64,000 bases of DNA from an uncultured Fluviicola sp. GTDB lineage: Bacteria > Bacteroidota > Bacteroidia > Flavobacteriales_D > Crocinitomicaceae. Below are positions 1-64,000 of this stretch, piece by piece (the first letter of the stretch is position 1; every line of letters starts with the position of its first letter). The notes beneath the pieces are model-generated. The model was not told the DNA's origin. It was given only the letters and a program-made list of their open reading frames with translations, and did no database searches. The stretch is from contig NZ_CABHOL010000017.1 of the NCBI RefSeq assembly GCF_902168135.1, positions 1 to 64,000 on the forward strand, in the 5' to 3' direction. The position numbers were made by a program, and so were the translations under genes.

Positions 1-1342
1 GTTCGTGGCACAGGGACAGGAACGCGGACACGACCCGGTTGTACTGGAGAAAATCTGGAAAGACTGGGAAGCATTTGCATCCTATGCCTTCAACAAATCG
101 CACTCCACGTGTTACGCCTGGATTGCATACCAGACGGCTTACCTGAAAGCAAATTACCCGGCCGAATTTATGGCTGCGGTACTCTCCAATAACCTGAACG
201 ACATTACGCAGGTGAGTTTCTTCATGGAAGAATGCCGCCGGATGGGAATTGAAGTATTGGGACCGGATGTGAACGAATCTTCCTATGAATTTACTGTAAA
301 CCAGGCCGGAGCAGTGCGTTTCGGATTGGGAGGTATCAAAGGTTTGGGAAGCGGACCTGTTGAGAATATTATCGAAGAACGCCAGAATGGATTTTTTACC
401 TCGATCTTCGACATGACCAAGCGCCTGAACCTGCGTTTGGTAAACAAAAAAGCATTGGAAAGCATGGCTTATGCCGGTTGTTTCGATTCCTTCAAAGGTG
501 CTCACAGAGCGCAGTATTTTGCATTGGACGGTTCCGGAAAGACCTTCATTGAAAATGCGTTGAAATACGGGAACAGCTTACAGGATAATGAAAATTCGGC
601 GCAGGTTTCCATGTTCGGGGAATCCACCGACGTGAAAATGCCCGAACCAACAATCCCGAATTCGGAAGAATGGAGTTTGCTGTATAAGCTGAACCGCGAA
701 AGGGAAGTGGTGGGGATTTTTATTTCGGGTCACCCGCTGGATGATTTCCGGGTGGAGATTGAAGCATTCTGTAACGGAAATGTGGAACTGCTTTCAAATG
801 TGAAGAATCATTTGGGGCGTGATTTCACCATTCCGGCTATTATTACGGATGCACAGCATTTAACCACGAAAACCGGAAAACCGTTCGGGTTGATTCTCAT
901 TGAAGATTATACCAATTCGCACAAACAATACATTTTCGGGGATACTTATTTGAAGTTTAAACACCTGTTGACAAAAGATTTGTTCGTAGCGATCAAGGGA
1001 AGAGTGCAGGAAGGGCCGTATCCTGACAAGATCACGAAAATGAAACCGATCGAGTTCAGTATCAATTCCATTGAGCAGCTGCAGGATATGATGGGAAATA
1101 AATCAGCAACGATTAATATTACCGTTCCGATCAAATTACTGGACCAAATGATGCTCAATAAGCTGGAAACGATGTTCAAAGAAAGCGAAGAAGGAAACTG
1201 CTCGGTAAAATTCACCGTGGTAGATCATTTGGACAATCTGACGGTGAGTATGCCTTCCAAACGGCTTCGGATCAATCCATCGGCTAAAATGCTCTCGGAA
1301 ATGAAAGAAATGCAGCTGGAAGTTGGTTTTGATACGAATTGA
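1..1342 (+). CDS. dnaE: DNA polymerase III alpha subunit, C-terminal part (5' truncated by window)
   Basis: This is the C-terminal 446 or so residues of the replicative polymerase catalytic subunit. The reading frame is open through the window's left edge, so the GTG at base 5 is internal and not the start. The segment HSTCYAWIAYQTAYLKANYP and the following AEFMAAVLSNN are characteristic of the end of the DnaE polymerase/fingers region. An OB-fold-like stretch follows at about residues 270-350 of the fragment. The chain ends in a poorly conserved tail where beta-clamp and tau contacts lie in the family. The last 69 bases before the stop are duplicated 511 bp downstream. Confidence 0.95.
   Translation, partial: FVAQGQERGHDPVVLEKIWKDWEAFASYAFNKSHSTCYAWIAYQTAYLKANYPAEFMAAVLSNNLNDITQVSFFMEECRRMGIEVLGPDVNESSYEFTVNQAGAVRFGLGGIKGLGSGPVENIIEERQNGFFTSIFDMTKRLNLRLVNKKALESMAYAGCFDSFKGAHRAQYFALDGSGKTFIENALKYGNSLQDNENSAQVSMFGESTDVKMPEPTIPNSEEWSLLYKLNREREVVGIFISGHPLDDFRVEIEAFCNGNVELLSNVKNHLGRDFTIPAIITDAQHLTTKTGKPFGLILIEDYTNSHKQYIFGDTYLKFKHLLTKDLFVAIKGRVQEGPYPDKITKMKPIEFSINSIEQLQDMMGNKSATINITVPIKLLDQMMLNKLETMFKESEEGNCSVKFTVVDHLDNLTVSMPSKRLRINPSAKMLSEMKEMQLEVGFDTN
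1272..1340 (+). repeat. direct repeat, copy 1: 3' end of dnaE
   Basis: These 69 bases encode the last 22 or so DnaE residues and recur at 1783-1851. I count four differences inside the repeat, plus TGA versus TAA at the stop. All of the internal ones are synonymous in the dnaE frame (TCG/TCA, CTG/TTG, GAA/GAG, GTT/GTC). Confidence 0.9.
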
Positions 1343-1377
1343 TTCAATTGACAATTGAAAAATGGATAATTGAAAAG
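1343..1377. repeat. AT-rich dispersed repeat (caattgacaattgaaa type)
   Basis: This intergenic string is built from the modules CAATTGACAATTGAAA and AATGGATAATTGAAAA. The same two modules occur in the opposite order at 7301-7330, read on the minus strand. A looser relative lies at 5962-5990. All are intergenic, which suggests a dispersed noncoding repeat, but with so few copies chance similarity of AT-rich sequence is not excluded. Confidence 0.5.
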
Positions 1378-1393
1378 TTTTGTATCGGTTTAT

Positions 1394-1714
1394 TCATTTT
1401 GAAAGAGGATCACACGCTTCTCCCCTTGAGGGGAGATTGAGAGGGGTGGGAAGCTTCGGCTCGGTATGGAGACTATTTTTCTTTAGCCATTCAAGATCCG
1501 ATTTGTCCAAATCGCTTTGAGAAATCAACCGACCGTTTTGAATATCAGTTTCACTCATTTCAAGCATGAGTTTTTGCTCCTTGGTCAATTTGATTTTCTC
1601 ATTTTGCAGATCGCTGTTGTCAACTAAATGCATTAAAGCCATTAGATAGTCTTTATCAGAGATTGCTAATAGCTTGTCAATAATTCCATTGCGTATTGCA
1701 TCAATTTGAGCCAT
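1394..1714 (-). CDS. small orphan antitoxin-like protein with repeat-derived tail
   Basis: This is a 106-residue acidic, helical protein. Residues about 40-80 (LTKEQKLMLEMSETDIQNG, then a DLDKSDLEWLKK stretch) have the look of Bacteroidetes addiction-module antitoxins that normally precede a RelE/ParE toxin. That resemblance is from memory, not from a search. No toxin gene is adjacent. The last 20 or so residues (LPTPLNLPSRGE) are encoded by a hairpin-forming intergenic repeat (1417-1453), so the original stop has probably been lost. The gene sits inside the interval bounded by the two dnaE 3'-end copies, which suggests a mobile or recombined cassette. Confidence 0.6.
   Translation of the reverse strand: MAQIDAIRNGIIDKLLAISDKDYLMALMHLVDNSDLQNEKIKLTKEQKLMLEMSETDIQNGRLISQSDLDKSDLEWLKKNSLHTEPKLPTPLNLPSRGEACDPLSK
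1417..1453. repeat. CTCCCCTTGAGGGGAG-type interspersed repeat
   Basis: A hairpin (CTCCCC-TTGA-GGGGAG reading, 1420-1435) is followed by ATTGAGAGGGGTGGGAAG. From general knowledge, sequences of this type are common interspersed repeats in Bacteroidetes intergenic regions. Here it forms the 3' end of the minus-strand small ORF. Confidence 0.6.
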
Positions 1715-1782
1715 TTTTTTCTTATTTCTTCTAAATTAATTATTTGGTTTTGTTTTTCCAAAAGAGAAATTGGTCACTATTC

Positions 1783-1851
1783 TCAATCCATCGGCTAAAA
1801 TGCTCTCAGAAATGAAAGAAATGCAGTTGGAGGTCGGTTTTGATACGAATT
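1783..1851 (+). repeat. direct repeat, copy 2: detached dnaE 3' end
   Basis: This is the second copy of the dnaE 3' end. It keeps the dnaE frame and a stop (TAA, 1851-1853) but has no gene in front of it. Its stop overlaps the convergent S41 protease stop (1850-1852). This suggests that it is the original dnaE terminus and that the 442 bp in between were inserted with their own dnaE end. Confidence 0.9.
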
Positions 1852-3310
1852 AACGACTGATCTGTTTCAAGGCAAATTCCAAAACCCGATCGCTGCTTTG
1901 CAGGTATTCTTCAATGGTTTGTTCCACTGTGAAATCCGGTTTGACACCATCTCCATAGCTTTGATCAGGCAGTTTTTGTACATCCTGTTCGAGGTCTACA
2001 ATTGAAAAGGACAATTGAAGTTCCGTATTCGGAAGTTGGTAGGTAACGGAGATGTGCCCGGTGTGTCCGTAATATCCCCCCAAAGCTTCCTGTCCGATAA
2101 CGACCGTTCCTTCATCGCTTTTCACCATGCTGGCAAATAATGAACCTGCGGAAGCTACGAACGGACTGATCAACAGGTAAACTTTCCCGGTAAAAGCGTT
2201 GGGTTTGGGAGTCCAGAACGCATTGAATGTTTCGTTTTGATAGAACTTTCCGTCTTTTTGAATCGAATGTTCTTCCAGAAGTGTTTCTTCCAGGTCTTTG
2301 ATCTCATCGGTTTCTTCTTCAACATAGTATTTCTTAAAAGGAACGGATTGAAAAAGCGTGAAAGCGGAACGGTTTTCCCTGAAATTTCGCCCGGTCAGGT
2401 AAGAATACAGTAACAGATCATTCGGATCGTTCCCGCCCCCATTTTCCCGGATATCAACGATGAGGTTTTGAATGTTCCGGCTTTTCAGATCATTGAATAC
2501 TGAGTCTAGAAAAGCTGCATAGTGTTTATGACCTTCACTTTTCGGTCCGCCCAGCGCAAAAGTATTCACCGTCAGTAAACCGGTTTCGGAACTGTCCGGG
2601 TATTGAAAAGAGTAATCCGGGCCCTGACTTTTGTCGTATGTGGGAATGAACCGTTTTCGATAGTTTTCCAGGCATTTTTTGTAATCATGGGGCTTCAGGT
2701 TTTTTTGCCTGATTCCCGATTGATCCTTGTAGCTGACGGCAAAAGAATCGCATGTTCCGTAAGCCAGATAAACATAGAATGGGAGCGAACCTGTCTCAAG
2801 GAAAGCATATTTTCCGGTAAGATTGTGTCCGTCCGTGCTGGTGTACTTTGCAACTTCCTTCGCGAAGTCTTTAGCAGGAACCCCGTTTACGGAAAGTATC
2901 TCACTTCCGAGAGGAATGTTGTCATAATCGAGGTTGGAGTACAAGTTGTTATCCAGGTATTTCAAAGGCAGCGGAAAGAATATTTTTTGCCTGCGGAGTT
3001 CTTTTTTCAGGGAGTCCGGAAAATACAGTTCATTGTGGCAGCTTCCGGTAAAATCAATGACCTTCCAAATAATGTTGTAAAATTCGCGGTAAGAAGTGTG
3101 CTTTTGAATGGATTTTCTGCTTGTGGAGAATATGCTGTCTGTTTCCCGTTTTGAATGGTATTTGTATAACCCGGCATTTGCTTTTTCATAAATGCGCCGG
3201 AAAAGGTCAAAATCTTTCAATAGTTGCCGTTTGCTGAAGGATTGGTTTTGCTGGGCAGAACACTCGAGTATCAGAAGGAGGATTGACAGAACGGAAAACA
3301 GCTTGTTCAT
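1850..3310 (-). CDS. S41 family (tail-specific-like) peptidase, exported
   Basis: A Sec signal peptide opens the protein (MNKLFSVLSILLLILECSAQ). I chose the ATG at 3310 because the in-frame extension to 3346 begins with TTG and lacks signal-peptide character. The C-terminal half contains the S41 core: NLIVDIRENGGGNDPNDLLL, then GKVYLLISPFVASAGSLFAS with the expected catalytic Ser in SAGS, then VIGQEALGGYYG. A degenerate PDZ-like segment (SEILSVNGVPAKDF) lies about residues 130-145. The likely role is a periplasmic or outer-membrane serine protease of unknown substrate. An AraC-type regulator lies 36 bp upstream on the same strand. A TATCTTTG -7-like box (3322-3329) lies 11 nt before the ATG. 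Confidence 0.85.
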   Translation of the reverse strand: MNKLFSVLSILLLILECSAQQNQSFSKRQLLKDFDLFRRIYEKANAGLYKYHSKRETDSIFSTSRKSIQKHTSYREFYNIIWKVIDFTGSCHNELYFPDSLKKELRRQKIFFPLPLKYLDNNLYSNLDYDNIPLGSEILSVNGVPAKDFAKEVAKYTSTDGHNLTGKYAFLETGSLPFYVYLAYGTCDSFAVSYKDQSGIRQKNLKPHDYKKCLENYRKRFIPTYDKSQGPDYSFQYPDSSETGLLTVNTFALGGPKSEGHKHYAAFLDSVFNDLKSRNIQNLIVDIRENGGGNDPNDLLLYSYLTGRNFRENRSAFTLFQSVPFKKYYVEEETDEIKDLEETLLEEHSIQKDGKFYQNETFNAFWTPKPNAFTGKVYLLISPFVASAGSLFASMVKSDEGTVVIGQEALGGYYGHTGHISVTYQLPNTELQLSFSIVDLEQDVQKLPDQSYGDGVKPDFTVEQTIEEYLQSSDRVLEFALKQISR

Positions 3311-3346
3311 GGATTTTTTTCCAAAGATAGACCGGGCAATCCTCAA

Positions 3347-4129
3347 TTACTTGTATAATCTTGGCAATTGCCTGTTCAATTGATCCCGGTATGCTTTGGG
3401 TGAAATACCGACATACTTCTTAAAACTGTGGGAAAAATGGGAGATATCCGTAAAATTGTAGGCATAGGCCAGGTCTGTGAGGTCGCAATCGGCATGGATT
3501 TTGGCTTTTGCGGCAAACACTTTTTTCATCAGCACATAACTCATGGGTGACATGCCGGTCAGTGATTTGAATTTTTTGGCAAACCCGTATTTATTCAGAT
3601 GGACAATGCGGGCCAGTTCATCGAGGTAAAGTTTGTCTTCCAGGTTTTGCTCAATGTAGGTCGTCAGTTCGGTCAGGTAATCCGAATGGAAAGCTGTTTC
3701 CTCCTTTGTTGCTTGAGCATAGAGTGACAGTTGTGAGATGAATTCCTTTAGGAGCAATTCGGAACCTGAAGGCTTGTTTTGTTTCATTTCTGCCAGCAGC
3801 TGCGTGAAGGTCCCATTGATTTTTACATCGCGGATCTGCCTGTTCCGGAACCCGATTTCTGTTCCGCTAAGCGCATGTGCCATTAATTCCGGGGATACAT
3901 AGATTGTATCAAAGCTGAGCCTGCTGTCCGGATCAATCAGCGGATTGGCATGCACCTCGTACGGATTGGTGATGGATATACAGCCGGATTCACTGTATAA
4001 AAATTGGTCGTCCAATTCTATTTTTTCAATGCCATTGCTGATAAGTGAAATGCAAAAGGTTTCATGGAAATGCTTTGGGAAATCCTGGCTTTGATTCCTG
4101 ACAGAAATAAAATCAATCTCATTTGTCAT
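3347..4129 (-). CDS. AraC family transcriptional regulator
   Basis: The protein has 260 residues. The N-terminal half is a cupin-like sensor domain (FPKHFHETFCISLISNGIE and following beta-rich sequence). The C-terminal 100 residues form a double helix-turn-helix: the first around ELARIVHLNKYGFAKKFK, the second around AYAYNFTDISHFSHSFKKYV followed by GISPKAYR, which is the canonical AraC C-terminal motif. It is a cytoplasmic DNA-binding regulator whose ligand is unknown. It lies just upstream of the S41 protease gene on the same strand, so the protease is a plausible target, though this is inferred from proximity only. Confidence 0.9.
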   Translation of the reverse strand: MTNEIDFISVRNQSQDFPKHFHETFCISLISNGIEKIELDDQFLYSESGCISITNPYEVHANPLIDPDSRLSFDTIYVSPELMAHALSGTEIGFRNRQIRDVKINGTFTQLLAEMKQNKPSGSELLLKEFISQLSLYAQATKEETAFHSDYLTELTTYIEQNLEDKLYLDELARIVHLNKYGFAKKFKSLTGMSPMSYVLMKKVFAAKAKIHADCDLTDLAYAYNFTDISHFSHSFKKYVGISPKAYRDQLNRQLPRLYK

Positions 4130-4217
4130 GACTTTCTTTGTTTTTCATGCGTTTACGGTGTGCAAGACATCGAATATACAAATAATACCACGCTTCTCTA
4201 AGCCTTCAGGTTACCAC

Positions 4218-4616
4218 TTATCCTTCATCATCTTTCCCTGCCTGGTAGTTTCGATTCGCATGATCGTAATCAAAAACAGGCATGTAACCATGTCTTTTGA
4301 TTTCTTCCAAATCGGTGTGATCACTGGTTTTCACTTTCCAGGTCATGATAAAATCCGGGTTTTCTATCGTTTCTCCGGTGGATACCTCCCGGTACTTTCC
4401 TTCTTTGGCTTTTTTGATGGTTTCCTTCAGGTAAGGAATACGGAAAATACTGTTGTCTTCCCGGATGATCTTGAAAAATCCGTCTATGGTTAATTTGGCA
4501 ATCGTACCGTGTGTCTGGTACCGCTCTATTACCTTTCCTTCCTGGTCAATAAAAGTCAATCCAACAAGAACTACTTTCCCTTTCAAATAATTTCGCAATT
4601 GTCTCCAGGTCATCAT
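4218..4616 (-). CDS. hypothetical protein, 132 aa
   Basis: I do not recognise this family. The protein is soluble, with no signal peptide or membrane segment. It begins MMTWRQLRNYLKGKVVLVGL, and either Met could be the start. A beta-rich first half (VVLVGLTFID, TIAKLTIDGFFKII) carries phrases such as TWKVKTSDH and ends in a charged tail. It stands alone between the divergent AraC gene and the TlpA-like gene. The coherent hydrophobic pattern and the absence of a better overlapping ORF support it as a real gene. Confidence 0.6.
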   Translation of the reverse strand: MMTWRQLRNYLKGKVVLVGLTFIDQEGKVIERYQTHGTIAKLTIDGFFKIIREDNSIFRIPYLKETIKKAKEGKYREVSTGETIENPDFIMTWKVKTSDHTDLEEIKRHGYMPVFDYDHANRNYQAGKDDEG

Positions 4617-4724
4617 AACATTTCATATTGGTGAATTCTTTAAGTTACTGATTATCGTCCCTTTTTACTGCGTTGGAATTGTAAGAGAATGTTAATATTT
4701 TGGATTATTTAAGAAACTAGCAGT

Positions 4725-5942
4725 TTATTTTCTATTGATAACATAACTTGTTATCATGCGGCTTTCGGTTTTAATACTTATTCCTTTGTTTTTTAAAAAA
4801 TCATGGATTTCGGTCGGATTAGCCTCGTGCAATCGTTTCCATTCCATTCCCTGGTTGTAGACAAGCATGTCTTTCATAGAAGGATCTATGATGTAGTATT
4901 GCTTCGTCAATTCTTCCAGCCGGCTTGTAAAATCGTTAATGGAAGTATATGCTTTCTCCGTTCCTTCTTCCAATTGCTCCGGACTTCGAATGTATTCACT
5001 GGCTTTGCTTAGTGATAAAGTATTCACATTTTTCTTACTCGAAATGGAATCGAAAGTGATGGATAAACCACTTAGTAATCCTTCTTCGATTTCGGCAATT
5101 GCTTTTTCAAAACTATCGTTTTTTCTCCAGTAAACAAGATCATAGCGACAACTCTCCGGGACCTTGTTTTCAATCCAAACGGTGGATGGAAGTTCATGCA
5201 AAAAGACGAATAGATCTTCCAGTGATCCGCAAGAATAGGTGATACCCACATGGTTCTCTTTCATGCGATAAGCAGAAGCACCGCTTGAGTTGTTTTCTAA
5301 TGAAGGCCGGATAATGAACTGATCGATTAATTCAGGACTGCAGGACTTGTCTTTTCCGGTCATCATCTTCATTCCATTAAATACCGGGTCTTCCCCTCCA
5401 CGAAATCCGCCATTTGAAATCACTTCGTGGTATGTGCTTTTTTGTTCCGGAGCTACTCCATTGGTATTGATTACTTCCAAAAGGGTTTCTTCCGTTAAAT
5501 GATTGCTGCGGGAAACAATCGTGCCGTCCCGGTTTATGACGAACATAGCCGGACGACCTGTGACATTATAATTTTTAAAATCCTGTTGATCATCATCCCT
5601 TCCGACACAGAAATCGATTTTCACTTTTTTCAGGAAGTTCTCCAGCTTTTCTTTCGGATCGTCTGTAATGGCAATGAAAACCACGTCTTTGTCCTTGTAT
5701 TTTGCATAGAGTGCATTATTCTCCGGGAATGCGGCTACGCAGGGAGAACACCAGGTTGCCCAGAAATCCAATACGATCACTTTTCCTTTTAGAGATTCCA
5801 ATTTTAGGGATTTATCTCCACAATTGTAGTTTTCCTCAAGAGTTAATTCGGGTGCTTTCATACCTGTCTCAGCTTGAGATAAGCAAAAGAAAGGAAATAC
5901 CAGAAAGCTAAGCAGGAATAGGGTATTTATTCTCAGTGTCAT
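4725..5942 (-). CDS. exported TlpA/ResA-like thioredoxin with large C-terminal extension
   Basis: A signal peptide (LFLLSFLVFPFFCLSQA) is followed by a thioredoxin-fold domain at about residues 25-160. It has the redox motif WCSPC in FWATWCSPCVAAFPEN and the cis-Pro strand GRPAMFVINRDGT. About 240 further residues do not belong to TlpA. They include the stretch VWIENKVPESCRYDLVYW, which faintly recalls the C-terminal part of the TIGR03435 soil-associated family. That is a weak impression. Usual TlpA-like proteins are 150-200 residues, so this is a fusion of an oxidoreductase with an unknown periplasmic domain. A TAATTTTG box lies at 5959-5966. Confidence 0.8.
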   Translation of the reverse strand: MTLRINTLFLLSFLVFPFFCLSQAETGMKAPELTLEENYNCGDKSLKLESLKGKVIVLDFWATWCSPCVAAFPENNALYAKYKDKDVVFIAITDDPKEKLENFLKKVKIDFCVGRDDDQQDFKNYNVTGRPAMFVINRDGTIVSRSNHLTEETLLEVINTNGVAPEQKSTYHEVISNGGFRGGEDPVFNGMKMMTGKDKSCSPELIDQFIIRPSLENNSSGASAYRMKENHVGITYSCGSLEDLFVFLHELPSTVWIENKVPESCRYDLVYWRKNDSFEKAIAEIEEGLLSGLSITFDSISSKKNVNTLSLSKASEYIRSPEQLEEGTEKAYTSINDFTSRLEELTKQYYIIDPSMKDMLVYNQGMEWKRLHEANPTEIHDFLKNKGISIKTESRMITSYVINRK

Positions 5943-5958
5943 GGTTTTATTTTGATTT

Positions 5959-5966
5959 CAAAATTA
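5959..5966 (-). promoter_or_regulatory. candidate -7 box (TAATTTTG) for the TlpA-like gene
   Basis: Read on the minus strand, this matches the Bacteroidetes TAnnTTTG -7 consensus, 16 nt before the ATG. No clear TTTG -33 element was seen at the ideal distance. Confidence 0.4.
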
Positions 5967-6048
5967 TTGAAAATTGATATTGAAAAATGGAAAGGATGAT
6001 TTTTTTGACTTTTGTATTGGATGGAGAGATTGAAAAGGGGGGCGAGTC

Positions 6049-6837
6049 CTATTTCAATTTGAAATCATGTGTTTTCTCGTTATAATCGATTAGTTCAGCA
6101 ATGAATTCATTATATTTCTCACGCATAGGGAGTTCATAATCTACAAATAATTCTCGACGATCAACAGAAACATTTTCTTGTGTCTTTGGATTGTAGCCGG
6201 CTTTCTTAACATTTTTCCAGTAAATCCCGATTCCTCTTTTTTGCCAGTTTGGGAGTTCATTAAAATTAATACCATACTGAAATAAAAGCTCATTTTTTTC
6301 GGCAATACTCAAACCTTCAATTTTTTTTGTTGCCTCATTTTGGGAAAAATTATCCTTCCTTAAGCGCCAATAACAGTGTGCATTTAACGCATTTCTATGC
6401 GCATCCTCATTTCTCCATCTAAAATAATCTTCTACAAGTTGTTTGTTAGGAAGCTCTGAAAGTCTGCAATCAAATGCACCGACATCACCAAGCAATGATG
6501 AAAACTTAGCACTGGCTTCGCCTGCTAAAATGGAAATGTACTTTCTGGTCTTACGGGAGAAAGCATATTCATTGTAATGGAATAATAAGGATATTTCATC
6601 GCTTTCAGTAAAACCATAAATGACATTGAAACCGCATTTCATCAGATGCTTTACGGTTTCTACCATGAGGTCTCGAAATCGTTCGTCAAAAGGAGTTTCG
6701 AACGGATGCATTTCTTTGGTAAGCTTTGTGAAACTTCTTCCGTCAATTCTTGCGACGATATACATTCCGGGTAGAATACACCTATCTTGCGAGGTCTCGT
6801 AAACCCGCATTTTAAGATCCAAATCGTCAAATTTCAT
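6049..6837 (-). CDS. Thg1-like (tRNA-His guanylyltransferase family) 3'-5' polymerase
   Basis: The protein has 262 residues, close to the family's usual size. It shows the Thg1 palm signatures: VARIDGRSFTKLTK, with the metal-binding Asp of RIDGRSF, and YGFTESDEISLLF, with the second catalytic acidic pair (SDE). Family knowledge: eukaryotic Thg1 adds G-1 to tRNA-His, whereas bacterial Thg1-like proteins repair 5'-truncated tRNAs by templated 3'-5' addition. Bacteria normally encode G-1, so repair is the likelier role. The start codon overlaps the end of the upstream kinase gene by 11 bp, indicating translational coupling. The pair looks more AT-rich than its neighbours, which would fit horizontal transfer. 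Confidence 0.9.
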   Translation of the reverse strand: MKFDDLDLKMRVYETSQDRCILPGMYIVARIDGRSFTKLTKEMHPFETPFDERFRDLMVETVKHLMKCGFNVIYGFTESDEISLLFHYNEYAFSRKTRKYISILAGEASAKFSSLLGDVGAFDCRLSELPNKQLVEDYFRWRNEDAHRNALNAHCYWRLRKDNFSQNEATKKIEGLSIAEKNELLFQYGINFNELPNWQKRGIGIYWKNVKKAGYNPKTQENVSVDRRELFVDYELPMREKYNEFIAELIDYNEKTHDFKLK

Positions 6838-7273
6838 TTTCCCAGTGATTTATTTTAAATGCATTGTTTTCAATTTTTACATAGTAAAGTTCGTCGAATC
6901 CCTCTTCGAAACCTGGAATTTCCAATTTACTGAATGTTCCTTTGATTCCGACTTCAGGAATGTTTTCTTTACCCGTTCTTTGATTATTCCGACTGATTGA
7001 TTCGCCTAATTTTGATTGAAAATAATAACCTACCACTTTAAACCTATTGCTTTTAGCAATTGAAATATACCTTTCACGGTCTTCTTTCGTCGGATTTGTA
7101 TTATCTACCACGAATGGCTGCTGGATTGAAAGACATGTTTCAATGAACTTTTGCTCTTTATTTCTTGTATTGAGCTGATCCATAGAAATACGCATGTGGG
7201 TTTTAAAGAAATATTCCTTAAAAAAAGTCGTCTTTCCAGTCGCCTGAATCCCGCAAAATAAGATCATTTCCAT
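6827..7273 (-). CDS. T4-Pnk-like P-loop kinase (probable RNA/polynucleotide 5'-kinase)
   Basis: This is a 148-residue stand-alone kinase. A Walker A motif opens the protein (GIQATGKTT), followed by MRISMDQLN, where the Asp matches the general base of T4 Pnk. FVVDNTNPTKEDRERY is the VxDNTNP strand typical of Pnk/AAA_33 kinases. RNNQRTGKENIP resembles the T4 Pnk lid segment R-N-x-x-R...P. Other kinases of the AAA_33 group are possible. It overlaps thg1 by 11 bp and is the first gene of the pair. A 5'-kinase would supply the phosphorylated 5' ends that a Thg1-like enzyme activates, so a joint RNA 5'-end repair role is inferred. Confidence 0.8.
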   Translation of the reverse strand: MEMILFCGIQATGKTTFFKEYFFKTHMRISMDQLNTRNKEQKFIETCLSIQQPFVVDNTNPTKEDRERYISIAKSNRFKVVGYYFQSKLGESISRNNQRTGKENIPEVGIKGTFSKLEIPGFEEGFDELYYVKIENNAFKINHWENEI

Positions 7274-7300
7274 GCCTGATAAGGTTAGTCAGTAAGCTCT

Positions 7301-7330
7301 TTTCAATTGTCAATTCTCCATTTTCAATTA
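7301..7330. repeat. AT-rich dispersed repeat (aattgacaattgaaa type)
   Basis: Reading on the minus strand gives TAATTGAAAATGGAGAATTG followed by ACAATTGAAA. It shares its modules with 1343-1377 in permuted order. It lies between the prolyl oligopeptidase stop and the kinase start. Confidence 0.45.
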
Positions 7331-9400
7331 CCTCAACTTCATCAACAAATAAGAAAATACCAGGGCATTGGATTTGGCGCTTTGTTCATTGGTCGATGAG
7401 CCTGCGTGTCCGCCTTCGGTGTTTTCGTAGTAATAGGTTTTGTACCCCAATTCATTCATTTTAGCGGCCATTTTTCGGGCATGCCCAGGGTGAACACGGT
7501 CGTCGCGGGTAGAGGTCGTGAAGAAAACTTCCGGGTAATTCATTCCCGGTTTCAGGTTTTGGTAAGGAGAATATTTCTGAATGTATGCCCATTCTTCCGG
7601 AATGTCCGGATTTCCATATTCACCCATCCAGCTGGCTCCGGCCAATAATTTGTTGAAACGCTGCATGTCCAAAAGCGGAACCTGGCAAACAACCGCGTTG
7701 TAAAGGTCCGGGCGCTGCGTAAACGCTACTCCGACCAGTAAACCGCCGTTACTTCCACCGGTAATGCCCAGGTGTTTCGGAGAAGTGATTTTTTTAGCAA
7801 TCAAATCTTCCGAAACAGCAAATAAATCGTCAAACACATTCTGGCGCTTTTCCTTGATCCCGTCCTGGTGCCATTTCGGACCGAACTCGCCGCCTCCGCG
7901 AATGTTAGCAATGACGAAAACACCGCCTTTGTCCAACCAGGAATTCCCGTAAGTGGACATGTAAAAAGGCTGATAGGAAACTTCAAAACCACCGTAAGCA
8001 AGGACCAGCGTGGGATTCGTTCCATCGGTTTTAAGATCTTTTGAAGCCACCACGAAGTAGGGCACCATCGTTCCGTCTTTTGATTTTGCCTTAAACTGCT
8101 TGACTTCGTATTTGCCCGCATCAAAATAGGAGGGAAGTGACTGGCTGGACTTAAATGTATTGTTTCCGGCATCAGCAATATACAAAGTAGTCGGAGTAAT
8201 GAAGTTTTCGTACTCAAAGAAATACTGGTCTGAAAGCTCGGCAGTTGACAGGATTGCAATCGTTCCGAATTCCGGAGCTTTTACTTTTTCACTGCTCCAT
8301 TTTCCATTGTCGAAGGAGTAAATGTACAACTGGCTGGTTACGTTGGTCAACAGGTTAATCAGTACTTTGTTTTTTGTCGTTGAGACTTCTGAAATGCTTG
8401 AAAATTCATCCGGTTGAATGATTAACTGAACTTCCTTTATTCCCGTTAAAAGTTTGGTGAAGTTTACACTTAAAAGTGCGCCGTTTTGATAGGTTTTGGA
8501 ATTGACTGTCCAATCGGATTTCAGTTGGATGATCAACTGATCGTTCAGTAAACCATTGATCCCGCAGTCTTCAGGAATATCAAGCGTAACAATTTTGTTA
8601 TTGATCCAGATGAGCTTTTTGGAAGTAAAGAAGGTGGGAGCCTGTGAAATGAAGGTATAGATTTTATCGCCGTCTCTCAGAGTTCCACCCCAGGTACCAA
8701 CATCCGACTGCTGGCCTTCATAGATCAACCTGGCGTCTTTCAATAATGTACCGCGTTTCCAGATCTTCACCTGGTTCGGGTAGCCTGAAGTGGTCATGGT
8801 TCCTTCGCCGAAATCGGTTGAAACGCACAAAGTATTTTCGTCAATGTAACTGGCTTCCCCTTTTGCCTCATCGATTTGGAATCCGTCAGCGATAAATTGT
8901 TTTTTTCCGGCGTCAAATTCTTTGATAAATACCGCGTCGCCGCCACCATTGGAAAGCTGAACGAGGAATCGATTGTCGGAACCATGCAGGGCAGAAACGC
9001 CTTTGTAAACCCATTTGATGTTGTCTTTTTTGGACAATTCGTCAAAATCCAGGAGAATGTCCCAGTTCATTTTTCCAGTGGTGTAGTCCGTCAAAAGGCA
9101 TCTTCTCCAGATTCCACGCTCGTGGTCTTTGTCTTTCCAAAAATTGTAAACATACTTTCCGCGAATTCCCGGGTAAACAATCTTTTCGGAAGAATTGGAA
9201 ATCTCCAGACTTTTGTCGTAGATGAACTGGTAGTCTTTCTCCTTGCTTAAACGGTCAAGGGTGGCTTTGTTCTGAGCCGCTACGAATTCGAGTGCTTTTT
9301 CGCTTTCCACTTCTTCCAGCCAAAGGTATTTGTCTTCCTGTGCCTGGATTGTTGGAGTGATTCCGAGGATTGTCATGAGAATAAGAGGATATTTTGTCAT
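7328..9400 (-). CDS. prolyl oligopeptidase family serine peptidase (S9A), exported
   Basis: The protein has 690 residues with a short signal peptide (LILMTILGITPTIQAQ). An N-terminal propeller of about residues 70-430 precedes the alpha/beta-hydrolase domain. The catalytic Ser lies in GITGGSNGGLLVG, the Asp in TTSTRDDRVHPGHA and the His in ENTEGGHAG, all in the expected order. The length matches the family (about 700 residues). It cleaves short peptides after proline, probably in the periplasm, for peptide use or turnover. It is followed after 54 bp by the kinase-thg1 pair on the same strand. Confidence 0.93.
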   Translation of the reverse strand: MTKYPLILMTILGITPTIQAQEDKYLWLEEVESEKALEFVAAQNKATLDRLSKEKDYQFIYDKSLEISNSSEKIVYPGIRGKYVYNFWKDKDHERGIWRRCLLTDYTTGKMNWDILLDFDELSKKDNIKWVYKGVSALHGSDNRFLVQLSNGGGDAVFIKEFDAGKKQFIADGFQIDEAKGEASYIDENTLCVSTDFGEGTMTTSGYPNQVKIWKRGTLLKDARLIYEGQQSDVGTWGGTLRDGDKIYTFISQAPTFFTSKKLIWINNKIVTLDIPEDCGINGLLNDQLIIQLKSDWTVNSKTYQNGALLSVNFTKLLTGIKEVQLIIQPDEFSSISEVSTTKNKVLINLLTNVTSQLYIYSFDNGKWSSEKVKAPEFGTIAILSTAELSDQYFFEYENFITPTTLYIADAGNNTFKSSQSLPSYFDAGKYEVKQFKAKSKDGTMVPYFVVASKDLKTDGTNPTLVLAYGGFEVSYQPFYMSTYGNSWLDKGGVFVIANIRGGGEFGPKWHQDGIKEKRQNVFDDLFAVSEDLIAKKITSPKHLGITGGSNGGLLVGVAFTQRPDLYNAVVCQVPLLDMQRFNKLLAGASWMGEYGNPDIPEEWAYIQKYSPYQNLKPGMNYPEVFFTTSTRDDRVHPGHARKMAAKMNELGYKTYYYENTEGGHAGSSTNEQSAKSNALVFSYLLMKLR

Positions 9401-9521
9401 GGTACTGTTTTTAGATGTGGTTTATGAATCGTGGTAAAGCTGTTAATTGTAAGCGGATACAATATACGGATAAATAGAAGTAAATAATAGTGCGGGAAAG
9501 AAAAACCAGATTTCTAAGACT

Positions 9522-10196
9522 TCATTTTCTTGACTTTCCGAAAAATAGCTTTGAAAAAACACTTGTTTTACTACTGTTTTTCACTAGTCTTTGCCGCTTT
9601 AAAATTTCGTCTCGGGCCAGTTGGTAGTAAGTTGTATTACTCACCGAAAATCCTCCAGAGTTTTTTTTGCTTATTTCCGTTTCAGCCAATTTCATCGCTT
9701 TATCAAGTTGGTCGATTCGAATTAAACAAGTCACCAAAAGAGGCATAATTGATGTTTGTTCAGCTTGTAATTCAAGATGGTTTATAAATGTTTGCAAATC
9801 AGTAATATGTTCCAATTTGGCTATGTGTTGATTTACTTTTTGAAGAACGGATTCAAATGCCAATTCAGGTTTATTCGGATCAATAACCTCTATCCAATTA
9901 GCAATAGGACACCCTTTTAAGACCCATGCTCCGATAATCCGGAAACTCATCGGTTGTTGTTTATTTTCAGGTAAACTGACAATTTCCCAGAATAACAGGT
10001 CTATATCGGCAGGTTTAAATTCCAGATAGATAACAACCTCATTTTTTTTGTTCACCTTCATACACGAAAAAGAAAATAGAAGGTCTCCTTTTTGTTGAAA
10101 GTTTGCCCAGGCAGATCGTTTCCACTTTTCTTTCCTGAAAATTTGCTTGCCAATATTAAGCCATTCTTTTTCAGTTGTTTTTTCTCCGAAAGCCAT
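9522..10196 (-). CDS. hypothetical protein, 224 aa
   Basis: I do not recognise this family. It is a soluble, lysine-rich protein without a signal peptide. The first half is a mixed alpha/beta segment (VVIYLEFKPADIDLLFWEIV, then MSFRIIGAWVLKG). The second half is helical and could form TPR-like hairpins (LVTCLIRIDQLDKAMKLAET). The C-terminus is very basic (KLFFGKSRK). It starts 8 bp after the stop of the transglutaminase-like gene, so the two are probably co-transcribed and may work together. Confidence 0.65.
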   Translation of the reverse strand: MAFGEKTTEKEWLNIGKQIFRKEKWKRSAWANFQQKGDLLFSFSCMKVNKKNEVVIYLEFKPADIDLLFWEIVSLPENKQQPMSFRIIGAWVLKGCPIANWIEVIDPNKPELAFESVLQKVNQHIAKLEHITDLQTFINHLELQAEQTSIMPLLVTCLIRIDQLDKAMKLAETEISKKNSGGFSVSNTTYYQLARDEILKRQRLVKNSSKTSVFSKLFFGKSRK

Positions 10197-10204
10197 GGTT
10201 TAAG

Positions 10205-11080
10205 TTAGTCCAGCAAACTCCGCAATTCTATCAGCTCATTCACCTTTTCCAGGTTTCCTACCTGCTGGAAAGAAGAGACCAGGTTGGTCAGCATGCGGCG
10301 GATAATGTCCGAATTGGAGCAGGGTTGAAAGTGACTCGCCTGCGGGGCAACCTGTATGCTCGACAAGAACTGAACAATGTCGTCTTTTTGAAGCATGCTT
10401 CCTTTGGAAAATGCGTTGATGTAGAACAAAACCCCGTATTCATTTCCGTTCGAGATAAACTGGTTCACTCCATTGTTGTCCATATAAGCCAGCACGAAAT
10501 GGTTGGGAAGGTTTACTCCGTAAATAGGAAGTTTTAATTCCTGGGCAATAATACTGTAAAGAATACTCAGGCTCAGCGGATTTCCTTTCTTAGTCTCAAT
10601 CACCGTATTCAGGAAAGAATTCAGCGGTGAGTTGTAATTCTTGGAATTTCCGGAGAAACCGTATTGCCCGAAAAGGACTTTATTGATAATACGGATTGAT
10701 TCGAAAGCGGTCATGTTCGGGTTCAGTTCCAGCCAGCAATCCCTGCGGACACGTTCAATGAACTCGTAAATATGCTTCTCGTCTAAACCGGGATATTGGT
10801 ATTTTGCCACAATGATGGCACCTTTCAGTAAATCTTTGGTAGAACTATGGTACCAGGAAACCAGCTGGCGTTTGCATTCTTCGAATTGGATTTCGTGGAT
10901 CAGGGTCTCAATACGCGACTGGAAAAGCAATCCGTAATCTTTTTCTTCCCAGGAAGATTCCAACAACTGCACTGCATCCGGTCCTATCTCCAGTAAGCGA
11001 TCTCTTACATGCGCATAAACTTGCTCATCCGGATCATCCATGAGTGCAATTAGGGCTTGTAAAGATTTGAGATCTTTCAT
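10205..11080 (-). CDS. SirB1/transglutaminase-like superfamily protein
   Basis: The protein has 291 residues. The C-terminal half matches the Transglut_core2 (SirB1-type) pattern: NTVIETKKGNPLSLSILYSI, then PIYGVNLPNHFVLAYMD with the conserved PxHF. The first 70 residues (LMDDPDEQVYAHVRDRLLEI) are HEAT-like. The function of this family in Bacteroidetes is not established. No signal peptide is visible, so it is probably cytoplasmic. A TATCTTTG -7 box (11085-11092) lies only 4 nt before the ATG, so the message may be leaderless. Confidence 0.8.
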   Translation of the reverse strand: MKDLKSLQALIALMDDPDEQVYAHVRDRLLEIGPDAVQLLESSWEEKDYGLLFQSRIETLIHEIQFEECKRQLVSWYHSSTKDLLKGAIIVAKYQYPGLDEKHIYEFIERVRRDCWLELNPNMTAFESIRIINKVLFGQYGFSGNSKNYNSPLNSFLNTVIETKKGNPLSLSILYSIIAQELKLPIYGVNLPNHFVLAYMDNNGVNQFISNGNEYGVLFYINAFSKGSMLQKDDIVQFLSSIQVAPQASHFQPCSNSDIIRRMLTNLVSSFQQVGNLEKVNELIELRSLLD

Positions 11081-11084
11081 GTAA

Positions 11085-11092
11085 CAAAGATA
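11085..11092 (-). promoter_or_regulatory. -7 box TATCTTTG, 4 nt from the start codon
   Basis: This matches TAnnTTTG on the minus strand. With the usual spacing, transcription would begin at or next to the ATG at 11080. No good -33 TTTG was found. Confidence 0.45.
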
Positions 11093-11321
11093 TAGGAAGC
11101 TGAATTCGGATTTTGAATTCTTTCGTTGAAACTATTAATACTGGAATGTGAACAACGAATTAAAACGATGTAAACAGCTTGGTTTTGCTCAGAAAAGAAT
11201 TCGAATAGGTGTAACTTTTTGTCAAATAATCGATTAAAAGTGATATTTACTCATTTAACCCCAAAACGTTTGGTATGTTATTTGTTATCAACGATATTCG
11301 CATCACTAAAACTACAGCACA

Positions 11322-12173
11322 ATGAAACGTCTATTAATTTTCAGCCTTTCTTTAGCGGCACTTGCACAAGTTGTATCTTGTAAGAAAACAAAATGGGAAT
11401 ACGATGAAAGTAATGCCCCAAAAACCAACGCAATCGTAGAAAATGCTTTTGCTGAAATGGCAAGTATGTCAGATCAGGCTTACGAGGGCGGGGACTTCGT
11501 TTACGGGATCGACAAGCCGATTATCCGTTACCAGGACAAACACACAGTTACTGAGTCCGAAAAAGCAAATTGTAATGTGATCATTACTATTGATACCATC
11601 GGTTCACAAGATACCATTACGATCGATTGGGGAAACACCAATTGTACTTGTAATGACCAAAAACAACGCCGTGGTAAGTTGATCATTTCTTACAACGGAC
11701 CTTATTACAACCAGGGAACAATTATCCGATATACTCCGGTTAATTACTATGTAAACAACCACAAAGTAGAAGGATTGATGACTGTTGAGAATATGGGGGC
11801 AAACGGACAGGGACAGCCTTATTTCAATGTCAGCATCAATGGTGTGGTGACTTTGGCTACCGGTGAGATCGCAACCTATGTTTCATCTCAGGTCAGAACA
11901 TTTACAAACGGATATACGACACATTTGTGGATTTACGATGACGAATGGGATGTTACCGGAACAGCTACCGCACAAGTGGTGAACGGAGACGGATATGTGG
12001 CGAATATTACAAGCCCATTGCATGTGAAGGTAGGATGTCCTTACATCACAAAAGGAACTCTTGAAATTACTCCAACCGGAAAATCAATGCGCAAGATTGA
12101 TTACGGATCCGGAACTTGCGACGGAACGTTCACGATCGAGATCAACGGACATACGTATACGATTACGTATTAA
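11322..12173 (+). CDS. hypothetical lipoprotein, 283 aa
   Basis: The signal sequence MKRLLIFSLSLAALAQVVSC ends in a lipobox cysteine at residue 20, so this is probably a lipidated periplasmic or outer-membrane protein. The mature part is rich in Thr, Asn, Gly and Tyr and appears to be all beta strands. A four-cysteine set (ANCNVI, NCTCND, VGCPYI, SGTCDG) could form disulfides. I do not recognise the family. It stands alone, convergent with moxR, and a perfect palindrome separates the two. Confidence 0.75.
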   Translation: MKRLLIFSLSLAALAQVVSCKKTKWEYDESNAPKTNAIVENAFAEMASMSDQAYEGGDFVYGIDKPIIRYQDKHTVTESEKANCNVIITIDTIGSQDTITIDWGNTNCTCNDQKQRRGKLIISYNGPYYNQGTIIRYTPVNYYVNNHKVEGLMTVENMGANGQGQPYFNVSINGVVTLATGEIATYVSSQVRTFTNGYTTHLWIYDDEWDVTGTATAQVVNGDGYVANITSPLHVKVGCPYITKGTLEITPTGKSMRKIDYGSGTCDGTFTIEINGHTYTITY

Positions 12174-12192
12174 TACATCCGGTATTCATATA

Positions 12193-12239
12193 AAAAACGT
12201 AGGGGCGTCTCGGTTTAACCGAGACGCCCCTACGTTTTT
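12193..12239. terminator. 47-bp perfect palindrome (GTAGGGGCG family), bidirectional terminator
   Basis: There are 23-nt arms around a single central base, with core GTAGGGGCGTCTCGGTT and outer A5/T5 runs. It lies exactly between the convergent stops of the lipoprotein and moxR genes. The A-tract before and T-tract after fit a terminator in both directions. Related palindromes are at 16815-16858, 20578-20605 and 46148-46185. Confidence 0.75.
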
Positions 12240-12252
12240 ATTTAATATTGAA

Positions 12253-13215
12253 TTACTGGCTCTTCATCAATTCTGTAATCAATCGGTCATTGGAGAAACC
12301 TTCGGCTTCTGCCCGGTAGTTTCGAACGATACGATGTCTCAGGATCGGCAGAGCTACTGCTTTCACATCATCGATATCAGGAGAAAAACGTCCGTGTAAC
12401 GCTGCGTGGCATTTTGCTCCAACGATTAAGTATTGTGATGCTCTCGGACCTGCTCCCCAGGAAATAAAGTCTTTGGTCAATTGCGGCGCCATAGGATTGT
12501 CCTTTCGCGTCTTTGCAACCAGTTTTACGGCATATTCCAATACATTATCAGGAACCGGAATACGTCGGATCAATTCCTGGTATTCGGCAATTTTTTCGCC
12601 GGAAACGATCTGTTTCAATTGGATTTTCGTGTCTGAAGTCGTGCTTTTTACAATCGCGAGTTCTTCTACAAATGTCGGATAGTCTACCCAGATGTTGAAC
12701 ATAAAACGGTCCAATTGAGCTTCAGGCAGGGGATAAGTTCCTTCCTGTTCAATCGGGTTTTGTGTTGCCAATACAAAGAATGGGTGCGGAAGCGTGTAGG
12801 TTGTTCCGGCAGCAGTTACTCTTCGTTCCTGCATAGCTTCCAACAATGCTGATTGCGTTTTTGGAGGCGTACGGTTGATCTCATCGGCCAAAATGATATT
12901 GTTGAACAATGGCCCTTTAATGAATTTGAACTGGCGGCTTTCGTCCAGGATTTCAGAACCAATAATATCCGAAGGCATTAGATCGGGAGTAAACTGAACT
13001 CTGTTGAAAGATAGTCCGAGTGTATCGGCAATGGTGTTGACCAAAAGTGTTTTTGCCAAGCCGGGAACACCGACAAGCAAACAGTGCCCGCGGGAGAAAA
13101 TAGAGATCAATACCTGATCAACTACTTCTTCCTGGCCAACAATTACCTGGTGAATTTCGTTTTTAAGTGCTTTGTAGTCTTTTACCAGTTGTTCAATAGC
13201 AGCGACGTCTGACAT
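12253..13215 (-). CDS. MoxR family AAA+ ATPase
   Basis: The protein has 320 residues, the normal size for MoxR. Walker A is GVPGLAKT. Walker B lies in NIILADEINRTPPKTQSALL. Sensor and arginine elements follow in FFVLATQNPIEQEGTYPLPE and AQLDRFMF. MoxR ATPases act as chaperones that insert cofactors or remodel partners, usually together with DUF58 and VWA-domain proteins. None of those partners is present here. The gene starts 17 bp after the surA-like stop, so it probably belongs to that transcript. Confidence 0.93.
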   Translation of the reverse strand: MSDVAAIEQLVKDYKALKNEIHQVIVGQEEVVDQVLISIFSRGHCLLVGVPGLAKTLLVNTIADTLGLSFNRVQFTPDLMPSDIIGSEILDESRQFKFIKGPLFNNIILADEINRTPPKTQSALLEAMQERRVTAAGTTYTLPHPFFVLATQNPIEQEGTYPLPEAQLDRFMFNIWVDYPTFVEELAIVKSTTSDTKIQLKQIVSGEKIAEYQELIRRIPVPDNVLEYAVKLVAKTRKDNPMAPQLTKDFISWGAGPRASQYLIVGAKCHAALHGRFSPDIDDVKAVALPILRHRIVRNYRAEAEGFSNDRLITELMKSQ

Positions 13216-13232
13216 AGTTTTATAGTTTTTCT

Positions 13233-14612
13233 TTAAGGTGCTTTAGGAACCCACTGATTTTCAAAAGTGCAATTTTTGAAAGAATCATCAATGCGGATAT
13301 ATGCAGTTGAAATTTTGGTTTTCGTCCATTTGGCGATTGCCTGTTGTTTCTTTTGTTCCAAAGCCATCATGCGGAAAAGGTTGTAGTCATCCTTCAAATT
13401 ACCGACATGCGGCATCGTGCGCTCAGCTACACGTACAATACGGATCGCTTCTTTGCGTTCGTTGAAGTCGTAATATAAAAGCGGTGCAGTGACCTGGTTC
13501 AATTCCAACCCGTCTGTTAACTGGAACATCATGGGATCTACCTGGTTCACTTGTTCCACGCTCCATTTGATTTCTCCGGTTATCGGGTTTGTAATGTAAC
13601 CGTTGTTTTCTTTGGTGTTTGCATCGTTGGAATAGATTTTCACAGCATCCTCCCAGGTTACTTTATTTTCTTTGAGTTCACTATAACACTTTTCCATTCG
13701 CTTGCTGGAAGCGTCCAGGTTGTCCAGGCTGAATTTCGGAGCGATCAGGATGTGGTTAACAATGTAATCGTCTCCCTTTCTTTCGATCAACTGCATGAAG
13801 TGGTAACCGAATTCTGTTTCGAATACTTCACTGATCTCACCCACTTTTAAGCTGTATGCTGTGGCTTCAAACGGTTTTACCATTGCTCCGCGAGTAGCCT
13901 CAATGCGTCCGCAGGCTTTGGCACTTCCGGGATCTTCCGAATAAAAAGCTGCGGCTGAACAAAAGCTTGTTTTCCCGGATGCAACTTGTTTCCGGATGTC
14001 AGAGATTTGTTTGTAAGCAATTTCCTTATCATTTTTTGTAATGGCCGGGAAAATAGCGATTTGCTGGAAAGAAAGCTGCGAATTGATATAAGGCAGACTG
14101 TCTTTTGGAATGGAATTGAAAAAGGTTTCGACTTCCATTGGGGAAACATCAATGGTGGCAGTAATTCCCCGCTCTACTTCCTGTCCCTGCATACGTTTTT
14201 TGATCGTAGCCCGGAATTCTTCTTTGATCTGAAGTTTTGTCTTTCCGTAAAATGATTCGATAGTAATGGGATTTCCTTTTTCATCTTTCACATTCTTCAT
14301 TTGACTTTCAATCAGGCGAAGTTTGTTTTCCATTTCTGCATCAACCTGTTCGTCGCTAATCTGAATAGAATCCAGTTCTGCCTGGTTGACCAAAAGGAAA
14401 TTATAGAGCATTTGTTCCAGAATGGCACATTCGTCAATGTCCTGGTCCGTCACTCCATTCTGCTTCATGGATTGTTTTTGTCCCTCAATTTCAGAATGAA
14501 GCACAATGTTATCACCCACCTGAGCAACTACTTTATCAATGATTTTCGGTTGGGCAAAGGATTCGGTGAATGCCAATGTGAAGAATAAACTAAGGAATAT
14601 GCTGTATTTCAT
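13233..14612 (-). CDS. SurA-like periplasmic peptidyl-prolyl isomerase (parvulin)
   Basis: This is a periplasmic chaperone for outer-membrane proteins. The preferred start is the ATG at 14612, which gives the signal peptide MKYSIFLSLFFTLAFTESFA. The first six codons of the longer frame add nothing. An N-terminal SurA-like helical domain (residues about 25-170) is followed by a parvulin domain at about 170-280 (SFCSAAAFYSEDPGSAKACG, then FETEFGYHFMQLIERKGDDY). A second, more degenerate isomerase-like module follows. It lies between ppiD-like and moxR genes on one strand. Confidence 0.88.
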   Translation of the reverse strand: MKYSIFLSLFFTLAFTESFAQPKIIDKVVAQVGDNIVLHSEIEGQKQSMKQNGVTDQDIDECAILEQMLYNFLLVNQAELDSIQISDEQVDAEMENKLRLIESQMKNVKDEKGNPITIESFYGKTKLQIKEEFRATIKKRMQGQEVERGITATIDVSPMEVETFFNSIPKDSLPYINSQLSFQQIAIFPAITKNDKEIAYKQISDIRKQVASGKTSFCSAAAFYSEDPGSAKACGRIEATRGAMVKPFEATAYSLKVGEISEVFETEFGYHFMQLIERKGDDYIVNHILIAPKFSLDNLDASSKRMEKCYSELKENKVTWEDAVKIYSNDANTKENNGYITNPITGEIKWSVEQVNQVDPMMFQLTDGLELNQVTAPLLYYDFNERKEAIRIVRVAERTMPHVGNLKDDYNLFRMMALEQKKQQAIAKWTKTKISTAYIRIDDSFKNCTFENQWVPKAP

Positions 14613-14719
14613 GTTGTTTTTGTCAAGCAAATGAGTTGCTAATTTCGTGTTCTTTTTTGAGATTCAATCAATAACGCAAAGCAAATTACATTATTTTAAG
14701 AATTAACTGTTTTTTCCAA

Positions 14720-14750
14720 AAAGAAAAACCGGCATCGCCGGCTTTCTTTT
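14720..14750 (-). terminator. hairpin terminator after the ppiD-like gene
   Basis: The stem AACCGGC-ATC-GCCGGCTT is flanked by A- and T-rich tracts, 3 bp beyond the stop at 14753 on the minus strand. It probably uncouples this gene from surA downstream. Confidence 0.6.
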
Positions 14751-14752
14751 GA

Positions 14753-16708
14753 TTATTTTCCTAAACTATAAAGGACCTGTTCATGTATGACAATCGGATG
14801 CTTTTTGGCAATTTCAGTCAGCCATTCCTTTTCCAGGTAAGTCTGGTAATCCGAAGTTGCAGCTCCCTTTGCTTCAGCCATTGTTTTTTGAGTTGGTTCC
14901 AGGATTTCGTCTACTTTAACAATGTAGTACTTACCATCAAACACATACGCCGGATTCACTCCTTTTTTCAGGTCATGTCCTTTTAGGTAAGGGGTAGATT
15001 CCACTTCGAATTTTCCGGTTCTCACACGCAGATTTAACTCGGAATCTTTATTGATTGTATTGATAACCGTGCGTGAAGAGATGGTGTCATTTTTCAGCAT
15101 TACAGCTACCTTCTTAGAGATGTCTTCAGTAGAACATTCGTAGATATAAGCGTTATATCTTTTTCCCCAGGTGTAGTTTGCATTGTGGCCTTCGAAGAAT
15201 GTTTTCAATCCTGAAGTGTCTTTGATGGCTTTATTCCAAACTTTATCTGACATGATCTCATACAATAAGATACCGTCGTGGTATTCCTGCATCAAAGCTT
15301 TGAAATCCGGGTACTTGCTGTCTAATTTGCTTTCTTCATAAGCAAGGATCTCGCTGTTCTGCCAGGCTGCATATTGTTTTTTAACCAATGCATGTGCATC
15401 CATGTTTCTGTAAGTTCTGAAATTCTTTTGAAGGTATGAAGCGAACTCTTTTTGTGTAAACGCTTTTTTGTCCAAAGTGAACATGGCTGTATTTGTCTTC
15501 AGCTTATCCGCATTCCAGGTTCCTTTGTAGTAATTGGTGTCGATGTTTTGTACGAACCATTTGCTGGTTTTGCTGTAACTGTCCTTGAAAGCATAGGTCT
15601 TCTTCAATTTCTCGATGAATGACTGCTGTGTTACAACAGAACGTTCGTCTTTATTGACTTTCCCCTGGATTTCTTTTTTCAATTCTTCGAAACTGCGCAA
15701 TGGAGTTAAGTCCAGACGCTTAATGATGTGGTATCCGAAGGCTGTTTGAACCGGTTGTGAAACATCACCGTTTGCTTTTAGCTGGAATGCAGCTTCTTCG
15801 AATTCCGGTACCATGCGTGTAGTGGTTCCTGTTCCGAACAACGGCAGTTCGCCTCCTTTTTCAGCTGTTTGTGAATCGTCTGAGAATTCACTTGCCAATT
15901 TTTCGAAGGATTCACCTGCCTGAAGTTTAGCGTAGATTTCATCCACTTTTTTATGAGCCGATTCGATGTCTTCCGCACTTGCATCTTTTCCGGTCGCAAC
16001 CATGATGTGCGCCGCTTTCATCGTACCTCTTGCCGGTCGCATGTCGATGACTTTCAAAATGTGGTAACCGAATTTGGTGCGTACCGGATCGGAGATTTTT
16101 CCGATCGGTGTATTGTATGCAGCTTCCTCAAATTGGTAAACCATCTGGAATGCCGTAAAATAACCTAAATCACCGCCGTTTCTAACAGCAGAAGGATCGT
16201 CTGAGCCATTCTTGCCTTTTGCAACGGTTGCAAAATCCTCACCGTTCTCAATGCGTTTCTTGATCGCCAGGATACGGTTGTATGCAGCAAGTGTATCTTC
16301 CGGGGACGCATTTTCAGCGACTTTAACCAGGATGTGTGCTGCATGAACTTCATTTTTCATGCGCTCATATGCTTGTTTCACCAGCGAGCTATTCTTTGTA
16401 GAATCAATCAGATAAGGTTGCGACAATTGTTTTCTGTAACCAGCCAATTCCTTTTTCAATTTAGGAATGGTGTCGTATCCGAGCGCTTCTGCTTCTGCAA
16501 CTTTCAGCTTGAATTTCTTGAATAATTCCATGTATTCATCCAACGCCTGTTTGTCGTATTTCGGATTTGGATTATTCTTTAAATAAATTTGTAAAAATTC
16601 GGATTTGGTAACCTTTTTACCGTCAATTTCCATGACAACATTGTCCGTTTGAGCGGTAGTATTTAGGGAAAATAGAATTCCTAAGGCTAATATTAGTTGT
16701 TTTTTCAT
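14753..16708 (-). CDS. two-domain parvulin peptidyl-prolyl isomerase (SurA/PpiD-like)
   Basis: The protein has 651 residues with the signal peptide MKKQLILALGILFSLNTTAQ. Two clear parvulin domains occur at about residues 117-225 (HAAHILVKVAENASPEDTLA, GGDLGYFTAFQMVYQFEEAA, TKFGYHILKVIDMRPARG) and about 228-335 (KAAHIMVATGKDASAEDIES, GGELPLFGTGTTTRMVPEFE, TAFGYHIIKRLD). A further 300-residue region has no recognised fold. It probably helps fold or deliver outer-membrane and T9SS client proteins in the periplasm. It lies downstream of guaB, separated by a palindrome. Confidence 0.88.
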   Translation of the reverse strand: MKKQLILALGILFSLNTTAQTDNVVMEIDGKKVTKSEFLQIYLKNNPNPKYDKQALDEYMELFKKFKLKVAEAEALGYDTIPKLKKELAGYRKQLSQPYLIDSTKNSSLVKQAYERMKNEVHAAHILVKVAENASPEDTLAAYNRILAIKKRIENGEDFATVAKGKNGSDDPSAVRNGGDLGYFTAFQMVYQFEEAAYNTPIGKISDPVRTKFGYHILKVIDMRPARGTMKAAHIMVATGKDASAEDIESAHKKVDEIYAKLQAGESFEKLASEFSDDSQTAEKGGELPLFGTGTTTRMVPEFEEAAFQLKANGDVSQPVQTAFGYHIIKRLDLTPLRSFEELKKEIQGKVNKDERSVVTQQSFIEKLKKTYAFKDSYSKTSKWFVQNIDTNYYKGTWNADKLKTNTAMFTLDKKAFTQKEFASYLQKNFRTYRNMDAHALVKKQYAAWQNSEILAYEESKLDSKYPDFKALMQEYHDGILLYEIMSDKVWNKAIKDTSGLKTFFEGHNANYTWGKRYNAYIYECSTEDISKKVAVMLKNDTISSRTVINTINKDSELNLRVRTGKFEVESTPYLKGHDLKKGVNPAYVFDGKYYIVKVDEILEPTQKTMAEAKGAATSDYQTYLEKEWLTEIAKKHPIVIHEQVLYSLGK

Positions 16709-16814
16709 GTATTGTTATACTTTATTCAAACCAAGAACGCCAAAAATAACACATTGTTTCGGCTTTGAAAGTAAAATCGAATGAATTAAGAAAAAATTAA
16801 GGTTTGTTTATTCA

Positions 16815-16858
16815 TAAACACAGTAGGGGCGGAAAATTTTCCGCCCCTACTGTGTTTA
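16815..16858. terminator. 44-bp perfect palindrome (GTAGGGGCG family)
   Basis: The core GTAGGGGCGGAAAA pairs with its complement without a loop, and the pairing continues outward through ACACA/TGTGT. It lies 14 bp past the guaB stop, so it probably ends the guaB transcript. The core is shared with 12193-12239 and 46148-46185, but the outer arms differ. Confidence 0.7.
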
Positions 16859-16872
16859 ATTTGTTTTAACGA

Positions 16873-18345
16873 TCATTTCAAGCTGTAATTCGGAGCTTCG
16901 CGCGTGATAGTTACATCATGCGGGTGTGATTCGCGCATTCCTGCTGAGGTGATGCGTACAAATTCGGCACCTTTCAATTTATCGATAGAACCAGCTCCGC
17001 AGTAACCCATTCCTGCTCTCAGACCACCAACGATCTGGTATACCACTTCGAATAAGTTTCCTTTGTAAGGAACGCGTCCTGAAATCCCTTCCGGAACCAG
17101 TTTCTTGATATCGTCCTCTGCATCCTGGAAATAACGGTCTTTTGAACCTTTCTGCATGGCTTCCAAAGATCCCATTCCGCGGTAAGATTTGAACTTTCTT
17201 CCTTCGTAGATGATGGTTTCACCCGGAGATTCTTCCACTCCTGCAAACATGGAGCCGATCATGACTACGTCCGCTCCGGCCGCGATTGCCTTTACGATGT
17301 CTCCGGTATAGCGGATTCCTCCGTCGGCAATTACCGGAACACCAGTTCCTTCCAAAGCCAAAGCAACATCATTTACCGCTGTTAATTGGGGAACTCCAAC
17401 TCCGGCAATAACGCGTGTAGTACAAATGGATCCGGGACCAATTCCTACTTTCACCGCATCAGCTCCGGCTTCAACCAGGTATTTGGCAGCTGCTGCAGTA
17501 GCGATGTTCCCTACAATAACATCCAGTTTCGGATATTTCGCTTTTACTTCTTTTAGTTTTACAACTACTCCCTCCGTGTGCCCGTGAGCGGTATCAATAA
17601 CGATAGCATCAACACCTGCATCAACCAACGCCTGAACGCGTTCGATTGTATCGTGAGTAACTCCAACAGCGGCAGCAACACGTAATCTTCCGTATTGGTC
17701 CTTGCAGGAGTTCGGATGTGTTTTTACTTTGATGATATCGCGGTAAGTGATCAACCCGATTAAGGTGTTGTTTGCATCAACAACCGGTAGTTTTTCGATT
17801 TTATTTTCCTGTAATATTTCTTCGGCAGTTGCCAGGCTGGTGCCGTCTTTGGTAGTGATCAGGTTTTGGGTAGTCATGATCTCTCTAACCGGGCGTGAAT
17901 GGTTTTTCTCAAAACGCAAATCACGGTTTGTAATGATCCCTTTTAGTTTTCGTGCTCCGTCAACAACCGGGATTCCGCCGATCTTGTATTCTGCCATTAA
18001 TTCCAACGCATCATTAACGAGGGCATGCTCCGATAAAGTAACCGGGTCAAGGATCATTCCGCTTTCGGAACGCTTGACTTTTCTTACTTCCAATGCCTGA
18101 TCGGCAATGGTCATGTTTTTGTGAATTACTCCGATTCCTCCGTGCTGGGCAAGTGCAATTGCCAAACTTGCTTCCGTAACCGTGTCCATTGCAGCGGAAA
18201 CGATAGGAGTGTTAACCTCGATATTGCGGGTAATTTTACTTTTTAATTGAACGTCGCGAGGTAGAACTTGTGAAAATGCCGGGACTAAGAGTACGTCGTC
18301 GTATGTGAGACCTTCTCTGACTGAATTAAGATTGGACAGTGCCAT
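16873..18345 (-). CDS. guaB: inosine-5'-monophosphate dehydrogenase
   Basis: This enzyme oxidises IMP to XMP with NAD+, the committed step to GMP. The first ATG giving the canonical N-terminus ([20 protein letters not shown]) is at 18345; the longer frame adds 11 atypical residues. Two CBS domains occur at about residues 95-210 ([18 protein letters not shown]). The active-site loop with catalytic Cys is [15 protein letters not shown], and the flap contains [20 protein letters not shown]. The length (490) is normal. A good promoter lies at 18376-18405. Confidence 0.97.
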
Positions 18346-18375
18346 GTGTGAACCTACTTTTGAAATAAATTCTCG

Positions 18376-18405
18376 CAAAAGTAATTATTTTCGGTCACAA
18401 ACAAA
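18376..18405 (-). promoter_or_regulatory. guaB promoter (TTTG-N18-TACTTTTG)
   Basis: On the minus strand, TTTG (18402-18405) and TACTTTTG (18376-18383) are 18 nt apart, matching the Bacteroidetes -33/-7 consensus. The -7 box ends 30 nt before the ATG. Confidence 0.65.
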
Positions 18406-18511
18406 TCGGTTTAGTTAAACTTTCTGTTAACTTTTCGACTTTCAGCTTATAATTAATGTTAAACGGAGTGAAAGCTTTCGATGATTATCGAAAATTCCGT
18501 ATTCTTGCTGT

Positions 18512-19144
18512 ATGAATAATTGGTTGAAATACGGACTTATCGGGATGGTAATTGCCATTTCGCTGAACGCAAATTCTCAGAAGGATGAGCGTTTAATTCA
18601 ATTGTCAGGTGTGGTCGTTTCATCAGACAGTCTGCAGGAAATGCCTTATGCCGGCGTTTATAATAAAACAACCCGCAGAGGAACGATTGCCGATATTTAC
18701 GGCTTTTTCTCCCTGGTAGTTCATCCGAGTGATACGATTATGTTCCGCTATTACGGGCATAAACCGTCTTCTTATATCGTTCCGGATACTTTAAGTGAGA
18801 ACAGATATTCCATTATTCACATGATGACTGTTGATACGATTCAATTGAGTGAAGTTGTTATTTATCCATGGCCTTCCAAAGAAGCATTTGCCCAGGCTTT
18901 TGTGGAGATGAATCCTTACGACGACGCGATGTTGAGAGCTCAAAAAGAATTGTCAGGACAATCGCTGGCACAAATTGCTTCACTGGTTCCGAATGATGCT
19001 TCTCTTTCTTTCGGAAATGTGGTGAATCAGAACAATACGCGTTTATACACCATGGGGCAATCTCCGGTAAACAACTTGCTTAACCCGTTTGCATGGGCTA
19101 CCTTTCTGCAGAAATGGAGATCGGGTGAGCTAAGACGGCAATAA
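18512..19144 (+). CDS. exported carboxypeptidase-regulatory-like (CarboxypepD_reg) domain protein
   Basis: The protein has 210 residues. A signal peptide of about 23 residues (GLIGMVIAISLNANSQ) is followed by a beta-sandwich of the CarboxypepD_reg-like type at about 30-115: LSGVVVSSDSLQEMPYAGVY, RRGTIADIYGFFSLVV, then DTIMFRYYGHK and DTIQLSEVVIYP. This is the module at the N-terminus of TonB-dependent receptors, but no plug or barrel follows. The C-terminal third is helical. The role is unknown; it may be a small envelope protein. It is transcribed divergently from guaB. Confidence 0.75.
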   Translation: MNNWLKYGLIGMVIAISLNANSQKDERLIQLSGVVVSSDSLQEMPYAGVYNKTTRRGTIADIYGFFSLVVHPSDTIMFRYYGHKPSSYIVPDTLSENRYSIIHMMTVDTIQLSEVVIYPWPSKEAFAQAFVEMNPYDDAMLRAQKELSGQSLAQIASLVPNDASLSFGNVVNQNNTRLYTMGQSPVNNLLNPFAWATFLQKWRSGELRRQ

Positions 19145-19172
19145 ATTCACCAATAGATCCTTTTTAGGGTTC

Positions 19173-19237
19173 ACCGCAAAGAATGGAAGGACGCAAAGAT
19201 TAAACCAATGAACTTTGCTCCCAGCGCTCTTTGCGGT
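19173..19237. repeat. CGCAAAG inverted repeat at gene 3' end
   Basis: ACCGCAAAGA (19173-19182) pairs with TCTTTGCGGT (19228-19237), with an extra internal CGCAAAG at 19192. It lies between the convergent stops of the CarboxypepD_reg-like gene and the photolyase gene, 11 bp short of the latter. It looks like a noncoding interspersed element and may act as a terminator. Confidence 0.5.
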
Positions 19238-19248
19238 AAAAATGTCCT

Positions 19249-20553
19249 TTATTTCGTGTTCAAAGCTTTTTTGTAGCGGTCTAAAACCCTTTCTCGTGCC
19301 CATTTATGCTCTACGATTGGTTTCGGGTAATCTGCGGTTCCAAATTCAGTGACCCATTTTTTGATGTATTCGAACTTCGGATCGAATTTTTCCTGCTGGC
19401 TGGTCGGATTAAAAATCCGGAAGTAGGGAGCTGCATCAACACCTGAACCGGCAGCCCACTGCCATCCTCCGACATTGCTAGCCAAATCAAAATCCAATAG
19501 TTTCTCTGCGAAATAACGCTCGCCCAGTCGCCAGTCGTGCAATAAATGTTTGCATAAAAAACTTGCAACAACCATCCGAATGCGATTATGCATATGACCG
19601 GTCTCATTCAGTTCGCGCATTCCGGCGTCGACCAGCGGATAACCTGTTTTCCCTTCACACCAGGCACGGAACTGCTTTTCATCAAATTCCCAGGTGATCC
19701 GGTCATATTCCGCTTTGAATGCATGATCCACGCTTTTGGGATACCAATACAGGATCATTTGGTAGAAATCCCGCCAGATCAATTCGTTGAAGTATTTTTC
19801 ATTGGTTTCCATTGCTTTTTTCGCAAGTTCACGGATCGAAATGGTCCCGAAGCGTAAATGGACACTCAAACGGGAAGTGCCTTCAATGGATGGGATGTCG
19901 CGAGTATCATGATAGTTCCTCAGGATGTTCTCCGGAATTTTTGAAGCCGGAAAGTCTTGGGTTTGTTTGTCGCTGAATCCTAATTCTTCCAATGATGGAA
20001 AGGATATTTCGGCGTTATTGCTAAGGTTGTAAGCGTATTTCTCTACCGGGTAAGAGCTCAGGTAAAAGTCGTTCAGTTTTTCTTTCCAGCGCTTCATGTA
20101 TGGTGTGAAGACGTGGTAAGGATTTCCGTCGGGTTTTACGACCTCATCTTTTTCAAAAATAACCTGGTCTTTTGATCCTGAAAATGTGCAGTTTAGTTTT
20201 TGAAGTGCTTCGTGGACGAATTTATCCCGTTTAATGGCATTTGGTTCATAATCGCGGTTGCAGAAAACTTTCCGGACAGCATGTTTTTTGACCAGCTCCG
20301 GAATAACCTGTTCCGGATTTCCGTGAAATACCCAGAGAGAAGATCCTAATTTTTGATATGCGGCGTTTAGTTCTTCAATGAAGCGGTAAATAAATAGAAC
20401 CCGCTGGTCGTGATTAGGAAGTAAATTTAAGATCTCAGTATCGAAAATGAATATTGGCTGAACATTTTCTCCTTGTTTTAAAGCTTTGAAAAGTCCGGCG
20501 TTATCGTGGATTCTCAAATCTCTTCGGTGCCAGAAAAATGTCAAATTTCCCAT
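19249..20553 (-). CDS. deoxyribodipyrimidine photo-lyase / cryptochrome family
   Basis: The protein has 434 residues. The N-terminal Rossmann antenna domain begins LTFFWHRRDLRIHDNAGL. The C-terminal FAD domain includes HLRFGTISIRELA, the substrate and FAD pocket LVDAGMRELNETGHMHNRIR, and DFDLASNVGGWQWAAGSGVD. It fits a class I-type CPD photolyase, which repairs UV pyrimidine dimers with blue light. It lies on the same strand as, and downstream of, the CarH-like/crt genes, as in many light-response clusters, with two genes in between. A short palindrome lies just upstream of the start. Confidence 0.92.
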   Translation of the reverse strand: MGNLTFFWHRRDLRIHDNAGLFKALKQGENVQPIFIFDTEILNLLPNHDQRVLFIYRFIEELNAAYQKLGSSLWVFHGNPEQVIPELVKKHAVRKVFCNRDYEPNAIKRDKFVHEALQKLNCTFSGSKDQVIFEKDEVVKPDGNPYHVFTPYMKRWKEKLNDFYLSSYPVEKYAYNLSNNAEISFPSLEELGFSDKQTQDFPASKIPENILRNYHDTRDIPSIEGTSRLSVHLRFGTISIRELAKKAMETNEKYFNELIWRDFYQMILYWYPKSVDHAFKAEYDRITWEFDEKQFRAWCEGKTGYPLVDAGMRELNETGHMHNRIRMVVASFLCKHLLHDWRLGERYFAEKLLDFDLASNVGGWQWAAGSGVDAAPYFRIFNPTSQQEKFDPKFEYIKKWVTEFGTADYPKPIVEHKWARERVLDRYKKALNTK

Positions 20554-20577
20554 GAACGGACCTGTTTTATTGTTGTA

Positions 20578-20605
20578 GTAGGGTAGCGATTAATCGCCAC
20601 CCTAC
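20578..20605. terminator. 28-bp imperfect palindrome (GTAGGG...CCCTAC)
   Basis: Outer GTAGGG/CCCTAC arms surround the inner perfect palindrome GCGATTAATCGC. It lies 13 bp past the 106-residue membrane protein stop and 25 bp before the photolyase ATG on the same strand. It is probably a divergent member of the GTAGGGGCG family. Confidence 0.5.
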
Positions 20606-20618
20606 GATCAAATGAATA

Positions 20619-20939
20619 TTAATACCACGAATGTATAATTCCCATTACAGCTACAAAAACGCCTAAAATGGTTCCGATTAAAGTCATTCGCGTGCGTTTC
20701 TTCAGGTAAACAATAGAGCAAAACAATACTGAAAAAACACCGACAATGATGCTGAGCATACTCAGGAAAAACAACTGATTCTCATAATTGAACCGCAGGG
20801 ATTGAGTAAACTCATTGTCTTTGATAGCTGCATTGCTGTTCAGGTCAGTCAAAAAAGGAATAATAGCAAATTGATTGTAGCAAACCAAAAGCAGACCGAT
20901 GACGCTGATTACAAAACCTATTGCTGAAAGAGCTCTCAT
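20619..20939 (-). CDS. small membrane protein, 106 aa
   Basis: I do not recognise this family. Three hydrophobic helices are visible: about 5-30 (IGFVISVIGLLLVCYNQFAI), 56-78 (LFFLSMLSIIVGVFSVLFC) and 86-104 (LIGTILGVFVAVMGIIH). A polar loop of about 25 residues lies after the first helix, and the basic motif LKKRTR follows the second. It sits between the QueD-like and photolyase genes on the same strand, and may simply be carried in the light-response block. Confidence 0.7.
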   Translation of the reverse strand: MRALSAIGFVISVIGLLLVCYNQFAIIPFLTDLNSNAAIKDNEFTQSLRFNYENQLFFLSMLSIIVGVFSVLFCSIVYLKKRTRMTLIGTILGVFVAVMGIIHSWY

Positions 20940-21021
20940 ATTGATTGATATGTTCTGTAAAATTAGAAGAAAAAGCTAAGCTTTTGATATTGATTCTGAA
21001 TTTTTAGTCATCATTAAAAGT

Positions 21022-21426
21022 TTAGTTTCCATCGTATTCAACTCCATTTCTGGGTGTCTCCCAAAGTCGGACTTTTAATTTCAGCTCAGAAGGCAGTTTC
21101 TCGCGCAGAATATTCCAGCAAACCCATGCAATATTTTCTGCAGAAGGGATCAGATCCTTGAATTCCGGACAATCTAAATTGAGGTTTCGATGATCAAAAC
21201 GTTCCAGGATTTCCAATTTCATAATATCAGAAAGATGTTTCATGTCCATGACATATCCGGTTTCCGGATTGATCGGACCATCCAGTTCAACCTCCAGTTT
21301 GTAGTTGTGTCCGTGGAAATTAGGGTTATTGCATTTTCCGAAAACGCGGTTGTTGGTCTCATCATCCCATTTCGGATTGAACAGACGATGTGCTGCATTG
21401 AATTGTTCGACGCGAAAGATTTTCAT
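21022..21426 (-). CDS. 6-pyruvoyl-tetrahydropterin synthase / 6-carboxy-tetrahydropterin synthase family (QueD-like)
   Basis: The protein has 134 residues, the usual family size. The zinc-binding His set is visible in QFNAAHRLF and NPNFHGHNYKLEV, with the conserved Cys in GKCNNPNFHGH. VMDMKHLSDIMK and RFDHRNLNL complete the family pattern, and the catalytic Glu lies in the C-terminal RLWETPRNG. It may make the queuosine precursor CPH4 or a tetrahydropterin. Its ATG overlaps the idi stop by 4 bp (ATGA), so it is translated with an isoprenoid gene, which is unusual for queuosine synthesis. Confidence 0.88.
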   Translation of the reverse strand: MKIFRVEQFNAAHRLFNPKWDDETNNRVFGKCNNPNFHGHNYKLEVELDGPINPETGYVMDMKHLSDIMKLEILERFDHRNLNLDCPEFKDLIPSAENIAWVCWNILREKLPSELKLKVRLWETPRNGVEYDGN

Positions 21427-21944
21427 GAGAATAGTATTTCTTCAATTTTTTGTTTGTGATCTGCTATAAGGATTTGAAGCCAGGCTGTATACCTTTCCGG
21501 ATGAAGAGTGATATCGCTGGTCAATTCATTCCAGGGCATCCATTTGTAATCCATTACTTCGTCCGGATTCGGATAGATTTCACCATCGTAAGTTCCGAAA
21601 AGAACATGGTCCAACTCGTTTTCAATTAAACCACTATCTAATTGTACTTTATAAATGAAATGGAAAGATGCTTTTACCGGGCAGTCAATCCCCATTTCTT
21701 CTTTCAAGCGCCGACTTCCTGCATTGGAGAGTGTTTCGTCAGGTCCGGGGTGTGAACAACAGGTGTTCGTCCATAATCCGCTGGAGTGATACTTGTTCAG
21801 ACTGCGTTGCTGCAGGAGAACCTTTCCGTTTTTATGAATAAAGACAGAAAATGCACGATGCAGTAATCCTTTTTGATGGGCTTCCAATTTTTCCATGGAA
21901 CCGATCACTTCATCCTGTTCATTCACTAATAAAACTGTTTCCAA
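21423..21944 (-). CDS. idi: isopentenyl-diphosphate delta-isomerase, type 1
   Basis: This enzyme interconverts IPP and DMAPP, feeding carotenoid synthesis. It has 173 residues with a Nudix-like fold. The catalytic Cys lies in TNTCCSHPGPDE, the Nudix-box-like metal site in GSRRLKEEMGID, and the catalytic Glu in ENELDHVLFGTYDGE. It starts 2 bp after crtB and overlaps the QueD-like gene by 4 bp, so the genes form one operon. Confidence 0.95.
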   Translation of the reverse strand: METVLLVNEQDEVIGSMEKLEAHQKGLLHRAFSVFIHKNGKVLLQQRSLNKYHSSGLWTNTCCSHPGPDETLSNAGSRRLKEEMGIDCPVKASFHFIYKVQLDSGLIENELDHVLFGTYDGEIYPNPDEVMDYKWMPWNELTSDITLHPERYTAWLQILIADHKQKIEEILFS

Positions 21945-21946
21945 TA

Positions 21947-22783
21947 CTACAACAAATTCAAGTTATGGCGAAGATAAGAAGTAAATAGCAAACGGTACTT
22001 TTTATTGTCCGGAATCCGGATGCGCTCCCCTAAAATAATTTGAGCGTCGGTTTTCTGGATCTTATGGAATAATTTGACGTAGTAACGATAAGCCATGTAA
22101 ACACCGAATCGTGCGTCCTTCGGAAGTTTCTTGATTCCCTCATACCCGGCTTTGAAATCGAGTGCGATTTCCTGCTCAATTTTCTGTTTCATGGCACGGT
22201 CAAACAAATCGAAATTCATTTCCGGGAAATAAGTCCGGCCCAATTGAAAGTAATCTGCATTCAGGTCGCGCAGAAAATTGATTTTTTGGAAAGCAGCCCC
22301 CAGTTTCATGGCAGAATCTTTCAATTTCAAATAGCTTTCTTCGTTTCCGCGAACAAACACTTTCAGGCACATTAGTCCGACAACTTCTGCAGAACCCAGG
22401 ATGTATTGCTCATAGACTTTTTGCTCGTATTGTATCGTCTGCAGGTCCATTTCCATGGACTGCAGAAACGTTTCAATGAGCTCCGGATCAATCTGGTATT
22501 TGTTTACAGCCCATTGAAAACTGTTTAGGATCGGGTTCAGGGAAATGCCGCGATCGATGGCCTTGTAGGTTTCGTCTTTGAATTCTTTTAGCAATTCCTG
22601 TTTTTCGTAATCGTGAAAAGTGTCGACAATTTCATCTGCAAAGCGCACAAATCCGTAAATGGCATGTATGGGAGCTTGCAGGTCTTTACTTAAAAAGTGA
22701 ACACCAATAGAGAAGGAAGTGCTGTATCGTTTAGTAGTCAGAGCACTCATTTCCAGGGAAAGGGTATCGAATAGTTGTTTCAT
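21947..22783 (-). CDS. crtB: phytoene synthase
   Basis: This enzyme condenses two GGPP to phytoene, the first committed carotenoid step. It has 278 residues with both Asp-rich motifs: RFADEIVDTFHDYE and NFLRDLNADYFQLGRTYFPE. The N-terminal TKRYSTSFSIGVHFL is typical. It lies 10 bp after crtI and 2 bp before idi on the same strand. Confidence 0.96.
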   Translation of the reverse strand: MKQLFDTLSLEMSALTTKRYSTSFSIGVHFLSKDLQAPIHAIYGFVRFADEIVDTFHDYEKQELLKEFKDETYKAIDRGISLNPILNSFQWAVNKYQIDPELIETFLQSMEMDLQTIQYEQKVYEQYILGSAEVVGLMCLKVFVRGNEESYLKLKDSAMKLGAAFQKINFLRDLNADYFQLGRTYFPEMNFDLFDRAMKQKIEQEIALDFKAGYEGIKKLPKDARFGVYMAYRYYVKLFHKIQKTDAQIILGERIRIPDNKKYRLLFTSYLRHNLNLL

Positions 22784-22793
22784 AGCAGGGTTC

Positions 22794-24275
22794 TTAGTTC
22801 AGTTTTTCAATCCGTTTGATCACATGTTTTGCGACCACTTCTCCCGAAACAATTGATGGCGGAACTCCAGGTCCGGGAACTGTCAATTGCCCTGTGTAAA
22901 ACAGGTTAGATAAATGCTTGTTCTTGATGCGGGGTTTCAATAAAGCAGTTTGTTTTAATGTATTTGCCAATCCGTAGGCATTTCCTTTATATGCATTGTA
23001 ATCTGTCATAAAGTCAGCGATGCAATAACTACGTTTGTAAACGATATGTGGATTGATATCAAATCCGATTTTTTCGATTAAGCGTTTTCTAAGTATTTCA
23101 AAATAGACTTCGCGTTGTTCTTCCGAATCTTCCAGGTTCGGGGCGATCGGAATCAGGAGAAATAAATTTTCCCCGGTTGCAGGAGCCACTGAAGGATCTG
23201 TTTTTGAAGGACAGCTGACATAAAAAAGTGGTTTTCGCGGCCATTTCGGATTTTTATAAATGTCGGAAGCATGTGTGTCAAAATCCTCATCAAAAAACAA
23301 ATTATGATGCAACAGGTTGGGTATTTTGCAATCCAGACCGATGTAAAATAATAAGCAGGATGGTGCCATTGTTCGTTTGGACCAGTAAGCATCCGTGTAA
23401 TTCGCTTTATTCTTTAACAATTGCTCTGTATGCCGGTAATCTGCTCCCGAGATCACATAATCGCATTTCATTTGTCCTTTGGAAGTTGTAATGGACTCGA
23501 TTTTGCCGTTTAAAGTGTTAAACCCAAGAACGCGGGTATTTAATGAAAAAGTAACTCCCTGGTCCAGAGCAATCCGCTCGAAAGCTTTTACAAATTCGAA
23601 CATCCCACCCATCGGATACCAGGTTCCCAGGCGGATGTCTGCATAATTCATCAGGGAATAAAGTGCGGGTGTGTCTTTTGGGGTAGCACCCAGGAAAAGG
23701 ATTGGGAATTCAAGCAGGGAAATGATTTTCGGATGGGTGAAGTATTTCCGGATAAAGGAAGCATAGGACGTGAATAAATGCATTTTGAAAAGACCGGCTA
23801 GTATTCGCGTATCTGCAAATTCCGTCAATTTCAAACTTGGCTTGTAAACCAGGTCCTTCATCCCGATCTCATATTTCTTTTCGGCATCAGCCAGGAATTT
23901 TCTCAATTTTATACTGCTTCCTATTTCGAGTTTTTCGAAGTACTCTTCCAGTTCTTCAAGAGAAGCCGGAATAGGATCAATGTCGTTATTGCCCCAGATT
24001 ACCTGGTAGGAAGGGTCCAATCTTACCAGTTCATAAAAGTTTGAAGTAGTATAACCGAATTGGTTGTAGAAATTCTCGAAAATATCCGGCATCCAGTACC
24101 AGCTTGGTCCCATGTCGAACATGAATCCGTTATCGGTCTTAAACCGCCGTGCTCTCCCCCCGATACTGTCGTTTTGTTCCAGGATCATTACCTCATGCCC
24201 TTCCTTTGCAAGGAACGCCGCGCAGGATAGACTTGAAATACCCGAACCGATGATAGCTATTTTTTTTCCTGACAT
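22794..24275 (-). CDS. crtI: phytoene desaturase (CrtI type)
   Basis: This FAD-dependent enzyme desaturates phytoene, probably to lycopene. The N-terminal dinucleotide fold is IAIIGSGISSLSCAAFLAKE, with GGRARRF after it. The C-terminal CrtI signature is FYTGQLTVPGPGVPPSIVSG. I chose the ATG at 24275 because it places the flavin fold at residue 5; a longer in-frame start at 24332 adds 19 unrelated residues and lies in the presumed leader. The length is about 493 residues. It is the first gene of crtI-crtB-idi-queD, with a candidate promoter and repeat pair at 24355-24385. Confidence 0.95.
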   Translation of the reverse strand: MSGKKIAIIGSGISSLSCAAFLAKEGHEVMILEQNDSIGGRARRFKTDNGFMFDMGPSWYWMPDIFENFYNQFGYTTSNFYELVRLDPSYQVIWGNNDIDPIPASLEELEEYFEKLEIGSSIKLRKFLADAEKKYEIGMKDLVYKPSLKLTEFADTRILAGLFKMHLFTSYASFIRKYFTHPKIISLLEFPILFLGATPKDTPALYSLMNYADIRLGTWYPMGGMFEFVKAFERIALDQGVTFSLNTRVLGFNTLNGKIESITTSKGQMKCDYVISGADYRHTEQLLKNKANYTDAYWSKRTMAPSCLLFYIGLDCKIPNLLHHNLFFDEDFDTHASDIYKNPKWPRKPLFYVSCPSKTDPSVAPATGENLFLLIPIAPNLEDSEEQREVYFEILRKRLIEKIGFDINPHIVYKRSYCIADFMTDYNAYKGNAYGLANTLKQTALLKPRIKNKHLSNLFYTGQLTVPGPGVPPSIVSGEVVAKHVIKRIEKLN

Positions 24276-24354
24276 TGAGCACTTTAAATTGAATGTTGAA
24301 CCTCTCCGCAATGAATTTACAATTAAAATCAACTCGGGAAGACAAAATCATTCT

Positions 24355-24385
24355 GTTTAACAAATATATAAAAAGATTAAACAAA
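24355..24385 (-). promoter_or_regulatory. candidate crtI promoter with paired TTTGTT repeats
   Basis: On the minus strand, TATATTTG (24361-24368) fits the -7 consensus. Two similar sites, TTTGTTTAATC (24375-24385) and TTTGTTAAAC (24355-24364), lie 21 nt apart, two helical turns. The second overlaps the -7 box. This is a plausible arrangement for a MerR/CarH-type repressor. The upstream TTTG is only 13 nt from the -7 box, shorter than the usual spacing. Operator function is inferred. Confidence 0.4.
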
Positions 24386-24422
24386 AGTAAAATGTTACTA
24401 TTTAAAATAATAATCCCGGACC

Positions 24423-25289
24423 TCAGATAGGATTCTCTAAATCAGAAAGTGTGCGGATACGCCGGATATTTTTCGAAAGAGACGTTTCCAATTGGTCGAT
24501 TTGATAACCGCCTGCGAAAATAGTTATTGCCGGCATGTGGGTTTCGATCTGTTTGAAATGATCCATAATCTTTTGAGGCTCGATAGCAGTAAGCCAACTG
24601 GAAACAATAGCTACGGGTTCCAGGGTTTTTACTATTTTGATTAAAGCATCGTATGGAAGTGCCTGCCCTAAATAAACACTGTAGAGTCCTTTCGAGCGGA
24701 GGTGGTAGTGGTAAACGAGCAGACTGATTTCATGCCATTCGTGTTCCGGCAGGTAAAGAACAATTTTTCCTTTGGTCGGGTCAGGAATGGGAAGCTGATC
24801 GATGGAAGCAATGATTTTTTGCCGGATGAGACTGGAAATGAAATGTTCCTGCGCGGGATTAATGGTTCCAACCAGCCACATAATCCCGATGCGGTTCAAA
24901 AAAGGAATAATGTGCTCTGAAAATATGATCGAAAGGTTGTCTTTTTGAATGAGTTCATGGAATGTATTGTGAAATAGTTGTTCGTCAAGTTGCAATACGG
25001 AAACAATAAATTGCTCTACTGCAGTATCACTGTCTCCGGAATCCTGCATGGATCTGGATGCTTCGAAAATTTGAGTTGTACTCATTTCTGCAATCCTGGA
25101 AATTTTAATTCCTTTTTTATACAGAAGGGAGATGTTCAAAAGAAGCAGTAATTCATCGTCGGAGTAAGTTCGTATTTGGGTGCTTGTTCTTTGTGGTGTG
25201 AGCATCCCATACCTCTTCTCCCACATCCTGATCGTATGTGCTTTAATTCCTGTCAGAATTTCCAGGTCCCGGATCTTGTATCCTGCCAT
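24423..25289 (-). CDS. MerR-family regulator with B12-binding domain (CarH/LitR-like)
   Basis: The protein has 288 residues. The N-terminal MerR helix-turn-helix is KIRDLEILTGIKAHTIRMWE, followed by KRYGMLTPQR. A B12-binding cap occurs at about 95-175 and a Rossmann-like cobalamin domain at about 178-285. The CarH signature W-x9-EH is intact in WLVGTINPAQEHF. The lower-ligand motif E-x-H-x-x-G appears as EWHEIS, with the His kept and Gly replaced by Ser. Family knowledge: CarH represses carotenoid genes in the dark, and light breaks the adenosylcobalamin bond and the tetramer. It lies 147 bp upstream of crtI on the same strand. Confidence 0.9.
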   Translation of the reverse strand: MAGYKIRDLEILTGIKAHTIRMWEKRYGMLTPQRTSTQIRTYSDDELLLLLNISLLYKKGIKISRIAEMSTTQIFEASRSMQDSGDSDTAVEQFIVSVLQLDEQLFHNTFHELIQKDNLSIIFSEHIIPFLNRIGIMWLVGTINPAQEHFISSLIRQKIIASIDQLPIPDPTKGKIVLYLPEHEWHEISLLVYHYHLRSKGLYSVYLGQALPYDALIKIVKTLEPVAIVSSWLTAIEPQKIMDHFKQIETHMPAITIFAGGYQIDQLETSLSKNIRRIRTLSDLENPI

Positions 25290-25363
25290 AATTTTTGAAC
25301 TTACAAACGATAAATGGTTTCAAAACAACAAAATTTTTGCTCGTAATTAATTGAAACCGTCAA

Positions 25364-25396
25364 TTTGGGTCAAAATTGATAAAAAAACTATATTTG
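25364..25396 (+). promoter_or_regulatory. promoter TTTG-N21-TATATTTG
   Basis: TTTG (25364-25367) and TATATTTG (25389-25396) are 21 nt apart and precede the 25452 gene by 55 nt. It lies in the divergent region shared with the CarH-like gene. Confidence 0.6.
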
Positions 25397-25451
25397 TCCT
25401 AATTACTTCTCCTTTTGGATTATAATCCGGATGGATAATTAAAAAACAGGT

Positions 25452-26033
25452 ATGAAAAAATTTCCGCTCTTTTTGTTGTTTTTAACTCTTTCGCTGGTTG
25501 CTGTTCGCTGTGGTGATTCTGAGGAAGGTAAAGAATTGACTGATGAGGAATTGTATGAGTTCCAGGGTTTTTCCATGAAGCCGTATGACATTCCGGTTAT
25601 GATTATGCTGCCGGATGAAACTGCAAATATCGGTGCATCTACACAGCCTGAGATTATTCACGTGGAAGATGATTTTAAATGGGAATTAATGGTTGGACCT
25701 AATTTTCATATGATTATTGATGACTGGGGATCTGATCGTGAAATGGTTTCTTCCGAGAAGAAACGTTTGGCCGGTTTGAACTTTTATAAAATCAAATACC
25801 TGGTGGATGAGCCTGATTTCATTTTATACGAACGCGAATTGAAAGTGGACGGTAAAAAAGGCGCTTCGAAATCTGTTGGGGTAGAGCACAAGACTTATCA
25901 TGTTTACGGGCAAAAGGTAATTGATGGAATTACCTATGTATTCAGAAGCCGTGATGACGGATTTGAGAAAATCATTATCGACCTGATGGCCAAATCGATC
26001 AAATCGGTGAAGCCGTTGAAAGGGAATTCATAA
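25452..26033 (+). CDS. putative lipoprotein, 193 aa
   Basis: A hydrophobic signal (FPLFLLFLTLSLVAVRC) ends at a Cys at residue 20. The Arg at -1 is unusual for a lipobox, so lipidation is likely but not certain. The mature protein is acidic and mixed alpha/beta, with no cysteine pattern. I do not recognise the family. It is divergent from the CarH-like gene, and light control is possible through the shared intergenic region, but nothing shows this directly. Confidence 0.7.
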   Translation: MKKFPLFLLFLTLSLVAVRCGDSEEGKELTDEELYEFQGFSMKPYDIPVMIMLPDETANIGASTQPEIIHVEDDFKWELMVGPNFHMIIDDWGSDREMVSSEKKRLAGLNFYKIKYLVDEPDFILYERELKVDGKKGASKSVGVEHKTYHVYGQKVIDGITYVFRSRDDGFEKIIIDLMAKSIKSVKPLKGNS

Positions 26034-26059
26034 TCGCACCCCTACTTTTTTTGGATAAA

Positions 26060-26809
26060 TCATTTTTTGTAAAATGTGGCTTCAACCCGTCGGTTCGCTT
26101 GCCGCTGCCATTCAGAATCATCCGGATACAAGGGTTTTTTGTTTCCGTATCCGATTGTTGTAATCCGGTCGCTTGAGATATTTCCTTCCAGGATAAGGAT
26201 TTGTTTGACCTTTTCTGCGCGTTTCCCGGAAAGGTTTTGAGTATCTGTTCCACAGCAAACATGTCCCGCAAGTGTTACTTGCAAGTCTTTGTCGGATTTG
26301 AGCGTTTCTATCAGGAACTGAATGTCTGCGTTGGAGCTCTTGATTAACTCGTCCATTCCATAAACAAATTGAATTCCAAGCTTGATTGGCACATTCAATT
26401 CGAATGTCCTGTTTTTAGCAGTTGTTTTTCGTGATACCAAAATATCTACCCGTCGTTTATCTGCATCGGATCGTTGAGAAAGATCTTCACCTATAGCGAC
26501 TTCTGTCCGGATGGTGAATTGGTTCGGATAGGTTTTGTTCAGGAACTTCTTAGCTGCATCCAATCGTGCTTCAGCTAATTTGATATTGTATTCTTTAGAA
26601 CCGGTCGAATCTGTATATGCCCTGAGAACCAATGACTGGTTTTTAAGCGCCGAAAGTTTCGTTTTGGTTTCTGAATTGTGTTGGTCCTGAAAAGAGATTT
26701 CACGACTATTGAACCCGAAATGGAAAGACATCGAATCAATAGATGCCTTCGATTGAGCGAATGACAAAGCAGGTGCGAGGATGAGAAGTGAATGTAAGAG
26801 TCCTTTCAT
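26060..26809 (-). CDS. OmpA-family protein, periplasmic/outer membrane
   Basis: The ATG at 26809 gives a clean signal peptide (MKGLLHSLLILAPALSFAQ). The longer frame runs back through a terminator hairpin and is rejected. The C-terminal 100 residues form an OmpA-like peptidoglycan-binding domain (DKDLQVTLAGHVCCGTDTQN, LSGKRAEKVKQILI, then ITTIGYGNKKPLYPDDSEWQ and RQANRRVEATF). The N-terminal half is a second OmpA-like module (LVLRAYTDSTGSKEYNIKLA, then RRVDILVSRK). Two OmpA modules in tandem without a barrel is uncommon. It lies downstream of lysC, from which a strong terminator separates it. Confidence 0.85.
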   Translation of the reverse strand: MKGLLHSLLILAPALSFAQSKASIDSMSFHFGFNSREISFQDQHNSETKTKLSALKNQSLVLRAYTDSTGSKEYNIKLAEARLDAAKKFLNKTYPNQFTIRTEVAIGEDLSQRSDADKRRVDILVSRKTTAKNRTFELNVPIKLGIQFVYGMDELIKSSNADIQFLIETLKSDKDLQVTLAGHVCCGTDTQNLSGKRAEKVKQILILEGNISSDRITTIGYGNKKPLYPDDSEWQRQANRRVEATFYKK

Positions 26810-26853
26810 AAGTTTTTTCAAAGTTGATAATGTAAACTTAGGGGATTCGTTAC

Positions 26854-26897
26854 AAAAACAAGTAAGCACGCAAGGCATTGCGTGCTTACTTGTTTTT
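26854..26897 (-). terminator. strong terminator overlapping the lysC stop codon
   Basis: This has perfect 20-nt arms (26854-26873 and 26878-26897) with a 4-nt loop, flanked by A5 and T5. The right arm contains the last three codons and stop of lysC (stop at 26886-26888). Confidence 0.8.
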
Positions 26898-28157
26898 CAT
26901 GACCATGCGGATGGTTTGTCTGGTCCGCTGTTCCAAAAGAATGTCTTTGTCAACAGTTACACGATCAATAGTTGCCTGGTCGTAATGGCGAATAGTAACT
27001 AATTCCAGTCCTTCATTGTAGCGGACCGTATATTGATCTTTGAATTTTTCAACCAGTTTCATCGGATCCGTTTTGGATCTGTCAAATAAGATTGAGAAGC
27101 TCAGTGCTGAATTCTGCATCAAATTAATTTTCACCCCGTAGAATGCCAGTTGCTGGAAAATGTCCCCAAGGTTTTCTTCAACAATGAAAGAAAAATCTTT
27201 CGGTGTAAAGGACATCAATACCTGGTCCATTTTGAAAATAAAGGATGGAACAAGGTGGTCAAAATCCATGGATTCCTGGATGACTGTTCCTTCGGCACTC
27301 GGGTCAATAAATGATTTTACATACAATGGAATTCCCTTATTCTGAAGCGGTTTGATTGTTTTCGGGTGAATAACACTTGCTCCGTAATAAGAAAGTTCAA
27401 TGGCTTCCTTGAAAGAAATTTTCTGGAGTTTGATCGTGTCGTCGAACCATTTCGGATCTGCATTCAACATTCCCGGAACGTCTTTCCAGATCGTAACACC
27501 CGAAGCATTGGTGCAATAAGCTAAAATCCCCGCAGTGAAATCAGAGCCTTCTCTTCCCAGTGTTGTTGTAAAACCTTCGGAAGTGTGACCAATAAAACCT
27601 TGCGTGATTGCAATGCGCTTGTCTTTGAATAAAGGCAGTAATCGTTCTTTTACCAAAGCTTCAGTTTTCGCCCAGTCGACTTCTCCTTCGCGGTATTCAT
27701 GATTGGTACGGATAATCTTTCTGCAATCTACCCAGGCAGTTACATGTCCTTCTTCTTTCATGAAAGCCTCAACAATCATAGTTGACAAAACCTCTCCCAA
27801 AGAAACGATCTGATCATACTCGAAGTTATAATTATCCGAAAGCGGCTGGTGAAAGCGTTTTTTCAGGGATTCGAAGAGTTCATCCATCTGCTGGTAAATG
27901 AAATAATGCTTCTCCGGGAATAAATCGGCAACGATCAATTGATGAAATTGGTAGCGGTCCTCAATCAATTCCATATAACGTTTCTCATTCCTGTTCCATA
28001 GACAATCTACAATCTCCTCCATTGCATTGGTTGTTTTTCCCATCGCGGATACAACAACAATCAATTGGTCTTTAGGGAAAAGGGAAAGAATGCGTGATAC
28101 ATTCCTTACTGCATTGGCGTCTTTCACGGAAGCTCCACCAAATTTGAAAACGTTCAT
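26886..28157 (-). CDS. lysC: aspartate kinase
   Basis: This enzyme phosphorylates aspartate, the entry to lysine, threonine and methionine synthesis and to diaminopimelate for peptidoglycan. It has 423 residues and is monofunctional. The ATP site is VFKFGGASVKDANAV. The catalytic region includes GFIGHTSEGFTTTLGREGSD and DVPGMLNADPKW. C-terminal ACT domains lie at about 305-415. It is a single gene with its own terminator, with no homoserine dehydrogenase fusion. No lysine-riboswitch-like leader is seen in the 220 bp upstream. Confidence 0.93.
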   Translation of the reverse strand: MNVFKFGGASVKDANAVRNVSRILSLFPKDQLIVVVSAMGKTTNAMEEIVDCLWNRNEKRYMELIEDRYQFHQLIVADLFPEKHYFIYQQMDELFESLKKRFHQPLSDNYNFEYDQIVSLGEVLSTMIVEAFMKEEGHVTAWVDCRKIIRTNHEYREGEVDWAKTEALVKERLLPLFKDKRIAITQGFIGHTSEGFTTTLGREGSDFTAGILAYCTNASGVTIWKDVPGMLNADPKWFDDTIKLQKISFKEAIELSYYGASVIHPKTIKPLQNKGIPLYVKSFIDPSAEGTVIQESMDFDHLVPSFIFKMDQVLMSFTPKDFSFIVEENLGDIFQQLAFYGVKINLMQNSALSFSILFDRSKTDPMKLVEKFKDQYTVRYNEGLELVTIRHYDQATIDRVTVDKDILLEQRTRQTIRMVMKNK

Positions 28158-28324
28158 CTGAAATTAATTTTCGGCAAAAATAATCCAAAAACAATTCCAA
28201 TGATTCTGTAAAATTAAATTATCACAATTTTTTAGAAATAAAACATAAAGTGTTAAATGTTTAATTTTGATTTATTGGTTGTGAAAAAACAGGTTTTGAC
28301 TTAAGCGTGTCAAAGAGAATAAAA

Positions 28325-28358
28325 AAGGCCTCCGTCGATTGAGGGAAGCCTTGCGTTT
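28325..28358 (-). terminator. terminator after the YceI-like gene
   Basis: The imperfect stem AAGGCCTCC / GAGGGAAGCCTT has T-rich flanks on both strands, between the YceI stop (28379) and lysC upstream region. Confidence 0.55.
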
Positions 28359-28378
28359 TTTTTAATGTATTTTATTAA

Positions 28379-28990
28379 CTATTTAGCCTTCATAACGAGG
28401 TTCAATTCAAATTCAACATCCGGTTTGATGTATTGGGTTTCTTTTCCAGGTTCTTTTCCGGGTTGGAAACCTTCTGCTTTCATCGGTGAAAAATCAACCG
28501 TGAATTTTCCTTTTGCGGTTAATTCTTTGTCTGTCTTTTTAACTTTAACCGGCATTTTAGCGGGAACTTCTTTTCCGGCAACTTTAAGCGTAGCGTCAAT
28601 TTCCTTGTCAGAAATACTATTTATAACAACATCTACATTCGGGAATTGAGCTGTATTGAATAACCCTTCTCCCATGATTGAGCTGTTCAGGTCTTCCGAG
28701 CCCATTTCGGGAGTTAATTCATTTTTGATTGTGTTCATATCGACTGTGAAGCTCCCGGTTTCGAAAGTTTCGCCTTTGTAACTCATGGATCCGCTGGATA
28801 TATTGACAGTACCGTTGTGGGAGTGCCCGTCTGCTGCATACGTACCTTTCCATTTCAAGGTAGTAGCATTTGCATCCAATGTATAAGTGACTGGAGTTTC
28901 TTCCGAATTTTCTTCTGTTGAAGCTCCGCAAGCGGTCATTCCAAAAGCGATAAATGCCAGGGATGCGGCATAAAAAATAGTTTTCTTCAT
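28379..28990 (-). CDS. YceI-family lipoprotein
   Basis: The signal with lipobox is FIAFGMTACGAS (Cys at about residue 21). The YceI fold follows: TYTLDANATTLKWKGTYAAD, HNGTVNISSGSMSY, FTVDMNTIKN, then FPNVDVVINSI and KGKFTVDFSPM. YceI proteins are lipocalin-like isoprenoid binders; polyisoprenoid binding is family knowledge and not shown here. It has 203 residues, typical length, and is divergent from ftsX. Confidence 0.9.
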   Translation of the reverse strand: MKKTIFYAASLAFIAFGMTACGASTEENSEETPVTYTLDANATTLKWKGTYAADGHSHNGTVNISSGSMSYKGETFETGSFTVDMNTIKNELTPEMGSEDLNSSIMGEGLFNTAQFPNVDVVINSISDKEIDATLKVAGKEVPAKMPVKVKKTDKELTAKGKFTVDFSPMKAEGFQPGKEPGKETQYIKPDVEFELNLVMKAK

Positions 28991-29138
28991 AGGGTTTACG
29001 AATTAAAGTTTTTACAAAATAGGCGTTTTTTAGTTATGAAGTCAGCAAAATTTGAGAAAGCTGAAAATTTGTTCATTTCTTCGTTAATAGCTTCTCAAAT
29101 TCGTCAAAGAGTATGTGTTGAAAAAGTGTAATTTCGTG

Positions 29139-30032
29139 ATGATGAGTAAAGGAATCGAAAAAACAGGAAAGAAAGGACTGCGAACCAGTTACATTTCAAC
29201 CGTAATTGGAATTTCGCTGGTCTTGTTTATGATTGGTTTGGTCCTTGCCGGAGTTATCGGTCTGGATTCACTGCAAAAACAGGCGCGCGAGAACCTGCAT
29301 GGTGACCTGTTCTTTAAATCGGAATATAATCCGGGAGATATTAAGCAGGTTGCCCAGGAACTGAAATCCTGGAACTGCTTTAAAGAAGTTGTGTTTGTTT
29401 CGCCGGAACGTGCCATCGATGAGTTTAAAGGCTCGGACCAGAATTCGGCTGAAATTCTTGCCATTTTTGAAGGAGAAAACCCACTTCCTCCGACTATTAA
29501 CTTCAGACCGGTTAGCTCTTATGTGACAAAAAAAGGGATGAAGGAAATTGAAACACGTCTGAATAGTAAGTACGGAGATATGCTTGCTGAAGTAAATTAC
29601 GATAAGGCTGCCCTGGAGGAGGTGAATTTAGGTTTCAAGCAATTTGCTTTCCTGATTTTGATAGTTGCATCGTTATTAATTGTGATTGCTGTTGCTATGA
29701 TCAATAATACGATCCGACTGGCTCTTTATTCCAAGCGTTTTACAATCAAAACCATGCAATTGGTAGGAGCTACAAGTGGTTTTATCAGGAGGCCATTCTT
29801 AAAACAAGCCATTTTCCAGGGAATTGTTTCCGGAATTATCGGAATGGCTTTTCTGATGACCGTGTTTTTTGCATTGAACAATGTCCTTGATATTGTCGAA
29901 ATTGATATGAAACTGCTCGATGTGCTGCTGCTGTTTGCTTCCTTGTTGATTATCGGTTGTCTGCTAACGGTTGTTTCTACCTGGTTTGCGCTAAACAAAT
30001 ATTTACGTGCGAAATTGGATGATTTATATTAA
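29139..30032 (+). CDS. ftsX: cell division protein FtsX
   Basis: This membrane partner of FtsE controls peptidoglycan hydrolases at the septum. The preferred start is ATG 29139 (or 29142); the frame extends to a GTG at 29115 but that overlaps a TAATTTCG -7-like box. One N-terminal helix (STVIGISLVLFMIGLVLAGV), an external domain (residues about 45-165, with FVSPERAIDEFKG and NPLPPTINFRP), then three C-terminal helices. LVGATSGFIRRPFLKQAIFQ is the FtsX cytoplasmic-loop signature. ftsE is not nearby, as in other Bacteroidetes. Confidence 0.93.
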   Translation: MMSKGIEKTGKKGLRTSYISTVIGISLVLFMIGLVLAGVIGLDSLQKQARENLHGDLFFKSEYNPGDIKQVAQELKSWNCFKEVVFVSPERAIDEFKGSDQNSAEILAIFEGENPLPPTINFRPVSSYVTKKGMKEIETRLNSKYGDMLAEVNYDKAALEEVNLGFKQFAFLILIVASLLIVIAVAMINNTIRLALYSKRFTIKTMQLVGATSGFIRRPFLKQAIFQGIVSGIIGMAFLMTVFFALNNVLDIVEIDMKLLDVLLLFASLLIIGCLLTVVSTWFALNKYLRAKLDDLY

Positions 30033-30056
30033 TTTAGCGACACATTCATTTATATC

Positions 30057-30305
30057 ATGAACAATAAATTCGACTTTCCTATTAAAAAAGAAAACCTGCG
30101 GATCATTTTCATCGGTTTGGCAATTAACATCATCGGCTACCTGTTAATGATTGGCGGTGGCGCGGATAACCCTTCCGAATTTCATGAAAAGGAATTGTTT
30201 TCTACCGTTCGAATTACAGTTGCTCCGATTTTAATTGTGGCTGGTTTCGTCGTAATGATTTACGGCATCATGAAGAAAGCAAAAGATTCTAACTCCCAAG
30301 AATAA
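30057..30305 (+). CDS. DUF3098 family small membrane protein
   Basis: The protein has 82 residues with two transmembrane helices (RIIFIGLAINIIGYLLMIGG and TVAPILIVAGFVVMIYGIM) and an intervening loop NPSEFHEKELFS typical of DUF3098. Function unknown. It lies 24 bp after ftsX and 7 bp before uppP, the conserved Bacteroidetes order, suggesting a link to cell-wall assembly. Confidence 0.88.
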   Translation: MNNKFDFPIKKENLRIIFIGLAINIIGYLLMIGGGADNPSEFHEKELFSTVRITVAPILIVAGFVVMIYGIMKKAKDSNSQE

Positions 30306-30312
30306 ATAATCC

Positions 30313-31125
30313 ATGAATTGGTTTGAAGCAATTATATTGGCTCTCATTGAGGGCCTAACCGAGTTTTTGCCTGTTTCATCAACAGGGCATATGATCTTTG
30401 CGAGTTCTATTGCTGAAATCCAGGACAGTGCATTTATTAAGATGTTCCAGGTGTCGATTCAATTCGGGGCAATTCTGGCGGTTGTTTTCTTATATTGGAA
30501 AAAATTCTTTAAAGAAACCTCCTTCCAATTTTATTTAAAGCTTGGTTTTGCTGTAATTCCTGCACTGGTGCTGGGATTATTCTTTGATGATTTGATCGAA
30601 AGTGTCTTGGAAAAACCAGTTCCGATTGCAATTACATTGATTGTTGGAGGAGTTGTATTGGTGTTTATTGACCGTTTTTTCGGTACTCCGCGTATTGTGA
30701 AAGAAGAGAATATTTCATTCCGGAAGGCGATTATTATTGGTTTCTGGCAATGTTTGGCAATGATGCCCGGAACAAGTCGTTCCGCAGCCTCGATTATTGG
30801 AGGTATGCAGCAGGGATTGTCCCGGAAAACCGCTGCTGAATTTAGTTTTTTCCTTGCAGTGCCAACCATGCTGGCAGTTACATGTTATTCTGTTTTCCTG
30901 AAGAAATGGACTGTGAGCCCGACCGTTGAACAAAAGGGGTATGAGATGATCCTTGCGTCAAACCAATCGCTGATGTTTTTCCTGATCGGGAATATCGTTG
31001 CGTTTATTGTAGCGGTGTTGGCGATCAAGTTCTTTATCGGTATCCTGAATAAATATGGCTTTAAAGTTTGGGGTTGGTACCGAATAGTTGCAGGAAGCTT
31101 ATTGTTGCTTTATTTCTTATTGTAA
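30313..31125 (+). CDS. uppP: undecaprenyl-diphosphatase
   Basis: This enzyme recycles undecaprenyl pyrophosphate to the monophosphate carrier for peptidoglycan and surface polysaccharide. It is a 270-residue polytopic protein with both signatures: ALIEGLTEFLPVSSTGHMIF and CLAMMPGTSRSAASIIGGMQ. It belongs to the ftsX-DUF3098-uppP-truB run, and the truB ATG follows its stop by 1 bp. Confidence 0.96.
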   Translation: MNWFEAIILALIEGLTEFLPVSSTGHMIFASSIAEIQDSAFIKMFQVSIQFGAILAVVFLYWKKFFKETSFQFYLKLGFAVIPALVLGLFFDDLIESVLEKPVPIAITLIVGGVVLVFIDRFFGTPRIVKEENISFRKAIIIGFWQCLAMMPGTSRSAASIIGGMQQGLSRKTAAEFSFFLAVPTMLAVTCYSVFLKKWTVSPTVEQKGYEMILASNQSLMFFLIGNIVAFIVAVLAIKFFIGILNKYGFKVWGWYRIVAGSLLLLYFLL

Positions 31126-31126
31126 T

Positions 31127-31822
31127 ATGATTACAGAATTTGCTCAGGGAAGCACCATTTTGGTGGATAAACCTTTTGAATGGACTTCTTTTGATGCGGT
31201 CAATAAACTGCGTTGGCATTTACGTAAGAGGTTGGGAGTTAAAAAGCTCAAGGTCGGTCATGCCGGAACATTGGATCCTTTGGCAACTGGTTTGTTAGTG
31301 ATCTGCATTGGGAAACACACCAAACTGATCGAGGGGCTCACTTCGGATGCAAAAACATACACAGGAACTTTCCTTTTGGGCAAAACAACTCCTTCGTATG
31401 ATTTGGAAACAGCGTACAATTCAGAGAAAGATACTTCAGGTATTACTTCGGAACGATTGGAGGAAGTCCGTCAAAGTTTCCTGGGAGTGCAGCAGCAGGT
31501 CCCACCTTTATTCTCAGCGAAACAAATCAATGGTAAGCGCGCTTATGATTATGCGAGAGCAGGAATTGAGAAAGAATTAAAACCCAATACGATTGAAGTG
31601 ATGGATTTCAAAATTGATGCTTCTCGTTTTCCCGAAGTTGATTTTGAGATTTCTTGTTCAAAAGGGACTTACATTCGTTCGATTGCTCATGATTTCGGGC
31701 AAAAATTGGGGTGTGGAGCTACGCTCATAGCATTGCGAAGAACCAAATCAGGTATTTACGATATCAAAGATTCCAGGAGTGTTGAAGAATGGATCTCATT
31801 CATTGAAGAACAACCTTTGTAA
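31127..31822 (+). CDS. truB: tRNA pseudouridine-55 synthase
   Basis: This enzyme makes pseudouridine 55 in the T-loop of tRNAs. It has 231 residues from the ATG at 31127. The catalytic Asp lies in KVGHAGTLDPLATGLLV. KPFEWTSFDAVNKLR at the N-terminus and VPPLFSAKQINGKRAYDYAR are family motifs. The upstream extension inside uppP is discarded. The queA promoter overlaps its 3' end. Confidence 0.95.
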   Translation: MITEFAQGSTILVDKPFEWTSFDAVNKLRWHLRKRLGVKKLKVGHAGTLDPLATGLLVICIGKHTKLIEGLTSDAKTYTGTFLLGKTTPSYDLETAYNSEKDTSGITSERLEEVRQSFLGVQQQVPPLFSAKQINGKRAYDYARAGIEKELKPNTIEVMDFKIDASRFPEVDFEISCSKGTYIRSIAHDFGQKLGCGATLIALRRTKSGIYDIKDSRSVEEWISFIEEQPL

Positions 31823-31846
31823 ATAGCCTGATTTTTTGTAATTTTG
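31816..31846 (+). promoter_or_regulatory. queA promoter TTTG-N19-TAATTTTG
   Basis: TTTG (31816-31819, inside the last codons of truB) and TAATTTTG (31839-31846) have the ideal 19-nt spacing. The -7 box is 38 nt before the first ATG of queA. Confidence 0.65.
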
Positions 31847-31884
31847 CCCACTTTTGATTTAAAGCAGATAAAAATACAGCTTGT

Positions 31885-32943
31885 ATGAATAAAATGAAGC
31901 TTTCTGAATTCAGTTTTGACCTTCCGGACGAACTGATTGCTGAATACCCAAGTGAAAACCGTGATGAAGCACGATTGATGGTTATCCACCGAGATACCGG
32001 AAAAATTGAGCACCGTTTGTTTAAGGATATTATCAACTACTTCGGAGAAGGTGATGTGATGATTATGAACAATACACGTGTATTTCCAGCTCGTATGTAC
32101 GGGAACAAAGAGAAAACGGGTGCTAAGATCGAGGTATTCTTATTGCGAGAATTGAACCGTGAAAGTTTGTTGTGGGATGTATTGGTAGACCCTGCACGAA
32201 AAATCAGAATCGGTAATAAATTGTATTTTGGTGATGATGATTCATTGGTTGCGGAAGTAATTGATAATACAACCTCACGAGGACGAACACTTAGATTCTT
32301 ATTTGACGGTCCTTACGAGGAATTTAAAGCGAAAATTACAGAACTTGGAGAAACTCCGCTTCCGAAATATATCAAGCGTGATGTGGAAGAGGCTGATGAG
32401 GAGAGATACCAAACAATCTATGCTAAAGAAGAGGGAGCTGTTGCAGCGCCGACTGCAGGATTACATTTCTCACGTGAATTGTTGAAGCGTTTGGAATTGA
32501 AAGGTGTCAACTTTGCTGAGGTTACATTACATGTTGGATTGGGGACATTCCGTTCGGTGGAAGTAGAAGATCTGACAAAGCATAAAATGGACTCGGAGCA
32601 GGTGATTATTACCGAGAAAGCTGCAAATATCGTTAACGAAGCGAAAAGAAATAAGAAACGTGTTTGTGCTATCGGAACAACGTCTATGCGCGCAGTAGAG
32701 ACTTCAGTTTCTACAGATAACATGCTAAAAGCATTTGATGGCTGGACAAATAAATTCATTTTCCCACCATACGATTTCAGTATTGCAGACAGTTTGGTAA
32801 CAAACTTCCATACACCACTCTCTACATTGTTAATGATGATTTCTGCTTTTTGTGGACATGACTTAATGATGGAAGCCTATCATGAAGCAATTAAAGAAAA
32901 ATATAAGTTCTATTCGTACGGAGATGCGATGTTGATACTTTAA
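31885..32943 (+). CDS. queA: S-adenosylmethionine:tRNA ribosyltransferase-isomerase
   Basis: This enzyme transfers and isomerises the SAM ribosyl group onto preQ1-tRNA to give epoxyqueuosine. It has 352 residues; Met4 (31894) is an equally good start, giving the standard [19 protein letters not shown]. Family motifs are [33 protein letters not shown] and [11 protein letters not shown]. It ends at a strong terminator. A QueD-like gene lies 10 kb upstream. Confidence 0.96.
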
Positions 32944-32947
32944 GAAG

Positions 32948-32987
32948 TTCCCCGAAAAAGTGAGAAAATTTTTTCGGGGATTTTTTT
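32948..32987 (+). terminator. queA terminator
   Basis: The stem CCCCGAAAAA / TTTTTCGGGG (32950-32979) is followed by T7, right after the queA stop. Confidence 0.8.
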
Positions 32988-33003
32988 ACCTGAAAAAATT
33001 GAC

Positions 33004-33011
33004 TAAATTTG
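33004..33011 (+). promoter_or_regulatory. candidate -7 box TAAATTTG for the Fic gene
   Basis: This matches TAnnTTTG and lies 20 nt before the ATG. No clear -33 TTTG was seen. Confidence 0.4.
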
Positions 33012-33031
33012 TCTAAAATAATTTGGTCAAA

Positions 33032-34102
33032 ATGAGTTTAGGATCAGTTTTTAAGGAAGCACGCTTGCAGTTCAACTACACCTTGAAAGAACTTTCAAAT
33101 CTTTCAGGAATAGATACAGCTTTACTGAATAAGTATGAAAAAGGAGAGAGACAGCCTTCTGAAAAGCATCTTCAATTACTCATTTTACATTTAGATTTGG
33201 ATGAAGATGATACTAAAGCAACCTGGATAGGCGAGCGAATATATGCTTTATTTGATGATGACAGCCGTTTGTTTGAAAAGGCAATGCAAGTCGCAGAGAA
33301 ACGTGTCAGGTATAACCGTAAAAACAAAACAAAGCATGAGAAATCCATTTCTTCAGAATTGAGTGAATTGCTGCAGGAATGTTCACATTTATTAAGCACA
33401 TGGTCATCGAAGCGCCCTTTGAATCAGTTACAACTGAAGAAAATGGAAGAGTATTTCAATTTGAATTATACTTATGAGAGTAATCGAATTGAAGGAAATA
33501 CCTTGACCTTACAGGAAACCTACCTGGTAGTTAATGATGGAATTACCGTTGGCGGGAAATCTGTTCGGGAACATTTAGAAGCAATTAATCATGCTGAAGC
33601 GATCAGTTACCTGGGAGAAATCATTCAGAATAAAACCGTTTTTTCGGAGCGAGTCCTGAAAGAAATCCACTACTTGATCCTAAAAGGAATAGATCGTGAG
33701 AATGCCGGGGTTTATCGGGCTATAGGTGTACGCATTTCCGGGAGCAGCCATCTTCCGCCGGAGCCATACCTGCTTAATCCATTGATGGAAGAAGTCTTTG
33801 TGTATTATAAAGAAAACAAGTCAATTCTCCATCCGGTTATTCTCGCGGCAGAAATGCACGAGCGCATAGTTCGGATTCATCCCTTTATAGATGGCAATGG
33901 CAGAACCTGCAGGTTAATTATGAACCTCATTTTGATGCAGCATGGTTATCCGATCGCCAATATTAAGGGAGAGCTGGAAAATCGTCTTCGTTATTACAAT
34001 GCCTTGGAAACGGCTTCTGAAGATAACAAGAACGCATTCCATACTCTAATTGCAGAAACGGTCATTCATGCATTAAAGGAACACATTGCTCTTTGTGGTT
34101 AG
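33032..34102 (+). CDS. Fic family protein with N-terminal XRE helix-turn-helix
   Basis: This is a probable AMPylating enzyme acting in the cytoplasm. I chose ATG 33032 over an in-frame TTG at 33023. An XRE-type HTH covers about residues 5-55 (LKELSNLSGIDTALLNKYEK). The inhibitory helix motif S-x-x-x-E-G is in ESNRIEGNTLT and lies before the Fic core, as in class II Fic proteins. The active site HPFIDGNGRTCR contains every catalytic residue of HxFx(D/E)GNGRxxR. The HTH suggests DNA binding, perhaps autoregulation. No partner antitoxin gene is adjacent, consistent with built-in inhibition. Confidence 0.93.
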   Translation: MSLGSVFKEARLQFNYTLKELSNLSGIDTALLNKYEKGERQPSEKHLQLLILHLDLDEDDTKATWIGERIYALFDDDSRLFEKAMQVAEKRVRYNRKNKTKHEKSISSELSELLQECSHLLSTWSSKRPLNQLQLKKMEEYFNLNYTYESNRIEGNTLTLQETYLVVNDGITVGGKSVREHLEAINHAEAISYLGEIIQNKTVFSERVLKEIHYLILKGIDRENAGVYRAIGVRISGSSHLPPEPYLLNPLMEEVFVYYKENKSILHPVILAAEMHERIVRIHPFIDGNGRTCRLIMNLILMQHGYPIANIKGELENRLRYYNALETASEDNKNAFHTLIAETVIHALKEHIALCG

Positions 34103-34106
34103 GCAT

Positions 34107-34141
34107 AAAAAAATCTTGCTTGAGAAAAGCAAGATTTTTTT
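34107..34141. terminator. bidirectional terminator between Fic and CoA-binding genes
   Basis: AAAAAATCTTGCTT (34108-34121) pairs with AAGCAAGATTTTTT (34127-34140), between convergent genes. Confidence 0.8.
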
Positions 34142-34145
34142 TGTT

Positions 34146-34505
34146 CTAGTAATTTCCAATAGATAGCATCACCAATGTACAGGCGATTTCAGGATGGATT
34201 TTGGCAGCTCTCAGTTTTTCAATAAACTCCGGATTCTCGGTTCCCGGATTGAAAATCACCCTGTTTGGTTTCAGGGCGATGATTTTATCTATGTATTCTT
34301 TCTGATTTTGAGGTCCCAGATATAACGTAACTGTTTCAATATCCCAATCCGGATTCCATTCCGTTTCAATATCAACATCCAATACCGTACCTGCTTTCTG
34401 TCCGAAGGCAACTACCGGATATTTGTGACTTCTTAATGCGCGTATCGCTCTGTTGGCGTAACGATCTTCCTTCGTTGTTGCTCCTATGACCAATGTTTGT
34501 TCCAT
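34146..34505 (-). CDS. CoA-binding domain protein (YccU-like)
   Basis: This is a 119-residue single Rossmann domain of the CoA_binding_2 type: TLVIGATTKEDRYANRAIRA, YPVVAFGQKAG, VTLYLGPQNQKEY and RVIFNPGTENPEF. The cellular role of this family is not settled; nucleotide-CoA binding is inferred from the fold. It is monocistronic between two terminators. Confidence 0.88.
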   Translation of the reverse strand: MEQTLVIGATTKEDRYANRAIRALRSHKYPVVAFGQKAGTVLDVDIETEWNPDWDIETVTLYLGPQNQKEYIDKIIALKPNRVIFNPGTENPEFIEKLRAAKIHPEIACTLVMLSIGNY

Positions 34506-34552
34506 TTGAATGTTCTTTCTTTTGTATACTTTAAGTTACGAATTATTCCATA

Positions 34553-34580
34553 AAAAAAGACACTCAAAAGAGTGCCTTTC
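34553..34580 (-). terminator. terminator after the OmpA-type lipoprotein gene
   Basis: GGCACTC-TTTT-GAGTGTC with a T7 run on the minus strand (one G-T pair in the stem), 20 bp past the stop at 34600. Confidence 0.7.
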
Positions 34581-34599
34581 TTGGATGTCCATCTGTAAA

Positions 34600-35565
34600 T
34601 TATTTCCCGTCTAAAATCTGGTATAACTCATTTAAGTTCGGTGAGATAATCACCTCAATGCGTCTGTTTTTTGCCTTGTCCTTTGGATCAACAGGATGAT
34701 ATTCTCCTCTTCCTGCGGCCATTAACTGCATCGGATTCATATTGCTGTTCCCGACCATAATTTCAACGACAGCCGTTGAGCGAAGAACGCTTAATTCCCA
34801 GTTGTTTTTAGGGTGGGCAGAACTTGCCAGTTTATCGGTGTCAGTATGACCCTCAACGATGATTTCCAAATCCTTTTCATTTTCCAATACTTTTGCCAGG
34901 TCAATCAAAGCCTTTTTACCGTCGGGTTCCACGGTTGTGCTTCCGGATGCAAAAAGTAGTTTGGCTTCCAATGAAACGTAAATCTTTCCGTTCTTTTCGA
35001 CAACCGTCAAACCTTTGTTCTCAAATCCTTTTAATGCGTTCGAAACACGTGTTTTTAACTGTTTCATTGCATCATCTTTGCGCTTGATCATTTCTTCGAG
35101 TTCTGTAACACGCTCTTCGCGTTCAATCAGAAGTTTCTCTTTGGCAACCAATTCGCTTTCCAGGACCTTTAGCGCATCTTCTTTTCGTTGAAGTTCCTGG
35201 TTCTTTGCATCGATATCTGCCTGGTAATTTGCCGACTCTTTGGCTCCTTTCATGCGCATTTGATCCAATTTCTGCTCATATGCTTCGTTTTGCGCCACCA
35301 TCAGATCATATTGTGATTGCAGGAAGCGCAGGTTTGACCCTAATTCCAAAGTGTCTTTCTTTAGAGAAACAATATCCTTCCGGAACTGATCTACCATTAC
35401 CTGAAGATCCTTTGCTTTTCCTTCATTTTCGATACTGGAAGCTTTGTATTTACTTAATTCCTCGCTGCATGTTTTTTCTTTTTCAAGGAGTTCGTTGTAT
35501 TTTTTTGCCGGTACGCATGCAGCCAATGCGCAAGTTAATGCGATTATAGAAAGTTGTTTTTTCAT
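34600..35565 (-). CDS. OmpA-family lipoprotein with coiled coil
   Basis: The protein has 321 residues. The lipobox is in ALTCALAACVPAKKYNELL (Cys 17), so it is probably anchored in the outer membrane. A long coiled coil runs over about 20-180 (repeats of charged heptads such as QRKEDALKVLESELVAKEKL). A C-terminal OmpA domain at about 200-315 binds peptidoglycan (LEIIVEGHTDTDKLASSA, then ELSVLRSTAVVEIMV and DKAKNRRIEVIISPN). It likely tethers the outer membrane to the wall. Confidence 0.92.
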   Translation of the reverse strand: MKKQLSIIALTCALAACVPAKKYNELLEKEKTCSEELSKYKASSIENEGKAKDLQVMVDQFRKDIVSLKKDTLELGSNLRFLQSQYDLMVAQNEAYEQKLDQMRMKGAKESANYQADIDAKNQELQRKEDALKVLESELVAKEKLLIEREERVTELEEMIKRKDDAMKQLKTRVSNALKGFENKGLTVVEKNGKIYVSLEAKLLFASGSTTVEPDGKKALIDLAKVLENEKDLEIIVEGHTDTDKLASSAHPKNNWELSVLRSTAVVEIMVGNSNMNPMQLMAAGRGEYHPVDPKDKAKNRRIEVIISPNLNELYQILDGK

Positions 35566-35662
35566 TCAAAAATGCTTTACCCTCAAATTTCGAAAGAAAT
35601 CAGCCTTTGTAGAGGCGAGAAGCGGATACTTATAAACAGTGAAATGGGAATAGCTGGAGAAT

Positions 35663-36592
35663 TTAATCGAAATCGGCGCAGCCTGATGTGCTTTCCGAGC
35701 GCTGCTTGCACGGTGAAAATGAAAGGGTGATCTCGTGTGAGTGGAATGTGTTCGGGCGCATTTTAGAAAGAACAAAATCATAGGAGTAACCCAGTTTCCA
35801 TTTTTCTTTGAACCGGAATCCAATCAGGGCAATTAAAGCATCTGTATTCCTTAAACCTAATCCGATATTGAACTTGCGCTGGAATTCGACCAGTGTATGT
35901 ATTTGCAGTTCCAGCGGCGTGTTTTTAGTATATGCGATATACATGCCCGGATACAAATCTATTTTAGGGTTGATATAGAATTTATATCCGCCCGTAACCA
36001 TCCAATGCATTTGTGATCCTGCGTTTGTACCGATTACATTCCATTTTTGAGGAATTAATTCATACAAAGTAAATCCGGCAAAGTAGTTTTTTCCGTTCCA
36101 CCATGCACCGAAAGTTGCAGTAGGAAGAATTTGGGAGGCACTTCCGTTAATAGTTGGGTCGGGGGTTAAAGGTTTTGCTTCGTTTAGGTCAAAAGAAAGC
36201 TGCCTTGCACCAACTGCGAGCCCCAATGACAAGCGGTTGGTTAGTGAGAAATTGAAATGCCCGGCATAGGATAATTGTACCCGGATATCCTGGAAAGGAC
36301 CGATTTTGTCCAGGTAAACCATTCCGCCCAAGCCGTGTCTGCCACTCAGGAATTTTCTTCGTTTTGCCTGCAGGGGAGCATGAACGCTTACCCATCCGGA
36401 ATAAGGGGCTCCGTCTACTTTGATCCACTGGCCTCTGAATGTTGATTGTGCTTCAAGGCAGGTCTTAATTCCGGTATATGCCGGATTAAGCGCATACTGA
36501 TGATGCATCCATTGCGACATATGGCTCACCTGTTGTCCATAAGAACAAAAGGTCATCAAAAAAAGTACACATGGCAAAATCTTTTTCATCAT
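35663..36592 (-). CDS. PorP/SprF family type IX secretion membrane protein
   Basis: The protein has 309 residues with a signal peptide (KILPCVLFLMTFCSYGQQ), then the family's N-terminal hallmark SQWMHHQYALNPAYTGIKTC. Amphipathic beta strands typical of an outer-membrane barrel follow. Family knowledge: PorP/SprF proteins pair with secreted type-B (gliding motility C-terminal domain) cargo and help its export or surface attachment. The pairing is seen here: its ATG overlaps the stop of the upstream CHU_C-type cargo gene by 4 bp. Confidence 0.92.
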   Translation of the reverse strand: MMKKILPCVLFLMTFCSYGQQVSHMSQWMHHQYALNPAYTGIKTCLEAQSTFRGQWIKVDGAPYSGWVSVHAPLQAKRRKFLSGRHGLGGMVYLDKIGPFQDIRVQLSYAGHFNFSLTNRLSLGLAVGARQLSFDLNEAKPLTPDPTINGSASQILPTATFGAWWNGKNYFAGFTLYELIPQKWNVIGTNAGSQMHWMVTGGYKFYINPKIDLYPGMYIAYTKNTPLELQIHTLVEFQRKFNIGLGLRNTDALIALIGFRFKEKWKLGYSYDFVLSKMRPNTFHSHEITLSFSPCKQRSESTSGCADFD

Positions 36593-37878
36593 CGGATTAC
36601 GGTAATACTTCCTTTCAGAGGTTTGGTGTCGTTATTTTGGCGCAGATCCAATGAATAGAAATACACTCCATCCGAAACAGGTTTTCCTTTATTGGTACCG
36701 TCCCAGGCTTTGATTAGGCTATAACCGGAAATCTCTGCAATTTTTTGCCCCCAGCGGTCGTAAATGACTACTTGAGCATCGGGATAGAAACCGATTCCAT
36801 CAATAACCCATTTGTCATTGTGTCCGTCGCCATTCGGAGAAAAGCTTCCCGGAATGTCCAGATTGTTTGAAACAAAAACGGTCATCTCATCGGAAAGGGA
36901 ACAATTCGTATTTAAAGCGGTCAGGGTGTAAACGGTCGTTTCTTCCGGTGATGCGTAAGTGGTGATAGAGTAAGGTGTGTTTAATGTTTGTGTCGGACTC
37001 CACATGAAATCGGTTCCATTAGAGGTTCCTGTAATCTGTACACTCCCTCCGGCCTGGATCGTGTAATCAGGACCGGCATCTACAGTTAAAGGATCAACGG
37101 TCACCGCTGAATAAGCATAAGTCAAAGATTGAGGGCAAACATCAAAACAACTGCAGTCTACCGAAACTACATCCCCGTCTTGCAAACTGCTTGTTATCCA
37201 TAAAGAAGATTGTGTAACTGCCGTCAGTGTGCCGTTGACATACCAACTGAAATCGCTCGTATCAGTGCAATTGCTTAGATAGGCAGTAAACGAAGTGGGG
37301 GTTTCCGGACAAACCGTAATGGTTGGGCCGCCGATCGAAAGCCCGGGAGCAGGTCTGTCAAATCCGGTGCCTGAGCCAATCAAATCGAAAGTAGCTTCTG
37401 CCGGAAGCACAGCACCGCCATTTGTTGCACCGTTTACTACCAGGTAATAAGTTGTGTTTGCAGGAAGTCCCAATGCTGCGAGGGAGAAATTCCCCGCTGA
37501 TCCGGCTTCACAGTTGCTAATTAATGTATAAGTTGCAGCATCACAAGGGACGGCTGCTTGTATAATTGCTGCTTGTAATTCAGTACCTCGGGTTGCCTGA
37601 AGATTGAAAAGAATATTGCTGAAATTAAAGGTGACATCGCCGCCTGTTACATTGGTGTTGAATTGGTACCAAACACTGTTTGTTCCTGAGAAACAAAACG
37701 CGAAATCATCTTCGCAGTCGGGACATACCGTTGCTGTTGCTCCGATATTGGATCCCGAAACAGATACCCCCGGACATAAAGGAATTGCGCTCGGACATCC
37801 GTCGTTTGTCAACTGGGCGAACCCGGATGCTACACTTAAAAACGAGATTAACAATACTTTAACAGCGCTGAGATTCAT
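36589..37878 (-). CDS. secreted protein with T9SS type B (gliding motility-associated) C-terminal domain
   Basis: The ATG at 37878 gives the signal peptide MNLSAVKVLLISFLSVASGF; a further 46 upstream codons are in frame but lack such character. The mature protein starts with a cysteine-rich module (DGCPSAIPLCPGVSV, CPDCEDDFAFC). Ig/PKD-like domains span about 205-330. The C-terminus is the CHU_C/type B sorting domain: DIPGSFSPNGDGHNDKWVID, then VVIYDRWGQKI and DGVYFYSLDLR. It is exported through T9SS to the surface. It is cotranscribed with the PorP/SprF gene. Confidence 0.9.
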   Translation of the reverse strand: MNLSAVKVLLISFLSVASGFAQLTNDGCPSAIPLCPGVSVSGSNIGATATVCPDCEDDFAFCFSGTNSVWYQFNTNVTGGDVTFNFSNILFNLQATRGTELQAAIIQAAVPCDAATYTLISNCEAGSAGNFSLAALGLPANTTYYLVVNGATNGGAVLPAEATFDLIGSGTGFDRPAPGLSIGGPTITVCPETPTSFTAYLSNCTDTSDFSWYVNGTLTAVTQSSLWITSSLQDGDVVSVDCSCFDVCPQSLTYAYSAVTVDPLTVDAGPDYTIQAGGSVQITGTSNGTDFMWSPTQTLNTPYSITTYASPEETTVYTLTALNTNCSLSDEMTVFVSNNLDIPGSFSPNGDGHNDKWVIDGIGFYPDAQVVIYDRWGQKIAEISGYSLIKAWDGTNKGKPVSDGVYFYSLDLRQNNDTKPLKGSITVIR

Positions 37879-38036
37879 GTGCGAAAGATGCGTATATGAT
37901 TGTAAAACTAATACATTCGGGGATATTTTAATGGTTTTTTCGTAGTTTCGCGCCGTCAATTTTGTTAAATGGAAACCTTTTTGTGTTTTTTTGGCATAGG
38001 AATGGTTAGGGCTCAAAATAGATTAAACTTTAGACT

Positions 38037-41000
38037 ATGAAATATTTTTACACACTAATTGTAGGTCTACTATTAACCACCACCTTATTTTCTCAAAACG
38101 AAAAAGTAAACTACGACAATGATAGTCGCTGGTTTTGGGGTTTAAATGTTGGTGGAACGTGGACGAAAACAGATGTTCCATACAAACTGGATTTGGGATA
38201 TGGGTTGATACTTGGGCGTCAGTTCAATTACAACTACGGAAAGCCGATCAGTTTTGATTTGCGTTTACGTTATTTGACCGGACTCTGGAAAGGTTACAAT
38301 ACCGATTCTACAACTGTTTCTTCCAATCCTGTTTATACGGAGTACACTGCCGCTGGTCAGCCTGTAGTCTTGAATTTTGGTACAAGATTGCATGAATTGA
38401 GCCTGGAATTGGCGATCCATTTCAACAGATTAAGAGAGCGTACCGGCTGGGACCCTTATATTTTCGGTGGGATAGGTTATACCTGGTATCGTGCGAAAGG
38501 GGATTTGAAAGGATCTGATGAATTCACTTACTTGTATGATTCCACAAAATTGGCGGAAAGTTCGTATACACAGACTGAAATTCATGCAATGACGGATAAG
38601 AAGTTCGAAACGGATCTGAATTCACCGGCAAGCATGGGTAAATTTATGCCAAGCGTTGGTATAGGTCTCGGATACCAGATTGCAAAAGGAGTTTCTTTGG
38701 GGATTGAACACAAGACTACTTTTACAATGGCTGACAATTTTGACGGTCATCTTTCTTCCAAAGGAAAATATGCCAATGACTGGTATCATTATACCAGTGT
38801 GTACCTCAAGTTCCACATCAGAAGCCATTACGAACATACAACGACTTACCAGGATACTGTCCGCCAGCCGGTTGTTACGAATCCATCCTGGACTCAGCCT
38901 ACCAGAACTCCTCCGGTAGTGGATTTCACGAATCCGAGTGTCAGCGGAACTACGGTGAATTCAACCAGTTACGTAATCAGAGCGAAAATTCAAAACGTTC
39001 CTTCAAGTTCCAATGTCGTTTTCAGACAAAATGGGAATTACGTTACAAACTTTACATTCAACCCTTCTACCCAGGAGTTCCAAAGTGTTGTAACATTAGT
39101 TGCGGGACAGAATGTGTTTGAATTGACAGGAACCAATGATTTTGGTTCGGATATGGACCAGACAGTCATTAACTATGTGAGAGAAACACCAACTCCACCG
39201 GTTGTTACTTATTCCAATCCGGCTTCAAACCCTACAACCGTTCAAAATCCGGTGTTTTACCTAACAGGAACCGTATTGAATGTTACCGGACAGGATAAAA
39301 TTACAATGACCCTGAACGGAAGTCCCGTTGTATTTACTTACAATGCTTCAACCCGTGGAATTACTTCTACCTTGAATTTAGTGACAGGATCAAATGTGGT
39401 CGTTACAACAGGAACAAACCAATACGGTTCTGATAGTGAAACTGCAACGATTATTTACCAACCTCAGCAAATCATTCAGCCGCCGGTTGTTTATTTCGTG
39501 AATCCGAATATCAATCCATATACGGTCAATCAAAATACGTTTGCTTTAACTGCTGATGTGTTGAATGTAGCAGATGCACAGCATGTAACCTTTAAGCAGA
39601 ATGGTACGATCAATAATAACTTTGCTTACAACGCTCAAACGGATAAGTTTACCAGCAATGTGATCTTAGGTCCGGGACAAAACGTGTTCGAAGTGATCGG
39701 AACTAACGCTGCAGGGTCTGCTTCTGCAACAACGATCATTATTTATAACCGCATTGCTCCGAAACCTCCGATTGTTACAATTACAAACCCGGGGACAAAT
39801 CCGTATGAAACTTCCAGTGCTGTGTTCAACCTGAATGCAACTGTATTGAATGTGACTCAGAAGAGCCAGGTTAAAGTAACGCTGAATGGCACGAATTTGA
39901 CAACTTTCAATTACAATGCTGCTTCAAATGGTGTCACTGAATCATTGAACCTGGTACCGGGAGCAAACGTTGTAACGGTTACCGGAACAAATGCAGACGG
40001 AACTGATTCCAAGCAGACTACCATTATTTACAAGCGGGTTGAAACGGTGCAGCCGCCGGTTGTTCAGTTTACAACTCCGAATATTGATCCGTACAATACT
40101 TCGGCGGGAACGCAGAATGTAATAGCTTCTGTTCTTCATGTAACCAGTCAAAGCGGTGTAAACGTAAATGTCAACGGAGCGAATGTGACCAATTTTACGT
40201 TTATGAACAACAATGCTTCTTTCGCGGTAAACTTAATTGAAGGGGCAAATATCATTACCGTAACAGGAACAAATACCGCAGGAACAGCAAGTGAAACACA
40301 AACGATTATTTACAGAAAACCGGTTTCTGTTCAGCCTCCGATTGTTTCTTTCATCGACCCGAGCCTGAATCCTGCTACGTCTCTGAATGCTTCTTACCCT
40401 GTGAAAGCACGCGTTCGCTTTGTAAGCACAGCAAACCAGATCGTATTGAAGATTAACGGACAGGTTTCTTCAAACTTCATTTATACGGCATCCAATGAAT
40501 TAATGGAATTCACCACAGGTTTGGTGAACGGGGCAAATGTGATCGAAATTACGGCTACAAACGCTGCAGGTTCCGATATGGAAACAACAGTGATCAATTA
40601 CAGAGCACCAAATCCGACATTGCCTCCGGTTGTAACAATTACTTATCCGGCTGCGAACCCGCATACCGTGAATGTGCCGAACAGCACTATTTCAGCTACA
40701 GTACTGAATGTGGATAATCAACAGCAGATCCAGGTATTGGTAAACGGTGCACCATACTCCGCATTCACTTATTCGACATCTACTAAAGTTTTAACACTGA
40801 ACACAGCTTTGAATTTGGGGGCGAACACAGTAACTGTTACTGCAACAAATACTGCGGGGACCTCATCGGATGCAACACAGATCATCTACAAACGCGACGA
40901 GGTTATCCAGCCTCCGGTGGTTAGCTTTATTAATCCTGCAGTTCCGGGACAAGTAGTTTCTTCGCCTGCTTATGTGGTAAGAGCGAAGGTTACGAACGTG

Positions 41001-42902
41001 ACCATGCAGTCGCAAATCGTGGTGAAAGAAGATGGGTTGGTAGTGAACCCGGGATTCTGGACATTTAATCCGGCAACTTTGGAAGTGACATTCAATCACA
41101 CTTTGAATGCAGGGAATAACATCTTTGAAATTACAGGAACAAATGCAGGTGGAAGTCACACCGCATCTACTTCGGTAATTTACAAACGAATCGAAACTCC
41201 ATGTAACAAACCGGTTATTACGTTCATCAATCCAACAGTTCAGAATTCAGCTGTTGAGAATTCAGCTTTCACCGTAAAAGCAACTATTGCCAATATCACT
41301 TCTGTAAACCAGGTAGAGGTTTACCTGAACGGAAACCTGCAGTCTGCAGGAACGTTTAACGCAGGTACTTCCCAGTTTGAGAAAACGGTGAATTTAATAG
41401 AAGGATCAAATTCCATCGAGATTAAATCAACCAATACTTGCGGTACGACAACCAATACTGTCGTAGTTATTATGAAGCCGAAAGTGATTCCATGTGTTGC
41501 TCCGGATATTATACGATTGACACCTGTGCGCGAAGGACTGATTACAGAAAGTGAATCGGTTCCTGTTTCAGCAACAGTAAGCAACATAACCCAGGCTTCT
41601 CAAATCCAGGTGAAAGTTGACGGAATCAACACCACTTTCAATTACGATGAAGGTTCCCATACCATTTCTTCAACAATTGCTTTGACAGAAGGAGCGCACG
41701 TGATTGAGATCTTCGTAAGAAACGAATGCGGTTCCAAACAATTAACCTGGAAGATAACACGTACGGTTTGTAAACCTCCGGTTGTAACCATTACAGGAAG
41801 CTCTACACCCAATAATTCGGTAGTCACTTCAGACGGGTTTAACTTATCTGCGACCGTATCTAACGTAGCGAACCAGTCTGAAATTACGGTGACACACAAC
41901 GGACAGGTAATCGGGTTTGTTTATAACCCGCAAACCGGAGTTCTGACTTTGGACAGAAACTTAGTGGTGGGGACTAATGCAATCGTTATAAAGGCGAATA
42001 ACAAATGTGGTGAGAACAGTAAATCGATCAGTGTATTGAGAAATGAGGTGATCAAAGTTCCTGCTCCAACGATCCAGATTACAAGTCCTTCGATTTCTCC
42101 TCTGGAAACAGATCAGTCTGCACAAACGGTTCAGATTGCGACTACCGGGGTTACTTCGGCATCCCAGGTTTCAGTAACAGTGAATGGTGTTGCAACAAAC
42201 TTTGATTACAAAGCCTCTACCGGAGGAATTCGTTTCAATGCAACATACCTGTTAGGCCAAAACGTGATTGTTGCAACTGCTGTTACACCGGGCGGAACTG
42301 CTACCGATTCGAAGATTGTTATTTATAACGCACCGGAGGTCATCCCGGCGCCAGTGATTACTTTAACGAAACCGCTTCGCTGCCCGGCAGTATTCATGGT
42401 TGGAACGGCATTAATTACAGGAACTGTTCAGAACGTAGCAAATGCAAGCCAGGTAAGTATTTTGTATAACGGAGGAAATGTAGCGTTTACTTCAAGCATT
42501 GAAAGTAATGTTCTCACTTTCTCTTTCGAGGTGAATATAACTTTGTCTACTGTTTCGATTCCTTTGGTAATTACAGCTACGAATGCAAGCGGATCAGATA
42601 CGAAATCTTGTGAGGTAAGCGCTGCCCGTCCGAGCGAAAACGGGAATGGTACTATTGGTACAGGTAATGGTAACGGGAATAATGGCCACGGAAATAATAC
42701 AGACGGAACGGACGAATCCAACCCGGGTCAAGGGTCCGGAGGCCCTAACGGCGGAACAAACGGAACGGTTGATGATGAGAACGGAAACGGGAATGGAAAT
42801 AATAACGGGAAGACAACTACACCTGTTAGAACTCCTAAACCGGGAACAATAACCACTCCGACAAGACCAACTACTCCTACCAGACCGGCGGGAAGACCTT
42901 AA
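38037..42902 (+). CDS. 1,621-aa outer-membrane protein: beta-barrel, 13 Ig-like repeats, disordered Gly/Asn and Pro/Thr tail
   Basis: The signal peptide is YFYTLIVGLLLTTTLFSQ. Residues about 25-265 look like a small barrel (WFWGLNVGGTWTKTDVPY, DPYIFGGIGYTWYRAKG, ending YHYTSVYLKFHI). Thirteen repeats of about 95 residues run from about 290 to 1525. Each starts with a PPVVTITNP-like strand, has VTLNG in the middle and ends with NVVTVTGTNADGTDS and IIYKR. A tail of about 90 residues is Gly/Asn rich, then TPTRP-rich. There is no T9SS sorting domain. Barrel-first, Ig-later order recalls inverse autotransporters, but the barrel is too small. It may be an adhesin or a long spacer. Confidence 0.8.
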   Translation: MKYFYTLIVGLLLTTTLFSQNEKVNYDNDSRWFWGLNVGGTWTKTDVPYKLDLGYGLILGRQFNYNYGKPISFDLRLRYLTGLWKGYNTDSTTVSSNPVYTEYTAAGQPVVLNFGTRLHELSLELAIHFNRLRERTGWDPYIFGGIGYTWYRAKGDLKGSDEFTYLYDSTKLAESSYTQTEIHAMTDKKFETDLNSPASMGKFMPSVGIGLGYQIAKGVSLGIEHKTTFTMADNFDGHLSSKGKYANDWYHYTSVYLKFHIRSHYEHTTTYQDTVRQPVVTNPSWTQPTRTPPVVDFTNPSVSGTTVNSTSYVIRAKIQNVPSSSNVVFRQNGNYVTNFTFNPSTQEFQSVVTLVAGQNVFELTGTNDFGSDMDQTVINYVRETPTPPVVTYSNPASNPTTVQNPVFYLTGTVLNVTGQDKITMTLNGSPVVFTYNASTRGITSTLNLVTGSNVVVTTGTNQYGSDSETATIIYQPQQIIQPPVVYFVNPNINPYTVNQNTFALTADVLNVADAQHVTFKQNGTINNNFAYNAQTDKFTSNVILGPGQNVFEVIGTNAAGSASATTIIIYNRIAPKPPIVTITNPGTNPYETSSAVFNLNATVLNVTQKSQVKVTLNGTNLTTFNYNAASNGVTESLNLVPGANVVTVTGTNADGTDSKQTTIIYKRVETVQPPVVQFTTPNIDPYNTSAGTQNVIASVLHVTSQSGVNVNVNGANVTNFTFMNNNASFAVNLIEGANIITVTGTNTAGTASETQTIIYRKPVSVQPPIVSFIDPSLNPATSLNASYPVKARVRFVSTANQIVLKINGQVSSNFIYTASNELMEFTTGLVNGANVIEITATNAAGSDMETTVINYRAPNPTLPPVVTITYPAANPHTVNVPNSTISATVLNVDNQQQIQVLVNGAPYSAFTYSTSTKVLTLNTALNLGANTVTVTATNTAGTSSDATQIIYKRDEVIQPPVVSFINPAVPGQVVSSPAYVVRAKVTNVTMQSQIVVKEDGLVVNPGFWTFNPATLEVTFNHTLNAGNNIFEITGTNAGGSHTASTSVIYKRIETPCNKPVITFINPTVQNSAVENSAFTVKATIANITSVNQVEVYLNGNLQSAGTFNAGTSQFEKTVNLIEGSNSIEIKSTNTCGTTTNTVVVIMKPKVIPCVAPDIIRLTPVREGLITESESVPVSATVSNITQASQIQVKVDGINTTFNYDEGSHTISSTIALTEGAHVIEIFVRNECGSKQLTWKITRTVCKPPVVTITGSSTPNNSVVTSDGFNLSATVSNVANQSEITVTHNGQVIGFVYNPQTGVLTLDRNLVVGTNAIVIKANNKCGENSKSISVLRNEVIKVPAPTIQITSPSISPLETDQSAQTVQIATTGVTSASQVSVTVNGVATNFDYKASTGGIRFNATYLLGQNVIVATAVTPGGTATDSKIVIYNAPEVIPAPVITLTKPLRCPAVFMVGTALITGTVQNVANASQVSILYNGGNVAFTSSIESNVLTFSFEVNITLSTVSIPLVITATNASGSDTKSCEVSAARPSENGNGTIGTGNGNGNNGHGNNTDGTDESNPGQGSGGPNGGTNGTVDDENGNGNGNNNGKTTTPVRTPKPGTITTPTRPTTPTRPAGRP
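38908..42610 (+). repeat. thirteen tandem coding repeats of about 285 bp (Ig-like domains)
   Basis: Domain starts are visible as PPVVDF, PPVVTY, PPVVYF, PPIVTI, PPVVQF, PPIVSF, PPVVTI, PPVVSF, KPVITF, APDIIR, KPPVVT, APTIQI and APVITL. The first eight are most alike. The later ones carry NTCGTTT- or NECGSK-type Cys variants, so the array shows an internal gradient of divergence. Confidence 0.75.
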
Positions 42903-42928
42903 GTATTCGAAATCACTTTTAATAAAAT

Positions 42929-42960
42929 AAGTCCTTCTGTTACGACAGAGGGACTTTTTA
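42929..42960 (+). terminator. terminator after the 1,621-aa gene
   Basis: AAGTCCTTCTGT (42929-42940) and ACAGAGGGACTT (42945-42956) pair with one mismatch, followed by T4. Confidence 0.7.
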
Positions 42961-43064
42961 GTTTATTTCCGGATGAATGCAGAAGCCAATCGGGTGAAAG
43001 GTTAAATCTTGGGTATTCTGACAGAAAATAGTTTGTTTTAAGAGAAGTTCCGCGAACGAATACC

Positions 43065-43072
43065 TATTTTTG
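43065..43072 (+). promoter_or_regulatory. candidate -7 box TATTTTTG for mrp
   Basis: This TAnnTTTG match ends 18 nt before the ATG. No ideal -33 element was found. Confidence 0.4.
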
Positions 43073-43090
43073 CAGTGTAAATAAATTACC

Positions 43091-44185
43091 ATGACCAAGG
43101 AAGCAGTTTTGGAAGTATTGGCAACCATTTTGGAGCCAGATCTAAAAAAAGATATCGTAACACTCAATTTTGTAGAAGATCTGCAGATTGAAGGTTCGAA
43201 AATTACCCTTACGATTTATGTCTCAAATCCGGCATTGCACGCCAGAAAACGCATGCAGGAAGCTGTTGAGTTTAATTTAAAGCGTGTTTTCGGAGAAGGT
43301 ATCGAAATTACCTGCATGGTAAAAGGATTGCCGTCCGAAGCGCGTGAAACTCACCGTAAAATCCTCCCGGAAGTAAAAAATATCATTGCTGTGGCATCCG
43401 GGAAAGGCGGAGTTGGTAAATCAACCGTAACTGCGAATTTAGCCGGTGGATTAGCAAAAGCAGGATTCCGTGTCGGGATTGTAGATGCAGATATTTACGG
43501 ACCAAGTATCCCTACGATGTTTGACGTGAACGGCGAGAGACCGACGATGTTGGATGTAGATGGAAAACCGATGATCAATCCGGTGATGAGCTACGGGATC
43601 AAGATCTTGTCCATGGGATTCTTCTCCCAGAATGATGAAGCGATTGTATGGCGCGGACCAATGGCTGCAAAGGCAATGACACAGTTATTTACAGATGCAT
43701 ACTGGGGAGAATTGGATTATTTATTGATCGACCTTCCTCCGGGAACGGGAGATATTCACTTATCGCTGGTGCAAACCGTACCATTGGACGGAGTAGTAAT
43801 CGTAAGTACACCGCAGGAAGTTGCTCTTGCAGATGCGCGCAAAGGAGTAAACATGTTCAAATTGGATACGATCAACGTTCCGATTGTTGGTTTGGTGGAG
43901 AACATGGCTTGGTTTACACCTGCTGAACTTCCCGAGAATAAATACTACATTTTTGGGCGTGACGGGGTGAAAAACCTGGCTGCCGGAATGAATGAAACCT
44001 TCCTGGGGCATATTCCATTGGTACAGGGAGTGCGTGAGTCCGGAGATGCGGGCCGACCTGCTGTATTTCAGGAAAATACGCCTACAGCATTAGCATTTGA
44101 AGAATTAGTGCGTATCTTTGTGGAAGAGGTAAACGTGCTAAAAGCGCGTAAAGCATTAAAAACACAAAAAGATGGTGTTAAATAA
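43091..44185 (+). CDS. Mrp/NBP35-type Fe-S cluster carrier P-loop ATPase
   Basis: The protein has 364 residues. An N-terminal MIP18/DUF59 domain (residues 1-80, TILEPDLKKDIVTLNFVEDL) is fused to a MinD-like ATPase. The P-loop is IAVASGKGGVGKSTVTANLA, and the second motif is DYLLIDLPPGTGDIHLSLVQ. Family knowledge: ApbC/Mrp proteins carry or insert Fe-S clusters in the cytoplasm. It overlaps the nifU-like gene by 14 bp, a coupled Fe-S assembly pair. Confidence 0.93.
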   Translation: MTKEAVLEVLATILEPDLKKDIVTLNFVEDLQIEGSKITLTIYVSNPALHARKRMQEAVEFNLKRVFGEGIEITCMVKGLPSEARETHRKILPEVKNIIAVASGKGGVGKSTVTANLAGGLAKAGFRVGIVDADIYGPSIPTMFDVNGERPTMLDVDGKPMINPVMSYGIKILSMGFFSQNDEAIVWRGPMAAKAMTQLFTDAYWGELDYLLIDLPPGTGDIHLSLVQTVPLDGVVIVSTPQEVALADARKGVNMFKLDTINVPIVGLVENMAWFTPAELPENKYYIFGRDGVKNLAAGMNETFLGHIPLVQGVRESGDAGRPAVFQENTPTALAFEELVRIFVEEVNVLKARKALKTQKDGVK

Positions 44186-44417
44186 ATCCGAATTAACTGA
44201 TAAGATCAACCTTTCGCTAAGTGAATTAAGACCTCACTTAAATGCAGACGGAGGTGATATGGAATTGGTTAATATTACTGATGAAGGAGTTGCGCAGGTG
44301 AGATTGCTCGGAGCTTGCAGCGATTGTTCCATGAGTATGATGACAATTAAAGCAGGATTGGAAGAAGCAGTGAAAAAGGTTGCTCCTGAGATCGTTGCTG
44401 TGGAAGCAATAAACTAA
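44172..44417 (+). CDS. NifU C-terminal domain protein (Fe-S scaffold)
   Basis: The protein has 81 residues, a stand-alone Nfu domain. LRPHLNADGGDMELVNITDE is the family start and LLGACSDCSMSMMTIKAGLE holds the cluster-binding CxxC. It overlaps mrp by 14 bp and probably hands clusters to that ATPase. Confidence 0.95.
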   Translation: MVLNKSELTDKINLSLSELRPHLNADGGDMELVNITDEGVAQVRLLGACSDCSMSMMTIKAGLEEAVKKVAPEIVAVEAIN

Positions 44418-44477
44418 GTTTTTCAGTCAGTGGAAAAGTAGTAGTGCAACTTTCTTTTGAATCGTGGCGTCTAAGTC

Positions 44478-46145
44478 ATGTTCAAAAAAATTACCCGCGC
44501 TATGAAACAATTGAAAACAACCTTAGTAATTGCTCTCCTCCTCACTTATTCCAATTTTTCGAATTCCCAGCTCATTTATTCCGGTGTTTCAGACCTGGAA
44601 GTATTGATCACGAATATTTTCGGTGTGCAGTGCCAAGGCATTTCCAATGTGGGAATACAAGGCGCGCAGCCTCAAATTGCCCGTTTTGAAAATGGCTCTT
44701 CATTGGGGGTAAACAGTGGTCTGGTACTCTCAACAGGATTTCCAAATATGTCAAGTGTCCAATCGGCTAATTTTTCAAGTTATGATTTGAATATGCCCGG
44801 AGATTATGATATCATCCAATATGGGAACTTAACCGGTCAGGGGGCTTCCAGCCACGATGCAATCGCGGTTCATTTTGATTTCACACCGATCATTACCGAT
44901 ACCATCCGGTTCAACTACATTTTTGCTTCGGAAGAATACCCGGAATATTCAAATACGACTTATAACGATCGTTTCCTCTTCCTGGTTTCTGAAAATGGGG
45001 GAGTTCCCGTAAATATTGCGAATGTTCCCGGAACTGCTATTCCGGTAGAGATCAACTCAATCAATCAACTGGTAAACTCTCAGTACTATATTGACAATCT
45101 GAGCGGACCTAATTCGGTGAATTTTGTATTTGATGCATACACCGTTCCGTTACAGGCAAAGTTTTTTGCGCAGGTAGGGAACACTTACCACATTAAACTG
45201 GTTATTTCCGATGTTTCAGACGGAATATATGATTCGGCTATTTTCCTGGATGAGCAGGAAGCAAACAACGATATTTCCGGTAGTTTGACAGTAAACGGCC
45301 AACCGGCTGAAGGAGTCCTGGAGGTATTCAACTTCGTTCAGGATACCATTGTTGCAATACCGGTAGAAACAGTGAACGTAACGAATGGAACCTATGTAGC
45401 CGACAGCCTTCCTACCGGATTGTACCATGTGCGTTTTACTCCTGATCCGGTTCTGTTTCCGGGAGCAGTTCCACTTTACTTTGCAACAAGTTCTACCTGG
45501 ACAGGAGCAGACGCGATCGGGTTGCCTTGCTTCCTGAATAATGCAAATATCAACTCGGATACACTGGATGTATTGAGCGGAACCGGAAGTGTCTCGGGAA
45601 CGATCGTAGTGGATACTTCTTACCTGAAATCACTGAACGTGCCGTTTGGAGGAGCACTGATGCTTTTGAAAGATGCACAGACGCATGAAACAAGAGGTTT
45701 CGCATACACTGCTGCAGACGGAACTTATACGATCGATCACGTATCAGACGGTTCTTACTACTTATTAGTTGATGTTCCTTACGTTCCGCATACGGATACC
45801 ATGTTCTTCGATCTTCCGGTCGGAGGGATTTTATTGGGAGCCGATTATGCAATCGTTTTAAACGGAATTGAAACAAACGGAACGCCGTATTTGGGATTGG
45901 AAGAATACAAAGAAATTGAATGGAGGATTGCTCCGAACCCGGCTGATAAGGTCGTTGAGATTACTTCAGACCAGGCGGTGAAAGTGATCCGGATTATTTC
46001 GATCGACGGGGCAGTAGTAACAGAAATTAACCCGGCGGAAGGTGCATTAAAAACAACCCTCGACATCAGTCAGTTGAAACAAGGGGTTTACCTGGTACGC
46101 ATGGATCAGTCGGCACCAAAAAGATTGGTTGTGACGAAGAAATAA
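44478..46145 (+). CDS. choice-of-anchor L domain protein with T9SS type A sorting domain
   Basis: The protein has 555 residues; Met9 (44502) is an equally good start before the signal peptide LKTTLVIALLLTYSNFSNSQ. The choice-of-anchor L domain covers about 35-260 (NSGLVLSTGFPNMSSVQSAN, FIFASEEYPEYSNTTYNDRF-like strand pair). Two beta-sandwich modules of the CarboxypepD_reg type follow (GSLTVNGQPAEGVLEVFNFV; GSVSGTIVVDTSYLKS). The C-terminal T9SS type A domain is WRIAPNPADKVVEITS, then QLKQGVYLVRM. It is surface-exported cargo; the function is probably adhesion or matrix binding. Confidence 0.88.
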   Translation: MFKKITRAMKQLKTTLVIALLLTYSNFSNSQLIYSGVSDLEVLITNIFGVQCQGISNVGIQGAQPQIARFENGSSLGVNSGLVLSTGFPNMSSVQSANFSSYDLNMPGDYDIIQYGNLTGQGASSHDAIAVHFDFTPIITDTIRFNYIFASEEYPEYSNTTYNDRFLFLVSENGGVPVNIANVPGTAIPVEINSINQLVNSQYYIDNLSGPNSVNFVFDAYTVPLQAKFFAQVGNTYHIKLVISDVSDGIYDSAIFLDEQEANNDISGSLTVNGQPAEGVLEVFNFVQDTIVAIPVETVNVTNGTYVADSLPTGLYHVRFTPDPVLFPGAVPLYFATSSTWTGADAIGLPCFLNNANINSDTLDVLSGTGSVSGTIVVDTSYLKSLNVPFGGALMLLKDAQTHETRGFAYTAADGTYTIDHVSDGSYYLLVDVPYVPHTDTMFFDLPVGGILLGADYAIVLNGIETNGTPYLGLEEYKEIEWRIAPNPADKVVEITSDQAVKVIRIISIDGAVVTEINPAEGALKTTLDISQLKQGVYLVRMDQSAPKRLVVTKK

Positions 46146-46147
46146 GC

Positions 46148-46185
46148 AGCAAGTAGGGGCGTAAAATTTTACGCCCCTACTTGCT
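46148..46185. terminator. 38-bp perfect palindrome (GTAGGGGCG family)
   Basis: Arms AGCAAGTAGGGGCGTAAAA and their complement meet without a loop, 2 bp after the stop of the 44478-46145 gene. It shares the core with 12193-12239 and 16815-16858. Confidence 0.7.
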
Positions 46186-46210
46186 TTGCCTGGATTCATA
46201 AGGATGAAAA

Positions 46211-46250
46211 AATAAAACCCCGACATTTATCGTCGGGGTTTTATTTTTTT
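46211..46250. terminator. bidirectional terminator
   Basis: AATAAAACCCCGAC (46211-46224) pairs with GTCGGGGTTTTATT (46232-46245), followed by T7. It lies between convergent genes and is the stronger classic terminator of the region. Confidence 0.8.
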
Positions 46251-46278
46251 ATTGCCAGCTAATATAGATTTTGTTTTA

Positions 46279-46375
46279 CTACTGCGCTAACGCTTACGCA
46301 GTAGCTTGTGCCGCCGCTAAAGCTTTGGCGACATGCCGGTCAGCGAAGGCGCAACGCTTGTCTTTAACGAATCAA
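46279..46375. repeat. GC-rich inverted-repeat region downstream of sod
   Basis: CTACTGCG (46279-46286) and CGCAGTAG (46297-46304) form a hairpin with a 10-nt loop. A second, weaker palindromic segment (CGCTAAAGCTTTGGCG region) follows. This stretch is more GC-rich than the surrounding intergenic sequence and fits none of the genes. Its origin is unknown. Confidence 0.45.
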
Positions 46376-46384
46376 AAGCTTTTC

Positions 46385-46987
46385 TTACTTCTTCGCTGCA
46401 GCGTATTTCTCTGCAACTTTGTTCCAGTTAATTACATTAAAGAATGCGTTGATGTAATCCGGGCGACGGTTTTGGTAATGCAGATAGTAAGCGTGTTCCC
46501 AAACGTCCATAGCAAGGATCGGTGTTCCTTTACATCCTTCACCCATCAATGGATTATCCTGGTTTGCCGTAGAACAAACAACCAATTTACCGTCTTCTAC
46601 ACACAACCAGGCCCATCCTGAACCGAAACGCGTTGCTCCGGCCTTTGCAAACTCTTCTTTGAAGTGTTCGAATGTTCCGAAAGCATCGTTGATTGCCTGA
46701 GCCAGTTCACCTGTTGGAACTCCTCCTGCATTCGGTGCCATAATTTCCCAGAACAGGTTGTGGTTCCAGAAACCTCCGCCATTATTGCGGACAGCCGGCT
46801 TGTCTTTGCAGTTTTGTAAAATATATTCGATTGATTTTCCTTCTAAATCCGTTCCTGCAATCGCATTATTCAGGTTTGTTGCGTATGCCTGGTGGTGTTT
46901 TGAATAATGGATCTCCATCGTGCGAGCGTCAATGTGTGGCTCTAATGCATCGTATGCGTATGCTAATTTTGGTAATTCAAATGCCAT
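46385..46987 (-). CDS. superoxide dismutase, Fe/Mn type
   Basis: The protein has 200 residues. The metal ligands are visible: His in [12 protein letters not shown], His in [11 protein letters not shown], and Asp/His in the signature [20 protein letters not shown]. It dismutates superoxide in the cytoplasm; there is no signal peptide. Whether Fe or Mn is used cannot be decided by eye. A TATTTTTG -7 box lies at 47013-47020. Confidence 0.95.
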
Positions 46988-47012
46988 AACAGTTATTTTT
47001 TATGTTGTCTAA

Positions 47013-47020
47013 CAAAAATA
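47013..47020 (-). promoter_or_regulatory. candidate -7 box TATTTTTG for the sod gene
   Basis: This is a TAnnTTTG match on the minus strand, 25 nt before the sod ATG. Confidence 0.45.
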
Positions 47021-47145
47021 GGAAACAAAATTGATAATGCCTGTTTCAGACGAAAGAAGCTTTTGTTATGAAAGGTTAAAAGGGATTCAAAATGCAAAAT
47101 TCAAAAATGATGAAAACAAAAGAGACCAAATAAAGGTATAAACAA

Positions 47146-47177
47146 AAAATCCTTCTACCCTGAGGCAGAAGGATTTT
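47146..47177 (-). terminator. terminator after the 316-aa T9SS cargo gene
   Basis: AAAATCCTTCT (47146-47156) pairs with AGAAGGATTTT (47167-47177), 20 bp past the stop at 47197. Confidence 0.75.
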
Positions 47178-47196
47178 GAAAGAATTTAATATCGGC

Positions 47197-48147
47197 TTAG
47201 TTCTTTGAAACGCGTTTAACAGAAACAGCTCCGTTCGTTCCGTATACTTTCACCAGGTACATTCCTGTGTTCAAAGCAGAAAGATCCATTTCCAAAGAAG
47301 TAGTGTTTGCAGATTGCTCCAAAGCCAATTCACCGGATAATTGGTAAACTTCGACTTTAGAAATTACCTCATCGGAGTTGATGTGAACAGAACCTGTAGT
47401 TGGGTTCGGGAACATCAATAAATTGATCAATTCGCTTTCTTCCAATCCAAGGTTTGCAGGAACGCTTGTGTAATAAGCAGACTGGGAAGTTTGAGCACCT
47501 GTAATGTCAGAAACATTTGCCAATTCGTGGTTAACTCCTGCTTTGTACCAGTTGTAAGCAACAATCGATGAGTTGACAGTTCCTCCGGCATAAGTGTCCG
47601 TGTTTGTCTGAGTGGACTTGATACGAACCACATTGGTGAAAGTTCCTTCCGGAGTGATCAATGTACCTGTACCGGAATACTCAGATTGGATTGTTCCGGC
47701 TCTGTTGAAAGCATAACCGCTTACAGAAAAACTTGCGGCACATGCATCTGTATAATTATAGCTGCTTGTAACCGGGAACTGCATGTAAGTTTGAGAATTC
47801 GAATAGGTGAAAACAGTTCCTCCTGCATCCAAACCTACCAATTCCATTTTAGAAGCGGAAATGTTGTAGTAAATAACTCCTCCGTTTGACTGGGTTATTT
47901 TGACATTTGCAGTTGGGAAAGTTCCTCCTGAATTAGCTGTTACCGAAGCTGTTACCTGGCTGTTGTCAGTCATGGCAGACAAATCCCATGTTACACCTGT
48001 CCCTGCACTTCCTGGGTTTACGTAGTCTGAAACGTACATCGTATAGTTGTCGCCTGCCGTATAACCGACATCTGTACGAGTTAAATTTTGAGCAAACAGC
48101 GCATTGCCTGAAATCAGCATCGCCGCGAAAAAGTAGATTTTTTTCAT
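47197..48147 (-). CDS. secreted protein with T9SS type A sorting domain, 316 aa
   Basis: The signal peptide is KKIYFFAAMLISGNALFAQ. The mature part is Thr/Ser/Tyr-rich beta structure with no recognised catalytic motif. From about residue 240 the type A C-terminal domain is LINLLMFPNPTTGSVHINSD, EVISKVEVYQLSG, then LNTGMYLVKVYG and VSKN at the end. It is exported through T9SS; the function is unknown. Confidence 0.85.
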   Translation of the reverse strand: MKKIYFFAAMLISGNALFAQNLTRTDVGYTAGDNYTMYVSDYVNPGSAGTGVTWDLSAMTDNSQVTASVTANSGGTFPTANVKITQSNGGVIYYNISASKMELVGLDAGGTVFTYSNSQTYMQFPVTSSYNYTDACAASFSVSGYAFNRAGTIQSEYSGTGTLITPEGTFTNVVRIKSTQTNTDTYAGGTVNSSIVAYNWYKAGVNHELANVSDITGAQTSQSAYYTSVPANLGLEESELINLLMFPNPTTGSVHINSDEVISKVEVYQLSGELALEQSANTTSLEMDLSALNTGMYLVKVYGTNGAVSVKRVSKN

Positions 48148-48248
48148 GATCCAGATAATTAAAATTAGACCGCTAAGTTATCGAATCAAATGATTGATTG
48201 CCCGGATAATTGAAAATAGATGCATAAAAATACAAAATGTTCGTAAGG

Positions 48249-48863
48249 TCAGTTTAAAAATGCTTTAACGGTATCAAGCGGTAAATGATCCCCGATGTAG
48301 CTGCAGTAATAAGCTCTGTTTACAATTCCGTTCTCGTCAATTAAAAAATCCGCTCCCAGGGTACCCATGTCCCCATCCTGCTTCATTTTTGTCTTAAAAA
48401 GCTTACTGCCTTTCTTTGCCTTGCCAATAGCCCCATGGAAAATACTTTTAAAAATTTTCCCCTTATTCCTTTCGATGCCGTACAATTGATACAGGGTTTT
48501 CTCCGGGTTAGGCAGCATGACGGCATAGGGAGGAGTTTCACCTTCCAGGTAAGTTCTCATATTTTCGGCAGTGCTTTCATAGACAGCCAGAACAATTAAG
48601 TTTTTTGATTTAAAGTAAGCTGCTTCTTCCTGCACTTCATGGAAGCGGAGGTTGCAAATCGGACAACCCACGTTCCTGTAAAAAGTGAGCAGTATTTTTT
48701 TTCCTTTGTAATCGGATAGATTAACGGTACTTCCGTTTACATCTTTAATGGTAAATGACGGAGCTGCTTGTCCCTGACTAATTTTCATGTTTTCTTTTTT
48801 GTTTGTAAATGATAAAATGGTGATAGCAAATAATGCTGGTAAGAGCCAACCGGAAAAATTCAT
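48249..48863 (-). CDS. peroxiredoxin-like (AhpC/TSA) protein with N-terminal membrane segment
   Basis: The protein has 204 residues. The thioredoxin-fold redoxin domain includes GQAAPSFTIKDVNGSTVNLS, then the active site FYRNVGCPICNLRFHEVQEE with a CPxC pair, and GTLGADFLIDENGIV. It is likely a thiol peroxidase. An N-terminal stretch of 28 residues (WLLPALFAITILSF) could anchor or export it. An internal Met at 48788 would give a cytoplasmic form of normal size. It lies 85 bp downstream of an AraC-type gene on the same strand. Confidence 0.85.
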   Translation of the reverse strand: MNFSGWLLPALFAITILSFTNKKENMKISQGQAAPSFTIKDVNGSTVNLSDYKGKKILLTFYRNVGCPICNLRFHEVQEEAAYFKSKNLIVLAVYESTAENMRTYLEGETPPYAVMLPNPEKTLYQLYGIERNKGKIFKSIFHGAIGKAKKGSKLFKTKMKQDGDMGTLGADFLIDENGIVNRAYYCSYIGDHLPLDTVKAFLN

Positions 48864-48948
48864 TTTTTTTGCATTTCAATCGTTACGTCACTATTGACTA
48901 TGCAAAGTTGCGGGACAAAAAAGAAACCGATTTTGCGAATCAGCTCAA

Positions 48949-49803
48949 CTATTTGTTGATTTGGGTCAAACGGTATTTTGTAGGGGCAATACCATATTTT
49001 TCACGAAAACTTTTTGTAAAGTTGGCAAGGTCATTAAAACCGCAGTCGAAAGCAATTTCCGTGATCCGGTTATCGGACGTTGAAAGCAGGGCAGCAGCTT
49101 TTTCAAGTCTCCGGATTTTGATATAATTGGCAGGAGAATCGTTGTACAACTTTCTAAACTCTCTTTTAAAAGAGGAAACACTCAGATTGGTTTTTTGCGC
49201 CAACTCGTCGATGCTTATCGGTGAAAAGAGATTCGCTTCAATGATTTGCTTAAAAGTATAAACAACCGGGGAGAAAAGCTGTGAAAGTATCACGCGGATG
49301 GTTTCTGCACTCCGGTTTTGTAAAAGCAGCAGAATGATTTCCTTCAATTTTAAGGTGAGAATTTCATCATTTGCCAAAGCCGGATTCTCAAAATAAAGAA
49401 TGAGGCCTTCCATGTATTTCCGGATAAGGAAGTCATTGTTTACTTTTTCACTGGATTGGTTCGATACGATATGCTTTGCCGGTTGGATAATCAATGGAAG
49501 TTCCTTTTCATAGATCCGCTTTAAAATATCCGGATGGAAATGAATAACCACAATCTCATTGACATTGTCTGAAAGAGCCTGGCTTATTTTCTTTTCGGTA
49601 TTGATGCAGTTTAGAAATAAGGAATAATTGCTTGGAATTACAAACTGTTCTTCGTTTACATGAAACTGGATTTCACCCTGCAGGGAAAATAAAAAACAAG
49701 CATTGTCTGAAACCGGAAATGAAAATTCAAACGGTGGTTTCACCACTACTTTCTGAAGCAAAGGTTTTCCGTAAAGATCAATTTTCTGATGGTCGATTAC
49801 CAT
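48949..49803 (-). CDS. AraC family transcriptional regulator
   Basis: The protein has 284 residues. The N-terminal sensor domain is beta-rich (PFEFSFPVSDNACFLFSLQG). The C-terminal two HTH units are ELAQKTNLSVSSFKREFRKL and EIAFDCGFNDLANFTKSFRE, then YGIAPTKYR. It is next to the peroxiredoxin-like gene, which it may control. The inducer is unknown. Confidence 0.9.
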   Translation of the reverse strand: MVIDHQKIDLYGKPLLQKVVVKPPFEFSFPVSDNACFLFSLQGEIQFHVNEEQFVIPSNYSLFLNCINTEKKISQALSDNVNEIVVIHFHPDILKRIYEKELPLIIQPAKHIVSNQSSEKVNNDFLIRKYMEGLILYFENPALANDEILTLKLKEIILLLLQNRSAETIRVILSQLFSPVVYTFKQIIEANLFSPISIDELAQKTNLSVSSFKREFRKLYNDSPANYIKIRRLEKAAALLSTSDNRITEIAFDCGFNDLANFTKSFREKYGIAPTKYRLTQINK

Positions 49804-49833
49804 AGCCGTTCATTTAGCGGTCTTCCCTGTAAA

Positions 49834-51108
49834 TTATTTCCCGTACTTCGTCTTATACTTTTTATAAAGCTCCGTCTGGAAATTCGTAGTCGGAACAAAA
49901 ATTCCGTTGATAAGCAGGAGCGAAGCCTGGTTGCTCTTCATCTCTAAAGCGGATCCGGTAGAACCGTATAGTACCGCTTTTTTTCCAACCTCAATGGTTC
50001 CGTAGTTTTTGGAAATTCCCATAATCTCGCAGGCACTCAAAGTAATTGAACGAATGGCTTCTTCCTCCGTCAAACCGTATGACATCGCTGTTCCTGCAAG
50101 GAACGGAAGGTTTCTTGCATTCATCGCTTCCATATCTCCCTCATTCTGCAGACAGAATTGTACCCCGGCTTGTTGTAACAGGAACGGTAGTTTGTAAGGA
50201 AGGTCGAAAGCGTCATCGTCATGCCGCGGAAGCGAATGCAGACGTCCGATCATCACCGGAACATTCTTGATCTTCAGGCGTTCTGCAACCAGGTAGCTTT
50301 CATAACCGCCGACAATTACCGGGAATTTGATGTCCAGTTCAGAGATCAGGTCCAGGATATCATTGATTTGCTGTACCTCATCCGCATGGAAATAAAAACG
50401 TTTTTCTCCGTTGAAACAATCGCTCATGGCGCTGTACTGAAGTGGTGTGTTTTTATCCTTATTACCTGCACTTACCTTCGCATACTTCAAATAAGCAATC
50501 AATTCACGCTTTTGTTCTTCGTAAGTTTCATTCGTTTTGGTAATCGGATCGCCCCACTTGCGGGTGTAAGCAGACGGCCAGTCAATGTGTACACCGTCAT
50601 CTGCTTTGATTGTTCCGTCTTCCCAATTCCAGCAAGAACTTGCCATTAAACTTGACTGACCGGAAATGCGTCCGCCGCGAGGAGTTGTTTGGATCATCAA
50701 TACTCCGTTCGTGCGAACAGTTTCTATCACATCGGATTCACAATTGTAAGCGATCTGTGCACGCACATGCGGGTTGAAAGTCCCCATTTCCTGAAAATCA
50801 CGGGAAGCACGAACCGCATCGATTTCCGTTAAGCCCAGTGTAGAGTTCGGAGCTACGAATCCCGGGTACAAATGGTGTCCGTTGAGCGTAATTACCGTAT
50901 CCCAATCGGATTTATCATAAGTGTAAGCAAGTGTATTCTTCACTAAAGTAATGATACCGTTCTCAATTCCTACGGACCCGGTGCTGATCACATTCCCGTT
51001 TCCGATATGTACCGTTGCACCTTCAACGAGGATCTTGTTGTATTTCTTTTGTCCGTAGCCATTTACACTTACCAGCAGGACCAAAAAAGTATAGATAATT
51101 GTTTTCAT
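49834..51108 (-). CDS. exported amidohydrolase-like protein lacking the HxH motif
   Basis: The protein has 424 residues with the signal peptide IIYTFLVLLVSVNGYGQ. It has the urease/amidohydrolase beginning (ILVEGATVHIGNGNVISTGS, VGIENGIITLVK) and C-terminal AGTAMSYGLTEEEAIRSITL, where sequence VGKKAVLY follows. At the metal-binding start the expected GxxDxHxH is GFVAPNSTLGLTE, so the histidines are absent. It is probably a pseudoenzyme or has changed chemistry. It lies 19 bp downstream of the larger active-looking relative, same strand, and may act as its partner subunit. Confidence 0.8.
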   Translation of the reverse strand: MKTIIYTFLVLLVSVNGYGQKKYNKILVEGATVHIGNGNVISTGSVGIENGIITLVKNTLAYTYDKSDWDTVITLNGHHLYPGFVAPNSTLGLTEIDAVRASRDFQEMGTFNPHVRAQIAYNCESDVIETVRTNGVLMIQTTPRGGRISGQSSLMASSCWNWEDGTIKADDGVHIDWPSAYTRKWGDPITKTNETYEEQKRELIAYLKYAKVSAGNKDKNTPLQYSAMSDCFNGEKRFYFHADEVQQINDILDLISELDIKFPVIVGGYESYLVAERLKIKNVPVMIGRLHSLPRHDDDAFDLPYKLPFLLQQAGVQFCLQNEGDMEAMNARNLPFLAGTAMSYGLTEEEAIRSITLSACEIMGISKNYGTIEVGKKAVLYGSTGSALEMKSNQASLLLINGIFVPTTNFQTELYKKYKTKYGK

Positions 51109-51127
51109 GTTCTTGAATGCCGGATGT

Positions 51128-54100
51128 TTAATGTTCGTTCACTTCCAATGATTCTTCTTCACCCAATGTGTTGCAGTGGAAATGCCCTTTGCGCTTGCGT
51201 AAAAAAGGCTTGGTTGATTCGCCTTTCTTGCTTTCTTCGGACATTTTTGCAATGATACGTGCTCTTTCAGCTGCAATTTCCTGCTGAATGATGAAATCTT
51301 TTTGAGCATCGAAAAGAATCTCCCCGTCTACAACGGTATATAGTGGTTTCGCCGTAACACTTAACGGATTGTTTGTCCAAAGCACTAAATCCGCGTCTTT
51401 CCCAACCTGTATGGTCCCCATGCGGTCGTCGAGGTGGAGCAGTTTTGCAGGGTTCAACGTCACCATTTTCCACGCCTGTTCTTCCGTTGCACCACCGTAT
51501 TTGATCGTTTTTGCTGCTTCCTGGTTCAAACGTCTTCCCATTTCGGCGTCATCCGAATTGATGGCAACTGTTAATCCCATGTTTGTCATTAAAGCGGCAT
51601 TTTGGGGAATTGCATCCATTACTTCGAATTTATAGGCCCACCAATCTGAGAAGGTAGAAGCACCGACTCCATGCTCTTTCATTTTGTCGGCCAATTTGTA
51701 TCCTTCCAAAATGTGTGTGAAGGTATTTACCTTAAATCCGAAGGAATCAGCTACATGCATCAGCATATTGATCTCTGACTGGACATAACTGTGACAGGTA
51801 ATTTTGCGTTCACCAGATACAATCTCGTATAAAGCCTCCAGTTCCAGGTCTACTGCCGGGGGAGTGATGTTTTTATCTTTTTGTTTACCGGTTTGTTGTC
51901 CGCTTTTCGCCTGGTGATAAGCCAAAGCGCGGGAAAATGCATCAATGTAAACCTGCTCAACACCCATACGTGTTTGCGGGAAGCGGTTACTCACTCCCCA
52001 ATTGGACTGTTTTACATTTTCTCCCAAAGCAAACTTTACGAATTTCGGAGCATTTTTGATCGGATATTCGTGCGGGTAATGGCCCCATTTCAATTTGATC
52101 AAAGCAGATTGACCACCGATCGGGTTCGCGGAACCGTGTAATAATTGTGCTGCAGTAACACCTCCGGCCAGTTGACGGTATACATCAATGTCTTCTGCGT
52201 TAATGGCATCTTCCATGCGCACTTCACAGGTTACAGCCTGTCCGCCTTCATTTACGCCGCGCGTTAGCGCAATGTGGGAATGTTCGTCAATAATTCCGGT
52301 CGTAAGGATTTTTCCGCGAGCATTGATCACCACTGCGTCGTTTGGTTTCATGTAAGTTCCGGAACCTTTGTGAATGGCTTTGATCTTCCCGTTTTCTACA
52401 ATAACAGTCCCTTCCTGGATAATTCCTTCGTCGGTATTTGTCCAGATAGTAGCCTGTTCGAAAATGATCACAGATTGTTTGGGCGGAGCAGTGAAACCAA
52501 AGGCACTGTTGGGAAAACGAGTGGGAGAAATGGTAAGAGTATCTGCTGTCCAGGCTTGTTTGTTCTCGTCTTTCGCTTCGTATTTCTTGTTGCGTAAGGC
52601 ACTCCATTTGATCCACCTTCCCTTGTTGTTTGTTCCTTCACCTTCGAAGATGAATACGCGTGGATTGACATCGCCTTTTAAGCTGAAAGCCTGGTTCTCA
52701 CCATCTATTTGCTGTACAAAGTGGATAGCGATGTCGTTGTTTAGCAAGGTGAGTTTCGCCTTGGTCGTCAGAGTGTCTGATTTATTGGCAAGTGTCAAAG
52801 AATCCTGGATAGTACGCACTAATTTTACTTTTGCTTCCGGCTGACTTGGTGTTCCGGCAATTTCCAGCCAGTATTTAACACCATCAATGTTTAAACTATA
52901 AGTTCCGCGGATGTCTGAGATCGGGGCATTTTGGAGAATCCTGCGTTCTCCTTTTGAGAAGACTTCCAGCACTTTCGCCTTGTAGAGAAAAGGATTTTGA
53001 TCATAAACCGTGAAATTCGCCCATTTATCCGTTTCAATAGTTCCCAATTCTTTCTGAACTCCCAATAAAGTCGCAGGTGCTATGGTTAAAGAGCGCAAAA
53101 CATCATTTACAGACCAGCCTGCAGCCAGGGCCTGGTGAATGTGTTTCCAGAAATCAGCAGCGGTGGTATGTCCGGCTGCGGATGTAATGAAAGGAACTTT
53201 GTGTTTGAATAAAAATCCCGGGTTTCTCGAAGCCATTTCCCAAATCTTCAATTCACTGTAAGGAATTTCGTGGGCCAGGTAAGGATCCTTCAAGTCAAAT
53301 GCTTCCGGGAAATTGATCGGGATGACCACTGGTATTTTCAGGGTGTCCCAGGCATTTCCGAGGAATTGTTCCTGTCCGGTCCCGATTACTGCAAATTCGC
53401 GCTTGAATTCCCGCATGAATGACTTCACACGGAACACATCCGATTTGTCATCCAAAGTAAAGAAAGCCGGTTTTTTCAATTGAAGGGTTAAAGCTTCAAG
53501 GGTGTAATTGGCATCTTTTCCGTATTCGGCGTGCCATTGCGCATCGTAAAAAGACTGTCTCAATAAAGCGATTGATCCAACCAAAGAACTCGGGTAATCC
53601 TGCGGAGAACTCCCTTTGCGGAAGGAATAGAAAGAAGCTGCTTTGCTCAAATAGGGCTGATTATCTGTGTTTGTTGTACCCAGCTGCATGAGAGAACCGT
53701 AGCCTTGTGCCAGGCCGTCGTTTCTGTGAATCAATACAGATCCGAATCCCATTTTCTGGTATTCTGCCGTCATTTTCTCATCCGCTTTGTACCAGTCGAT
53801 TGCGTCGAATTCAGCACGTATTGCATGGTTCCAATAGTATGGACCTGTTTTGTTTTCCGCTTTTTGGTCGGCCGGGATTCCCATGGTAGAGTTTACTTCG
53901 ATGAAGGAAGGAACAACTACGGCATTGTTTCCGTCTATCACTACCAGGTCTTTAGGAGTTGTGAGTAAGATTTTGTCTACAGATGTGATTTTTCCATTCC
54001 GGACTGTAATGGTACCGTTTTCGATGGTTTTATCGGGAGAGATCAAAATAGTCACATTCGTAAGCACAAATGAGTTTTGATCAGGGGCTTTAACTCCATT

Positions 54101-54166
54101 ATGAGGCTTTTCAGCTTGAGAAAAAACGCTCAGTGGAAATAAGAGAGCAACAATATAGCGAATCAT
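51128..54166 (-). CDS. 1,012-aa exported double amidohydrolase (one degenerate, one intact domain)
   Basis: A signal peptide opens the protein (YIVALLFPLSVFSQA). Residues about 25-430 form an amidohydrolase-like half without the HxH motif (VVVPSFIEVNSTMG). A linker domain follows. Residues about 590-985 form a second half with an intact motif, LTTGIIDEHSHIALTRGVNE, the conserved ERKITCHSYVQSEI and AINSDDAEMGRRLNQEAAKT, and a C-terminal AGKDADLVLW-like composite strand (VGKDADLVLWTNNPL). The very C-terminus has KRKGHFHCN. It resembles imidazolonepropionase/Xaa-Pro-type hydrolases; the substrate is unknown. Confidence 0.85.
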   Translation of the reverse strand: MIRYIVALLFPLSVFSQAEKPHNGVKAPDQNSFVLTNVTILISPDKTIENGTITVRNGKITSVDKILLTTPKDLVVIDGNNAVVVPSFIEVNSTMGIPADQKAENKTGPYYWNHAIRAEFDAIDWYKADEKMTAEYQKMGFGSVLIHRNDGLAQGYGSLMQLGTTNTDNQPYLSKAASFYSFRKGSSPQDYPSSLVGSIALLRQSFYDAQWHAEYGKDANYTLEALTLQLKKPAFFTLDDKSDVFRVKSFMREFKREFAVIGTGQEQFLGNAWDTLKIPVVIPINFPEAFDLKDPYLAHEIPYSELKIWEMASRNPGFLFKHKVPFITSAAGHTTAADFWKHIHQALAAGWSVNDVLRSLTIAPATLLGVQKELGTIETDKWANFTVYDQNPFLYKAKVLEVFSKGERRILQNAPISDIRGTYSLNIDGVKYWLEIAGTPSQPEAKVKLVRTIQDSLTLANKSDTLTTKAKLTLLNNDIAIHFVQQIDGENQAFSLKGDVNPRVFIFEGEGTNNKGRWIKWSALRNKKYEAKDENKQAWTADTLTISPTRFPNSAFGFTAPPKQSVIIFEQATIWTNTDEGIIQEGTVIVENGKIKAIHKGSGTYMKPNDAVVINARGKILTTGIIDEHSHIALTRGVNEGGQAVTCEVRMEDAINAEDIDVYRQLAGGVTAAQLLHGSANPIGGQSALIKLKWGHYPHEYPIKNAPKFVKFALGENVKQSNWGVSNRFPQTRMGVEQVYIDAFSRALAYHQAKSGQQTGKQKDKNITPPAVDLELEALYEIVSGERKITCHSYVQSEINMLMHVADSFGFKVNTFTHILEGYKLADKMKEHGVGASTFSDWWAYKFEVMDAIPQNAALMTNMGLTVAINSDDAEMGRRLNQEAAKTIKYGGATEEQAWKMVTLNPAKLLHLDDRMGTIQVGKDADLVLWTNNPLSVTAKPLYTVVDGEILFDAQKDFIIQQEIAAERARIIAKMSEESKKGESTKPFLRKRKGHFHCNTLGEEESLEVNEH

Positions 54167-54257
54167 TTTTCGACGACTTCTGGTTTTAAGGGCTGAAAAA
54201 TAGTGATTCTATGTGGAAATAAGTGATTGAGTTCGACCAATGAGGTCTTTTTTTCGG

Positions 54258-54265
54258 TAATTTTG
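54258..54265 (+). promoter_or_regulatory. candidate -7 box TAATTTTG for the cytochrome cassette
   Basis: This is a TAnnTTTG match 19 nt before the ATG at 54285. Confidence 0.45.
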
Positions 54266-54284
54266 CCCAAAAAAGGAACTTATT

Positions 54285-54722
54285 ATGGGAGCATTGGTAC
54301 ATGTACATTCTGGATTGCGCTGGTTGGCACTGGCATTGTTGCTTTTCGCAATCGTAAATGCCATTCTGAAATTGAAAAGTGGTAAATACGAGAAAGGCGA
54401 TAAAATGCTGAACTTGTTTGCAATGGTGTTGTTGCACATCCAGATTTTGATAGGAACTATTCTTTCCTTTGTAACCGGAAAGATTTCTTATGCAGAAGGA
54501 TGGATGAAAAATCCGCAATACCGTTTCTTCGGACTGGAACATATCCTGTTGATGGTAATCGCAGTTACGTTGATCACGATCGGAAGAAAGAAAGCGGAAA
54601 AAGCGATTGATCCGGCTAAAAAGCACAAAACCATTTTGATTTGGTATGTGATTGTATTGGTGATCATTTTCCTTGCAATTCCCTGGCCTTTCAGAACAGC
54701 ATTAGGAGGATCATGGTTCTAA
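54285..54722 (+). CDS. small four-helix membrane protein (cytochrome b-like)
   Basis: The protein has 145 residues with four hydrophobic helices: about 8-28 (LRWLALALLLFAIVNAILKL), 42-63 (NLFAMVLLHIQILIGTILSF), 85-103 (EHILLMVIAVTLITIG) and 118-137. Histidines in HVHSGLRW, LLHIQ and LEHILL are positioned within helices as in heme-binding membrane anchors. Heme binding is inferred. It overlaps the cytochrome c gene by 10 bp, so they likely form a redox pair in the inner membrane. Confidence 0.75.
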   Translation: MGALVHVHSGLRWLALALLLFAIVNAILKLKSGKYEKGDKMLNLFAMVLLHIQILIGTILSFVTGKISYAEGWMKNPQYRFFGLEHILLMVIAVTLITIGRKKAEKAIDPAKKHKTILIWYVIVLVIIFLAIPWPFRTALGGSWF

Positions 54723-55060
54723 GAACAAGTGCCGGAATACTTCTTTCCGTTTGTTTATTGAGTGCTGGTTGCGGAGAAACAGAAAAGCCGGAAGTTAGCA
54801 GTAAGCCTGTTTCCAATGAACCGATCCCGCTGGAAGATGCAAGAGCGGTTTATACTCTGAACTGTGCTTCCTGCCATGGGCCGGACGGAACCCTTCAGGC
54901 TTCGAATGCAAAGGATTTGTCGATCAGTACGCTGGATGAAAAAGCGATTGAGAAAATGATCCGTAAAGGGAATGACAAGGGTATGATGCCATACGAGGAT
55001 ATGTTAAGCACACCCGAAATTAAAGGATTGGTAAAATTCGTTCAAACATTACGAAAATAG
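54713..55060 (+). CDS. c-type cytochrome lipoprotein
   Basis: The protein has 115 residues from ATG 54713, preceded by AGGAGGA, a rare strong Shine-Dalgarno for this group. The upstream in-frame extension inside the previous gene is rejected. The lipobox is in LLSAGCGETE. A single heme c site lies in LNCASCHGPDG, with the Met ligand probably in KGMMPYEDML. It sits in the periplasm as a lipid-anchored electron carrier, and is translated by overlap with the membrane protein gene. Confidence 0.9.
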   Translation: MVLRTSAGILLSVCLLSAGCGETEKPEVSSKPVSNEPIPLEDARAVYTLNCASCHGPDGTLQASNAKDLSISTLDEKAIEKMIRKGNDKGMMPYEDMLSTPEIKGLVKFVQTLRK

Positions 55061-55064
55061 AATA

Positions 55065-56237
55065 ATGAGTGAAGGTCACGTTTTAGTTGATGCAGTAGAA
55101 GAAACCTGCGTACTTGTTGGGATCATTACATCTACGGTGACCGATGAACAAGCTCACGAGTACCTGGATGAATTGGAGTTCCTGGCAGAAACTGCCGGTG
55201 CTACTGCTGTTAAACGGTTTACACAAAAACTTCCGTTAGCCAACCCGAGAACCTTTGTTGGAACGGGAAAGCTGGAGGAAATCAAAGATTACATCAAAGA
55301 ACACGGGATTGAACTGGTCATTTTTGACGATGAGCTTTCACCTTCCCAATTGCGAAATATTGAGAAAGAACTGGAATGCAAGATCCTCGACCGGAATATT
55401 TTGATCCTGGATATTTTCGCTTCCAGGGCACGTACTTCCCACGCAAAAACGCAGGTCGAACTGGCACAGATGCAGTACATGCTTCCAAGACTGAAAAGAT
55501 TGTGGACTCACCTTGAGCGTCAAAAAGGGGGGATCGGTCTGCGTGGTCCGGGGGAATCACAGATTGAAACGGATAGACGGATCATTCAAACACGTATTGC
55601 GCTCCTGAAGGAAAAACTCAAAGAGATCGATAAGCAGATGGCTGTTCAGCGCGGAAACCGCGGACAATTGGTGCGTGTAGCCCTGGTTGGTTATACGAAC
55701 GTGGGGAAAAGCACCCTGATGAACCTGTTGAGCAAGTCGGAAGTATTTGCAGAGAATAAACTCTTTGCAACTTTGGATACAACTGTTCGCAAAGTGGTGA
55801 TTGAGAACCTGCCTTTCCTGCTGACAGATACCGTTGGATTCATCCGCAAATTACCTCATCAGTTGGTGGAATCATTTAAATCCACGCTGGATGAGGTTCG
55901 GGAAGCGGATCTGTTGATCCATGTGGTGGATATTTCCCATCCGAACTTTGAAGATCAGCTACACATTGTGAATGAAACGCTGGCTGAACTGGATAACAAG
56001 GATAAACCCATGATTCTTGTTTTCAATAAGATCGACGCATACAAACCGGATGAAAGCGGTTCGAACATGACGCTGGAGGAATTGAAAAAAACCTGGATGA
56101 ATCGCTTACCGGCTACCAAATGTGTCTTTATTTCCGCTACTGACAAAGAAAACGTGGAAGAACTTAAGGAAACCATGTATTCCGAGATCAAGCGCATCTT
56201 TGCCATTCGCTATCCGTTTAATAATTTCCTTTATTAA
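55065..56237 (+). CDS. hflX: ribosome-associated GTPase HflX
   Basis: The protein has 390 residues. The N-terminal HflX domain has NPRTFVGTGKLEEIKDYIKE and VIFDDELSPSQLRNIE. The GTPase P-loop is ALVGYTNVGKSTLMNLLSKS, with G3 in LLTDTVGFIRKLPHQLVESF and G4 NKID. Family knowledge: it splits or rescues stalled 70S ribosomes under stress. It lies 4 bp after the cytochrome gene and ends at a terminator. Confidence 0.96.
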   Translation: MSEGHVLVDAVEETCVLVGIITSTVTDEQAHEYLDELEFLAETAGATAVKRFTQKLPLANPRTFVGTGKLEEIKDYIKEHGIELVIFDDELSPSQLRNIEKELECKILDRNILILDIFASRARTSHAKTQVELAQMQYMLPRLKRLWTHLERQKGGIGLRGPGESQIETDRRIIQTRIALLKEKLKEIDKQMAVQRGNRGQLVRVALVGYTNVGKSTLMNLLSKSEVFAENKLFATLDTTVRKVVIENLPFLLTDTVGFIRKLPHQLVESFKSTLDEVREADLLIHVVDISHPNFEDQLHIVNETLAELDNKDKPMILVFNKIDAYKPDESGSNMTLEELKKTWMNRLPATKCVFISATDKENVEELKETMYSEIKRIFAIRYPFNNFLY

Positions 56238-56250
56238 TGCAAACAGTCAA

Positions 56251-56274
56251 AATCAACCGAAAGGTTGATTTTTT
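56251..56274 (+). terminator. hflX terminator
   Basis: AATCAACC-GAAA-GGTTGATT, a GAAA tetraloop hairpin (56251-56270), with T4 after it, 13 bp past the stop. Confidence 0.75.
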
Positions 56275-56325
56275 GGGAATGCTCTTTTTGGCGTATTTCG
56301 GTACCTTCGCGGGAAACTAATTGGA

Positions 56326-56994
56326 ATGAAAATCGCGTTGCTTTTAAGTTTATTGTCTTCTGCAAGTTTGTTTGCACAAATGGAGGTCGGAAGCGTTTGG
56401 AAAGTTTCCGGAAATACGGCTGTCGGTTTAGAAGGATTGGGTATTGATTCTACCAAAATTCATTTCCTGGCATCCGGTGTATTCCAAATCAGCTATGAGC
56501 AGGGCGGGAATCCGGCAACTGAGACCAGTACCTGGCACGACCTCTCAGCTAATTCAGTAATGGTTACATACGATCCGGCCGGTGCCGCTTTCGGTGTGAT
56601 GTGCCCGGATGATTCCACTTCTTTTGTTTATTCCGTTAACTCGAATACCATGACACTGTCGAACATTCAGGGTTCGTGCAGTTCTGCGGCAAGCATCCTG
56701 AATAATAGTACCTGGCAAAAAGTGGGGGGAACGAGCACAGCCGGCCTAAGTGATTTCCCTTTAGGGTCTTTAAGCGCTTATCCCAATCCTGCGGAAACCA
56801 TTTTGACCATTGTTTCTTCAGAGATTATTTTCGTGGATGTCATCAAAGTGTATAATCTGTTTGGTAAAGAAGAACCAGTGAACGGGAACCAACTAAGTGC
56901 AAATAGTCTGGATCTGGATGTTTCGGCATTCTCTCCGGGTTGGTACCTGGTGCAAGCGCCGGGTGGACAATACCTGCATTTTGAAGTCAGATAG
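56326..56994 (+). CDS. secreted protein with T9SS type A sorting domain, 222 aa
   Basis: The signal peptide is KIALLLSLLSSASLFAQ. A single beta-rich module of about 110 residues (VFQISYEQGGNPATE, CPDDSTSFVYSVNSNTMTLS) recalls lipocalin-like domains of small secreted proteins. The type A C-terminal domain starts near 140 with LSAYPNPAETILTIVS and continues VIKVYNLFGKEE, FSPGWYLVQA. Function unknown. A TACCTTCG box lies before the start. Confidence 0.85.
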   Translation: MKIALLLSLLSSASLFAQMEVGSVWKVSGNTAVGLEGLGIDSTKIHFLASGVFQISYEQGGNPATETSTWHDLSANSVMVTYDPAGAAFGVMCPDDSTSFVYSVNSNTMTLSNIQGSCSSAASILNNSTWQKVGGTSTAGLSDFPLGSLSAYPNPAETILTIVSSEIIFVDVIKVYNLFGKEEPVNGNQLSANSLDLDVSAFSPGWYLVQAPGGQYLHFEVR

Positions 56995-57061
56995 CAGTTG
57001 TGGAGCATACTCAATTTAAAGTTTTGGCATAAGATTTTCGTTCATTTTGGTATATTCGCTT

Positions 57062-59266
57062 ATGCAATTTCGACTCTTAATCGGTTCACTGTTTTTAGTG
57101 CTTGGTTTGCAAGCTCAGAGTCCGTATCTGGATAGTCTTCGAAGTTGTTTATCAAAACCCGTTTCCTCGGATACCATGCGCGTTTTTCAATACAACGAGA
57201 TTGCCTGGACCTACCTGGATTATTCGTTGGATTCTACTTTTTCTTTTGCGAATAAGGCCTTGCACCTGGCCCGAAAACGGAACTATCCGAACGGTGTTAT
57301 GGATGCAAAGAACACCCTGGGGATCTATTACCGGTACACTACAGAATATTCAAAGGCGATCACCATGTACAATGAATTGATTGCACTTCGGATAAAGAAC
57401 CACCAGGAAGATAAATTAACAGGTGCTTATTCGAACCTGGGGTCTGTTTATTTTGAAAAAGGATCCTATGCGCAGGCGTTGAAATATTACCAAAAAGCCA
57501 TTGATATTGCCAAAAAATTCCGCCAGAATGATAAAGTGCTGGTTTTGTACTCGAATTTGGGGGCAGCCTATAAATCGGTGGGACTTTACGATCAGGCCAT
57601 AGCTACTTTCAACGAAGGGCTGAAGCTCAATAAAAGAATTAAGAATAAGGAACAGGAAGCGCAGCTTTACGTGAACCTGAGTACTGTTTATCATGATAGA
57701 GACATGATAGACGAATCTGTAAAATATTCCGAAATAGCCAGAAGGCTTAGCAGGGAAATAAATGCAGTTCGTAACAGGCAGACAATCCTTTATAATTTAT
57801 CACTGGATTACCGGGTAAAGAAACAATTTTCAAAAGCAAAAGCCTGTTTGGATGAAATGTATGCAGTTGCGAAGGAAATGGATGAAGAAGATATTTGGTT
57901 GGAGTATTACCTGGGACGTGCCAATTACCTGTACGATCTGAAGCGTTTCGATGAAGCCATGAAGCTTACGCTGACTGCCGAAAAATACGCTGATCGCGAA
58001 GCGGATTTATTGAGTTATGGTGAAGTGCAGCTTACAAAAGCATGTATTTATGCCGAGGAATACAGGTTTAAGGAAGGAATTGAAGCCGCTGAATTGGCGT
58101 TGGATGCTTTTAAGGACACGGAGGACGCGAATGCTCAAATCCGGACATATACTACTTTGTCCGAGATTTTAAAGAAAGCGGGTGATTATAAAAAGTCGCT
58201 GGAGTATTATGAAAGGGCAAATGAATTGCAGGAGAAAACGGACCTTGAGGCAGTGACGAACCAAATTGCAACGCTTAATTCTTTGAACGAACTGGAGCGA
58301 AAAGAACAGGATCTGGCACTTTCCAGGCAGACCAATGCAAAGATTGAAGCGGAGAACGAACGTAAAAGCAACCTCATCCTCGGGTTAGTACTGATTGGTA
58401 TGTTGATTGTGGTATCATTGGTAATCAGTTTCAGGTCTAACCAGGAGAAGAAAAAAGCAAATGCCTTATTGAATAAGCAAAACGAAGAGATTGAAGATCA
58501 GAAATCAGTGATTGAACGAAAACAGACCGAGATACTGGATTCCATTCATTATGCGAAACGTATCCAGGAATCCTTACTGGTACAGCAGGAATTGCTCAAA
58601 GAGTCACTTCCGGAATCTTTTATTTTCTTCCAGCCTAAAGACATTGTTTCCGGAGATTTTTACTGGGCAACCAAGCGTGACGATAAGTTCTATCTCGCTA
58701 TTTGTGATAGCACCGGACACGGAGTTCCCGGAGCATTCATGAGTGCTTTGAATATCACTTTTTTGAGCGAAGCCATTAATCAATTGGGAATCAGTGAACC
58801 CGGGAAAATCTTTGATCATGTCAGAAAGCGCTTGGTAGAATCTATTTCCCACGATGGTGCCAGAGATGGAATGGACGGTGTGCTTTTCTGTTTTGACGAA
58901 TCAAACCGGGAATTGGCTTATGCAGCGGCTTATAACAACCCGGTCCTGTTAAGAGGCGGAGAATTGATCAAATTTCCTGCGGATAAAATGCCGGTGGGAA
59001 AAAGTGATTGGATGACCGGGTTCCAAACCTATACAATCAATCCGGAGCCGGGGGATGAATTGTTTGCATACACGGATGGTTATGCCGATCAGTTTGGCGG
59101 GGAAAAAGGAAAAAAACTGAAACTGGCAAATCTGCATGCATACCTGCTGCGTATTTCTACTGAAAAAACAACAGAACAACATAAACTTCTGAAAAATCAT
59201 TTCCAATCCTGGAAGGGAAACCTCGACCAGGTAGACGATGTGTGTTTATTCGGAGTTAAATTTTAG
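57062..59266 (+). CDS. TPR-containing SpoIIE/PP2C-type serine phosphatase, membrane-anchored
   Basis: The ATG at 57062 gives a signal peptide (MQFRLLIGSLFLVLGLQAQS). Eight or so TPR repeats occupy about 60-390 (AYSNLGSVYFEKGSYAQALK, VLYSNLGAAYKSVGLYDQAI). A transmembrane helix lies near 437 (LILGLVLIGMLIVVSLVISF), then a coiled coil. The C-terminal 230 residues are a SpoIIE/PP2C phosphatase: FFQPKDIVSGDFYWATKRDD, ICDSTGHGVPGAFMSALNIT, PGDELFAYTDGYADQ and DQVDDVCLFGVKF. The metal-binding Asp set is intact. The stop is 3 bp before cruF. Confidence 0.9.
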   Translation: MQFRLLIGSLFLVLGLQAQSPYLDSLRSCLSKPVSSDTMRVFQYNEIAWTYLDYSLDSTFSFANKALHLARKRNYPNGVMDAKNTLGIYYRYTTEYSKAITMYNELIALRIKNHQEDKLTGAYSNLGSVYFEKGSYAQALKYYQKAIDIAKKFRQNDKVLVLYSNLGAAYKSVGLYDQAIATFNEGLKLNKRIKNKEQEAQLYVNLSTVYHDRDMIDESVKYSEIARRLSREINAVRNRQTILYNLSLDYRVKKQFSKAKACLDEMYAVAKEMDEEDIWLEYYLGRANYLYDLKRFDEAMKLTLTAEKYADREADLLSYGEVQLTKACIYAEEYRFKEGIEAAELALDAFKDTEDANAQIRTYTTLSEILKKAGDYKKSLEYYERANELQEKTDLEAVTNQIATLNSLNELERKEQDLALSRQTNAKIEAENERKSNLILGLVLIGMLIVVSLVISFRSNQEKKKANALLNKQNEEIEDQKSVIERKQTEILDSIHYAKRIQESLLVQQELLKESLPESFIFFQPKDIVSGDFYWATKRDDKFYLAICDSTGHGVPGAFMSALNITFLSEAINQLGISEPGKIFDHVRKRLVESISHDGARDGMDGVLFCFDESNRELAYAAAYNNPVLLRGGELIKFPADKMPVGKSDWMTGFQTYTINPEPGDELFAYTDGYADQFGGEKGKKLKLANLHAYLLRISTEKTTEQHKLLKNHFQSWKGNLDQVDDVCLFGVKF

Positions 59267-59269
59267 TCC

Positions 59270-59896
59270 ATGAGCCCTTTAAAAAAGCAAAACCTGCTGT
59301 TAGTCATTTTAGTGATCTTCTATTCCGTCGGATTAATCGGACTGCACACCGGTTACCGGTCCTATTTTTTAGGATTAACGCCTTTCAACCTGTTGCTTTC
59401 CTTCGGTTGTTTGTATTTGTCGTTCAAGGATTACTCACTTAAGAAGCACGTGGACATCATACTTATTGCCGCTGCAGGTTATTCCATCGAATGGATTGGA
59501 GTGCATACATCGGTTTTATTCGGACATTACCGGTACGGAAGTGTTTTGGGATACAAACTGGATGGAATTCCTTTAATCATCGGTTTGAATTGGGTGCTGC
59601 TCACATTTACTTCTGCGGCAATTGTTCACAAATGGCAAATTCCGCTGGTTTTAAAAGCATTGGTTGCCGGAGCGCTTATGACCGGTTTGGATTGGATATT
59701 GGAACCGGTTGCTATTCGTTCCGGATTCTGGTCGTGGGAAGGACATGTTGTTCCGGTGTATAATTATATTTGCTGGATGATCTTCTCCACTTTGTTCTCT
59801 TATTGGATTTTAAGCAGGAAAAATGTGGAGACCAACAAAGTTACCGTCGGATTATTTGTGATCTTAGTGATATTTTTTGCAATTTTAAACAGATGA
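59270..59896 (+). CDS. carotenoid biosynthesis protein (CruF-like, 1',2'-hydratase family)
   Basis: The protein has 208 residues with six or seven transmembrane helices, in the DUF422/CruF family. Conserved patterns are GYSIEWIGVHTSVLFGHYRY, then DGIPLIIGLNWVLL, and TGLDWILEPVAIRSGFWSWE. CruF hydrates the acyclic psi-end of carotenoids such as gamma-carotene to give 1'-OH groups (myxol and saproxanthin type). It starts 3 bp after the phosphatase gene, and crtZ overlaps its stop (ATGA). Confidence 0.9.
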   Translation: MSPLKKQNLLLVILVIFYSVGLIGLHTGYRSYFLGLTPFNLLLSFGCLYLSFKDYSLKKHVDIILIAAAGYSIEWIGVHTSVLFGHYRYGSVLGYKLDGIPLIIGLNWVLLTFTSAAIVHKWQIPLVLKALVAGALMTGLDWILEPVAIRSGFWSWEGHVVPVYNYICWMIFSTLFSYWILSRKNVETNKVTVGLFVILVIFFAILNR

Positions 59897-60378
59897 TTTC
59901 TACCTGGGCAGGCATATTGATTTTTATAGCGACTTTTTTCCTTACGGAGTTCGCGGCATGGTCGGCACATAAGTTCGCCATGCATGGTTTTATGTGGTAT
60001 TTTCACAAGGACCATCACCAGGGACAACCCGGTTTTTTTGAACGGAACGATGTCTTTTTTCTCATATTCGCCGTGCCGAGCTGGCTGGGAATTATGCTGG
60101 GATTGATGTATAAACAGTATGGCTTCGTATGGATGGGATTCGGCATTATGGCTTATGGATTTACCTATTTCCTTATCCACGATGTGTTTATTCACCGCCG
60201 GTTTAAATGGATACGTGAGATCAATACACCTTATTTCTTAGCGATCAGGAGAGCTCACAAAATGCATCACAAACATATCAATAAGGAAGATGGAGAATGT
60301 TTCGGATTATTGATTGTACCTCTCAAGTATTATATCGAAGCCAGAAAAATCTACAAACAAAATCGAGCGGTTAAATGA
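59893..60378 (+). CDS. crtZ: beta-carotene hydroxylase (CrtZ type)
   Basis: The protein has 161 residues from ATG 59893. It is a di-iron membrane hydroxylase adding 3-OH groups to beta-rings. The His clusters are HKFAMHGFMWYFHKDHH, HDVFIHRRFKW and HKMHHKHIN. The longer in-frame ORF lies inside cruF and is discarded. It is coupled with cruF before it and crtY after it (4-bp overlap). Confidence 0.93.
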   Translation: MISTWAGILIFIATFFLTEFAAWSAHKFAMHGFMWYFHKDHHQGQPGFFERNDVFFLIFAVPSWLGIMLGLMYKQYGFVWMGFGIMAYGFTYFLIHDVFIHRRFKWIREINTPYFLAIRRAHKMHHKHINKEDGECFGLLIVPLKYYIEARKIYKQNRAVK

Positions 60379-61067
60379 GTTTCTACTTCTGGATTATTCT
60401 TGGAACAATCATCTTTCCGCTTTTATTGAGTTTCGATAAGAAAATTCACTTTTATACACATTGGAAAACCGTATTTCCTGCAATTCTGCTGGTAGGGTTG
60501 TTTTTCCTGTTGTGGGACAATTATTTCACGATCCATCAGATATGGGGCTTCACTCCCAAATACCTCCAGGGAATTTATTTATTTCGTCTGCCTATTGAAG
60601 AAGTGCTGTTCTTTTTAGTTGTTCCCTACGCATGCGTATTTGTTTACGAAGTAATACGAGGCTACTTCCCCAATCTGAAACTGGATCTTTTAGGTCGCGC
60701 TTTTGCTTTTGCAATGGTACTTTCCGGATTGCTGCTGACTATTTTCTATGCCCGGAACTGGTACACGCTCACAGCTTGTTCTCTTTCCTGTTTGTTGATT
60801 ATCGGGATTCATTTCCGGTTAAAAGCAGCCTGGTTCAATTATTTTGCATTGGCATTCCTGGTTTGCCTGATTCCCTTTTTGATCGTAAACGGGGCATTAA
60901 CGGGTTTCTTCACGGGTGAACCGATTGTTTGGTACTCCGAAAGCCACATCGTAGGAATCCGCATCGGAACCATTCCTTTGGAAGATATTTATTACAACCT
61001 GAGCATGCTGCTGCCGATCATATTTATCCACGAAGTGCTTAAGCAGTATAAGAAAAAGAAAAATTAA
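60375..61067 (+). CDS. lycopene cyclase, fused cd type
   Basis: The protein has 230 residues with six or seven transmembrane helices. It is a fusion of the two CrtYc/CrtYd-like halves, each with its PxE(E/D) motif: LPIEEVLFFLVVPY (first half) and IPLEDIYYNLSMLL (second half). It cyclises lycopene to beta-rings. Whether it makes one or two rings cannot be read off, but the linked CruF suggests a monocyclic product. The 3' end overlaps the convergent lipoprotein gene by 4 bp. Confidence 0.93.
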   Translation: MSFYFWIILGTIIFPLLLSFDKKIHFYTHWKTVFPAILLVGLFFLLWDNYFTIHQIWGFTPKYLQGIYLFRLPIEEVLFFLVVPYACVFVYEVIRGYFPNLKLDLLGRAFAFAMVLSGLLLTIFYARNWYTLTACSLSCLLIIGIHFRLKAAWFNYFALAFLVCLIPFLIVNGALTGFFTGEPIVWYSESHIVGIRIGTIPLEDIYYNLSMLLPIIFIHEVLKQYKKKKN

Positions 61068-61468
61068 TCGGGTTTGTATTTTAGCACTTCACCTGCACTG
61101 TTTTTCAGCCAAAGTTCGTTTGATTTCAGCCGTCTTATTTCATAAGTAGCGCTTCCTATCCCATCAAAGGTAATCATCAGGTCTTTCTTGTCGTTTGTGA
61201 GCTCCCATTCTCCTTTTAAAGTAACCACATCATTGGTATGGATTACCTCGTCATCGCTGGTGAACTCAGTTGTATACCCGGGAGTAGGGTTGTGCTCCAC
61301 TGATCCGTCCGTATGAAGTGTTTCTTTCAACACCCACACGTTCTCTATCCTGGTTTTACGTGATAAGATGGAGAAATTGGGACCATCCGGATATTTGCCG
61401 CATGCATGAAGTAGAAAAACGAATGCCGGAAACAATGCGAAAAGGATTAGAGTTTTGAGTGCTTTCAT
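61064..61468 (-). CDS. hypothetical lipoprotein, 134 aa (lipocalin-like)
   Basis: The signal with lipobox ends FLLHACGKYPD (Cys near 23). The mature domain is a short beta barrel-like sequence (IENVWVLKETLHTDGSVEHN, TLKGEWELTNDKKDLMIT, SATYEIRRLKSNELWLKN) that resembles small lipocalin-like lipoproteins. Function unknown. It converges on crtY. Confidence 0.75.
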   Translation of the reverse strand: MKALKTLILFALFPAFVFLLHACGKYPDGPNFSILSRKTRIENVWVLKETLHTDGSVEHNPTPGYTTEFTSDDEVIHTNDVVTLKGEWELTNDKKDLMITFDGIGSATYEIRRLKSNELWLKNSAGEVLKYKPD

Positions 61469-61515
61469 GGTTTAGCTTTTTCCTAAGGTAGCGGATTTTC
61501 GCCGAATGAAAAAAA

Positions 61516-62472
61516 TCAAAGTTTCCGATTAATCAGGAATTGAGCCAGAGCATGCAGTGTTCCTGTCTCCAATCCTTTTTCCTCCAGTTGTTTGAGGTTT
61601 TCCATAGCCTGGTCATAATAGGATTTCATAGCCTCCAGCGTTGCTGTTTTAGCGCCCAGTTCTTCGAACAGGTTCTGTGCATACACGACTTTTTGAGCAT
61701 CTGCATCCATTTGGATCAGTTTTCCAAGGCGCTTATCTCCTGTCTGCATGGCTTTTAAAAATAGCAGGGTCTTTTTGTTCGAAAGCACATCGCCTCCGAC
61801 TTGTTTTCCGAATAATTCAGGGTCGCCGTACAGGTCCAGGAAATCATCCTGGATTTGAAAAGCGATTCCCAGGGATACTCCGAATTCATAGAGGTTTTTG
61901 CGGATTTCTTCTTCCTGGTTCGCTACTATCGCTCCGAACTCCAAAGCACAACCCAATAGAACGGAAGTTTTCAGGCGGATCATCTCGATGTATTCAGCTT
62001 CAGAAACGGTGTCCAGGCTTTCGAAATCCATATCCATTTGTTGTCCCTGGCAGACTTCTATAGCCGTTTCATTGAAACGCTGCAGCAAAAGCGGAAGTCT
62101 TTGGTCGGAATAATTTGCCAATTGCTGATAAGCAGCAATGTATAAAGCATCCCCCGAGAGAATGGCAACACTTGGATTCCATTTTTGATGTACCGTCGGT
62201 TTTCCGCGTCTAACCGGAGCTTCGTCCATGATATCGTCGTGGATCAGTGAAAAGTTATGAAACAGTTCAAGGCTCAGGGCAGCACAGACACTTTCTTCTT
62301 TCGGGGTATTAAAGATCTCGCTGCTCAGCAAAGTGAGTATCGGACGCATCCTTTTTCCTCCCAAAGAGAGAAAATAGCGCAATGGATCAAACAGATTATG
62401 CGGTTCGTCGGCCAGCTTCAGACTTGAAATTTCATTTTCAAGATAAGCAGTGTAGTAGGAAAGACCGTTCAT
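61516..62472 (-). CDS. polyprenyl (geranylgeranyl) diphosphate synthase
   Basis: The protein has 318 residues. Both aspartate-rich motifs are present: FSLIHDDIMDEAPVRRGKPT and AFQIQDDFLDLYGDPELF. LGGKRMRPILTLLSSEIF and NKKTLLFLKAM fit the family. The chain length made cannot be told from sequence by eye, but close proximity to crt genes suggests GGPP for phytoene synthase. It overlaps rfbA by 1 bp, so the two are coupled. Confidence 0.92.
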   Translation of the reverse strand: MNGLSYYTAYLENEISSLKLADEPHNLFDPLRYFLSLGGKRMRPILTLLSSEIFNTPKEESVCAALSLELFHNFSLIHDDIMDEAPVRRGKPTVHQKWNPSVAILSGDALYIAAYQQLANYSDQRLPLLLQRFNETAIEVCQGQQMDMDFESLDTVSEAEYIEMIRLKTSVLLGCALEFGAIVANQEEEIRKNLYEFGVSLGIAFQIQDDFLDLYGDPELFGKQVGGDVLSNKKTLLFLKAMQTGDKRLGKLIQMDADAQKVVYAQNLFEELGAKTATLEAMKSYYDQAMENLKQLEEKGLETGTLHALAQFLINRKL

Positions 62473-63335
62473 TATTTTTTCAATAATTGCAACAAATAAC
62501 TTCCGTAGCCGCTTTTTACGAGAGGTTGAGCAATTTCCTGCAGCTGACTTGCAGAAATAAACCCGTTTCGATAGGCAACTTCTTCAATACAGCCGACTTT
62601 CAATCCCTGGCGTTCTTCAATAACCTGTACGAATTGTCCGGCCTGCATCAATGAAGGGAAAGTGCCGGTATCCAGCCAGGCGGTTCCGCGGCTCAAAATG
62701 GCAACCTTTAATTTTCCGCGTTTCAGGTATTCCGCATTCACGTCCGTGATTTCGTATTCTCCGCGCGCAGACGGTTTCAGGTTCTTCGCAATCTCTATAA
62801 CATCATTATCGTAGAAGTATAATCCGGGAACCGCATAATTCGATTTCGGCTCTGCAGGTTTTTCTTCAATGGAAAGGACATTCATGACCTCATCGAACTC
62901 AACCACTCCGTAACGTTCCGGATCGCTCACATGATAAGCATAAACGACACCACCTTTCGGATTTGCATTTTCTTTCAACAATTCATCCATTCCAACTCCG
63001 TAGAAGATATTGTCACCGAGTATCAAAGCTACCGAATCATCTCCGATAAAAGATTCCCCGATCACAAATGCCTGGGCCAGTCCGTTTGGTTCTGCCTGCT
63101 CAGCATAAGAAAAGGAACAGCCTACTTTACTTCCGTCACCTAATAGTTTTTTGAACTGAGGAAGATCATGCGGAGTAGAAATGATCAGGATCTCGCGGAT
63201 TCCCGCAGTCATCAAAATCGATAATGGATAGTAGATCATCGGCTTATCGTAAATCGGCATTAACTGTTTACTGATAGCTAATGTCAACGGATGAAGCCGT
63301 GTTCCGGAACCTCCGGCAAGAATGATTCCTTTCAT
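62472..63335 (-). CDS. rfbA: glucose-1-phosphate thymidylyltransferase
   Basis: This enzyme makes dTDP-glucose from glucose-1-phosphate and dTTP, the first step to dTDP-rhamnose. It has 287 residues, normal length. The nucleotide site is [20 protein letters not shown], with [31 protein letters not shown] and [20 protein letters not shown]. rfbB, C and D are not seen in the window. It starts 2 bp after the RND-type gene. Confidence 0.95.
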
Positions 63336-63337
63336 GT

Positions 63338-64000
63338 TTAGTCTTCTTTTGGTTCGTTTGACTGATCTTTAGTTTTTTGCTCAGAATCGGGCGTATCGGA
63401 GTTTGAATCTTCTGTTCCTTCGATTGTCAATAAATCCCAGCTTACATCAGAATCTTCGTCGTAAATCTCAAATAAAGGTTCTTCAAACGATTTTGTAGTT
63501 AATCTGCGTTCGTAACTTAAAAGCAAACAAGGAAGTAAGATCAGGTTTGTGAAAAGAGCTACGAAATAGGTAATAGCTGATAAATAACCCAAAGCCTGAG
63601 TTCCTCCGAAATCAGAGAACACGAATACAATGAATCCGAAGAACAGGATTACGGATGTATAAATAATACTCAAACCGGTTTCACGAATAGAAATAGCGAT
63701 GCATTCTTTGAGATCCCATTTTTTCGTTTTCAATTCATGGCGGTAATGTGCCAGGAAGTGGATGGTGTTATCGACCGTAATACCCAAAGCGATCGAGAAG
63801 ATCAACAGGGTAGAAGGTTTTAACGGAATGCCGAAGATTCCCATGATCCCGGCGGTAATTGCCATTGGAATCAAGTTCGGGATCATTGATACAACAACCA
63901 TTCTGAACGAGTAGAACAAGAGTGACATCAATGCGGCGATCGAAATAACTGCAAATACGATACTGGATGTTAAATTGCTTACCAGGTATTTTGTTCCTTC
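63338..64000 (-). CDS. RND/MMPL-type membrane exporter, C-terminal part (5' truncated by window)
   Basis: The frame stays open to the right edge, so the TTG-start at 63931 is internal. About 220 residues are visible. Transmembrane helices of the MMPL fold include [40 protein letters not shown] with the family's D-N-T signature, [20 protein letters not shown] and [20 protein letters not shown]. The cytoplasmic C-terminus is acidic ([14 protein letters not shown] and a Glu/Asp-rich end). It probably exports lipids or carotenoid-related hydrophobic molecules; the substrate is unknown. Confidence 0.85.

Follow-up and report, generated by a model that had tools for sequence, protein, structure and literature searches.

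How does a bacterial genome come to carry the end of one gene twice, with the gene itself still whole? This question is raised by the 3' end of dnaE, the gene of DNA polymerase III alpha, in the window that was analysed here, a stretch of 64,000 nucleotides. The last 69 bp of the gene stand there twice, on either side of a small insert. In a preliminary description of the window, it was proposed that the inner copy had arrived from the dnaE of another strain together with the insert, so that the gene was kept intact, and the arrangement was likened to att-site restoration in integrative elements. Caution is needed, because a duplicated gene end with silent changes does not necessarily point to a mobile element. 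When strains exchange DNA, a few hundred bases can be gained downstream of an essential gene without harm, and a readable remnant of another allele can stay behind. In the present study, the two copies, their flanks and the insert were compared with the corresponding regions in other genomes of the genus.

Materials and Methods

The genome carrying the window (G000) comprises 4,379,353 bases in 56 contigs, and the window begins at base 1 of contig C17. The relatives were 13 other genomes of the genus (G001-G013), and in eight of them the 3' end of dnaE could be aligned. The other five (G004, G005, G009, G010 and G011), in which 24-31 of 67 positions differ at the dnaE end, were left out of the site comparison. 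The search for a second dnaE end covered up to 40 candidates in each genome.

Results

The copy of dnaE in use enters at the left edge of the window as an open frame of 446 aa on the forward strand (2-1342), and this 3' part is 97% identical in G001, G003, G007 and G012. The N-terminal part of the gene lies at C39:2-2944, thus dnaE is split between two contigs, and no cause was found for the break. The inner copy of the terminus (1272-1340, with the stop TGA at 1340-1342) belongs to the gene in use. The outer copy (1783-1851, with the stop TAA at 1851-1853) is a remnant. Together they form a direct repeat of 69 nt on the forward strand, identical at 65 of 69 positions, with 511 bp from start to start and 442 bp between the copies. 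This repeat is real, and chance is ruled out. Four families of direct repeats of at least 32 nt occur in the window, and the copies of the other three are only 63-78% alike. When 421,523 bp of G000 were searched for direct repeats of at least 40 bp and at least 85% identity within 4 kb, three loci were obtained, namely the dnaE locus, an array with a 113-bp offset and a 157-bp intergenic pair around a small ORF.

Since the duplication is 1.3 kb away from a contig end that falls inside dnaE, and the other half of the gene is placed at an end of C39, the two pieces together lacking about 55 bp present in G002, an assembly that merged two strains has to be considered. The longest exact run common to both copies is, however, only 25 bp, and on the cassette side of the join at 1783 the sequence is unlike dnaE, which offers no obvious point of confusion to an assembler, as judged from the assembly alone. 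Collinearity with G002 extends along the 261-kb contig to the right as far as position 4715 or beyond. In view of the short exact run and the lack of shared sequence where the cassette meets the outer copy, we regard an artefact as very unlikely.

Inner and outer copies differ in four codons, all of them synonymous (TCG/TCA for Ser, CTG/TTG for Leu, GAA/GAG for Glu and GTT/GTC for Val), and all four differences are transitions. The two 69-bp copies 511 bp apart, their four silent differences and the stops TGA and TAA had been reported in the preliminary description, and the repeat and codon comparisons confirmed each of them. Of the random changes possible in this stretch of 22 codons, 38 of 198 are synonymous (20 of 66 when counted for transitions). 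Four silent changes out of four would thus arise in a neutral remnant with P ~0.001, or 0.008 if transitions only are allowed. When only the three differences of the outer copy from both G002 and the inner copy are taken to have arisen in an untranslated remnant, the silent-only outcome still has P 0.007-0.03. That only silent differences separate the copies suggests that both were coding sequences, as the preliminary description had argued, with the reservation that these P values come from small numbers and cannot carry the case alone. A coding role for the outer copy was rejected, as its open frame spans only 37 codons, and a scan of 1250-1900 found no promoter or terminator signals.

Within the insert a single gene was recognised, an ORF of 106 aa on the reverse strand (1394-1714), in which residues 1-78 (1481-1714) are conserved and the tail is partly read from a hairpin element. 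No Pfam or NCBIfam model matched this ORF above cut-off. Among 200 genomes sampled from the family, similar antitoxins were found in 25, one of them G000, and the ORF is 76% identical to the antitoxin of G001 and 74% identical to that of G005. Both of these adjoin ParE-like toxin sequences, and the toxin of G005 passes the PF05016 (ParE) model. A match to the G005 toxin stands beside the antitoxin in 22 of the 25 loci, and G000 is one of the three without it. In positions 1-4000 of the window neither a toxin match nor an intact toxin gene was detected, and reading of the sequence gave what appears to be the start of a ParE-type toxin gene on the reverse strand (1473-1490), of which five codons survive before a stop. 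By homology, the insert holds the antitoxin gene of a ParE-type pair whose toxin is lost. It resembles the ParE-type type II toxin-antitoxin modules in the same family of bacteria in its homologous antitoxin and differs from them in that the toxin gene, present there, is gone in G000. A defence-system library gave no match for the antitoxin or for the G005 pair. Among the ORFs of the 442-bp insert, at the Pfam cut-off, there was no recognisable integrase, transposase or other gene for mobility.

The flanks of the two copies were then compared with the relatives. The outer TAA overlaps the stop (1850-1852) of a convergent S41 peptidase gene on the reverse strand (1850-3310; PF03572, E 3.2e-15). 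The preliminary description took this overlap for the original junction, and G002, the sister genome, bears this out. It has one dnaE end and no insert, and the gene meets the convergent protease directly, in the arrangement seen at the outer copy; the 400 bp that begin at the dnaE stop are 96% identical to the outer flank. The outer flank is thus of a protease type that is shared with G007, where the protease end follows about 100 bp after dnaE, and with G012, where it follows within about 10 bp, without an insert. A cassette-free allele with a single copy, which the preliminary description had suggested looking for in related genomes, therefore exists in G002 and G012. In G001, 3.7 kb of other genes separate dnaE from the protease, and no second dnaE end was seen in that interval. 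No relative of the S41 protease was detected near dnaE in G003, G008, G013 or G006. Among up to 40 candidates scored per genome, none of the eight alignable relatives showed a second copy of the dnaE end; G002, one of these eight, is only 84% complete.

A gene that looks globin-like by eye adjoins the protease in G001 (L033 3592-4071), and similar sequence stands directly behind dnaE in G013, which indicates that the region behind dnaE is variable in the genus.

The inner copy has another flank. It is followed on the forward strand by a AATTGAAAAG-type dispersed repeat (1346-1377), with counterparts after dnaE in G003 (40 bp, 82.5%) and G008 (18 bp, 94%), and then by a rare dispersed hairpin element (1416-1451) with the core TCTCCCCTTGAGGGG at 1419-1433, which also stands directly after dnaE in G001 and, in part, in G003. 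Exact copies of TCTCCCCTTGAGGGG number three in G000, two in G001 and three in G003, and in each of these genomes one copy lies less than 80 bp past the dnaE stop on the same strand. G012, G007 and G002 have ten, five and two exact copies, none of them after dnaE, and five of the 14 genomes have none at all. With only two or three copies in about 4.4 Mb, a position behind dnaE in three genomes is hardly due to chance. As the inner and outer copies have different 3' flanks, G000 combines two dnaE 3' haplotypes in series. For the same reason a simple tandem duplication was rejected as the sole cause. This possibility, like the sharing of both copies by close relatives, had been named beforehand as an outcome that would speak against the proposed origin, and such sharing was seen in none of the eight alignable relatives.

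The hairpin could not be assigned to a known RNA family, the best Rfam match being whalefall-1 with 21 bits against a gathering score of 37 (E 0.0068), and an unusually stable fold was rejected (z -0.21). Two matches to Y1-type (REP-associated) transposases occur in G000, on C15 and C36, neither of them near dnaE. In G003, two of the three exact TCTCCCCTTGAGGGG copies lie 3.6 kb apart just behind dnaE (C1:145101 and 148676), and in G012 four copies are clustered at the start of contig C1 (1080-2298).

Discussion

Taken together, the cassette-free allele, the junction of G002 at the outer copy, the silent divergence and the different flank of the inner copy make the joining of dnaE ends from two lineages the best reading of the locus. 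We consider it about an even chance that the locus is a recombination scar uniting two dnaE 3' haplotypes. The main argument rests on the flanks, namely the hairpin type found again behind dnaE in G001 and G003 and the protease type in G002. The pattern looks like an ordinary scar of exchange between related strains and not like a working mobile element. The most likely course, in our view, is that a linear fragment from a related strain was brought in through homologous recombination within dnaE at one side, and that its other end was joined illegitimately at a point in the terminal 69 bp of a dnaE. On this view dnaE stayed whole and ends with the inner copy, and the other tail was stranded 442 bp downstream beside the protease. 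In the mirror case, the homologous exchange would have been towards the protease, and the incoming part would have consisted of the outer tail and the protease. The antitoxin would have been carried along as a passenger, its toxin being lost before or after, and no dedicated machinery would be needed.

Homology-facilitated illegitimate recombination has been described for transformable bacteria (PMC3240628). The combination of one homologous and one illegitimate end would be the most economical means of linking two dnaE haplotypes while leaving one tail behind, and at dnaE it is deduced from the product only. Two features expected of it, a cassette-free one-copy allele and flanks of different origin, were both observed. 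The earlier proposal that the inner copy came with the cassette from another strain's dnaE is therefore upheld in part. The inner flank type is shared with G001 and G003, but the donated side could also be the outer copy with the protease. A donor carrying dnaE, hairpin and antitoxin in this order was not found among the 13 relatives of the genus; three of them have the antitoxin, and always on a different contig from dnaE.

Besides this missing donor, two further observations count against the scar. The first is that when dnaE is divided into six blocks and compared with G002, no mosaic break shows up. In favour of the scar, the silent differences between the copies have a parallel in dnaE as a whole, where over 406 comparable codons all 62 codon differences between G000 and G002 are silent and none is a replacement. 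In a dnaE tree of nine genomes only the grouping of G000 with G002 is resolved. The mirror case may find a hint in the identity to G002, which is 94.5-95.5% for the dnaE pieces and 91.5-93.9% for the outer and protease pieces, a difference that ordinary variation in rate between genes could also produce.

The second is that the informative sites conflict. Over 67 positions, the inner copy has four mismatches to G002 and the outer copy six. Both copies share CCA TCG at a site where G002, G007, G012, G003 and G008 have CCG TCT, G013 and G006 have CCT TCA, and G001 has CCA TCC, and this shared state suggests a recent common history of the two copies. G002, G001, G003 and G006 have the inner copy's CTG and GAA; G007 and G013 have TCA, TTG and GAG, as in the outer copy, and GTC is seen in the outer copy only. 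The codon-aware alignment with the relatives, which had been proposed as a check, hence gave a divided answer, in that CCA TCG unites the copies and CTG/GAA as against TCA/TTG/GAG splits them. On the codons compared, the evidence on kinship is contradictory, and its basis is only four differences in 22 codons.

The shared CCA TCG, which occurs in none of the eight alignable relatives, is what would be expected if one copy had been made from the other. It may be that the final 69 bp of dnaE were duplicated at the locus within one genome, and that the repeats and the antitoxin fragment landed between the copies later; an interior made of dispersed repeats and a broken toxin-antitoxin pair fits this sequence of events. 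As there is no protease sequence after the inner copy, the duplicated unit would have to end almost exactly at the stop codon, no more than a base or two away. That the hairpin also stands after dnaE in G001 and G003 would have to be a coincidence, and silent-only change in an untranslated remnant is improbable (P 0.001-0.03, by assumption). We therefore hold copying in place to be rather unlikely, though it deserves to be kept in mind.

The comparison with att-site restoration leads to the e14 prophage of E. coli K-12. Its site icd is a well-known prophage site (PMC10111431), and the partial duplication of icd is described as 165 bp with 12 exchanges and two conservative replacements (PMC11148124, citing Hill et al. 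1989). This layout has long been known and, as far as that account describes it, the dnaE layout is similar; in both, inserted DNA is bracketed by two copies of a gene's 3' end, the gene uses the copy attached to it, and the differences are mostly silent. The locus could accordingly be what is left of an integrative element whose attachment site was the dnaE 3' end and which brought a replacement end with it, since the upstream copy in use, the downstream remnant and the silent differences have the same arrangement. Of the marks of gene-end restoration, a duplicated end and a functional copy are present at dnaE, whereas no integrase was recognised and recurrent occupation of the site was not seen in the eight alignable relatives. 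The e14 element is a prophage with an integrase gene; the dnaE insert is 442 bp with an orphan antitoxin. Moreover, the G002-like states do not switch between the copies as a crossover predicts, since of the four sites the last three are G002-like in the inner copy and only the first in the outer copy, and the dnaE-protease interval of G001 shows no further dnaE end. As neither an integrase nor a second example was found, the likeness to att-site restoration proposed in the preliminary description found no support, and we judge an integrative remnant to be quite unlikely.

A broader idea is that DNA is exchanged repeatedly at the dnaE terminus in the genus, where short integrase-free cassettes carrying their own silent version of the gene end would swap in homologously and could leave again as 511-bp circles by way of the repeats, the gene being kept whole throughout. 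We give this idea hardly any credence.

Direct repeats were also noted elsewhere. The antitoxin locus of G005 has no direct-repeat family of at least 18 nt, and that of G001 has two, of 41-42 nt. One of the G001 pairs (L095 2440-2480 and 4045-4085; 41 nt, 88% alike) is intergenic and stands on either side of the toxin-antitoxin genes; lying outside ORFs, it is not a gene end. In G000, the two members of the 157-bp intergenic pair (locus L185, C17:142693-142847 and 143120-143276) are 92% identical and 427 bp apart, and they flank a small ORF that appears GIY-YIG-like by eye, near sequences that, also by eye, resemble tRNAs.
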